Below, one piece after another: positions 1 through 38,308 of a stretch of DNA of 38,308 bases. The notes beneath the pieces were generated by a model. The model was not told where the DNA came from and did no database searches. It was given only the letters and a program-made list of their open reading frames with translations. The translations under genes and the position numbers were made by a program. Origin of the DNA: Tabrizicola sp. (GTDB lineage Bacteria; Pseudomonadota; Alphaproteobacteria; Rhodobacterales; Rhodobacteraceae); assembly GCA_025458105.1 (NCBI GenBank), contig JALOTD010000036.1, positions 1 to 38,308 of the forward strand. Direction: 5' to 3'. How positions within the stretch are numbered: position 1 is the stretch's first letter; each line of letters starts with the position of its first letter.

Positions 1-6
1 GCCGAG

Positions 7-279
7 ATGGGGACAAGCAACTACAGCGACGAGTTCAAGCGGGACGCGGTGCAGCAGATCACGGTGCGTGGCTATCCGGTTCGGGAGGTTTCGCGGCGCT
101 TGGGCGTCAGCACGCATTCTCTGTACAAGTGGTTGAAGCTGTTCGGGGAGCCAGTGCCGAAGCCTGGCGTGGACCACGAAGCTGAGAGCCGGCGGCTGAA
201 GCGCGAGCTGGCCCGGGTCACCGAGGAGCGCGATATTCTAAAAAAAGCAACGGCGTACTTCGCGCGCGAGTCCCAATGA
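7..279 (+). CDS. IS3-family transposase OrfA
   Basis: This is the small DNA-binding protein of an IS3-type element, 90 residues. Residues 8-45 form the Transposase_8 helix-turn-helix (EFKRDAVQQI, then VSRRLGVSTHSLYKWLK), and residues 57-80 form the leucine-zipper-like tail ending ERDILKKATAYFA, both typical of IS3 OrfA. A run of seven A (240-246) sits at the ILKK codons, the usual place of a frameshift site. A -1 slip there would enter a frame that does not lead into OrfB, so the standard OrfAB fusion cannot form from this copy. The ATG at 7 is the first in the window; a start further left cannot be excluded. Family assignment is firm. Confidence 0.85.
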   Translation: MGTSNYSDEFKRDAVQQITVRGYPVREVSRRLGVSTHSLYKWLKLFGEPVPKPGVDHEAESRRLKRELARVTEERDILKKATAYFARESQ

Positions 280-313
280 ATGGAGCCATTGGAGCGCCAT
301 TGGTTCGAGCTCA

Positions 314-1192
314 ATGGCGACGGCCTTCATCCGGGCGCATCAGGCCGAGTTCGGCGTCCGGGCCATGTGCCGGGTGCTGCGGGTTCACTTCAGCGGCTTT
401 TACGCATGGCTTGAGGAACCGTTAAGCCAACGCGCGCAGGAAGACCTGCGTCAGACGGAACTGATCCGGCAGGCCTGGTCCGAGAGCGGCAAGATCTATG
501 GCTATCGCAAGCTCGCCGACGATCTGCGCGATCAGGGGGAAAGGGTTTCGGAGAACCGGGTGGCGCGGTTGGCATCCTTGGCCGGGATTGCCGCCCAGGT
601 TGGCTACAAGCGCCGCCCTGGGCGGTATGGCGGCAAGCCTGCTGTGGTAGCCTCCAACGCCCTGGGCCGGCATTTCGAGGTCGATGCGCCCGACAAGGTC
701 TGGGTAACCGGCATCACCTACATCAAGACCCATGAGGGATGGCTGTATCTGTCTGTCGTCATCGACCTGTTCTCACGCCGCGTGGTCGGTTGGTCGGCCC
801 AGCCGCGCATGACGACCGATTTGGCTCTGCAAGCCCTGCTCGCGGCCGTCTGGCGGCGCAAACCCAAGTCCAGGGTGATGATCCATTCAGACCAGGGATC
901 GCAGTTCACCAGCCGAGAGTGGCAGCTCTTCCTCAGCCAACACAATCTGGAGGCCAGCATGAGCCGCCGCGGCAACTGCCATGACAATGCGGTGGCCGAA
1001 AGCTTCTTCCAGCTCCTGAAGCGGGAACGCATCCGCCGTCGCACCTACCTGACCCGCGAAGCAGCAAGGCAGGACGTGTTCGAGTACATCGAGATGTTCT
1101 ACAACCCGAAACGAAAGTACACGAACAACGGCATGCTGTCGCCCGTTGACTTCGAAATCAGGCAGCAGCAACTGAACAAGGCGGGCGTCTAG
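314..1192 (+). CDS. IS3-family transposase OrfB, rve integrase domain with D-to-G catalytic change
   Basis: This is the catalytic half of the IS3 transposase, 292 residues. An HTH_21 region (about 45-105) precedes an rve/DDE domain (about 120-285). The second Asp is D193 (HSDQGSQFTS) and the Glu is E229 (NAVAESFFQ), giving the D-x35-E spacing of IS3. The first Asp, normally in WVTDITYI, is Gly133 here (codon GGC at 710-712), one transition from GAC. That loss should abolish strand transfer. The frame is open back to 242, with a stop at 239-241, so OrfB may once have been joined to OrfA. The ATG at 314 follows a hairpin-forming CCATTG/CAATGG pair. The family is certain; inactivity is inferred from the missing residue. 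Confidence 0.85.
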   Translation: MATAFIRAHQAEFGVRAMCRVLRVHFSGFYAWLEEPLSQRAQEDLRQTELIRQAWSESGKIYGYRKLADDLRDQGERVSENRVARLASLAGIAAQVGYKRRPGRYGGKPAVVASNALGRHFEVDAPDKVWVTGITYIKTHEGWLYLSVVIDLFSRRVVGWSAQPRMTTDLALQALLAAVWRRKPKSRVMIHSDQGSQFTSREWQLFLSQHNLEASMSRRGNCHDNAVAESFFQLLKRERIRRRTYLTREAARQDVFEYIEMFYNPKRKYTNNGMLSPVDFEIRQQQLNKAGV

Positions 1193-1210
1193 GAAACTAG
1201 GGGCACCTCA
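1192..1210. repeat. Putative right terminal inverted repeat of the IS3 element
   Basis: Immediately after the OrfB stop the sequence ends GGGGCACCTCA at 1210. Read inward on the opposite strand it begins TGAGGTGCCCC, as expected for an IS3-family end. The partner end is outside the window. Confidence 0.55.
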
Positions 1211-1378
1211 ATCGTGACTTGGAACAACCGTAGGTGCTGCCTTACGGTCGGCTGGTCTGAACTAAGTGCTTAATCCGGTGAAAATGGTGCCCGTGAGTAA
1301 TGAGGCCGCCCAGGCCAAGAATGGTCACTATGTCGCTGTCCCAGGAGGAGGCTTTTGGCTGTATCTTCTGGTCTCGCC

Positions 1379-1404
1379 TTGACGAATGGACGAGGTCCTA
1401 ATAC
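1379..1404 (+). promoter_or_regulatory. Possible promoter of tRNA-Gly
   Basis: TTGACG at 1379-1384 and TAATAC at 1399-1404 lie 14-40 bases before the mature tRNA 5' end, which is the right distance for a tRNA promoter. The 14-base spacer is short; an alternative -10 (TACCTA, 1402-1407) gives 17 bases but a weaker match. Confidence 0.35.
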
Positions 1405-1418
1405 CTACCAACGTGAGC

Positions 1419-1492
1419 GCGGGCGTTGTGTAATGGTAAGACCTCTGCCTTCCAAGCAGAAGACGCGGGTTCGATTCCCGCCGCCCGCTCCA
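1419..1492 (+). tRNA. tRNA-Gly (anticodon UCC), complete with encoded CCA
   Basis: A 74-base cloverleaf: acceptor GCGGGCG (1419-1425) pairs with CGCCCGC (1482-1488), discriminator U1489, encoded CCA 1490-1492. The anticodon stem is TCTGC/GCAGA with loop CTTCCAA (1449-1455), giving anticodon TCC at 1451-1453. The T arm is GCGGG-TTCGATT-CCCGC. This reads GGA and GGG glycine codons. It is followed by AT-richer DNA and a fragment of a second tRNA-Gly(UCC), which suggests this tRNA locus has been an integration target. Confidence 0.95.
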
Positions 1493-1579
1493 AGAACCAT
1501 TTTCCGACAGTACGCCGACAAATCTGGTATTCAATGATGCCTTTAGCATTGAAATAATTGATTTATCAGAGAATAGCGT

Positions 1580-1629
1580 ACTAGCCTTCCAAGCTAGAGA
1601 CACGGGTTCGATTCCCGTCACCCGCTCCA
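1580..1629 (+). pseudogene. 3' fragment of a second tRNA-Gly (UCC)
   Basis: The anticodon arm CTAGC-CTTCCAA-GCTAG (1581-1597), a T arm ACGGG-TTCGATT-CCCGT, the acceptor 3' strand CACCCGC (1619-1625), U1626 and CCA (1627-1629) are all present. The 5' half is not: a pairing 5' strand would read GCGGGTG, and nothing like it or a D arm lies upstream. The T stem and acceptor differ from the complete tRNA by paired changes, so this is a piece of a different tRNA-Gly gene, not a copy of the neighbour. Such 3' fragments are the usual scar of tRNA-targeting integrases. Confidence 0.75.
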
Positions 1630-1823
1630 TCCTTGCCAACGCTACTGGGCCGTGTCCACGCGTGGACAGCATAGGCGTTGCGTTTCTTTTCAATACGTTG
1701 TGTGTGGGCAGCCACATTTTGTTAACCCCAGGCATGGGTCTTTGACGGCAAAGAAATCGGCATCGGTCCGCGACGGAAGCGGCAGGGGGCGTCGTATAGG
1801 GGGAAACACCGCAGGAGCGCGCG

Positions 1824-2648
1824 ATGACTGACGCTGACTTCCATGAACGCGAAGGCCTTGCCGCCGACCTGCCGCATCTGACGCGGCGGCGGCTTCTGGT
1901 GACGGGGCTGGCCATGGGCGGTGCGGCCGTATCCCTTTGGGCGATACGCAGCGGGGCTGAGACGGTGACTGGCATCGGGCCGGACGGGGCAGTCTGTCTG
2001 GCCAACCCAGCCGAGACGGCCGGCCCCTTCCCGGCGGATGGCACCAATGTCCGCGCGGGCCAGACGGTCAACATCCTAATTGAGGGGGGCGTGATCCGCG
2101 AAGATATCCGTAACAGCATTGGCGGCCTCACCCCGGTGGCTGAAGGCGTGCCCCTGGCCGTGGAGATTACGCTGGTCGACGTGCGCCGGGCCTGCGCGCC
2201 CTTGGGCGGCATGGCGGTCTATCTCTGGCAGTGCGATGCAGAGGGCGTCTATTCGATCTACGGCGCAACGGACCGCAACTATCTGCGTGGCGTTGCAATC
2301 AGCGATGCGTCGGGTATTGCACGGTTCACGACGGTGGTTCCGGGATGCTATCCCGGTCGCTGGCCGCACGTGCATTTCGAGGTCTTCTCCAGCGCAGAAA
2401 TGGCGGTTTCAGGGCGCGGGGCGCTGCTCACCTCGCAGTTCGCATTGCCCGAGGCTGAATGCCGTGCGGTCTATGACCGACAACCGCTTTATGCAGCCAG
2501 TCGCGAGACAATCGAGGGGGTGAGCCTCGCGCGGGACGGGATCTTTCGGGATGCATCGCAGACGGAACTGGCAGCACAGATGCTAGAGCTGCGGGGCGAC
2601 CCGGGGTCAGGCTACCGGGCGACCGGACGGGTCGGTCTTGTGATCTAG
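1824..2648 (+). CDS. Secreted intradiol ring-cleavage dioxygenase-like protein (Tat signal)
   Basis: A 274-residue protein of the intradiol dioxygenase family (protocatechuate 3,4-dioxygenase-like), which splits catechol-type rings using non-haem Fe(III). The N-terminus has a twin-arginine-type segment, RRRLLVTGLAMGG at 21-33, then a hydrophobic stretch, so export in folded form is likely. The four expected iron ligands can be placed: Y143 (GVYSIY), Y176 (PGCYPGR), H182 and H184 (WPHVHF). The conserved NYLRG turn (152-156) lies between them. AGGAG at 1813-1817 supports the start. Exported members of this family lack an assigned substrate in most genomes, and no aromatic-degradation genes are nearby, so the substrate is unknown. 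Confidence 0.8.
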   Translation: MTDADFHEREGLAADLPHLTRRRLLVTGLAMGGAAVSLWAIRSGAETVTGIGPDGAVCLANPAETAGPFPADGTNVRAGQTVNILIEGGVIREDIRNSIGGLTPVAEGVPLAVEITLVDVRRACAPLGGMAVYLWQCDAEGVYSIYGATDRNYLRGVAISDASGIARFTTVVPGCYPGRWPHVHFEVFSSAEMAVSGRGALLTSQFALPEAECRAVYDRQPLYAASRETIEGVSLARDGIFRDASQTELAAQMLELRGDPGSGYRATGRVGLVI

Positions 2649-2655
2649 AGGCGGT

Positions 2656-3450
2656 TCAGAAGAACCAGGTAATCAGCGGCCAGCCGACAAAGCCAAAGGT
2701 AGCCAGGGTTGCAAGATAGGCGGCGGCAGCAAGAAAACCGCGGCGGATGCCCATCGGGCGCTGGAAGCGGCTGATATCACCTCCGCGCAGCAGATACTGG
2801 ACGCCCATCAGCGCAAAGATGGTCAGCGCAATCGACTGGCTGTAGATCGCCAGAAAGACGGCCAGGGCTGACATTGCGAGCGTGATCTGGTGAGCATAGC
2901 CTGGCAGGAATGTCTGGCTGAGAACGCTGATGCAGCGCCCGCCGTCCAGTGGCCAGAACGGCATGAGATTGAAGAAGTTGAGTGCGCCGGTCACAAGGGC
3001 GAAGGTCCAGATGAAATCGGCGACCAGAGACTCCTCGCCCCAGTCCAGGCCAAGAAGTGCGACAGCAAGGACCATGGGGGCGATGCAGATGCCCGGGCCC
3101 ATCAGGGTGATGAAGAAGTCTTTTTCCTGGCTGGCGGGCACCTGGTTCGAGATAGCCACACCCCCGATCAGCGGGATTAGGCGAAAGCGCGCGTCGGAAT
3201 GGCCGCAGACCCGGTATGCCGCGACGTGGCCGAATTCGTGGACCATGACCGACAGGATCAGTGCAAGACCATACATCGGATCAAAGAAATAGACGGCGGC
3301 AGCCACGGCCAGGACGCCCATTAGAAGCGCGCTGGCCTCGAAGCCCGCGAAAGTGACGATATGGCTGCGTCCGGTTAGCCCCCCGCGCAGCGTGTAGAGC
3401 GTGGCGAGGCACAGCCCCAAGGCCGCCAATATCGCAAGGGCGGGGGTCAA
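2656..3450 (-). CDS. M50-family membrane metalloprotease (site-2 protease-like)
   Basis: A 264-residue multi-pass membrane protein with the zinc motif HEFGH at 71-75 and the second-ligand motif NLMPFWPLDGG at 151-161 (Asp159), the hallmarks of M50 intramembrane proteases that cut within or near membrane helices. About six hydrophobic segments are visible. There is no PDZ domain, unlike RseP, so it belongs with the short members whose substrates are mostly unknown. The start is a TTG whose last bases overlap the fabI stop (TTGA), implying translational coupling; no ATG occurs before the catalytic region except one near residue 44. It lies last in a fabB-fabI-M50 run on the minus strand. Confidence 0.8.
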   Translation of the reverse strand: MTPALAILAALGLCLATLYTLRGGLTGRSHIVTFAGFEASALLMGVLAVAAAVYFFDPMYGLALILSVMVHEFGHVAAYRVCGHSDARFRLIPLIGGVAISNQVPASQEKDFFITLMGPGICIAPMVLAVALLGLDWGEESLVADFIWTFALVTGALNFFNLMPFWPLDGGRCISVLSQTFLPGYAHQITLAMSALAVFLAIYSQSIALTIFALMGVQYLLRGGDISRFQRPMGIRRGFLAAAAYLATLATFGFVGWPLITWFF

Positions 3451-4235
3451 AGGTTTTCGGCCTGCGGGAAGCCAAGGGCGTGATAGCCACCATCAACGTG
3501 GACGACTTCCCCCGTCGTGCAGGCGCCGTAGTCCGAGCAGAGCCAGACCGCCGTGCCGCCGATCGCTTCAAGCGTCGCATTGGCGCGGAGCGGGGAGTTT
3601 TCTTCGGTGTGGCGGAAGGTGGCGCGGGCGCCGCCGATGGCCGATCCCGCAAGCGTCTTCATTGGGCCCGGCGAAATGGCGTTCACGCGGATCTTCTGCG
3701 GGCCGAGGTCATTGGCCAGATAGCGGGTGGCCGATTCCAGCGCGGCCTTGGCGACGCCCATCACGTTGTAATTGGGCGAGACGCGGTTCGAGCCCTGGAA
3801 GGTCAGCGTGATCAGCGTGCCGCCATTCGGCATCAGCGGCTCGGCCCGGCGGGCGACGTCGATGAAGCTGAAGCACGAGATGTTCAGCGAGTTCAAGAAG
3901 TTTCCCTTGGTCGTGTTGATGAAGCGACCGGTGAGCTCGGTCTTGTCGGAAAAGGCGATGGCGTGGATCAAGAAATCCAGGCTGCCCCAGCGGCGGCCGA
4001 TTTCGGCAAAGCAGGCATCAAGGCTGTCTTCGTTCGTGACGTCCACGTCGATCAGGACATCCGAGCCGACACTGGCAGCAAGCGGCTGCACCCGCTTGCC
4101 AAAGGCCTCGCCCTGGTAGCTGAACGCAAGTTCAGCGCCTTCGGAAGCGAGCGCAGACGCGATGCCCCAAGCAATAGAGCGTTCGTTCGCCACGCCCATA
4201 ACAAGCCCGCGCTTGCCCTTCATGAGGTCAGCCAT
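3447..4235 (-). CDS. fabI: Enoyl-[acyl-carrier-protein] reductase (NADH), FabI
   Basis: FabI reduces trans-2-enoyl-ACP with NADH in the last step of each fatty-acid elongation cycle. The 262-residue protein is a classic short-chain dehydrogenase fold: GVANERSIAWGIA cofactor loop at 14-26 and the catalytic pair Y156-x6-K163 (NYNVMGVAK). In E. coli FabI a second conserved Tyr lies ten residues before the catalytic one; here that position is Phe146 (LTFQGSN). It follows fabB after a 6-base gap and shares its stop with the start of the M50 protease gene. The identity is clear. The Phe is either a lineage feature of alphaproteobacterial FabI or a change that affects inhibitor binding; the sequence alone does not decide. 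Confidence 0.93.
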   Translation of the reverse strand: MADLMKGKRGLVMGVANERSIAWGIASALASEGAELAFSYQGEAFGKRVQPLAASVGSDVLIDVDVTNEDSLDACFAEIGRRWGSLDFLIHAIAFSDKTELTGRFINTTKGNFLNSLNISCFSFIDVARRAEPLMPNGGTLITLTFQGSNRVSPNYNVMGVAKAALESATRYLANDLGPQKIRVNAISPGPMKTLAGSAIGGARATFRHTEENSPLRANATLEAIGGTAVWLCSDYGACTTGEVVHVDGGYHALGFPQAENL

Positions 4236-4241
4236 GATGCG

Positions 4242-5422
4242 TTACCCGAGGTATTTGGACATGACGAGGGTGGCGTTGGTGCCGCCGAAGCCGAAGCTGT
4301 TCGACAATACGCTGTCGATCGCGACGTTGTCGCGCATCGTGGTCACGATCTCGGACGGGTCAAGCGCGGGGTCCAGCGTTTCGACATTGGCCGAGGCGGC
4401 AATGAAGTTGCCGTTCATCATGATCAGCGAGTAGATCGCCTCCCACACGCCGGCGCCGCCAAGGCAGTGGCCGGTGAGTGATTTCGTCGAGGCGATGGGG
4501 GGCGTCGACCCTTTGCCGAAGACGCGGCGGATGGCTTCGACTTCGGTCACGTCGCCGACCATGGTGGAGGTGCCGTGGCTGTTGATGTAGTCGATCTTGC
4601 GGTCCTTGGGCAGGGTGGACAGGGCGAGGCGCATCGCGCGTTCGCCGCCTTCGCCCGAGGGGGCCACCATGTCGTGCCCGTCCGAGGTCGCGCCATAGCC
4701 CGTGACCTCGGCATAGATCTTCGCGCCGCGGGCGAGGGCGTGTTCCAGTTCCTCCAGCACCACGATCCCGCCGCCACCGGCGATGACGAACCCGTCGCGG
4801 TTGGCGTCATAGGTGCGCGAGGCGCGCTCTGGCGTGTCGTTGTACTTCGACGACATCGCGCCCATCGCGTCGAACAGGCACGAGAGCGTCCAGTCCAGCT
4901 CCTCGCCCCCACCGGCGAAGACGATGTCCTGCTTGCCCATCTGGATCAGCTCGGTCCCGTTGCCGATGCAATGCGCGCTGGTCGAGCAGGCCGAGGTGAT
5001 GGAGTAGTTCACGCCCTTGATCTTGAAGGGCGTGGCAAGGCAGGCCGAGACGGTCGAGGACATGCCCTTGGTCACGCCGAAGGGTCCGATCCTTTTGGGC
5101 GACCCGGTTTCCCGGACGATGTTGTGCGCCTTGAAGAACGACTTCGTCGACGGCCCGCCTGACCCGACGATGATGCCGGTGCGGTCGTTCGAGATATCGG
5201 TTTCCGACAGGCCCGAATCTTTCACCGCCTGGTCCATCGCGATGAAGGTATAGGCCGCACCATCGCCCATGAAGCGCAGGTCGCGCTTGTCGATCAGGTC
5301 TTCCAGCACGATGTTCGGCTGGCCGTGCACCCGGCAGCGGAAGCCATGTTCGGCATAGCCTCGGCGGCAGAGTTGCCGATGGACGAGACGATCCCGATCC
5401 CGGTGATGACGACGCGGCGCAT
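4242..5422 (-). pseudogene. fabB: 3-oxoacyl-ACP synthase I (FabB), frameshifted by a deletion near codon 21
   Basis: FabB condenses malonyl-ACP with acyl-ACP and is needed to extend the unsaturated chains made by FabA. The true start is ATG at 5422, behind a perfect AGGAGG (5428-5433, spacer 5), giving [21 protein letters not shown]. That frame then meets a stop after 42 codons. Homology resumes in another frame from about 5360 ([16 protein letters not shown]) and continues to the stop at 4242 with the catalytic Cys (4986-4988, SACSTSAHC), His (4575-4577, NSHGTS) and His (4467-4469, LTGHCLGG). Against E. coli FabB about 17 residues are missing at the junction (5357-5362), so a net loss of roughly 50 or 52 bases put the gene out of frame. 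fabB is usually essential beside fabA, so a sequencing or assembly fault, or another copy elsewhere, must be considered. Confidence 0.75.
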
Positions 5423-5510
5423 GGGGTCCTCCTGCGGTGACTTGAGGACTGTTTACGGGAGAGGGGGGGAGGGGGCAAGGTGGAAGGGCGCGCCGACGGC
5501 GCAACCCCAG

Positions 5511-5963
5511 TCACGGCTTGATGTCATAGGTCACCCACTGGGTCTTGCTGGCGACCCTGTCGTAAAGTGCACGCGCGCGGACGTTGTCTTCGGCTGTGAT
5601 CCATCGAACCACGGACCAGCCGCGCTGGATTGCGATGACCTTGAGAGCGGCAAGCAGCGCCTCGGCGATACCGGATCCCCGGGCCTTGGGCGCGACAAAG
5701 AGGTCATCGAGAAAGCCGCCGGTCGTGGCGGAAAGAGGGCGCGCAAAGGGCCGGTAATGTGCAAGGCCGATCAGGTGACCGTCCGATGCCTCGGCAACCA
5801 GACCCTCTTGCAACGCGGTCGGGTCATGCAACCAACCCCAGACAGTATCCCGCATCGCGGCGGTCTGGGATACGCGATAGAACTCGGCGTAACCTTGATA
5901 CAAACAATCCCAGCCTGTGCGATCTGTGCGGGCAACGGGACGAATGCGGGCCTCTTCTATCAT
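5511..5963 (-). CDS. GNAT-family N-acetyltransferase
   Basis: A 150-residue GCN5-related acetyltransferase. The acetyl-CoA-binding motif A is recognisable as FLDDLFVAPKARGSGIAEAL (about 84-103), followed by the motif-B region WSVVRWITAEDNVRARALYD. These enzymes move acetyl from acetyl-CoA to an amine of a small molecule or protein; the substrate here is unknown. The start at 5963 fits the family, which usually begins just before the first strand (MIEEARIRPV), and has AAGGA ten bases upstream. The frame is open for another 95 codons upstream, but that part is a decayed copy of the fabB 5' region, not acetyltransferase sequence. The gene ends 88 bases before fabB on the same strand. Confidence 0.82.
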   Translation of the reverse strand: MIEEARIRPVARTDRTGWDCLYQGYAEFYRVSQTAAMRDTVWGWLHDPTALQEGLVAEASDGHLIGLAHYRPFARPLSATTGGFLDDLFVAPKARGSGIAEALLAALKVIAIQRGWSVVRWITAEDNVRARALYDRVASKTQWVTYDIKP

Positions 5964-6042
5964 CTTCGCAGGTTCCTTCCGTACTGCGCTGAGCGCAAGT
6001 CTCATCGTCCGGTCTAGCAACATCTTCTCTCGTTCAGCCAAG

Positions 6043-6155
6043 GCCGGCGGCAAAGCTGCCACGGACGAGACCGTCGCTATCCGGGTGATAACGATGCGGC
6101 GCATCGGCCAGGCTTGGAAATCTTGGGACTGTTTGCGGCACAGGGAAAGGGGAGA
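6043..6155 (-). repeat. Decayed duplicate of the fabB leader and first ~20 codons
   Basis: Read on the minus strand, this stretch repeats the fabB region 5362-5477: AAACAGTCC upstream, then ATGCGCCGCATCGTTATCAC (6104 downwards), GTCTCGTCC and TGCCGCCG. About four of five bases match over the 60 coding positions. One base is missing after GTCTCGTCC, which breaks the fabB frame. The copy has also lost the AGGAGG ribosome site. Similarity stops at the same point (just after GCCGCCG) where the real fabB has its deletion. Confidence 0.7.
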
Positions 6156-6213
6156 AACGCGGTTGGAAGGAGGGCACGGATCTGGCAATGCAAGGACGTG
6201 CCCTCGGGCTGCG

Positions 6214-7236
6214 TCACGGCAACCGGAAATGTGCGGCGACTGCGTCAATGATCCGCTTGGTCACTTGACTTCGCTCCGTGCCTTTCGGGTCGGTACAGAC
6301 CGGGTCGTCGCCTTCATCGGCCAGAATCTCTGCGCCTTCTGGTTTGCATAGGCCAAGCGCGGTAAAGTGTGTTGCCGGGACAATCTGCAGGACTTCTGCC
6401 TTTGGGAACTGCGTTTCGAATCCGCTGCCGGTGGAACTCGTGTCGGTTGCAAGCAGGCGATCGGTTCCGCTGCCAAGCCCGATCAACAGGACGGGGACAT
6501 CAAGTGTCCGGCTATCCTCGGCAGTCAAACCCCAGGTAAGTGCGGGGTCAATGGCGCCGACCGCGGATATACGCGGGTCCTTCCAGACGCTGTTCCACCA
6601 CGTTGCGTCGATGTCGGCGATGTGGATGCCTGCACGCAGGATGTCGGCGCAATGCGAGATCGGCGTCGCGGGGTCGGAGCAGAACCGATCAAGCCCGTCG
6701 CGGTTGCCCCGCAGACCGCCCAGCGACAAAGCCGTCCAACCGCCGTAAGAAAACCCAAGCGCGTATATCCGGTCTGTGTCGATCAAAGGGCTGATTTTCG
6801 GGTCGTCCAGCGCCTGATCGAGCGCTGCCGACAGGTCCTGCGCCCGGGTCCAATGGTCAAGTGCGCGCAGGCTGTCCTGTTCACCGGTGGTGCTGTTCGG
6901 GTGATTGACCGCAATCACCACTGCGCCCCGTTCGACCAGACCCGAAATCAGCCAACCCATGCGTTTGTAGTTGCCGCCCCAGCCATGCGACAGAAGGATG
7001 GTGGGGTGTGGCCCCGGCTCAGGTGTGGCTCCTTCGGCAACGGCGACACCGTAGAAGACCGCGTTCTCACCCATCATGACGCGGGTTCCGCCTGTGGCGG
7101 GGAAAAAGACGGCTCGGGCCATGGTGTCATCGTGGTGAGCTACGACCATCCGGTCCTCGATCACTCCGGTCACAAGCGTATCGGCCAATGCGGGGGAAGC
7201 AATGACCAGGGACAGGCAGTAGAGAGCATGTTTCAT
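6214..7236 (-). CDS. Secreted alpha/beta hydrolase (PAF-acetylhydrolase / dienelactone hydrolase-like)
   Basis: An exported serine hydrolase of about 340 residues. The start at 7236 is set by AAGGA seven bases upstream and gives a good signal peptide, MKHALYCLSLVIASPALA; a GTG five codons earlier lies on top of that ribosome site and is unlikely. The oxyanion-hole motif LSHGWGGN and the nucleophile elbow GFSYGG (Ser163 in this numbering) are clear, with a likely acid Asp in SGTDRL and His in ATHFTALG. Cysteines in the second half may form disulfides in the periplasm. It is divergent from a membrane AraC regulator across about 150 bases, so it is probably that regulator's target. The substrate is unknown. 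Confidence 0.78.
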   Translation of the reverse strand: MKHALYCLSLVIASPALADTLVTGVIEDRMVVAHHDDTMARAVFFPATGGTRVMMGENAVFYGVAVAEGATPEPGPHPTILLSHGWGGNYKRMGWLISGLVERGAVVIAVNHPNSTTGEQDSLRALDHWTRAQDLSAALDQALDDPKISPLIDTDRIYALGFSYGGWTALSLGGLRGNRDGLDRFCSDPATPISHCADILRAGIHIADIDATWWNSVWKDPRISAVGAIDPALTWGLTAEDSRTLDVPVLLIGLGSGTDRLLATDTSSTGSGFETQFPKAEVLQIVPATHFTALGLCKPEGAEILADEGDDPVCTDPKGTERSQVTKRIIDAVAAHFRLP

Positions 7237-7300
7237 GTCGGTTTCCTTCACGACGGATCAGTGAACACATGCTGCTGCCGTGTGCATCGCAAAGCGTCCT

Positions 7301-7336
7301 GAAACCGGATTGAGGTCGCGCAGAACCGGTTTTAGG
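7301..7336. promoter_or_regulatory. Direct repeats in the hydrolase/AraC divergent promoter region
   Basis: GAAACCGGATTGAGG (7301-7315) and AGAACCGGTTTTAGG (7322-7336) match at 11 of 15 positions and start 21 bases apart, two helical turns. AraC-family proteins commonly bind such direct repeats. The downstream copy lies just before the AraC gene, the upstream copy toward the hydrolase. Confidence 0.4.
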
Positions 7337-7389
7337 ACGATGCTGCACCCATTCGTCCGTTTGCCATGTGCCCAGAGGGTTCCGCGCCG

Positions 7390-8382
7390 ATGCCCGTCTT
7401 CCCCGTACCGGTCTTCATTTCAGCCGTGCTGGCAGCATTTTTCGCAATCCGCCTGATCCGCGGCGGGACCCATCCTACGCTTTTGCTGCTGATTGCTGTC
7501 TGTGCGGTCCAGTCGGCCATCATCGCGCTGGTGCAGCACTATGGCGTGGCTGTCTTGCGACCGGTGCAGCCGATCCTTGCGCTGGTGATTCCAGCAGCCA
7601 GCTGGGCAGCGTTTGGCCAGGCGGCTGGCACAGTGATGCGCCAGTGGGCCTGGCATGCCATAGGGCCAGTAGCGGGACTGGTCTGTCTTGCAGTTCAACC
7701 GGCGCTCTTGGATCTGCTGATCCCCTTGTCCTTCGCGGGGTACGGCAGCGCCATGCTGCTTCGGCTTGCAAAGGGGGAAGACAGTCTGCCGAACAGCCTG
7801 TTGGACAACGGCGCGCAATCGCTGCGGTCCTGGCAGGTCCTTGCCCTGGCATTAATCGCATCAGCGCTCTGCGATATTCTGCTGACCTATGGACATGCGC
7901 GGGGCGGCGCGCAGGCCCTGGCCTGGGTGCCAAGTCTGGTCTCTTCGCTGTCGCTTCTGGCCCTTGGGGCGCTGAGCCTGACCCCTGCCATCGAAAGCCG
8001 CCGCGACGCAGAGCCAGATCCGCAAGAGCCAAGTCCCGAGGACAAGGAGCGCGACCTGCAGATCCTTGCACGTCTGGACGCCTATGTCGCCGCGCAAAAG
8101 CCCCATCTTGATCCGGACCTGACTTTGGCACGGCTGGCCCGAAAGCTGTCCTTGCCGGCCAAGCAGGTGTCGGCTGCGATCAACCGGGGCAAGGGCGAAA
8201 ACGTGTCGCGGTACATCAACCGGCTGCGTGTCGACGAAGCGTGCCGGTTGCTGAAGGGCGGCACGTCCGTGACCTTGGCGATGCTGGAGGCCGGGTTCAA
8301 CACCAAGTCGAACTTCAACCGCGAGTTTCTACGCGTGACCGGGCAAAGCCCAAGCCATTGGCTGGCTTCCGAAAAAGAGTGA
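7390..8382 (+). CDS. Membrane-anchored AraC-family transcriptional regulator
   Basis: About 330 residues. The first two thirds consist of six or seven hydrophobic segments (starting VFISAVLAAFFAIRLI) with no ligand-binding cupin, and the C-terminal 100 residues form the AraC double helix-turn-helix: LARLARKLSLPAKQVSAAIN and then VTLAMLEAGFNTKSNFNREF. This layout is that of membrane AraC regulators paired with divergent exported hydrolases in alphaproteobacteria, which suggests sensing at the membrane. AGAGGG ten bases upstream favours the ATG at 7390; an ATG at 7366 is possible but has no ribosome site. Target and signal are inferred from position only. Confidence 0.8.
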   Translation: MPVFPVPVFISAVLAAFFAIRLIRGGTHPTLLLLIAVCAVQSAIIALVQHYGVAVLRPVQPILALVIPAASWAAFGQAAGTVMRQWAWHAIGPVAGLVCLAVQPALLDLLIPLSFAGYGSAMLLRLAKGEDSLPNSLLDNGAQSLRSWQVLALALIASALCDILLTYGHARGGAQALAWVPSLVSSLSLLALGALSLTPAIESRRDAEPDPQEPSPEDKERDLQILARLDAYVAAQKPHLDPDLTLARLARKLSLPAKQVSAAINRGKGENVSRYINRLRVDEACRLLKGGTSVTLAMLEAGFNTKSNFNREFLRVTGQSPSHWLASEKE

Positions 8383-8399
8383 AGGTCGGGATTCCGGCC

Positions 8400-8909
8400 T
8401 CACGCCTCGCTGAGTGCGACCTTCATGTCCTTGACGAGGTAGATCGTCTCGCCGTCCGCCTCGACGCGTCCGTCTGCGACGCCCATCGTCAGGCGGCGGG
8501 TTTGCAGGGCCTTGGTGAAATCGACGTAGTACGTCAGCTTCTTGCGGTCAGGGCGGACCATGCCGGTCAGCTTCACTTCGCCCACCCCAAGCGCATAGCC
8601 GCGCCCCTGCCAGCCGCGCCAGCCGAGGTTGAAGCCGGTCAGTTGCCAGAGCCCGTCAAGGCCAAGGCAGCCCGGCATGATCGGGTTGCCGGGGAAGTGG
8701 CATTCGAAGAACCAGAGGTCGGGGGTGATGTCGAATTCAGCCACCACATGGCCCTTGCCGTGTTCGCCCCGGTCTTCGGAAATGTCGGTGATCCGGTCCA
8801 TCATCAGCATCGGCGGGGCGGGAAGCTGGGCGTTGCCGGGGCCGAAAAGCTCACCCCTGGAACAGGCGAGCAGCGCCTCTTTGTCGAAACTCGTCGGATA
8901 CAACGCCAT
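8400..8909 (-). CDS. fabA: 3-hydroxydecanoyl-ACP dehydratase/isomerase FabA
   Basis: FabA removes water from 3-hydroxydecanoyl-ACP and isomerises trans-2- to cis-3-decenoyl-ACP, the branch point to unsaturated fatty acids. The 169-residue hot-dog-fold protein carries the active-site His71 in [11 protein letters not shown] and Asp85 in [12 protein letters not shown] at 8909 gives the normal family length; a TTG six codons upstream is open but unlikely. In this lineage fabA normally sits directly beside fabB; here 2.9 kb with three unrelated genes separates it from fabB-fabI, while irr remains close on the other side. The FabA-FabB partnership makes the broken state of fabB notable. Confidence 0.95.
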
Positions 8910-8940
8910 CCCTTGTGGTCCCCCCAATGCGAATAACCCT

Positions 8941-8969
8941 ACCTAGCATTTGCGGGCGAAGGGTGGCAA
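8941..8969 (-). promoter_or_regulatory. Possible fabA promoter
   Basis: On the minus strand TTGCCA (8964-8969), a 17-base spacer and CTAGGT (8941-8946) precede fabA by about 30 bases. No Irr or Fur-type box was seen in the 89 bases between fabA and the divergent MFS gene. Confidence 0.35.
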
Positions 8970-8998
8970 GGCTGGCAGCCTTGGTGCAGGAGGACGGC

Positions 8999-10249
8999 AT
9001 GTTCCGGCGGTTTCTGGCGGCGAGCGGCCTGGCGAACCTGGGCGACGGGATCGCGACCTTGGCCTGGGTCTGGGTGGCCAGTACGCTAACGCGGGATGCA
9101 GCGCTGATTGCGCTGGTGCCAGTGGCGCTGCGGCTGCCTTGGGCCATTTTCGCGATTCCGGCGGGGATCGTGGCCGACCGGGTGGACCGGCGGCGGCTGG
9201 TCATTGCGATGGATGCGGTGCGGGCGCTGGCCTTCCTTGCGGCGGCAGGCGCGCTGACGCTGCGGGGCGAGGGCGGTCCGGCGCCGATGGAGGGGGTCAG
9301 TTCGGTGCCCTTGTTCGTGGCGCTGGTCCTTTGCGCGATGACTGTGGGGATTGCCGAGGTCTTCCGCGACAATGCGGCGCAAACGCTCTTGCCCTCTATC
9401 GTGCCCGATCAGGGGCTGGAGCGGGCGAACGGGCGGCTTTGGACGACCGAGGCCTTGGCGAACCAGCTGATCGGCCCTGCCTTTGGCGCTTTCCTTTTGG
9501 GTGCGGCGCTGGCGCTGCCCTTTGCTTTCAACGCGCTGGCTTATGGAGCAGCAGCGATCCTGATGACGCGCCTGCAGGGTCAGTTCCACCCCGGCACGCC
9601 GGTCGAGGCGCGCTGGCGGGCGGCCTTCGTGACGGCCTGGCGCTACCTGATGGGGCAGCGGCTGCTGGTGCTTCTGGCGGTGGTGACGGGGCTTTGGAAC
9701 ATGACCTTTGAGGCGACGCTCTTCGCGCTGGTTCTGCATGCGCAGGAAAACCTGGGGCTTTCGGCGCAAGAGTACGGCTTTGTGCTAACCGCCTTTGCGC
9801 TGGGCGGCGCGCTGGCGGGGCTGATCGGCGACAAGATCGCCCTGCGGCTGGGGGCAGGGCGGACGCTGCGGCTGAGCCTGCTTGTCAGTGCGGCGATGCT
9901 GCTGCTGGTGCCGCTTGCGCCGAACGGGTGGCTTTTGGCGGCGACCTTCGTGGTCTTTGAAATGGCAGGGATCACCTGGAACATCGTCTCGGTCAGCCTG
10001 CGGCAGCGCATGATCCCGGACGAGTTGCGCGGGCGGGTGAACAGCCTCTATCGCCTGCTGGCCTGGGGGATGATCCCGATCGGGATCGCGCTTTCCGGCT
10101 GGCTGATCGGGCTGGCCGAGGGCTGGATTGGGCGCGCGCAGGCGCTTACGGTGCCGATCTGGGTCGCGGGTGGGCTGATGCTGGCCATGGCAATCCTGGT
10201 GCAGGGTCCGCTGCAGCGCGGGCTGGATCAGGCACGGGGGCGTCAATAG
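8999..10249 (+). CDS. MFS transporter, EntS-like exporter family
   Basis: A 416-residue major facilitator superfamily protein with about twelve hydrophobic segments. The loop GIVADRVDRRRLVI (about 58-71) is the MFS motif A between helices 2 and 3, and the overall pattern matches the MFS_3 group that includes the enterobactin exporter EntS. Substrate is unknown; drugs or small metabolites are likely. ATG at 8999 is fixed by AGGAGG five bases upstream; the frame runs further left but without a ribosome site. It is divergent from fabA and ends just before the irr promoter. The nearby iron regulator may hint at siderophore-type cargo, but no siderophore genes are in view. Confidence 0.82.
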   Translation: MFRRFLAASGLANLGDGIATLAWVWVASTLTRDAALIALVPVALRLPWAIFAIPAGIVADRVDRRRLVIAMDAVRALAFLAAAGALTLRGEGGPAPMEGVSSVPLFVALVLCAMTVGIAEVFRDNAAQTLLPSIVPDQGLERANGRLWTTEALANQLIGPAFGAFLLGAALALPFAFNALAYGAAAILMTRLQGQFHPGTPVEARWRAAFVTAWRYLMGQRLLVLLAVVTGLWNMTFEATLFALVLHAQENLGLSAQEYGFVLTAFALGGALAGLIGDKIALRLGAGRTLRLSLLVSAAMLLLVPLAPNGWLLAATFVVFEMAGITWNIVSVSLRQRMIPDELRGRVNSLYRLLAWGMIPIGIALSGWLIGLAEGWIGRAQALTVPIWVAGGLMLAMAILVQGPLQRGLDQARGRQ

Positions 10250-10252
10250 GGT

Positions 10253-10282
10253 TTGAAACCGGGGGGATTTGTCCTTTATATG
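10253..10282 (+). promoter_or_regulatory. Likely irr promoter
   Basis: TTGAAA (10253-10258), an 18-base spacer and TATATG (10277-10282) lie 22 bases before the irr start at 10304, giving a short 5' leader. Confidence 0.5.
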
Positions 10283-10303
10283 ACTGGACAGACAGGAATG
10301 GTG

Positions 10304-10732
10304 ATGACCCAGGCGATGGACCCCCGGCACACTCAGCGCAGCACGGCTTGGCTGGCCTCAGCCGGATTGCGCCCGACGCGGCAGCGGCTGGCCTTGGCCG
10401 AGCTGCTGGTTGGCGACGGTGAGAACCGGCATGTGACGGCAGAAAGCCTGTATGCGGCCAGCCTGGCCACGGGCGAGAAGGTCAGCCTTGCGACCGTCTA
10501 CAATACCTTGCGCGCGTTCTGCGATGCGGGGCTGATGAACGAGGTCGTGGTTGATGGCTCGAAAAGCTATTTCGACACCCGCATCGACGACCATCCGCAT
10601 TTCTACTGGGAAGACAGCCACACTCTGACCGATGCCCCGGCGGACGAGCTGGAAATCGCCGCGCTTCCGAAGGTGCCGGATGGCATGGAAGTGGCGCGGG
10701 TCGACGTCGTCATTCGCCTGCGTAGGGCATGA
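10304..10732 (+). CDS. irr: Fur-family iron response regulator Irr
   Basis: Irr is the Fur-superfamily regulator that alphaproteobacteria use to sense iron through haem status. This 142-residue protein shows the winged helix (GLRPTRQRLALAELL, 21-35; VSLATVYNTLRAF, 60-72) and the Irr-type signature VDGSKSYFDTRIDDHPHF (83-100), with the HPH His pair in the region implicated in haem or metal sensing. The ATG at 10304 has AGGA six bases upstream; earlier ATGs in the frame lie inside the promoter or on the ribosome site. Irr next to fabA is a conserved alphaproteobacterial neighbourhood, which supports the call over generic Fur, Zur or PerR. Confidence 0.88.
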   Translation: MTQAMDPRHTQRSTAWLASAGLRPTRQRLALAELLVGDGENRHVTAESLYAASLATGEKVSLATVYNTLRAFCDAGLMNEVVVDGSKSYFDTRIDDHPHFYWEDSHTLTDAPADELEIAALPKVPDGMEVARVDVVIRLRRA

Positions 10733-10735
10733 TAA

Positions 10736-10758
10736 AGGGCGGGGTTGATCCCCGCCCT
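10736..10758. terminator. Bidirectional hairpin between irr and the FAS1 gene
   Basis: AGGGCGGGG (10736-10744) pairs perfectly with CCCCGCCCT (10750-10758) around a five-base loop, four bases after the irr stop and between convergent genes. There is no long U-tract, so it may end transcription weakly or in both directions. Confidence 0.65.
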
Positions 10759-10781
10759 CACTCGTGACGAACCTCTGCGGC

Positions 10782-11324
10782 TCAGTTCGGGACCATGACC
10801 GTGTCGATGACGTGGATCACGCCGTTCGACTGGTCGACGTCGCCAATCGTGATCGTGCCGATGTTCCGGGATTCCGAGTAGATCATCGCCGTGTCGCCCT
10901 TGAACCGGATCGAGAGCGCGTCGCCCGAGAGGGTCTTGAGGTTGGCATAACCATCGGCGCCGACCTTGGCCCGCAGATCGGCCAGTTTCAGGTCACCGGC
11001 CACGACATGGGCGGTTAGGACCTTGGTCAACATGTCCTTGTTCTCCGGCTTCAGAAGCGTGTCGACAGTGCCTGCGGGAAGGGCGGCAAAGGCGTCGTTG
11101 ACCGGGGCGAAGACGGTAAACGGGCCGGGGCCCATCAGCGCGTCAACAAGACCCGCGGCCTTGACGGCTGCAACCAGCGTGGTGTGGTCGGCCGAATTGA
11201 CGGCATTCTCGACTATGTTCTTGTCTTCGAACATCGGGGCGCCGCCGACATCGGGGTTCGAGGCAAAGGCTGCAGGGGCGAAGGCGGTCAGCGCGATGGC
11301 GCCGAGGATAAGGCGAAACGACAT
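10782..11324 (-). CDS. Secreted fasciclin (FAS1) domain protein
   Basis: A 180-residue exported protein: signal peptide MSFRLILGAIALTAFAPAAFA, then a single FAS1 domain with both conserved blocks, FTVFAPVNDAFAALP (H1) and the C-terminal GVIHVIDTVMVP (H2). FAS1 domains mediate adhesion or ligand binding outside the cytoplasm; single-domain bacterial forms are often stress induced, but their exact roles are unclear. AGGGAG precedes the ATG. The upstream DNA is unusually structured: an 8-bp inverted repeat in the leader, an ECF-like promoter and an 18-bp palindrome. Confidence 0.88.
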   Translation of the reverse strand: MSFRLILGAIALTAFAPAAFASNPDVGGAPMFEDKNIVENAVNSADHTTLVAAVKAAGLVDALMGPGPFTVFAPVNDAFAALPAGTVDTLLKPENKDMLTKVLTAHVVAGDLKLADLRAKVGADGYANLKTLSGDALSIRFKGDTAMIYSESRNIGTITIGDVDQSNGVIHVIDTVMVPN

Positions 11325-11344
11325 TGGGATCTCCCTGGATGGCT

Positions 11345-11363
11345 CAGCCGGACTATCCGGCTG
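11345..11363. repeat. Perfect inverted repeat in the FAS1 gene leader
   Basis: CAGCCGGA (11345-11352) and TCCGGCTG (11356-11363) with a three-base spacer lie about 20 bases before the FAS1 start, inside the probable mRNA leader. It could be an RNA hairpin or a protein site. Confidence 0.55.
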
Positions 11364-11376
11364 TCACATCGCAAGG

Positions 11377-11402
11377 AACGGGGGCTTTGCCGGGTAAGTT
11401 TC
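11377..11402 (-). promoter_or_regulatory. Possible ECF-type promoter of the FAS1 gene
   Basis: On the minus strand GAAAC (11398-11402), 17 bases, then CGTT (11377-11380) resembles the GGAAC-N16/17-CGTT pattern of extracytoplasmic or general-stress sigma factors, with one mismatch. No housekeeping-type promoter is visible. Confidence 0.35.
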
Positions 11403-11410
11403 GCGCCCGG

Positions 11411-11428
11411 GTTCACAGCTGCGTGAAC
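11411..11428. repeat. 18-bp palindrome upstream of the FAS1 promoter
   Basis: GTTCAC (11411-11416), AGCTGC, GTGAAC (11423-11428) is a perfect dyad between the stop of the upstream minus-strand gene (11433) and the FAS1 promoter. It could be an operator or an end-of-transcript hairpin; there is no U-tract. Confidence 0.5.
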
Positions 11429-11432
11429 GGTG

Positions 11433-12302
11433 TCAGAACCACTGGCCCGGCTCCATCAGCCCGAGGTCCAACAACTGCTGGCTGTGCCAGTTGAAGGGGA
11501 CCGAGTTGCGCCAGCGGAAGGTCTGTATCGCATGGCGCGACCCGGGATTGGTGCGCAGCGCTTTGGCTGTGCGGAAGGAACAGACTGCCGCGGTCAGATT
11601 GTGGTGCCAGGGGCAGGCATAGGTGTTCATCTCTTCGTCGGTGAGGGTGTAGTCAGGCTGAAGTCGCAGGCCCGGTTTGGCGCGGAAAAGCGAGATGCGG
11701 TCGATCCGGCGGCGATGCCAGGGAACGTGCTCCTCGAACCGCCAGCGCAGGCCGCCGAAGAAGTCCATTTGCCGGTCTTTCGGCTGCCAGTCGCGGGCCG
11801 GATCTTTGCGCGCGAGAGCGTAATAGCCTGACCGGTCAAGCCAGGCGTCGGCAAGGTTGACCGCATTCGGGCTGGCCGCCAGATCGCCTGCGTAAAGGTC
11901 GATCACATAGGTCAGCATGGCATCCCGCCGCTCTTCACTATGGAACGTCAGAAGCTCGCGGATGCGGCGGGTCTCGCAGAACGGGAAATGCAGATACTCG
12001 GCGTTGTAGCAGTAGTGCACCCAGGCCCCGGCGACATGGTCGATGACCTGATTCACGGCACTTGGCAGGGCTGCTTCAGCAAAGACGTCGTGGGTGACAA
12101 TGTGAACGCGGGATTCATTTTCGGGGGAGACCTCGACGCCCGAAGGCGCCAGCAGGATCACGTCGCGAAAGCCACACTTCTTCTGGTGCGCGAGGGTAGA
12201 GTCGATCTCGACCTCATCCTCGGCCATGACCAGAGACAAGGGCCCCTTGGCAAGGGCGCTGCTTCGGGCAGTCAGGAAGTCGGCAAGCGATGGATAACGC
12301 AT
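11433..12302 (-). CDS. Conserved protein of unknown function, possibly glycosyltransferase-like
   Basis: A soluble protein of 289 residues without signal peptide or membrane segment. I do not recognise a named family with confidence. The N-terminal part, PLSLVMAEDEVEIDSTLAHQ followed by a Rossmann-like GFRDVILLAPSGVEV, and the later YNAEYLHFPFCE and DRISLFRAKPGLRL stretches resemble group-2-type glycosyltransferases of the GT-A fold that lack obvious substrates, but no clear DxD motif stands out. It is Trp-, His- and Arg-rich near the end. The ATG at 12302 is preferred to a TTG 22 codons upstream, although neither has a strong ribosome site. It is divergent from miaB. Confidence 0.6.
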   Translation of the reverse strand: MRYPSLADFLTARSSALAKGPLSLVMAEDEVEIDSTLAHQKKCGFRDVILLAPSGVEVSPENESRVHIVTHDVFAEAALPSAVNQVIDHVAGAWVHYCYNAEYLHFPFCETRRIRELLTFHSEERRDAMLTYVIDLYAGDLAASPNAVNLADAWLDRSGYYALARKDPARDWQPKDRQMDFFGGLRWRFEEHVPWHRRRIDRISLFRAKPGLRLQPDYTLTDEEMNTYACPWHHNLTAAVCSFRTAKALRTNPGSRHAIQTFRWRNSVPFNWHSQQLLDLGLMEPGQWF

Positions 12303-12490
12303 CTGGGGTCCGGCAAGGTTTGCCGAAACGTCAGGGATAGCGTCTGTGGATGCAAGGTGTTGCGACAAGCATGGGCTTCGACAGTGGAGGCGCGTTGCCG
12401 ACAGGCGTCACCCCCCCCGGGGTGCCGCGGCTGGCGTTGCCGCAGGGGGCAAGAGGGTGTAAAGCCGCGTCTAGCCCAAGGAACCACCGC

Positions 12491-13810
12491 ATGACCGCGC
12501 CCAAGAAGCTTTTCGTCAAGACCTATGGCTGTCAGATGAACGTGTATGACAGCGAGCGTATGGCCGAAGCCCTGGGCGCGAAGGGCTATGTCACAACGGA
12601 CGTTGTGGAAGATGCAGACATGGTGCTGCTGAACACCTGCCACATCCGCGAGAAGGCGTCGGAGAAACTGTATTCCGACCTGGGGCGGTTGCGCGGGCTG
12701 AAGGCAGTGAAGCCGGGAATGAAAGTGGGCGTCGCTGGCTGTGTCGCACAGGCCGAGGGCGAGGAAATCCTGCGCCGGTCTTCGGTCGTGGACCTTGTCG
12801 TCGGACCGCAGGCCTATCACCGGCTGCCCGAGATGGTTGAGGCCGAGGGTCGCCTTGTCGACACGGAGTTTCCAGTAGAAGACAAGTTCACTCTTCTGCC
12901 CGAGCGCAAAGCGTTGCGGGGGCCGACGGCGTTCCTGACGGTTCAGGAAGGCTGCGATAAGTTCTGCGCCTTCTGTGTGGTGCCCTACACGCGCGGGGCA
13001 GAGGTCAGCCGTCCGGTTGCGCGCCTTCTGGAGGAGGCGCGCGGGCTCGTGGCGCAGGGTGTGCGCGAGATCACGCTTCTGGGCCAGAACGTCAACGCCT
13101 ATCACGGCGAGGGGCCGGGCGGGGTGTGGAGCCTGGCGCGGCTGGTGCGCGAGATGGCAGACATCCCGGGACTGGAGCGCCTGCGCTACACGACCAGTCA
13201 TCCGAATGACATGGACGAGGACTTGATTGCCGCGCATGGCGAGGTGCCGCAGCTGATGCCCTATCTGCATCTGCCGGTGCAGTCAGGCAGCGACCGCATC
13301 CTGAAGGCGATGAACCGCAAGCACACTGCAGATGCCTATCTGCGTCTGATTGGGCGCATCCGCGCGGCGCGACCGGATATCCTTTTGTCGTCGGATTTCA
13401 TCGTGGGCTTTCCTGGCGAAACCGACGCGGACTTTCAGGCGACGATGGACCTGATCCGAACGGTGGGGTTTGGGGCGGCGTTTAGCTTCAAATACTCGGC
13501 ACGGCCCGGCACGCCCGCAGCCGAGAAGACACCGGTCCCAGGAGATATCGCGGATGCCCGGCTGCAGGAATTGCAAGCGCTGATCACCGCACAGCAACGT
13601 GCGGCGCAGGAGGCGATGGTCGGACGCGAGGTAACGGTCCTCTATGAGAAGCCAGGACGGTTGCCGGGGCAGATGGTCGGCAAATCGGATCATCTGCATG
13701 CCGTCCATGTCCACGACCCGGAGGGCCGAATCGGGGATCTGGTCCGGGTGAGCGTCTCAGCTTCGTCTTCCAACTCGTTGGCTGCAGAGGTGCTTCTCCG
13801 AAACGCTTGA
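12491..13810 (+). CDS. miaB: tRNA-2-methylthio-N6-dimethylallyladenosine synthase MiaB
   Basis: MiaB is the radical-SAM methylthiotransferase that adds the 2-methylthio group to i6A37 in tRNAs reading UNN codons. The 439-residue protein has an N-terminal cluster with Cys14, Cys50 and Cys84 ([20 protein letters not shown]), the radical-SAM triad C155-x3-C159-x2-C162 (GCDKFCAFC) and a C-terminal TRAM domain (about 375-437). ATG at 12491 has AAGGA eight bases upstream. An upstream extension of 47 open codons has no homology and is not part of the protein. Confidence 0.95.
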
Positions 13811-13981
13811 GATTTTCAGACTGTTGCAGATCAGCCAGAAACCGGGGTTTTTGGTGCAAATAAGCAAGACGAAGCTCTCCGAGTTGGATGATTTCCTTCA
13901 CTTCGCCGTGTTTCATCTGCTTTATGGACTCAATCGGGGCTGCAAGACTCGGCTAAAGCGAGACCAAGGAGATTGGCAGTG

Positions 13982-14545
13982 ATGAAGATGGGAAGCATGC
14001 TGCGAGGCGCGGTAGCGTCGGTCGTTGCAGGCGCGTGTCTTGTCATCGCGCCCATGGCGATGGCGCAGGACGGCGAAGTGACCGGCAAGATCGAATGGGG
14101 CGTATGGGTTGATGCCGACGGCTGCCAGCATTGGTGGGCTGATGGCGGGGAAGAAGGCTACATGGTGCCGCGACGGGACCGAAAAACCGGCAAGCCGGTC
14201 TGCATGAAGCAGGTCAGCTGTTTGTCGGAATCGACCGATGCTTATTTCGCGACGGCCAGCGCCTCGCTGACGGCTGACGGTCGGCGAAAGCTCGAAGCGT
14301 TCTTTACAACTTCGGACGCCTTCTCGTATTCGATTGCCGGTCATACGGACAGCCGTGGCTCGGACGAGTACAACCAGGGTCTGTCGGAAGCCCGTGCCAA
14401 GACGGTCGCCGATGTGGCGCGGTCAGTTGGGGCGGTGGTCGAAAGCGAAATTGGATTTGGCGAAAAGCAGCCGGTGGCCTCGAACAGCACGGCGGCGGGC
14501 ATGGCGAAGAATCGCCGTGTCGAAGTTCTCTGCAAGAAGGGCTGA
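13982..14545 (+). CDS. OmpA-family peptidoglycan-binding protein with N-terminal Cys module
   Basis: A 187-residue exported protein: signal peptide ending IAPMAMAQ, a small N-terminal module (about 36-70) and a C-terminal OmpA/MotB domain with GHTDSRGSDEYNQGLSEARA and NRRVEV, the peptidoglycan-binding signature. The module reads DADGCQHWW...GEEGYMVPR and ends KTGKPVC; its two Cys could form a disulfide. The same module recurs in the lipoprotein encoded two bases downstream. AAGGAGA lies nine bases before the ATG at 13982; an in-frame TTG at 13973 abuts the ribosome site and is unlikely. The pair probably works at the outer membrane and cell wall. Confidence 0.85.
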   Translation: MKMGSMLRGAVASVVAGACLVIAPMAMAQDGEVTGKIEWGVWVDADGCQHWWADGGEEGYMVPRRDRKTGKPVCMKQVSCLSESTDAYFATASASLTADGRRKLEAFFTTSDAFSYSIAGHTDSRGSDEYNQGLSEARAKTVADVARSVGAVVESEIGFGEKQPVASNSTAAGMAKNRRVEVLCKKG

Positions 14546-14546
14546 C

Positions 14547-14927
14547 ATGATGACGCTTGCAAGAGATGGAATGGACCGCATCGGGGTTGTAGGGCGCAGC
14601 AGCCTTTTGCTGGCGCTGGCCGTCGCGCTGTCGGGGTGCAGTTTCCTGGAAGCGGGTCGCCCCTATTTTGGCCCGGCCTCGACAATTGCCAAGCCGGTCG
14701 ATTCGGCGACGGACACCGGTGGGCTTGTCGAAGGCGAGGCTGCGATCGCCTATGATCCAGACGGATGCCAGGTCTGGATCATTGATGACGGCCTGGAAGG
14801 CTATTCTTCGCCGAGGTTCGATCCGAAGACCGGATTGCCGGTCTGCGACGACAAGTATCCGCCGGGCACGGTGGTCGGGGACTATCAGTCGTCCAGCTCG
14901 CCGATCGGTGACTGGGTGCCGCGGTAA
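14547..14927 (+). CDS. Outer-membrane lipoprotein sharing the Cys module of the preceding OmpA protein
   Basis: A 126-residue lipoprotein with lipobox LSGC after a hydrophobic run (LLLALAVALSGC), so the mature N-terminus is a lipidated Cys. The rest carries one recognisable block, DPDGCQVWI..DGLEGYSSPRF ending KTGLPVC, which matches the module in the upstream OmpA gene in spacing of Asp, Gly, Cys, Trp, Glu-Gly-Tyr, Pro-Arg and the final Cys. It starts one base after the OmpA stop, so the two are co-transcribed. The family is unnamed as far as I can tell; a role in envelope structure is inferred from the partner. Confidence 0.75.
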   Translation: MMTLARDGMDRIGVVGRSSLLLALAVALSGCSFLEAGRPYFGPASTIAKPVDSATDTGGLVEGEAAIAYDPDGCQVWIIDDGLEGYSSPRFDPKTGLPVCDDKYPPGTVVGDYQSSSSPIGDWVPR

Positions 14928-14951
14928 CCTGTCGCTACATCCGAGGATTGG

Positions 14952-14981
14952 GGGGCCTTGATGCAGTCAGGGCCCCTTTTT
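14952..14981 (+). terminator. Rho-independent terminator after the OmpA/lipoprotein pair
   Basis: GGGGCC (14952-14957) pairs with GGCCCC (14971-14976), followed by five T. It lies 25 bases after the lipoprotein stop. Confidence 0.75.
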
Positions 14982-15116
14982 GCTGCAGAAGGCGGCCCGG
15001 CTGTCACGGAACCTGCATCATTTCGCACAACAGTTTGTGCACGGCACTGGTTTTGCTTGCCAGATGACGTAGCGGGTTGCACAGTTTCAGTGTGGCCCTG
15101 ACAAAAGGAGAGCCCG

Positions 15117-16121
15117 TTGGGCATCAGCGCGCTGACCCCCCCGTCCGCCGAGGATATCGTCGAAACCGTCCTCGAATTCCCAGACAACCGATTGCTGATC
15201 GATCTCTGCGGCGAGTTTGACCGCAACCTCGCGCAGATCGAACACCAGATGGGGGTGCACATCCTGCGGCGCGGCAACCGGCTGGCAGTGATCGGCGAAA
15301 AAGGGGCGCGGGATCAGGCGGCGGCAGTGCTGCGGTCGCTTTACGCGCGACTGGAGGCTGGACGTGGCGTGGCTGCGGGCGACATCGATGGCGCAATGCG
15401 GATGGGTCGCCCGGTCGGTGAGACCGACGGCGGCGACCAGGGTGAGTTGTTCACCAGCGGGATGGAGATCCGGACCCGCAAGAAGCCGATCGAACCGCGG
15501 ACCGAGGCACAGAAGGCCTATGTGGCCAATCTTTTCCAGAATGAGTTGGGCTTTGGCATCGGCCCGGCGGGGACCGGCAAGACCTATCTGGCCGTCGCAG
15601 TCGGGGTGACGATGTTCATCTCTGGCGCCGTGGAGAAGATCATCCTGTCGCGCCCGGCAGTTGAGGCGGGGGAACGGCTCGGTTTCCTTCCCGGTGATGC
15701 GAAGGAGAAGGTCGATCCCTATATGCAGCCGCTTTACGACGCGCTGAACGATTTCCTGCCGGCCAAGCAGGTGGAAAAACTGATGCAGGAAAAACGGATC
15801 GAGATCGCGCCTCTGGCCTTCATGCGGGGCCGCACGCTGTCGAATGCCTTCATCGTGCTGGACGAAGCGCAGAACGCGACAACCATGCAGATGAAGATGT
15901 TCCTGACCCGCCTGGGCGAGGGCAGCCGTATGGTGATCACTGGCGACCGGACCCAGGTCGACCTGCCGCGCGGAACGGCGTCCGGTCTGGTGGATGCCGA
16001 GCGGATCCTGAAGGGGGTGAAGGGCGTGAGCTTCAACTATTTCACCTCAAAGGATGTGGTCAGGCACCCGCTGGTCGGGCGGATCATCGAGGCCTACGAG
16101 GCTGACGAAGCGCGTGGGTAG
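15117..16121 (+). CDS. phoH: PhoH-family ATPase (PhoH-like, YbeZ type)
   Basis: A 334-residue P-loop ATPase of the PhoH/YbeZ group, which partners YbeY in rRNA processing and RNA quality control. Walker A is GPAGTGKT (149-156) and Walker B IVLDEAQN (246-253). The N-terminal 120 residues hold the KH-like region of this group. The start is a TTG at 15117: AAGGAG ends six bases before it and the first in-frame ATG is 44 codons in, beyond the conserved N-terminus. ybeY, corC and lnt follow in the same order as in E. coli (ybeZ-ybeY-corC-lnt), a strongly conserved operon. Confidence 0.92.
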   Translation: MGISALTPPSAEDIVETVLEFPDNRLLIDLCGEFDRNLAQIEHQMGVHILRRGNRLAVIGEKGARDQAAAVLRSLYARLEAGRGVAAGDIDGAMRMGRPVGETDGGDQGELFTSGMEIRTRKKPIEPRTEAQKAYVANLFQNELGFGIGPAGTGKTYLAVAVGVTMFISGAVEKIILSRPAVEAGERLGFLPGDAKEKVDPYMQPLYDALNDFLPAKQVEKLMQEKRIEIAPLAFMRGRTLSNAFIVLDEAQNATTMQMKMFLTRLGEGSRMVITGDRTQVDLPRGTASGLVDAERILKGVKGVSFNYFTSKDVVRHPLVGRIIEAYEADEARG

Positions 16122-16200
16122 GAGCGGTTTTCAGGCGGAGCGCTGGCGCGCAAGTCTTTTGTCTCGTCGTCGGGGCTTGCGCCCTCCTCCTCGGGTCAGA

Positions 16201-16242
16201 CGAGGGGCGCTGCCCCTCGCGCTTCCCAGGGTATTTGGGGAA
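16201..16242. repeat. Double-hairpin intergenic repeat between phoH and ybeY
   Basis: CGAGGGGC (16201-16208) pairs with GCCCCTCG (16212-16219) and CTTCCC (16222-16227) pairs with GGGAAG (16237-16242), the latter around GGTATTTG. Elements with a core like GGGTATTTGGGG are, from memory, scattered between genes in Rhodobacteraceae; a genome count would be needed to confirm a repeat family. The 178-base gap otherwise holds nothing recognised. Confidence 0.45.
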
Positions 16243-16299
16243 GGGAAAGACAGGCGCCCCCGGTTTGACGCGAAGACGGCTTCGCGCTAGGCCCGGGGC

Positions 16300-16800
16300 A
16301 TGGATCTGGTCGAGACAATTGTCGAGGATGAAAGGTGGGAAGCTTTCGGGCTTGCCACGGTTGCAGAGCGCGCGGGGCGGGCGGCGATTTCGGCGCTCGG
16401 CTTGCCGGTCGAAGGTTTCCAGATCAGCCTGATGGGCTGCGACGATGCGCGAATCGCCGAACTGAACGCCGATTTCCGGGGCAAGCCGCAGCCGACGAAT
16501 GTGCTCAGCTGGCCATCGGAAGAGCGCGCTTCGGAATGCGTGGGCGAGGCGCCTGATCTTCCGGCGCCGGGAACGGCCGATGAGCCGGACTCGCTGGGGG
16601 ATATTGCGCTTGCCTGGGAAACCTGCAGCCACGAGGCAAGTGAGCAGGGCAAGCCGATGGTCGACCATGTCACACATCTGATCGTACATGGGGTGCTGCA
16701 TCTTTTGGGGTATGATCACATCGAGGACGAGGATGCAGCCTTGATGGAGGCGCTGGAGGTTCGGATACTTGCCAGTCTGGGGGTTTCTGACCCATATTAG
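16300..16800 (+). CDS. ybeY: Endoribonuclease / rRNA maturation factor YbeY
   Basis: YbeY is a zinc-dependent RNase involved in 16S rRNA 3' maturation and 70S ribosome quality control. The 166-residue protein contains the metal-binding motif H130-x3-H134-x5-H140 in HGVLHLLGYDH and the conserved NVLSWPS (68-74) strand. It lies in the phoH-ybeY-corC-lnt operon, 178 bases after phoH. The start at 16300 matches the family length; no strong ribosome site precedes it. Confidence 0.93.
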   Translation: MDLVETIVEDERWEAFGLATVAERAGRAAISALGLPVEGFQISLMGCDDARIAELNADFRGKPQPTNVLSWPSEERASECVGEAPDLPAPGTADEPDSLGDIALAWETCSHEASEQGKPMVDHVTHLIVHGVLHLLGYDHIEDEDAALMEALEVRILASLGVSDPY

Positions 16801-16841
16801 ACCGGCACTCGCCAGACGGGTGCTTTCTGGACAAAGGACCG

Positions 16842-17735
16842 ATGGGCAGTAGTACCGACGGGTCAGCCTCTGCGCAGGGCGCGCAGATGGAGCTGGCCGA
16901 TGAGCCTTCGAGTGACCCGGCCCAACGCGGGTTCTTCGGACGACTTCTTTCAGCTTTTAGCCCCGCTGCCGATTCGGCCGCCGCTGCCGCGCCGCAGACA
17001 GTGCAGACAACCGGCGCAGCCCCTGGCCTTGGGGCTTTGCGCCGGATGCGGGTGGATGATGTCGCCATTCCCAAGATCGAGATCGTGGCTGTGCCGCTGG
17101 ACATCGGCAAGGACGAGTTGGTCGAGGTGTTCCGCGAGCATGGCTTCAGCCGAGTGCCGGTCTACAAGGGCACGCTGGACCACCCACAGGGGCTGGTTTT
17201 GTTGAAGGACCTTGCGCTGCAGCATGGGTTTGGTGCGGCGGGGCGTTTCAGTTTGAAGCGTCTTCTGCGGCCGATCCTGTATGCGCCGCCGTCGATGCCG
17301 ACAGGCGTTCTGTTGCAGAAGATGCAAAAGGAACGGGTGCACATGGCCCTGGTCATCGATGAATACGGTGGTGTCGATGGGCTGGTGACCATCGAGGATC
17401 TGATCGAGACAGTGATCGGCGAGATCGAGGACGAGCATGACGAAGACGAAGGCGCGCTGTGGAAGGAAGAGGCTCCAGGCGTGATCCTGGCGCAATCGAC
17501 TGCTCCTTTGGAGGAGATCGAGGCCGAGTTGGGCCTGGCGCTGCGCACGGGCGAGGAAGACGAGGAGATCGATACACTGGGTGGATTGGTCTTCCTGCGC
17601 ACCGGGCGGGTACCGGCCCGGGGCGAAGTCGTCGAGCATGAAAGCGGTGTCCAGTTCGAGATCGTCGACGCCGATCCGCGCCGGATCAAGCGGCTGCGGG
17701 TCCGTCTGCCGCATGCCAAGTCGGCCGCAACCTGA
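16842..17735 (+). CDS. corC: CorC/HlyC-type CBS-domain protein
   Basis: A 297-residue soluble protein with a variable, Ala-rich N-terminus, a CBS pair (about 70-195; VPVYKGTLDHPQGLVLLKD and VIDEYGGVDGLVTIEDLIE) and a C-terminal CorC/transporter-associated domain (about 210-290). Proteins of this type are linked to Mg/Co efflux and sometimes bind adenylates through the CBS pair. Lacking the membrane DUF21 domain, it is the CorC form and not the long HlyC/CNNM form. AAGGA lies three bases before the ATG, which is close; Met16 is an alternative start. lnt begins four bases after the stop. Confidence 0.88.
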   Translation: MGSSTDGSASAQGAQMELADEPSSDPAQRGFFGRLLSAFSPAADSAAAAAPQTVQTTGAAPGLGALRRMRVDDVAIPKIEIVAVPLDIGKDELVEVFREHGFSRVPVYKGTLDHPQGLVLLKDLALQHGFGAAGRFSLKRLLRPILYAPPSMPTGVLLQKMQKERVHMALVIDEYGGVDGLVTIEDLIETVIGEIEDEHDEDEGALWKEEAPGVILAQSTAPLEEIEAELGLALRTGEEDEEIDTLGGLVFLRTGRVPARGEVVEHESGVQFEIVDADPRRIKRLRVRLPHAKSAAT

Positions 17736-17738
17736 GGC

Positions 17739-19214
17739 ATGATGCTGGATGCGGCAAGCCCCTGGCAGCGGGCGGCGCTTGGCTTTGTACTCGGGGCACT
17801 GGTGGCGCTGGGGCAGGCCCCATTCGGGCTGTGGTGGATCGCGCTTCCGGCGTTGGGAGGTCTGATCTGGCTGATCGTTCGGGCCGAGCGGGCGTTGTCG
17901 GCCTTCTGGATCGGGCTGGCGGCCGGAAGCGGGCAGTTTGCCGTGGCCCTGTCGTGGATCGTTGAACCCTTCCTGATCGACATTGCCGCCCATGGCTGGA
18001 TGGCGCCGTTTGCGGTGGTACTGCTGTCCGCAGGGCTTGGGCTCTTCTGGGGGGCTGCGGCTGCGCTGGCGGTCAGAACACGGGCCCCGGCGGTGGGGTT
18101 CGTGGCTGCTTTTGCTGGCCTGGAATGGCTGCGCGGGGTGATGATGACCGGTTTTCCCTGGGCGATGCTCGGACATGTCTGGATTGGCACTCCGGTCGAT
18201 CAGCTGGCCGCGGTGGTCGGGCCGTCCGGGCTGAGCCTGGTGCTGCTTCTGGCGGCGGCTTGGCCGGTCGTCTGGCGCTGGCGCGGGCTGGCGGGGGCGG
18301 CTGTGATTCTGGCGGCGGCCTTCGCCTTCGGCGAGTGGCGGTTAGAGCAGCCCCTGCCAGAGGCACGGGACGGCGTCGTGCGCCTGGTGCAGCCCAATGC
18401 TGAACAGTCGCTGAAATGGGAGCAGGAGCTGGCCGATGCCCATCTGGACCGGCTTCTTGACCTGACAGCCGAGGGGGGGGCGGCCGATCTGACGATCTGG
18501 CCCGAGACGGCGGTGCCCTTCATGCTGGAATACGCACCCTCTGTTGCGGGCCTTGTGATGTCGGCCTCGGGCGGGCGTCCGGTGGTGGTGGGCATTCAAC
18601 GGGAAAGCGAAGGCCTGTTCTACAACAGCCTGCGTGTGCTGGAAGGCGAGGGCAGCGAATTCGCCCGCTATGACAAGGCACATCTGGTGCCGTTCGGGGA
18701 ATACATGCCGCTGGGCGATCTGGCCTATGACTGGTTCGGCTTGCGGGCCTTTGCAGCGCAGGCGGGAAATTACTATTCGGCCGGTCCAGGCCCGCGGGTG
18801 CTGGACCTGGGGCGGTTCGGGAAGGTTCTGCCGCTGATCTGCTATGAGGCGATCTTTCCCCGGTTCGTTGCGGCGGCTCCGGAGCGGGCGGACTGGATGC
18901 TGCAGGCCACGAATGACGCCTGGTTCGGGGTCTGGACAGGGCCGTTCCAGCATTTTGATCAGGCGCGGCTGCGGTCCGTCGAGCAGGGGTTGCCGCTGAT
19001 CCGGGTGGCCAATACCGGCGTGACGGCGGTGATCGACGCGCGGGGGCGGGTGATCGAGCAACTGCCATTTGGCGCTGCGGGACATCTCGACACGCGGATT
19101 CCCGGCGCCTTGCCGCCGACGCCCTACGCCCGCTGGGGGGATGGGCCCATATTTCTGTTGCTGGCGGGTCTCGCCCTGCTTGCGTTCCGGCGACCGGGTC
19201 GGCGTGGCCATTGA
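17739..19214 (+). CDS. lnt: Apolipoprotein N-acyltransferase Lnt
   Basis: Lnt performs the last step of lipoprotein maturation, moving an acyl chain from a phospholipid to the N-terminal Cys. The 491-residue inner-membrane protein has about six N-terminal hydrophobic segments and a periplasmic nitrilase domain with the catalytic triad E256 (IWPETAVPF), K313 (YDKAHLVPFGEY) and C368 (PLICYEAIF), followed by a C-terminal membrane helix. It is last in the phoH-ybeY-corC-lnt operon. Two adjacent ATG codons (17739, 17742) are possible starts. Confidence 0.95.
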   Translation: MMLDAASPWQRAALGFVLGALVALGQAPFGLWWIALPALGGLIWLIVRAERALSAFWIGLAAGSGQFAVALSWIVEPFLIDIAAHGWMAPFAVVLLSAGLGLFWGAAAALAVRTRAPAVGFVAAFAGLEWLRGVMMTGFPWAMLGHVWIGTPVDQLAAVVGPSGLSLVLLLAAAWPVVWRWRGLAGAAVILAAAFAFGEWRLEQPLPEARDGVVRLVQPNAEQSLKWEQELADAHLDRLLDLTAEGGAADLTIWPETAVPFMLEYAPSVAGLVMSASGGRPVVVGIQRESEGLFYNSLRVLEGEGSEFARYDKAHLVPFGEYMPLGDLAYDWFGLRAFAAQAGNYYSAGPGPRVLDLGRFGKVLPLICYEAIFPRFVAAAPERADWMLQATNDAWFGVWTGPFQHFDQARLRSVEQGLPLIRVANTGVTAVIDARGRVIEQLPFGAAGHLDTRIPGALPPTPYARWGDGPIFLLLAGLALLAFRRPGRRGH

Positions 19215-19239
19215 CGGACACTGCCCCGCCGTCTAGGGG
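19211..19239 (+). promoter_or_regulatory. Possible metK promoter overlapping the lnt stop
   Basis: TTGACG (19211-19216), 17 bases, then TAGGGG (19234-19239). The start of transcription would fall only a few bases before the riboswitch. The -10 match is weak. Confidence 0.35.
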
Positions 19240-19250
19240 AGGGCGTCTTG

Positions 19251-19296
19251 CCCCCACAACGGCTTCCTGGCGTGGCGGGTTTCACCAACGGAGCAC
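19251..19296 (+). promoter_or_regulatory. SAM/SAH riboswitch controlling metK translation
   Basis: The core ACAACGGCTTCCTGGCGTG is bracketed by the stem CCAC (19254-19257)/GTGG (19272-19275), and GGAGCA (19290-19295) lies nine bases before the metK ATG. This matches the SAM/SAH riboswitch found upstream of metK in Rhodobacterales: one hairpin whose loop (GGCTTCC) forms a pseudoknot with the GGAGCA ribosome site when SAM or SAH binds, shutting off translation. Both the sequence and the position directly before SAM synthetase agree. Confidence 0.88.
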
Positions 19297-19301
19297 TTCC
19301 C

Positions 19302-20468
19302 ATGAGCCGCCTTGATTATGTCTTCACTTCCGAGTCCGTCTCGGAGGGCCACCCCGACAAGGTCTGCGACCGCATCTCGGATGCCGTCTTGGATGCCTTC
19401 CTGAAGGAAGAACCGAACGCCCGCGTCGCCTGCGAGACCTTTGCCACCACGAACCGTGTGGTTGTAGGCGGCGAGGTCGGCCTGTCCTCGGAAGAGGCGA
19501 CCGCCGCCATGATGAAACGCGTCGACGGGATCGTCCGCGACTGCGTGCGTGACATCGGGTACGAGCAGAAGAAGTTTCACTGGGAGAAGATCAAGGTCCA
19601 TAACTACCTGCACGAACAGTCGGCCCATATCGCCCAAGGTGTGGACCGCGACGGGGCGGGGGACCAGGGGATCATGTTCGGCTATGCGACGCTGGAGACG
19701 CCAGAATTCATGCCCGCGCCGATCCAGTACGCCCATGCGATCCTGCGCCGGCTGGCGGAAGCACGGAAGTCGGGCGCAGAACCAACCCTTGGCCCAGATG
19801 CCAAAAGCCAGCTGACGCTGCGCTATGCCAATGGCAAACCGGTCGAGGTGACCTCGATCGTGCTCTCGACCCAGCACACGTCCAAGCGCCAGACCTCGAA
19901 GGTCATCCGCAAGATCGTGGAGCCCTATATCCGCGAAGTGCTGCCTGATGGCTGGCTGACCAAGAAAACCGAATGGCATGTGAACCCGACGGGCACCTTC
20001 GTCATCGGCGGACCGGACGGGGACGCTGGGCTGACGGGGCGCAAGATCATTGTCGACACCTATGGCGGTGCGGCCCCGCACGGCGGCGGGGCGTTTTCGG
20101 GCAAGGACCCGACCAAGGTCGACCGCTCGGCGGCTTATGCTGCCCGCTATCTCGCGAAGAACGTGGTGGCTGCGGGCCTGGCCGAGCGCTGTACGCTGCA
20201 GGTCAGCTATGCCATCGGCGTGGCGAAACCCCTGTCGATCTATGTCGACACCCATGGCACCGGCCAGGTCGAAGCTGCGCGCATCGAGAAGGCCGTGGCC
20301 GAGGTCATGGACCTGACCCCGCGCGGCATCCGCACGCATCTAGAGCTGAACAAGCCGATCTACGCCCGCACCTCGGCCTACGGCCATTTCGGCCGTGCAC
20401 CAGATAAGGACGGCGGTTTCAGCTGGGAGCGCACCGACCTGGTCGAGGCGCTGAAGAAAGCGGTCTGA
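19302..20468 (+). CDS. metK: S-adenosylmethionine synthetase MetK
   Basis: MetK makes S-adenosylmethionine from methionine and ATP. The 388-residue protein shows [18 protein letters not shown] at 14-31 (ATP and methionine site), [12 protein letters not shown] near 119 and the phosphate loop [17 protein letters not shown] near 262. ATG at 19302 uses the GGAG at 19290-19293, which is part of the riboswitch pseudoknot, so expression should fall when SAM or SAH is plentiful. A longer open frame from 19248 covers the riboswitch and is not translated. Confidence 0.97.
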
Positions 20469-20473
20469 GACCG

Positions 20474-20510
20474 GCGCCGTCCTTGGGGCATCGAGCCCCT
20501 CGGACGGCGT
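20474..20510 (+). terminator. Long hairpin after metK
   Basis: GCCGTCC (20476-20482) pairs with GGACGGC (20502-20508) and an inner GGGGC/GCCCC stem closes an ATCGA loop. It lies six bases after the metK stop but has no U-tract, so termination is likely but not certain. Confidence 0.45.
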
Positions 20511-21019
20511 CGCCACTTCGGGCTCCGGTGCCGCTATTCCAGAGAGTGGTCACTTGAGCGGAGAGGCCGGGCAGGACGGCATTGCCCTGGCCACCTTCCC
20601 TGAGCTTTCGGGCGATAGTGGCTTGGCCTCTGTTTTCTGGGAAGGCCCACGCCAGCCGCAGACTTTGCCAGGCGCAACCGCCCGGACGGCAAGTCCGAAC
20701 TTGGGCACGGAGCCTTGTTTTGGCGCTCGTTCAATAGGTGCGAAACCTTTGGCATGCCTATTTCGCAAACCTTTCGACACAGCCTTAAAGGGTGACCCCC
20801 TTATTGGAGAGGGGTGTCACTCTGTCCGCTACCTCAGCATGATATCGCGGGTTGGGTTAGAACGTCTCGCATACGAGAAAGTCGCCCCCGACTCGACCCG
20901 GCCGTGTGGAGGGCGGATTCGGGACCAACGGGCGCTGTCCAGCGGGGGACGTGTCGATCTGGATCAAGCCATGCGGGTGTCCGGTTGTCTGTGCGCTGGG
21001 GCCGGTGTAGGGGCAGGGC
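20511..21019. other. Region without a recognised gene between metK and trmB
   Basis: Open frames exist on both strands, but none shows a known domain or a convincing ribosome site. Local structure is plentiful: AATAGG (20733-20738)/CCTATT (20757-20762) competing with TGCGAAA (20739-20745)/TTTCGCA (20761-20767), GGTGACCCCC (20791-20800) against GGGGTGTCAC (20811-20820), CTCG-CATA-CGAG (about 20868-20879) and GTCG-CCCC-CGAC just after it. This could be a small RNA gene or a long leader of trmB. I see no known RNA family in it. Confidence 0.4.
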
Positions 21020-21739
21020 ATGAGTGATACGAACGACGCCTCTCCGCCCACGCGGCGCAACTTTTACGGTCGTGTTCGCGGCAAGACCCTGCGGGCCAGC
21101 CAGAAGGAGTATCTGGCCGAAGACCTTGGTGCGCTGACACTGCGTGGCGTGACGCGGGAGGAGAACGCCGCGCGGTCGGTTCTGGATCTTGGATTTGTCA
21201 AAGGTCCGTTGTGGCTGGAAGTCGGCTTTGGTGGTGGCGAGCACCTGGTTCATATGGCTGCGCGCAACCCGGATGTTACGCTCATCGGGGCCGAGCCTTT
21301 CGTGAATGGCATTGCCATGCTCTTGGGCAAGATCCGGGGGGCGGGGGTGGCGAACCTGTGGCTCCATCCCGGCGATGTGCGCGATCTGTTCGACGTGCTG
21401 CCTGATGCCTGCCTGACGAAGGTGTTTCTGAATTACCCCGACCCATGGCCCAAGGCCCGCCACCATCGCCGCCGCTTCGTCACGCCGGAATATCTGACCG
21501 CGTTGGCCCGGGTAACGGCACCGGGGGCAGAGTTCCGGGTCGCGACCGACATTCCCGACTATGTTCGCCAGACGATGGAAGAAGTCCCGCCCGCCGGCTT
21601 TGAGCTGGTCTCCCAGACAGGTCGCGGTCAGGCCTGGGATGACTGGCTTTCCACGCGTTATGAGCAAAAGGCGCTGCGCGAAGGGCGTATGCCGCACTAT
21701 CTGACTTTCCGGCGCCGGACGGCGGGACTGTCGGCCTAG
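21020..21739 (+). CDS. trmB: tRNA (guanine-N7-)-methyltransferase TrmB
   Basis: TrmB methylates N7 of G46 in the variable loop of tRNAs using SAM. The 239-residue protein has the SAM-binding motif EVGFGGGEH (67-75) and the family signature NYPDPWPKARHHRRRF (138-153). Its TAG stop at 21737-21739 overlaps the TAG stop of the convergent cueR in the palindrome CTAG (21736-21739). It may depend on its own promoter within the 0.5-kb region after metK. Confidence 0.94.
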   Translation: MSDTNDASPPTRRNFYGRVRGKTLRASQKEYLAEDLGALTLRGVTREENAARSVLDLGFVKGPLWLEVGFGGGEHLVHMAARNPDVTLIGAEPFVNGIAMLLGKIRGAGVANLWLHPGDVRDLFDVLPDACLTKVFLNYPDPWPKARHHRRRFVTPEYLTALARVTAPGAEFRVATDIPDYVRQTMEEVPPAGFELVSQTGRGQAWDDWLSTRYEQKALREGRMPHYLTFRRRTAGLSA

Positions 21740-22131
21740 GGCCTTCCACCACTGAGGTCGACAAGGATCGGACAATCCGGACGGTCGTCGCCCGCGCAGG
21801 TGTGCACGAGGTGGGTCAGGGTTACCTGCATCGCCTGCATTTCTGCGATCCTTGCTTCGAGCGCTGCGATCTGCGCTTCAGCCAGCCGTTTCACATCGGC
21901 CGAGGCCCGACTGCGGTCGCGCCAGAGGGCAAGAAGGTCGGCCACCTTCTCCATCGGAAATCCCAGGTCGCGGGCGCGGCGGATGAAGCGCAGGACCTGC
22001 ACTTCTTTCGGACCGTAGGTTCGGTACCCCGATCCGGAGCGTCCGGCGGGTGGGATCAGGCCGGTTTCCTCATAGTAGCGGATCATCTTGGCCGAAACGC
22101 CAGAGGCCTGTGCGGCTTCACCGATGTTCAT
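21736..22131 (-). CDS. cueR: Copper-responsive MerR-family regulator CueR
   Basis: CueR activates copper-export genes by twisting a promoter with an overlong spacer when it binds Cu(I). The 131-residue protein has the MerR winged helix (1-70, [13 protein letters not shown]), a dimerisation helix, and the metal loop with Cys112 and Cys120 ([13 protein letters not shown]), the same positions as in E. coli CueR. Cu(I), Ag(I) or Au(I) sensing is therefore likely. The gene starts inside the last codons of copA (14-base overlap), so the regulator is made with the pump, giving feedback. It ends tail to tail with trmB. Confidence 0.92.
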
Positions 22132-24571
22132 GTGTGGCTCCGTGGCGTTTGAGGCGCAGGGCGTTGGTCAGGACAAAGACCGAGGACAGGGCCATGGCTC
22201 CGGCGGCGAGGACGGGAGAGAGGAGGATGCCGAAGGCGGGGAAAAGCAGGCCCGCCGCGACCGGGATCAGCGCGGCATTGTAGGCGAAGGCCCAAAACAG
22301 GTTCTGCCGAATGTTGCGAATCGTCGCCTGCGACAGGCCGATGGCCAGGTCCAGCGCGGGCAGGCGGCCTGCGACGAGGACCACATCGGCGGCCTCCATC
22401 GCGATGTCGGTGCCGGTGCCCATGGCCACGCCCACATCGGCCTCGGCCAGGGCCGGGGCGTCATTGATGCCGTCGCCGACAAAGGCGAGGCGACCTTGGG
22501 CCTTCAGGCGCGTGAGGGCTGCAACCTTGCCTTCGGGCGTGACTTCGGCCACGACCTCGTCGATGCCCAGGTCGCTTGCGATGGCGCGGGCGGTGCGGGC
22601 GTCGTCACCCGTGATCATGGTCAGCCGCAAGCCGCGCGCCTTTAGTGCCGCGATAGCCTGGGGAGTGGTGGGTTTGACCGCATCGGCCACGGAAAGCAGG
22701 GCCACCACTTTGCCATCGCGAGCGGCGTAGACCGGGCTTTCACCGCGGTCAGCCAATGTGGCTGCCTGGTCGGCAAAGGCCATGATATCGATGCCCCGCG
22801 CAGTCATCTCGCGCGCTGCGCCGACGACCATCTCGGCCCCAGCGACCCGAGCCGACACCCCGTGACCTGGCGAGGCCTTGAATCCCTCGGCCTTGGGAAG
22901 AGGTGTGTCGCCGACAGAGGCGACGATGGCGCGGGCGATGGGATGTTCCGACTTTGCCTCGACCGCCGCTATCAGGGGCAAAAGCGTCTCGCGGTTTTCC
23001 CCTGGCGCGGTGTGGACGGCAATGAGGCGAGGTTTGCCTTCGGTCAGGGTGCCGGTCTTGTCGAAGGCGACGAGTTGCACGCCTTGCAGGGCCTGCAGCG
23101 CCTCGCCCTTGCGGAAGAGGATGCCAAGTTCTGCCCCACGGCCCGTGCCAACAAGGATCGAGACCGGCGTCGCAAGCCCCATGGCGCAAGGGCAGGCGAT
23201 GATCAGAACGGCCACCGCGTTGACCAGCGCCATGGGCAGTGCGGGGGTAGGGGCGAAGGCAAGCCACAGCGCAAAGGTCAGAAGCGCAACTCCGATCACC
23301 ACGGGGACGAACCACAGCGTGACCCGGTCAACCAGCGCCTGGATCGGCAGCTTGCCTCCTTGGGCGGCCTCGACCATGCGGATGATGCGCGACAGGACCG
23401 TATCTGCGCCAACCGCTCGGGCCTCGATCATCAAGGCCCCGGCCTGGTTCACCGTGCCGCCGATCACCATAGCGCCCGCCGACTTGGCGACGGGCAGGGG
23501 TTCGCCGGTGACCATCGCCTCGTCCACCCAGCTGTCGCCGCTGATCACGGTTCCGTCGACCGGCACGCGCTCCCCGGGTCGCAGGTCCAGCCGGTCGCCC
23601 GGGCGAACCTCCACCACGGGCACATCGACCACCACGCCCGCCCGGTGCAGGTGCGCGATCGCTGGCTGCAAGGCGACCAGCCGCTTGATCGCCTGGGAGG
23701 AGCGGCCCTTGGCGCGGGCCTCTAGCAGGCGGCCAAGAAGGATCAGGGTGACGATCATCGCGGCGGCCTCGAAATAGACCGCAACTGACCCGGGGGGCAG
23801 CAGCCCGGGTACGAAAGTCGCAAGCGTCGAATAGCCCCAGGCCGCACCCGACCCCAGCGCCACAAGGCTGAACATGTCCGGCGCGCCCTTCAATAGTGCG
23901 GGGAAGCCGTGCCGGAAAAAGCGCTGGCCAGGGCCGATCAGGACAAGCGTCGTCAGGACAAACTGGATCAGCCAGCTGGTGCTCATCCCAAGGGTCGTCA
24001 TCACCCAGTGGTGGACCGCCGGGATCATGTGGCTGCCCATCTCCAGCACGAAGACCGGCAGGGTCAGCGCCGCTGCAACTGTCAGATCGCGGCGGAGCCC
24101 GCGTTCCTCGACCGCCGCGCGGGCCTCACGGTCGTCGCGGGGTGTGCCCTGAGTTTGGGGACGCGCCACATAGCCTGCGCGCGCAACGGCTGCGACCATG
24201 GCCTCGGGGCTGGCCACACCTTCAACATGCGCGCTTTCCGTAGCCAGGTTAACCGTTGCCAGGGTGACACCGGGTAGTGCCGCCAGCGCGCGTTCGACGC
24301 GCCCCACGCAAGAGGCGCAGGTCATGCCTTCGACTGACAGCTCAACCGCCGCCTGTTGCGGCACGGCATATCCGGCCTTGGCAATGGCGGCGACGACATC
24401 GGCCAAGGGGGCATTTCCCATGACTGCGACTTCGGCCGTGGCCAGGTTCACAGCGGCACTGTCCACCCCTGGGACCGTCTTGACAGCACGCTCAATCCGT
24501 CCGGCGCAGGCGGCGCAGGACATGCCTTCGACGGGAAGAGTCAGGGTCGTTTCACGCAAGGCGGCGGTCAT
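22118..24571 (-). CDS. copA: Copper-exporting P1B-type ATPase CopA
   Basis: An 817-residue P1B-1 ATPase that pumps Cu(I) from the cytoplasm. Two N-terminal heavy-metal-associated domains carry C19-x2-C22 (GMSCAAC) and C85-x2-C88 (GMTCASC). The ion-binding CPC is C460-P461-C462 in transmembrane segment 6, the actuator loop is TGEP (355-358), the phosphorylation site is D504 in DKTGTLT, and the SEHPIARA and [10 protein letters not shown] motifs follow. AGGAGG precedes the ATG. The promoter has the 19-bp spacer and palindrome of CueR targets. cueR overlaps its 3' end. Confidence 0.96.
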
Positions 24572-24601
24572 GTCAGGCCCTCCTTCAGGTCAGGCCTGTT
24601 G

Positions 24602-24632
24602 CATATGGGGCTTCCCATAATGGGAAGGTCAA
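24602..24632 (-). promoter_or_regulatory. CueR-type promoter and operator of copA-cueR
   Basis: On the minus strand TTGACC (24627-24632), a 19-base spacer and CATATG (24602-24607). Within the spacer lies the perfect palindrome CTTCCCATTATGGGAAG (24611-24627). A 19-bp spacer with a CCTTCCC/GGGAAG dyad is the standard arrangement for CueR-activated copper promoters, and cueR itself is in the operon. Confidence 0.85.
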
Positions 24633-24654
24633 GGCCCTCGGCCAAGAATTCCGC

Positions 24655-24969
24655 CTAGGCCCGTTTGCAGAAGGTGTCGCGCAAGGCGACGATGATGGCC
24701 TCAACCTCCTCGCGCGCGAGATGGTAGAAGACGCTTTTCCCCTCACGCCGGGTCTGAACGACCCCCTCTGCCCTGAGCCGCATCAGCTGCTGCGAGACGC
24801 TGACGGGGCTGGCCCCCAGCGCCTCGGCCAGTTGGGTGACGTTCATCTCGCCATCGACAAGGCAGCAGAGGATCTGCAACCGCCCCTCGTGAGACAGCGA
24901 CTTAAGCAGCGCCACTGCGCGCGAGGCCTGTTCAGCCGTACCGCCGAAGCCTTGCAGGATATCAGCCAT
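24655..24969 (-). CDS. sqrR: ArsR-family persulfide-type repressor, SqrR/BigR-like
   Basis: A 104-residue winged-helix repressor. SqrR and BigR sense reactive sulfur by forming a tetrasulfide link between two Cys; in Rhodobacter capsulatus SqrR these are C41 and C107. Here C35 (LQILCCL) and C101 (RDTFCKRA) have exactly the same spacing of 66, with an extra Cys36 beside the first. The recognition helix is SPVSVSQQLMRLRAEG and the wing TRREGKSVFYHL. It closes an operon with DUF2892, an SQR-like oxidoreductase and an RND pump, a setting typical of sulfide regulation. GGAGGA precedes the start. Metal-type ArsR is less likely, as the CxC metal motif is absent. Confidence 0.85.
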   Translation of the reverse strand: MADILQGFGGTAEQASRAVALLKSLSHEGRLQILCCLVDGEMNVTQLAEALGASPVSVSQQLMRLRAEGVVQTRREGKSVFYHLAREEVEAIIVALRDTFCKRA

Positions 24970-25006
24970 GATCGTCCTCCGTTCGCCCGACCCTCTTTGC
25001 CGCCAT

Positions 25007-25210
25007 TTATTCGAATGCGCAGCCCTTCTTGAACCCCATCGCCCGGAACGCCATCGCTGCCGGACAGACCCCGGTAAAGGATGACTGGATCAGGTTCAGC
25101 CCGATGAAGACGGTGAACCAGACGAACAGCGGAGAGACATAAGCCGTCAGCACGACGCTGAGAAGCACCATAACCCCCGCAAAACGCAGAACTGCTGCAT
25201 CCAGCGACAT
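25007..25210 (-). CDS. DUF2892 small membrane protein
   Basis: A 67-residue inner-membrane protein with two hydrophobic helices and the family motif TGVCPAAMAFRAMG, ending in a Cys (KKGCAFE). DUF2892 proteins occur beside rhodanese and sulfide-oxidation genes and in BigR-type operons; the transmembrane part of the rhodanese YgaP belongs to the same family. A role in handling sulfane sulfur at the membrane is plausible, but the function is not established. It starts four bases after the SQR-like gene stop with AAAGGA upstream, so translation is probably coupled. Confidence 0.82.
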   Translation of the reverse strand: MSLDAAVLRFAGVMVLLSVVLTAYVSPLFVWFTVFIGLNLIQSSFTGVCPAAMAFRAMGFKKGCAFE

Positions 25211-25214
25211 TCGA

Positions 25215-26498
25215 TTATCCTTTCGTGGTTTCTTTCAGTTTGTCGATCCCCAGCACCTTGAGTGCGAGGCTTTCGTAGAACGGCTCGGACGTCCCCTTCC
25301 GTAGCTTGCGGAGGAAGTATTTCTCGAACCCCGCCTTCGCGAGATGCACCCATTTGCCCGACGACGACCAGTTGACGTTGCGCGGCGGGATCTGGGGTTG
25401 GGCGACAAAGGCAATGCCCCCGTCGCCGAAGTCAGCCAGGCACACCGCGTTCCAGGTGCCTACGCTGTCGGGCTGTTTCCCGCGGACGAGGTTCCCGATG
25501 TTGTGCGCGGTCGCGGTGACCATGCTTTCGATCATGAACCCGGTCTTCGGCACCCCGCAGGGGACCGGTGTGGCACCCATCGGCGGGATCGCAACGCAGA
25601 CGCCCACGGCGAAGATGTTGGGGTACTTCGGGTTTTGCTGGTGCTTGTCGACGATGGTGAACCCGCGCGGATTGCTCAGGCCCTCGATCCCCGCCACTGG
25701 CTTGATCCCCCGGAACGCCGGCAGCATCATCGAGAAGGCGAAGGCCAAGTCCTTTTCAGGTTTCGCAACACCATCCTCGCCCACCTCCTCGACGAACATA
25801 TGGCCCTCCTCCACCCGTTTGATCCGAGTGTTGGTCATCCACTTGATATGCTTCTCGCGCATCTGGGATTCGAGAAGGCCCTTGGTATCCCCCACACCGT
25901 CGAGGCCCAAGTGGCCGATATAGGGTTCGGGGGTCACAAAGGTCATCGGCACCCGGTCCCGCACCTTGGCGCGGCGGAGCGCGGTTTCCAGGATGAACAG
26001 GAACTCATAGGCCGGCCCGAAACAGCTTGCCCCCTGTGCCGCGCCGATCACCACCGGACCGGGGTTCGCCACCAGCTTGTCGAAGACCGACTTCGCGGCC
26101 TCGGCATGGTCGATGTGGCAGATCGACTGGGTAAAGCCCTGCGGCCCCAGCCCCTCGATCTCGTCGAAGGCCAGCTCTGGCCCCGTCGCAATGACAAGGT
26201 AATCGTAGGCGACGGACTGACCATCGACGAGCTGGATGCGGTTTTCCTCGGGGTGCAGCTTTTCGGCGGCCACAGGGATAAAGTCGATCTTCTTCTTGGC
26301 CATCACCGGCGCAAGGTCGACCGTGATGTCCTCGCGGTCGCGCCAGCCCACGGCGATCCAGGGGTTCGAGGGCACGAAGTGATACTTCGGGTCCTTCGTC
26401 ACCACTGTCACCTTGTCCTCGGGCCGCAACTGGTCCTTCAACTCGTAAGCCATGATGGCGCCGCCAAGTCCGGCCCCGAGTACAACGACATGTGCCAT
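25215..26498 (-). CDS. FAD-dependent oxidoreductase of the sulfide:quinone oxidoreductase family
   Basis: A 427-residue flavoprotein with the N-terminal GAGLGGAIMAYEL FAD-binding fold (8-20), the second strand motif YDYLVIATGPEL (99-110) and a C-terminal membrane-associating tail. SQR oxidises sulfide to sulfane sulfur and passes electrons to quinone. Cys127 and Cys159 (SICHID, GASCFGPAYEF) fall at the same numbers as two essential Cys of R. capsulatus SQR; a third redox Cys would be C301 (VGVCVAIPP) or C314 (VPCGVPKTG), not one near 353, so this is a divergent SQR type. AGGAGA six bases before ATG fixes the start. It lies in the same operon as a persulfide repressor, which supports sulfide as the substrate. 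Confidence 0.82.
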   Translation of the reverse strand: MAHVVVLGAGLGGAIMAYELKDQLRPEDKVTVVTKDPKYHFVPSNPWIAVGWRDREDITVDLAPVMAKKKIDFIPVAAEKLHPEENRIQLVDGQSVAYDYLVIATGPELAFDEIEGLGPQGFTQSICHIDHAEAAKSVFDKLVANPGPVVIGAAQGASCFGPAYEFLFILETALRRAKVRDRVPMTFVTPEPYIGHLGLDGVGDTKGLLESQMREKHIKWMTNTRIKRVEEGHMFVEEVGEDGVAKPEKDLAFAFSMMLPAFRGIKPVAGIEGLSNPRGFTIVDKHQQNPKYPNIFAVGVCVAIPPMGATPVPCGVPKTGFMIESMVTATAHNIGNLVRGKQPDSVGTWNAVCLADFGDGGIAFVAQPQIPPRNVNWSSSGKWVHLAKAGFEKYFLRKLRKGTSEPFYESLALKVLGIDKLKETTKG

Positions 26499-26516
26499 TT
26501 CAGTCTCCTCTTCTGA

Positions 26517-29492
26517 TCAGGCGAGGGTGTCCGACCCGGTCCGGAACACGCGGTAGATCGCCGGGATGACAAGCACGGTCAAGAGATCCACCGTGACCCC
26601 GCCCCCGTGGCGGATGAAGTCCACCAGAAGGATCGAGTTTCTCACGATGATTCCGGCCAGCGCAATGAAGCCGATCATTGACGTGGCCGAAAACGGTGCG
26701 TTGAAAATCCAGTGGCCGAGCATGATCCCCAGGAAGGTCAGCGGGATCGGCGTGAGGATCACCAAGGGCAGCTTGAAAGAGCCGAACTGCGCCACGACCA
26801 GGATGAAGATGCCCAACAGCGCCACCCCGAAGGCCGCCCCCATGTCGCGGAAGGTGACGAAGGTCACTTCCCACTCGCCATCCCAGAGAAGCGTGACCTT
26901 CCCCTCATCCTCGGGCTGGCCATGCAGCGCGATTTCGGGCTTGGTGCCTTCGGGCCAGTCCATCTTTTCGATCTGCTCGGCCACCGCCAGCATCCCGTAG
27001 AGCGGGGCTTCGAAGTCCCCCGCAAGTTCCGCCGTCACCATCTCCGCATCGCGGCCGTTGTGGCGGAAGATCGGGAAGCTTGCGGCCTCCTCCTTCACCC
27101 TCACCACATCGCCCAGCTCCACCACGCCCCGCGCGCCCGGCAGCGCATTGGCGGGAATGGGAGTCGTCAGGAACCGCTCATCCAGCACCCGGTCCGCCTT
27201 GTCGCGCCCCACGACCAGCGGGATCGGCAAGCGCCCCTCGCCCCGGTGCGAGTATCCCACCGTCTGCCCGCCGTTCAGGCGCGCCTGCGTGCCGAAACTG
27301 TCGTCGACGTCCACGATGAATGGCACCGCCTCGAACGCCTGTCGTATGAGCCGCGCCGCCTCGCGCCGCGTCTCGGCATCTGGCCCGTAGACCTCGGCCA
27401 ACAGGGTGGAGATGACCGGGGGGCCGGGCGGGGGTTCGACGACCTTGAGGCTGGTACCTTCGGGGACTTTCAGCGTCGTCAGCCGCTGCCGCACGTCCAG
27501 CGCGATGTCGTGGCTGGCCCGGTCGCGGTCAGCCTTGCCGGTCAGGTTGATCGCCACTTCGCCGAGTTGCGGTTCGGAGCGCAGGTAGTAATGCCGTACC
27601 AAGCCGTTGAAGTTGAAGGGTGCGGGCGTGCCGGCATAGGTCTGGACCGAGGTCACCTCGGGCAGGCCCATGACCACGTCGGCCACGTCGCGCGCCACGC
27701 GATCCGTCGCCTCGACGGATGAGCCTTCGGGCAGGTCGATGACCACCGAAAGCTCGGACTTGTTGTCGAAGGGGAGGAGCTTGACCGTCACGTCGCGCGT
27801 GTAAAGTGCGGCAAGAGAGCCGAAGGACAGGGCGGCGGTGACGAGCAGGAAGGTCAGGCTGCGGGCCTTGGTCTTCAGCACTGGCTTTGCCACCGCAGTA
27901 TAGGCCCGTTCCAGCCAGCCGCCATGATGGCCGCCGTATTCGTCGTCATGCGCGTGCGCGTGTATGACGGCGCGGCCTGCAATCTTGACCATCAGCCAGG
28001 GGGTGATGATGACGGCGACGAAGAAGGAAAAGATCATCGCCGCCGAGGCGTTCGCGGGAATGGGAGACATATAAGGCCCCATCAGCCCGCTTACGAACAG
28101 CATCGGCAGCAGCGCCACCACCACCGTCAGCGTCGCGACGATGGTCGGGTTTCCGACCTCGGCCACTGCCTCGATAGCCGCCTGGATGCGGGGCTTGCGG
28201 CGGTCCATGCCCCAGTGGCGGTCGATGTTCTCGATCACCACGATGGCGTCGTCGACCAAGATGCCGATGGAGAAGATCAGCGCGAAGAGGGAGACCCGGT
28301 TCAGCGTGAAGCCCATGACCCAGGCCGCGAAGAGGGTCAGCAGGATCGTGACCGGGATCACGATGGCAACCACCCCGGCCTCGCGCCAGCCGATGGCGAG
28401 CCAGACCAGCGCGATGATCGACACCGTGGCGAGGCCAAGGTGGAACAAAAGCTCGTTGGCCTTTTCGTTCGCCGTCTCGCCATAGTCGCGGGTGATCGTG
28501 ACCGTCACGCCTTCAGGGATCAGCTTATTCTCCAGCGAATGCACCCGGTGCAGGACCTCTTCGGCCACCACCACTGCGTTGGCCCCCGCCCGCTTGGCAA
28601 TCGCCAGCGTGACCGCAGGGCCCGAGACCCCGTCCTTCGCCAGATGCGAAACGATGGCGTCGTTCGTGTTCTCGACATAGGCCACTGTGGCCACGTCCGA
28701 CACATAGACTGGCCGGCCGTCCCGCGTGGTCAAGAGAAGCTGCGCCACCTCGGCCGGGGCCGTCAGAGTCTCCCCCGCCACCAGGTCCACCATCTGACCC
28801 TGATCGCGCAGTTTCCCAGTGTTCAGCGTGCGGTTCGCCTGTGCCACCTTCCCGGCCAGCTGCTGCAGCGTCACACCATAGAGCGCCAGCCGGTCCGGGT
28901 CGGGCTCGATCCGGATCGCGTCCTGAGCGTCGCCGACGAGGTAGGTGAGGCCCACATCCTCGGTCTTCGCGACCTCAGTCTGCAGGGTCCGCGCAATGCG
29001 GGTCAGGTCGTTCGACGACAAACCGCTCCCCGACAGCGTCAGCGTCAGGATCGCCACATCGTCGATCCCCCGCCCCACGATCAGGGGTTCCGGGATGCCC
29101 ACCGGGATTGCCCCGATGTTCGCGCGCACCTTGTCATGCACCCGCAGGATCGCATCCTCGGACCTTGTGCCGACCTCGAACCGCGCCGTCACCATCGCCG
29201 CGTCGTCCCGCGTCGACGAATAGACATGCTCGACGTCGTTGATCCCCTTGACGATTACCTCCAGGGGTTCCGTCACCAGCTTGACGGCATCCTCGGCCTT
29301 AAGTCCCTGGGCTGCCACATGAATGTCGACGAGGGGCACCGAAATCTGTGGTTCTTCCTCGCGCGGCAAGGACATCAACGCGACCAGCCCTGCCGCCAGC
29401 GCCGCGAGAATGAAAAGAGGGGTTAGGGCCGAATTGATGAAAGCCTTGGTCAGGCCTCCGGCCAGCCCGACGGGATGCTTGCGGTCAGTCAT
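26517..29492 (-). CDS. RND-family efflux permease with a C-terminal internal deletion
   Basis: A 991-residue inner-membrane RND pump: N-terminal helix, two periplasmic porter loops and a membrane domain with the proton-relay pair Asp-Asp near residue 415 (GILVDDAIVVIENIDRH). Near the C-terminus the text runs RNSILLVDFIRHGG straight into GVTVDLLTVLVIPAIYRVF. In complete RND pumps about 50 residues lie between these blocks, covering a cytoplasmic helix, transmembrane helix 11 (with the relay Thr of AcrB) and part of helix 12. The reading frame is kept across the gap (about 26600-26610). As read, the pump should be impaired. ATG at 29492 overlaps the adaptor gene stop by eight bases. Cargo may be sulfur species or metals; this is inferred from neighbours. 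Confidence 0.85.
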   Translation of the reverse strand: MTDRKHPVGLAGGLTKAFINSALTPLFILAALAAGLVALMSLPREEEPQISVPLVDIHVAAQGLKAEDAVKLVTEPLEVIVKGINDVEHVYSSTRDDAAMVTARFEVGTRSEDAILRVHDKVRANIGAIPVGIPEPLIVGRGIDDVAILTLTLSGSGLSSNDLTRIARTLQTEVAKTEDVGLTYLVGDAQDAIRIEPDPDRLALYGVTLQQLAGKVAQANRTLNTGKLRDQGQMVDLVAGETLTAPAEVAQLLLTTRDGRPVYVSDVATVAYVENTNDAIVSHLAKDGVSGPAVTLAIAKRAGANAVVVAEEVLHRVHSLENKLIPEGVTVTITRDYGETANEKANELLFHLGLATVSIIALVWLAIGWREAGVVAIVIPVTILLTLFAAWVMGFTLNRVSLFALIFSIGILVDDAIVVIENIDRHWGMDRRKPRIQAAIEAVAEVGNPTIVATLTVVVALLPMLFVSGLMGPYMSPIPANASAAMIFSFFVAVIITPWLMVKIAGRAVIHAHAHDDEYGGHHGGWLERAYTAVAKPVLKTKARSLTFLLVTAALSFGSLAALYTRDVTVKLLPFDNKSELSVVIDLPEGSSVEATDRVARDVADVVMGLPEVTSVQTYAGTPAPFNFNGLVRHYYLRSEPQLGEVAINLTGKADRDRASHDIALDVRQRLTTLKVPEGTSLKVVEPPPGPPVISTLLAEVYGPDAETRREAARLIRQAFEAVPFIVDVDDSFGTQARLNGGQTVGYSHRGEGRLPIPLVVGRDKADRVLDERFLTTPIPANALPGARGVVELGDVVRVKEEAASFPIFRHNGRDAEMVTAELAGDFEAPLYGMLAVAEQIEKMDWPEGTKPEIALHGQPEDEGKVTLLWDGEWEVTFVTFRDMGAAFGVALLGIFILVVAQFGSFKLPLVILTPIPLTFLGIMLGHWIFNAPFSATSMIGFIALAGIIVRNSILLVDFIRHGGGVTVDLLTVLVIPAIYRVFRTGSDTLA

Positions 29493-30492
29493 GGGCAAGC
29501 TCGGATGCTACTTCAGTGGCGGGCAGGACCAAGTCGCCTGCGACAAGGCCGCTGATGACCTCGACCATGGCGGCACCGTCGATCTGATGAACTGCACCCG
29601 GCACGATACTGCGCAGTGCCACCCCGTTGGATGTCTTTAGGCCGACGAAATCCAAGCCAGAGCGTGTCACTATGCTGGCCTGCGGCACCAACAGGGCCTG
29701 GCGTTCATCCACCGGCAAGCGGACCAGAAGGCGCGCGCCGACAAAGCTGTCGGACAGCCCTGCGACTTCGACGTCTGCCACGACGCGACCGCCCTCGATC
29801 AGAGGGTAGACCCGGGCCAGCGTCCCCGCGCGGTCGCCATCGGCGTCGGACAGCAGGATCGTGTCGCCTGCCTCCAGCGCGCCGGCATGGCGTTCGGGAA
29901 CGGCGATACGCAGGAAGGTGCCACCGCCGCCCACGACCGCGACAACCTCGCCCGGCATAACGACGGCGCCCTTGGTTACGGGCACATCCAGCACGCGGCC
30001 CGCAACCGGGGCCAAAACCACGCCCTCGCGCGCCTGCTGTGTGATGACCTCGGCCTCCGCGTCAAGGGCGGCGATCTGGCCTTTCAACACGTCAACCTGG
30101 GTCTGCAACGCCTCGACCCGCTGAGTGGTGGTTACCCCTTGCGCCAGAAGATCTTCGCCACGTTTCAAGTCGGCCTCGGCATTTGCAAGCTGCGCACTGG
30201 CCGCCTCGCGTCGTGCGGCAATGACCTGCAGCTGGAAGTCCAGCTTGTCATCCGCGATCCACGCCAGTTCCTGACCCGCCGTCACCGCATCGCCTTCGAC
30301 GACCGAAAGCTCGACCAGAGTGCCCCCCAAACGCGCCCGCGCCGGAACGCGATCACGCGCCTCGACAGTGCCGTACACGGCCTTCCATTCGGTCACCGTT
30401 GTGGCAGCGACGGTGTAGGGCTCTGCCGCAAGGGGCGTGAACCCGATAACCGCAAGAGTAGCCAGAACCAGAGAAGGGTGAGGGCGGCGCAT
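29485..30492 (-). CDS. RND efflux periplasmic adaptor (membrane-fusion protein)
   Basis: A 335-residue HlyD/MFP-type adaptor: signal peptide (LVLATLAVIGFTPLAAEP), a lipoyl-like half near GGTLVELSVVEGDAVTAGQ, an alpha-helical hairpin (about 85-155, ARREAASAQLANAEADLKRG) and a second lipoyl half GVVLAPVAGRVLDVPVTKG, then a beta-barrel. It bridges the RND permease to an outer-membrane channel; no channel gene is nearby. ATG at 30492 has AGAAAG eight bases upstream; a GTG at 30501 is possible. First gene of the operon, behind the AT-rich promoter at 30515-30551. Confidence 0.88.
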   Translation of the reverse strand: MRRPHPSLVLATLAVIGFTPLAAEPYTVAATTVTEWKAVYGTVEARDRVPARARLGGTLVELSVVEGDAVTAGQELAWIADDKLDFQLQVIAARREAASAQLANAEADLKRGEDLLAQGVTTTQRVEALQTQVDVLKGQIAALDAEAEVITQQAREGVVLAPVAGRVLDVPVTKGAVVMPGEVVAVVGGGGTFLRIAVPERHAGALEAGDTILLSDADGDRAGTLARVYPLIEGGRVVADVEVAGLSDSFVGARLLVRLPVDERQALLVPQASIVTRSGLDFVGLKTSNGVALRSIVPGAVHQIDGAAMVEVISGLVAGDLVLPATEVASELAHD

Positions 30493-30514
30493 CAGAGTCA
30501 CTTTCTGTTTAAAG

Positions 30515-30551
30515 ATATAAAGCTATTAAGATGTGCATATAAAAAAGTCAA
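30515..30551 (-). promoter_or_regulatory. Promoter of the RND/SQR/SqrR operon with an overlapping AT-rich dyad
   Basis: On the minus strand TTGACT (30546-30551), 17 bases, then TAATAG (30523-30528). An imperfect dyad, ATAT...ATAT with 8 of 13 half-site matches, spans 30515-30540 and covers the -10 region. AT-rich dyads over promoters are known for BigR-type repressors, and a SqrR-like repressor is encoded in this operon. The DNA here is strikingly AT-rich for this genome. Confidence 0.6.
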
Positions 30552-30700
30552 GCCCCTTGGCACACTGCTCTTCCGTCAGGGTTCAAGATTTCGGCAGAGG
30601 TGATCTGAACTGCCCAACTAAGTGGCGCTGTCCGGACGCTGCTTGACAGGTGCCCGCGTGGACCTTGCCGTTCCTCGCCCGCAGATGTTCCCAAAAGGCC

Positions 30701-31285
30701 ATGAGCAAGCGCCTATCGATCATTGTTGTCGAGAAGGATCGTGATCGGGCGAAGATCATTGTCGATGGCCTGCGTGAGGCGGGTGATCTCGACGTATTGG
30801 TCATTGGCGACGAGATCGGCCTGGAGCGCAGGATCGCCGAACGCAATCCGGACATCGTGCTGATCGACGCGGGCAACCCGTCGCGCGACGCAATCGAGGA
30901 GTTGACGCTGGCCAGTGCGCCCTTGCAGCGCCCGGTCGCAATGTTTGTTGACGAAAGCGACGGCGCGCTGACCAAGGCGGCCATCGAGGCCGGTGTTTCG
31001 GCCTATGTCGTCTCGGGACTGTCTGCCAAGCGGATCAAACCGGTGCTGGATGCAGCGATAGCCCGGTTTCACATGATGCAGAAGATGCGCGCCGAACTGG
31101 CCGAAACGCGCCGCGCATTGGAAGAGCGCAAAGTGATCGACCGCGCCAAGGGCATCGTAATGCGGGCCAAGGGGATCTCGGAGGAAGAGGCATATGCCCT
31201 TATGCGCAAGGCGGCGATGGATCAGGGCAAGAAACTGGCGGAGGTGGCGCAGGCTCTTGTCACGGCGGCGGAGTTGCTCAAATGA
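30701..31285 (+). CDS. nasT: ANTAR-domain antitermination regulator NasT
   Basis: NasT is a response-regulator-like protein whose ANTAR domain binds two-hairpin RNA leaders and prevents termination of nitrate-assimilation transcripts. The 194-residue protein has a receiver-like domain (1-120; D56 in DIVLIDAGNP) and a C-terminal ANTAR domain (about 135-190; RKVIDRAKGIVMRAKG and EEEAYALMRKAAM). The start at 30701 gives the normal N-terminus MSKRLSIIVVE; AAAAGG is close upstream. TTGACA at 30643-30648 could be its -35 element. nasS overlaps its stop by four bases (ATGA), matching the NasS-NasT complex. The RNA target is visible 1.3 kb downstream, before nrtA. Confidence 0.93.
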   Translation: MSKRLSIIVVEKDRDRAKIIVDGLREAGDLDVLVIGDEIGLERRIAERNPDIVLIDAGNPSRDAIEELTLASAPLQRPVAMFVDESDGALTKAAIEAGVSAYVVSGLSAKRIKPVLDAAIARFHMMQKMRAELAETRRALEERKVIDRAKGIVMRAKGISEEEAYALMRKAAMDQGKKLAEVAQALVTAAELLK

Positions 31286-32451
31286 GCGTGCCGCTGCGCG
31301 TCGGGTTCCTGCCGCTGGTCGATGCGGCGCCGTTGGTCTTGGCCGAAGCCATGGGGTTTGACCGAGAGGAAGGGCTGGCCCTTGACCTTGTAGGCGCGCC
31401 CAGCTGGTCGGCGCTACGCGATATGCTTGCCCATGGCGAGGTGACGGCGGCCCATATGCTGGCACCGGTCCCCATTGCGCAGGCCCTGGGCCTGGGTGGA
31501 CCGGGCCGGTTCGAGGTGCTGTCAGTCCTGAACCTGAACGGCAATGTCATCGGTGTCTCGACTGCTCTTGCGCAGCGGATGTCCGATCATGACTTTGGTT
31601 TTCACGATGCGCGCGCGGCAGGTTTTGCGCTGGTTCGTGCCGCCGGGCCAGAGTTGCGGATCGGCGTGCCCTTTGCTTTTTCGCTGCATCGCGAACTGGT
31701 GCAATACTGGCTGGAGCGTCTTGGTGTCGACCTGCCGGTGCATCTGAAGATCGTAACTGTGCCGCCGCCGTTGATGCCGGACGCCCTGGCGGCGGACGAA
31801 GTCGATGCATTCTGCGTCGGAGAGCCGCGCGGGTCGGTCGCTGTGGATCGCGGCGCGGGTGTGCTTCTGTTGCCGACCTGCGCAATCTGGGCCTCGGCCC
31901 CGGAAAAGGTGTTGGCCGTTCGCGCAGGCTGGGCCGAGGCCGAACCCGAGCTGGCCGGTCGTCTGATCCGCGCGGTATGGCGTGCGGGACGCTGGCTTGG
32001 GCAGTCAGGGAACCTGTCGGTTGCAAGCGAGATTCTGGCCGCTCAGGGTCGTCTGGCCGTTCCAGCGGAGATCATCGAACGCAGCCTGACCGGTCGCATT
32101 TGCATCTCTCCGGACGGGACGGAACGTCATGTGCCAGGATTTATCCAATTCCATGACGGGGCGGCTGCGTTTCCCTGGCGCAGTCAGGCCGCATGGATCG
32201 GTGTGCGTCTGGCAGAACGTCACGGCCTAGACCCGGCCATGGCAAGCCAACGGGCGGCCAGCGTCTTCCGCAGCGATCTGTACCGTCTGCACCTGACCCC
32301 GGCAGGCGCCGACCTTCCCGCCGCAAGCGCCAAGTTGGAGGGGTCGCTTGCGGTTCCGACTCCGGTCGCCTCGTCACGCGGCAAGCTGATTCTGTCGCCT
32401 GACCGCTTCTACGATGCACAGGTCTTCGACCCGGCGCTGCCCGGGCGATGA
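31282..32451 (+). CDS. nasS: Nitrate/nitrite sensor NasS (NrtA-like, cytoplasmic)
   Basis: NasS holds NasT inactive until nitrate or nitrite binds, then lets it go to act on RNA. The 389-residue protein is a periplasmic-binding-protein fold of the NrtA/CmpA type ([19 protein letters not shown] at the N-terminus, [32 protein letters not shown]) but lacks a signal peptide, which separates the sensor NasS from the transport protein NrtA encoded downstream. ATG at 31282 overlaps the nasT stop. The sequence after the stop forms a possible terminator and then the ANTAR leader of the nrt operon. Confidence 0.92.
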
Positions 32452-32459
32452 ATTTTTGG

Positions 32460-32487
32460 GCGCTGCGCTGCAGCGTGAAGGATTTTT
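32460..32487 (+). terminator. Possible terminator of nasTS
   Basis: GCGCTG (32460-32465) pairs with CAGCGT (32471-32476) over a five-base loop, with TTTTT at 32483-32487. The T-run is separated by six bases, so this is a moderate candidate. The same segment, CGCTGCGCTGC (32461-32471), is also exactly complementary to GCAGCGCAGCG at 32528-32538. Confidence 0.4.
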
Positions 32488-32557
32488 CTGCCACCCGACG
32501 CAATCCATCCAAATCTTGATTGACGCCGCAGCGCAGCGTGGCACGGTTAGACCAAGC

Positions 32558-32622
32558 GCGATGACAACGATGTCTTGCAGCGCAAATCCCAGATATCGGG
32601 AAAGCCGAGCAACGCCGCTTGG
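32558..32622 (+). promoter_or_regulatory. ANTAR-type two-hairpin leader RNA of the nrt operon (NasT target)
   Basis: Two stem-loops with hexaloops of the ANTAR pattern (A at position 1, G at position 4). P1: GCGA, bulged U62, GAC (32558-32565), loop AACGAT (32566-32571), GTCTTGC (32572-32578). P2: CCGAGC (32605-32610), loop AACGCC (32611-32616), GCTTGG (32617-32622), six perfect or wobble pairs. The linker holds TCCC-AGATATC-GGGA. NasT-type proteins bind such paired loops. P2's loop and 3' strand form the 5' arm of the terminator that follows, so P2 and terminator exclude each other. Confidence 0.85.
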
Positions 32623-32661
32623 GTCCATCGTCCTCGAGACGAAGGCTCCGGGCGGCTTTTT
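32614..32661 (+). terminator. Conditional terminator of the nrt leader
   Basis: GCCGCTTGGG (32614-32623) pairs with TCCGGGCGGC (32647-32656) through ten pairs with some G-U, followed by TTTTT (32657-32661). An inner TCGTC/GACGA hairpin tips the stem. Its 5' arm overlaps P2, so NasT bound to P1-P2 should block it and let RNA polymerase continue into nrtA. Confidence 0.82.
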
Positions 32662-32689
32662 CATTTTCTGGCCACGAGGTAGCGAAGCC

Positions 32690-34045
32690 ATGATCCGTCT
32701 TTCTGGACTTCTCCTTTCCACAGCACTCTGCCTTCCCGCTCATGCCGAAACTCCCGGCATCGAAAAGGAAGAACTAACACTTGGGTTCATCAAGCTGACC
32801 GACATGGCGCCCCTGGCCATCGCCAAGGAGAAGGGGTTCTTCGAAGAGGAAGGCCTGTCGGTGACGCTGGTCGCGCAGTCGAACTGGAAGGTGCTGCTCG
32901 ATGCTGTCGTTTCGGGCGAGTTGGACGGCGCGCATATGCTGGCAGGTCAGCCGATTGCGGCATCGATCGGTTACGGCACGCAGGCCGCGCTGGTCACGCC
33001 CTTCTCGATGGACCTGAATGGCAATGCGATCACCGTGTCGAACGCGGTCTGGGAGGAGATGAAGGCCCATGTGCCGATGGCAGACGGCAAGCCCGTGCAT
33101 CCGATCAAGGCCGATGCGCTGAAGCCGGTGATCGAGGCCTATGCGGATGAGGGCACGCCCTTCAATCTGGGCATGGTCTTCCCTGTGTCGACCCACAACT
33201 ACGAACTGCGCTACTGGCTGGCGGCGGGCGGGATCAACCCGGGCCTCTACTCTCCGGACGACGTCTCGGGCCAGATCGGCGGCGATGTGCTGATTTCCGT
33301 GACGCCCCCGCCGCAGATGCCCGCGACGCTCGAGGCGGGGACGATCCTTGGCTACGCCGTGGGCGAGCCCTGGAACCAGGCGGCGGTCGCCAAGGGCATC
33401 GGGGTGCCGGTCATCACGGATTATGACATCTGGAAGAACAACCCTGAAAAAGTGTTCGGCTTGACTGCCGAGTTCGTGGAACAGAACCCGCAGACAACAC
33501 TCGCGCTGACCAAGGCGCTGATCCGGGCGGCGATCTGGTTGGATGAGAATGACAACGCGAACCGGATGGAAGCGGTCGAGATCTTGGCACGGCCCGAATA
33601 TGTGGGCGCTGATGCCGCTGTGATCGCCAACAGCATGACCGGGACCTTCGAGTTCGAAAAGGGTGACAAGAGGCCCGCCCCGGATTTCAACGTCTTTTTC
33701 CGCTACAATGCGACCTTCCCCTACTACTCGGACGCGGTCTGGACCCTGACCCAGATGCGCCGCTGGGGCCAGATCGCTGAAGCCAAGCCCGACACCTGGT
33801 ATGACGAGACCGCGAAGTCGGTCTACAAGCCCGAGATCTACAAACTGGCCGCCGAGGCGCTGATTGCCGAGGGCAAGGCGACTGCGGACATGTTCGACTT
33901 TGACGCGGACGGCTACCGCGAACCGACCGCCGATTTCATCGACGGCGTCACATACGACGGTAAGGCCCCGAACGCCTACATCGACAGCCTTCTGATCGGC
34001 CTCAAGGGCGACCAGATGGTCGTCGGCGGCGAAGTCACGAACTGA
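32690..34045 (+). CDS. nrtA: Nitrate/nitrite ABC transporter substrate-binding protein NrtA
   Basis: A 451-residue periplasmic nitrate-binding protein of the NrtA/CmpA family. The start at 32690 (GAGGT nine bases upstream) gives a signal peptide ending LPAHA, then mature sequence with [44 protein letters not shown] and NGNAITVSN, the anion-binding blocks of the family. An open frame continues 92 codons upstream through the ANTAR leader and should not be taken as coding. NasS is its cytoplasmic relative. First gene of nrtA-nrtB-nrtCD-nirB, under NasT antitermination. Confidence 0.93.
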
Positions 34046-34055
34046 GGGCCGGCGG

Positions 34056-35129
34056 ATGACGATGCTCGACCCCGCCGTGACAACCAAGCCGAAAGCCCCC
34101 CAGGGGCCCCGGCGTCTCTCGGCCTTGATCCAGAAGGCCGATCCCTGGTTCAGCGTGCTCGGCCTTGGTTGGGCAACGCCGCTACTTCGCATCGCTTCGG
34201 GCGAAAGCCCGAAGGGTCAATTCCGTGACCTCTGGCGGCTGGCCATCGTGCCGATGCTGGCGATCCTGGGGTTCCTGGCCATCTGGGCTTGGGCCGCCCC
34301 CAAGGTCGTCACCTCGCTGGGCGCAATCCCAGGCCCTGCACAGGTGTGGGAGCAAGTGGGTGTCCTGCACGCCGACGCGGTGACCGAGCGCGAGAAGGAG
34401 GCCGCGTTCTACGCCAAACAGGCCGAGAAGAACGCGGCCCTGATCGCCGAAGGCAAGGCGGATGAGGTCAAGGATCGGCCCTATACCGGCAAGCCTACCT
34501 ATTACGAACAGATATTCACATCCATCCAGACGGTCTTCTTCGGCTTCCTGCTTGCGACCCTTGTCGCTGTGCCGCTGGGGATACTGTCGGGCATGTCGGC
34601 CACTGCCAATGCGGCCCTCAATCCCCTGGTGCAGATCTTCAAGCCGGTCTCTCCGCTTGCATGGCTGCCGATAGTGACCATGGTTGTCTCGGCGCTTTAT
34701 GCCGGGGACGGGTCCAAAAGCTTTGTCATCTCTGCGGTGACGGTGACGCTGTGTTCGCTCTGGCCGACGCTCATCAATACAGCGCTGGGCGTGGCCTCGA
34801 TCGACAAGGACCTGGTCAACGTCGGACGCGTGCTGAAGCTGACCACCTGGACCAAGATCACCCGGTTGGTCCTGCCCTCGGCCTTGCCCCTGATCTTCAC
34901 CGGCCTCAGGCTGTCCCTGGGTGTCGGTTGGATGGTCCTGATCGCCGCCGAAATGCTGGCGCAGAACCCGGGCCTTGGAAAGTTCGTCTGGGACGAGTTC
35001 CAGAACGGGAGTTCCGACAGCCTGGCCCGGATCATGGTCGCGGTCTTCACCATCGGGATCATCGGCTTCCTTCTGGACCGGGTGATGTTCGCCCTGCAGC
35101 AGGCCTTTACCTTCAGCGGAAAGCGTTGA
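34056..35129 (+). CDS. nrtB: Nitrate/nitrite ABC transporter permease NrtB
   Basis: A 357-residue inner-membrane permease of the BPD_transp_1 (SsuC/NrtB) type. One N-terminal membrane helix (LAIVPMLAILGFLAIWAWA) is followed by a long charged segment (REKEAAFYAKQAEKNAALI, about 110-145), then about five further helices. The cytoplasmic coupling loop is VNVGRVLKLTTWTKITRLVLP, matching the EAA motif. It starts ten bases after the nrtA stop. The charged insertion between helices 1 and 2 is longer than in sulfonate permeases and may contact NrtA. Confidence 0.9.
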   Translation: MTMLDPAVTTKPKAPQGPRRLSALIQKADPWFSVLGLGWATPLLRIASGESPKGQFRDLWRLAIVPMLAILGFLAIWAWAAPKVVTSLGAIPGPAQVWEQVGVLHADAVTEREKEAAFYAKQAEKNAALIAEGKADEVKDRPYTGKPTYYEQIFTSIQTVFFGFLLATLVAVPLGILSGMSATANAALNPLVQIFKPVSPLAWLPIVTMVVSALYAGDGSKSFVISAVTVTLCSLWPTLINTALGVASIDKDLVNVGRVLKLTTWTKITRLVLPSALPLIFTGLRLSLGVGWMVLIAAEMLAQNPGLGKFVWDEFQNGSSDSLARIMVAVFTIGIIGFLLDRVMFALQQAFTFSGKR

Positions 35130-35133
35130 GATC

Positions 35134-36774
35134 ATGGGTATTCTAGAGCTCAAAGGTGTCTCGAAGGGCTATGGCACCCCTGTGCTGAAGCGGTTGGACC
35201 TTGCGGTGGATGAGGGCGAATTCCTGGCCGTCCTTGGGTTTTCCGGCACCGGGAAGACCACCCTCATCAACCTTCTGGCCGGGCTGGAACTGCCCGACCA
35301 GGGCGAGGTCCTGTTCAAGGGCCAGCCTATTACTGGACCGGGGCCGGAGCGGGGGCTGGTGTTCCAGTCCTACGCGCTGATGCCTTGGCTGACGGTCGCG
35401 GGCAACATCGGGCTGGCGGTGGATGCGGTCTCGAAGGGGTCAAAGTCCGAACGCGCCGCGCTGGTCTCAAAGTATATCGCCATGGTTGGCCTCTCCCACG
35501 CCGCCGACCGTCGCCCCGCCGAACTGTCCGGGGGCATGCGGCAGCGGGTCGCCGTAGCACGTGCTCTGGCGATGGAACCGCAGGTCCTCTTGATGGACGA
35601 GCCCCTGTCGGCGCTGGACGCGCTGACGCGGGCCAATGTGGCGAGTGAGATTGAGGCGATCTGGGCAGCCGAAAAGCGAACGGTCGTTCTGATTACCAAC
35701 GATGTCGATGAAGCGCTTGTGTTGGCAGACCGTATCCTCTGCCTGAACCCGGACGGCACGCTGGGGGCGACGTTCAAGGTCGACCTCACCCGCCCCCGCG
35801 ACCGAAGTGCAATGAACGACGATCCAGCCTTCAAGACCCTGCGCGCCGATGTGACCGCCTACTTGATGGACGTGGGCATCAAGGACAAGGTCGAAGGCAC
35901 CCGGCTTCTGCCTGCGGTGACACCTCGTCACGCCTTGCCACGCGCCTATGCGGAAGCCGCGAAAAGTGCGACCGACGACCGCTATCTCCACTTCTCGCAA
36001 CTGCACAAGGTCTATGCGACACCGAAGGGCCCGCTGACCGTGGTCAAGGACTTCAACCTGACGCTCAAGCGCGGCGAGTTCGTCAGCCTTATCGGCCATT
36101 CTGGCTGTGGCAAGTCCACGGTCCTGACCATGGCGGCGGGGCTGAACGAGATCTCGAAAGGCGCGATCAAGTTGGACGGTTTGCACGTCGAGGGCGCCGA
36201 CCCCGAACGCGCAGTGGTCTTCCAGTCGCCGTCGCTGTTCCCCTGGCTGACCGCGCGGGAAAACGTCGCGATCGGGGTGGACCGGGTCTACCCCAAGGCC
36301 ACCCAGGCCGAACGGCAGGATGTGGTGGAATACTACCTCGAACGCGTGGGCCTGGCCGATGCGATGCATAAGCCCGCCGCCGAACTCTCGAACGGGATGA
36401 AGCAACGCGTCGGCATTGCGCGGGCCTTCGCGCTGTCGCCGAAGCTTCTGCTGCTGGATGAACCTTTCGGGATGCTGGACAGCCTGACCCGGTGGGAACT
36501 GCAGGAAGTGCTGATGGAGGTCTGGTCGCGCACGCAGGTGACCGCGATCTGCGTCACCCATGACGTGGACGAAGCAATCCTTCTGGCCGACCGGGTGGTG
36601 ATGATGACAAACGGCCCCGAGGCGACGATTGGCAAGGTGACCGAGGTCAAGCTGCCCCGCCCTCGCACACGGCGCGCGCTTCTGGAACACCCCGACTACT
36701 GGCACTACCGCGCCGAGGTTCTGGATTTCCTGGAGGAATACGAACACGGCGCAAAGAAGAAGGAGGCGGCGTGA
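35134..36774 (+). CDS. Tandem ABC ATPase (NrtC-NrtD fusion) of the nitrate transporter
   Basis: A 546-residue protein with two complete ATP-binding domains. NBD1 (1-255): Walker A GFSGTGKT (35-42), signature LSGGM (131-135), Walker B VLLMDEP (151-157), and an H-loop that reads ITND, with Asn189 in place of His. NBD2 (285-540): Walker A GHSGCGKS (321-328), signature LSNGM (418-422), Walker B LLLLDEP (438-444), H-loop VTHD with His476. In cyanobacteria these are separate NrtC and NrtD. Composite site 1 (Walker A/H-loop of NBD1 with signature of NBD2) is degenerate at both ends; site 2 is canonical. The gene starts four bases after nrtB, and nirB overlaps its stop (TGATG). Confidence 0.92.
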   Translation: MGILELKGVSKGYGTPVLKRLDLAVDEGEFLAVLGFSGTGKTTLINLLAGLELPDQGEVLFKGQPITGPGPERGLVFQSYALMPWLTVAGNIGLAVDAVSKGSKSERAALVSKYIAMVGLSHAADRRPAELSGGMRQRVAVARALAMEPQVLLMDEPLSALDALTRANVASEIEAIWAAEKRTVVLITNDVDEALVLADRILCLNPDGTLGATFKVDLTRPRDRSAMNDDPAFKTLRADVTAYLMDVGIKDKVEGTRLLPAVTPRHALPRAYAEAAKSATDDRYLHFSQLHKVYATPKGPLTVVKDFNLTLKRGEFVSLIGHSGCGKSTVLTMAAGLNEISKGAIKLDGLHVEGADPERAVVFQSPSLFPWLTARENVAIGVDRVYPKATQAERQDVVEYYLERVGLADAMHKPAAELSNGMKQRVGIARAFALSPKLLLLDEPFGMLDSLTRWELQEVLMEVWSRTQVTAICVTHDVDEAILLADRVVMMTNGPEATIGKVTEVKLPRPRTRRALLEHPDYWHYRAEVLDFLEEYEHGAKKKEAA

Positions 36775-38308
36775 TGCGGCTGGTCGTTATCGGGGCCGGC
36801 ATGGCCTCTGGCCGGATGCTGGAGCATCTGTTCGAGGCTGGATTCTCTGGTCAGGTCACCCTCTTCAACGGAGAGCCGCGCGGGAACTATAACCGCTTGA
36901 TGCTCTCGCCGGTCCTGTCGGGTGAGAAGACTTATGAGCAGATCGTCACCCATGACGACGCTTGGTACGCCGCGCATGGGGTGGACTGCCGCTTCGGCGA
37001 GCAGGTGACGAAGATCGACCGCGAGCGGAAGGTTGTGGTCAGCAAGGGGGGCGAGACGCCCTATGACGCCTTGGTCATTGCCACAGGCAGCGCACCATTC
37101 ATCATCCCGGTGGCTGGGAAGGAACTTCAAGGCGTCTGCACCTACCGCGATCTGGAAGACACCAATGCGATGATAGCGGCTTCGAAACCCGGAGCGAAGG
37201 CCGTAGTGATCGGCGGTGGTCTCCTGGGCCTTGAAGCCGCCGCAGGCATGGCCGCGCGGGGGGCCGAAGTGACGGTGATCCACCTGATGGGCCACCTGAT
37301 GGAGCGGCAGCTGGACCCCTCGGCCGGCTACCTTTTGCAAAAGGACCTGGAACGCCGGGGCATCCGCATCCACTGCAAGGGGGCGACCAAGGCCATTCTG
37401 GGCACCGATCGGGTGGAGGCAGTTCTGCTGGAAGACGGCACCGTCTACGACGCCGACCTTGTCTGCATGGCCGTCGGCATCCGGCCTGAGACCCGCATCG
37501 CCACCGATGCACATCTGGAAATCGGGCGCGGGGTGGTTGTGAACGACCAGATGCAGACCAGCGACCCTGCAATCTATGCGCTGGGGGAATGCGTCGAGCA
37601 TCAGAAGCAGCTCTTCGGGCTGGTGGCTCCGCTGTATGACCAGGCCAAGGTGCTGGCCGCAACCTTGATGGGTGCAGAGGCCGCCTTCAAGCCGGTCCAG
37701 ACCGCGACCAAGCTGAAGGTCACCGGCGTCGACCTCTTCAGCGCGGGCGATTTTGCCGATGCGCCGGGGCGTGAGGACATCGTCTTCCGTGATCCGGGCC
37801 GTGGGGTCTACAAGCGGCTGGTGCTGGAGGGTGAACGCCTGATCGGCGCGGTCATGTATGGCGATACCGCCGACGGGGCCTGGTTCTTCGACAAGATCAA
37901 GTCGGGCGAGGATGTCACCGCGATCCGCGACGTCCTCATCTTCGGCCCGGCCTTCGCGGCGGGAGGGACCAGCGCGGACCCTCTGGCAGCCGTTGCAGCC
38001 TTGCCGCCTGAGGCGGAGATCTGTGGCTGCAACGGCGTCTGCAAATCAAAGATCACGGCGGCCGTGCAAGGCGGGGCCGTCACGCTGGACGCAGTGCGCG
38101 GCCAGACCAAGGCCAGCGCCTCCTGCGGGACCTGCACGGGCCTCGTCGAAAAGGTCATGGCGCTGACCTTGGGTGACAGCTTCCAAGCGAACGCGAATCC
38201 ACCGATGTGCAAGTGCACCGACCACACGCATGAGGACGTGCGCCGGATCATCAAGGCGCAGGAGCTGAAGTCGATTCCGGCGGTGATGCAGGAGTTGGGC
38301 TGGAAGAC
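36774..38308 (+). CDS. nirB: Assimilatory nitrite reductase NAD(P)H large subunit NirB, cut by the window end
   Basis: The reading frame is open from ATG 36774 (overlapping the previous stop as TGATG) to the last base, 511 codons. It begins with an FAD domain (MRLVVIGAGMASGRMLEHL), an NAD(P) domain (AVVIGGGLLGLEAAAGMA) and a rubredoxin-reductase-like region. A BFD-like [2Fe-2S] domain follows with C417-x-C419 and C451-x2-C454 (EICGCNGVC, SCGTCTGL), then the start of the second BFD-like segment (MCKCTDHTHEDV). The sirohaem and 4Fe-4S half should lie beyond the window. NirB reduces nitrite to ammonium with NAD(P)H; its place after nrtABCD fits nitrate assimilation. Confidence 0.93.
   Translation, partial: MRLVVIGAGMASGRMLEHLFEAGFSGQVTLFNGEPRGNYNRLMLSPVLSGEKTYEQIVTHDDAWYAAHGVDCRFGEQVTKIDRERKVVVSKGGETPYDALVIATGSAPFIIPVAGKELQGVCTYRDLEDTNAMIAASKPGAKAVVIGGGLLGLEAAAGMAARGAEVTVIHLMGHLMERQLDPSAGYLLQKDLERRGIRIHCKGATKAILGTDRVEAVLLEDGTVYDADLVCMAVGIRPETRIATDAHLEIGRGVVVNDQMQTSDPAIYALGECVEHQKQLFGLVAPLYDQAKVLAATLMGAEAAFKPVQTATKLKVTGVDLFSAGDFADAPGREDIVFRDPGRGVYKRLVLEGERLIGAVMYGDTADGAWFFDKIKSGEDVTAIRDVLIFGPAFAAGGTSADPLAAVAALPPEAEICGCNGVCKSKITAAVQGGAVTLDAVRGQTKASASCGTCTGLVEKVMALTLGDSFQANANPPMCKCTDHTHEDVRRIIKAQELKSIPAVMQELGWK

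Follow-up and report, generated by a model that had tools for sequence, protein, structure and literature searches.

The window analysed here is a stretch of 38,308 nucleotides from Tabrizicola sp. It comprises an entire contig (C85), and the nitrate operon that it carries is visible only up to the contig end. The features that matter for the present analysis are the following.

30701-31285, plus strand: nasT, RNA-binding antiterminator with a C-terminal ANTAR domain (PF03861)
31282-32451, plus strand: nasS, nitrate/nitrite sensor (PF13379 NMT1_2, E 3.3e-57)
32461-32475, no strand assigned: palindrome CGCTGCGCTGCAGCG, PhaR-box-like, two mismatches to TGCNGCRNYGCNGCA
32520-32547, plus strand: putative promoter TTGACG-N16-CACGGT with a poor -10, placed by eye on the basis of the upstream sequences of 95 leaders
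32524-32538, no strand assigned: palindrome CGCCGCAGCGCAGCG, two mismatches to TGCNGCRNYGCNGCA, overlapping the putative promoter
32558-32578, plus strand: P1, ANTAR hairpin 1 (sequence, covariation, covariance models)
32587-32601, plus strand: probable middle hairpin, UCCC-AGAUAUC-GGGA, between P1 and P2 (family evidence; weak in the window alone)
32605-32622, plus strand: P2, ANTAR hairpin 2 (sequence, covariation, covariance models)
32614-32661, plus strand: intrinsic terminator overlapping P2, with a TTTTT end (sequence, fold, family comparison)
32690-34045, plus strand: nrtA, nitrate transporter binding protein, first gene past the leader (PF13379, E 3.7e-95)
34056-35129, plus strand: nrtB-like permease (TIGR01183, 163.7 bits, below the cut-off of 209.05)
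35134-36774, plus strand: nrtCD-like double ATPase (TIGR01184, 579.5 bits, above the cut-off of 291.8)
36771-38306, plus strand: nirB-like nitrite reductase, truncated by the contig end (TIGR02374, 500.7 bits, below the cut-off of 578.35; 512 aa of the protein are present)

The ANTAR domain of NasT covers residues 135-187 (E 4.4e-22, 78.1 bits, cut-off 27.3); its receiver domain is weak (20.7 bits, below the 30.2 cut-off). The name NasS is given on the basis of the position beside nasT and of the published system; 130 of the 295 family genomes have a NasS match at E<=0.001. By analogy, NasS would be the nitrate-binding partner of NasT. The window has the arrangement by which a NasS-NasT system is recognized, an ANTAR-bearing nasT (PF03861) adjacent to a nasS (PF13379). 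From the nasT start to the T-run of the leader the distance is 1.96 kb, in agreement with the compact unit of about 2 kb, with nasT and nasS directly upstream, that a preliminary description had pointed out. The start of nrtA was set by eye at a signal-peptide-like N-terminus. Because its frame runs open upstream as far as an ATG at 32414, gene-calling software might include the leader in nrtA, as had been cautioned. Divergent from nasT, an efflux RND periplasmic adaptor is encoded at 29485-30501 on the minus strand (TIGR01730, 107.1 versus 94.9 bits).

The leader RNA can be read base by base. P1 is made up of the 5' strand GCGA-U-GAC (32558-32565), in which U32562 is bulged, the loop AACGAU (32566-32571) and the 3' strand GUCUUGC (32572-32578). 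P2 consists of CCGAGC (32605-32610), the loop AACGCC (32611-32616) and GCUUGG (32617-32622), without a bulge. The terminator arms GCCGCUUGGGUCC (32614-32626) and GGCUCCGGGCGGC (32644-32656) pair at 12 of 13 positions, enclose an inner hairpin UCGUC-CUCGA-GACGA (32628-32642) and are followed by TTTTT (32657-32661). The 5' arm takes in the last three bases of the P2 loop and the P2 3' strand. The preliminary description of the hairpins and the terminator thus holds: two hexaloops fitting the A1/G4 rule, a second hairpin that shares its loop and 3' strand with a terminator ending in TTTTT, and a bulged U in the stem of P1 only. It had missed the middle hairpin and the promoter-side palindromes.

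Folded alone, the terminator reaches -28.3 kcal/mol and P2 -9.0 kcal/mol, and OFF is therefore predicted to be the default state in the window. For 32550-32675, one of 200 dinucleotide shuffles folds equally well (z -2.72); for the longer stretch 32440-32700, 21 of 200 do (z -1.32). The unconstrained fold gives a different P1, in which loop A1 pairs with U6 and GCGC with a GCGC outside. General-purpose searches do not pick up the leader: an Rfam scan of the whole window at gathering scores has no match in it and no ANTAR match, a permissive Rfam scan of 32300-32900 gives four chance-level matches, none of them ANTAR, and a simple terminator scan of 30400-32900 lists one site, the leader terminator not being among those listed. 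Elsewhere in the window, the Rfam scan finds a SAM/SAH riboswitch aptamer (19248-19295, 56.8 bits versus a cut-off of 40), a tRNA gene (1419-1489) and a weak, partial tRNA match (1574-1618, 31.4 versus 29 bits).

Leaders of related genomes were collected from nine named loci, the nearest of them from Tabrizicola and Rhodobacter, and 89 further loci, which together with the window give 99 sources; L010 was dropped, being the window itself. A first alignment (MAFFT) comprised 93 leaders including the window, six loci (L038, L045, L049, L062, L065 and L087) having been excluded beforehand because the leader or the nasS end was not recognized. P1 was placed without a loop pattern, P2 by a pattern permitting only A or G at loop positions 1 and 4, with hand correction for L055 and L064, so that the invariance of the P2 loop is partly by construction. 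Seven of the eight P1 pairs vary on both sides and the eighth is invariant; for P2, two of five vary on both sides and two are invariant. The whole structure scores 0.417 for covariation; displacing the 3' partners lowers this to 0.065-0.124. A second alignment (A2) of 95 leaders was fitted to the covariance model R1, for which 92 of the 95 had been training sequences. Here, A1 is present in the P1 loop of 91 and G4 of all 95; the pattern-anchored P2 loop has A1 in 93 and G4 in 95. The loop is closed by a C-G pair in 94 (P1) and 95 (P2) of the 95 leaders. A terminator of at least seven pairs starting inside the P2 loop exists in 93 of the 95; a P2 overlapping a mutually exclusive terminator, one feature of an ANTAR-target RNA, is thus found in the window and in these 93 leaders. 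Several pair types occur at most terminator positions; the third loop base, for instance, forms A-U in 50 leaders and G-C in 20. Covariation in the P2 and terminator stems, proposed earlier as a check, is thus present among relatives, with pairing kept (93 to 95 leaders).

Model R1, built from the 93-leader alignment, matches 95 of the 99 sources; these comprise 92 of the 93 leaders used for training plus the unseen L045, L049 and L062. No R1 match was obtained in L038, L065, L077 and L087. L077 belongs to a genome of the same genus (G191) and is unmatched by a second model, R2, as well, although hairpins resembling P1 and P2 can be made out in it by eye. The window leader scores 36.8 bits with R1, lower than most (the list runs from 74.7 to 25.0). 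R2 was built from 55 leaders, with the window, L001-L003, L009, L011 and others held out. It detects the unseen window leader at 31.9 bits (E 4.1e-6), and this is the top of three matches in its own genome assembly (G000, rated 90% complete). At E<=0.01, R2 matches 101 of 295 family genomes. Outside the family there are two matches (G400, G497) in a class-wide sample of 230 genomes. The one in G497, on contig 4, is antisense to a long frame and was rejected, and a family match in G124 (E 0.005) lies inside open frames and is taken as chance. Further targets in the own genome were likewise rejected: an R1 match of 23.1 bits falls within a MutL-like reading frame and one of 19.3 bits is antisense to phaC. 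The runner-up matches of R2 are at these same two places, and three more R1 matches score 13.0-15.1 bits. Two R2 matches within the window, 20490-20603 (15.7 bits) and 229-315 (14.2 bits), are regarded as chance.

Nine of the 295 family genomes have two R2 matches each, and in all nine the second leader (L202-L210) precedes a siroheme-synthesis gene. The gene is CysG above the curated cut-off in eight cases; in G088 (L203) the leader stands before a uroporphyrinogen-III C-methyltransferase gene. Eight of the second leaders are on a different contig from the nas leader or more than 200 kb away from it, the exception being G192, where the siroheme-synthesis gene adjoins nasS. In G161, an R2 match off the nasS contig (L211, minus strand, leader 3240-3320) precedes a gene for a NirB-like flavoprotein (386.6 bits, below the cut-off of 578.35) and a cytochrome-like frame. 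The CysG N-terminal domain was not found on any contig of the own assembly (90% complete), and the siroheme targets therefore have no direct bearing on the window.

On the promoter side, a sigma-70 scan found no promoter, and no sigma-54 spacing was seen by eye. The palindrome TGCNGCRNYGCNGCA is found upstream of P1 in many leaders. Its pattern was written after inspection of these same leaders, and its counts are descriptive and no test: with at most one mismatch it occurs in 56 of 95 leaders, versus 0.45 in shuffles (post-hoc pattern), and there are 64 sites in the 13,490 nt upstream of P1 versus 21 in 292,996 nt elsewhere in the same loci (post-hoc). At the two-mismatch level of both window copies, about 20 chance matches are expected in the window. 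The own genome has 13 exact sites, versus four for the reversed pattern. Four of the 13 precede genes, as judged from the frames: a crotonyl-CoA carboxylase/reductase gene (ccr, above cut-off), a CitE-like lyase gene (below cut-off), a MaoC-type hydratase gene, and a gene for a small protein between phaC and a PhaR-type gene (PF07879); the other nine are inside or beside frames. The small protein, which has no match in NCBIfam or Pfam, may be a phasin, judging by its position. A review describes TGC-rich repeats as the DNA bound by PhaR in Paracoccus and Rhodobacter (PMC10888616). The nas palindrome resembles such boxes in being a TGC repeat that is also found near the phaC-phaR genes of the own genome; it differs from them in that the window nas copies are candidate sites with two mismatches each. 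In the own genome the palindrome also stands before ccr and before the small-protein gene that lies between phaC and the PhaR-type gene, which suggests PhaR as a candidate regulator and the palindromes at nas promoters as candidate PhaR sites. Searches of open-licence papers for PhaR together with nitrate turned up no link between the two among the papers listed. As to NtrC, one NtrC-like site with one mismatch lies about 170 nt upstream of nasT (30521-30537, minus strand); the window holds three one-mismatch matches versus 3.94 expected, which is no evidence for an NtrC-type site there.

The analysis shows the genes, the RNA structures and how these are conserved, and that P2 and the terminator overlap. 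ANTAR-type antitermination is the best reading because of the NasT ANTAR domain, the A1/G4 loops, the mutual exclusion of P2 and terminator, and the covariation; the leader is very probably a NasT-dependent transcription antitermination switch, as had been proposed from the window sequence. Transcription of the nitrate operon presumably begins shortly upstream of P1. By analogy with Paracoccus and with work on EutV and NasR, NasT would be held by NasS when nitrate is absent, the nascent RNA would form the terminator, and RNA polymerase would stop before nrtA. With nitrate present, NasS would free NasT, and a NasT dimer could bind the P1 and P2 loops; P2 would then stay folded, the terminator be blocked and nrtABCD-nirB be made. 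The middle hairpin would fold the long linker and most likely draw P1 and P2 closer together for a single dimer. Several points go against this NasT-dependent reading. Four of the 99 sources, one of them from the same genus, have no R1 match; the P2 loops were anchored by a pattern and most A2 members had trained the model to which they were fitted; the -10 of the window is poor; and in Paracoccus a 3-bp mutation of the second hairpin (HII) is nearly without effect on nitrate-grown expression, so that a strict need for P2 fits poorly (PMC5424462).

The linker allows a simpler view, in which the leader has just the two ANTAR hairpins and TCCC...GGGA is a sequence motif, perhaps for a protein or a pause site, in a tolerant linker. 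Measured from stem to stem, the linker of the window has 26 nt; across the family its length runs from 20 to 47 nt, with a median of 31. The two loops are a median of 49 nt apart (36-63). Outside the middle hairpin, 11 nt are unpaired in the window and a median of 15 in the family. A linker stem of at least four pairs can be drawn in 91 of 95 leaders, commonly as UCCC-loop-GGGA. Several results agree with a mere motif. Its two inner C-G pairs hardly vary; in the MAFFT alignment the helix taken alone has 67.9% of cells paired versus 64.8 in shuffles, and sliding its 3' side by -1 is better (71.6%, covariation 0.152 versus 0.138 in place); shuffling of single linkers in 93 leaders gives a median p of 0.285, with 15 of 93 at p<=0.05 and the window at 0.075, a test that is mostly non-significant because CCC and GGG survive shuffling. 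Against a motif, the linker halves of a leader pair better with each other than with halves swapped between genomes (457 pairs versus 398.6 +- 7.4, z 7.9). The controls give z 2.1 and 2.7 with one half reversed (4.4-4.5 by weight), so that part of the signal persists, and z 0.1 with the 3' half complemented, -0.8 for the P1 flank against the linker and 2.8 for the outer linker sides. In the 55-row alignment, 78.5% of the middle-hairpin cells are paired and two of five pairs change on both sides, the outer and the inner one each in 11 rows. Stem variants such as TCCGCG-TGCGGA, CGTCCA-TGGACG and CCGCGC-GCGTGG keep the pairing, and most of the second leaders upstream of siroheme genes retain a hairpin with other letters, L210 poorly. 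The plain two-hairpin leader is therefore held to be rather unlikely, and the middle hairpin is probably real in the family leaders; spacing is the simplest idea for what it may do.

It could further be imagined that the hairpins do nothing more than end the nasTS transcript, that regulation of the nitrate operon takes place at its promoter, and that the leader is defunct in this genome. The PhaR-box-like palindromes at the promoter and the low R1 score of the window leader would suit this, but P1 and fixed loop bases would be dispensable for a bare terminator, and both are conserved in the family and intact in the window, which makes it very improbable. As for chance folding in GC-rich DNA between genes, the 21 of 200 shuffles of the longer stretch could be quoted in its favour, but it is refuted by the detection with the held-out model and by the family-wide covariation, and its likelihood is negligible. 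The probable NasT-dependent switch is a clean new example of the known NasS-NasT/ANTAR system, and mostly an expected one. A broader scheme is put forward tentatively and is possible rather than likely: a three-hairpin ANTAR switch, with the middle hairpin serving NasT reach or contact, joined to siroheme control in several genera and to nas initiation set by PhaR. If true, siroheme, the cofactor of nitrite reductase, would be made on the same nitrate signal, and PhaR, a polyhydroxybutyrate sensor, would match nitrate assimilation to stored carbon. A third hairpin in NasT leaders, an unlinked cysG under NasT control and a PhaR-controlled nas operon were not found among the open-licence papers searched, as far as their accessible parts go.

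Among known systems, the closest is nasTS-nasABGHC of Paracoccus denitrificans, here likened by published description. It has the order nasT-nasS-leader-operon (PMC5424462, PMC3795266), so that the contiguous nasT-nasS-leader unit of the window, although present as claimed, is less surprising than it had been rated. NasT of this organism binds the nasA leader RNA, and nitrate releases NasT from NasS (PMC3795266). Two hairpins, 46 bp apart, likewise stand before the first structural gene, and Paracoccus fails to grow on nitrate when the first of them, HI, which lies 46 nt upstream of HII, is mutated (PMC5424462). Unlike the window, where nrtABC come first, the Paracoccus operon starts with nasA, and the accessible descriptions speak of no more than two hairpins. 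With the Bradyrhizobium NasT regulon (nosR, nirA and coxS leaders) the family would share antitermination beyond one operon; the second candidate target among the relatives is siroheme synthesis, which is not listed for the regulon in the accessible part of the source (PMC6759348). Other alphaproteobacterial families have clear ANTAR pairs 18-27 nt from loop to loop in nine loci (L118, L122, L125, L147, L148, L150, L163, L179, L180), and long, hairpin-bearing gaps in L111 (51) and L139 (41). Many of their loci gave no clear pair, and none was assigned in the long L117, L120, L121, L140 and L142. The RNAs of EutV (Enterococcus eut) and NasR (Klebsiella nasF) have the same two small hairpins with A1/G4 hexaloops and an overlap of P2 with the terminator, according to what is accessible of the reports (PMC3369931, PMC7496416). 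EutV linkers, however, measure 5-12 nt, and one of 14 nt impaired induction, as the accessible part of that report has it (PMC3369931); the 26 nt of the window, with a probable hairpin inside, are outside this range, which is a length rule for EutV and no stated definition of the class. The long hairpin-bearing linker form is rated as a variant of the ANTAR leader, and it would show how an ANTAR dimer manages a linker far beyond working EutV linkers.
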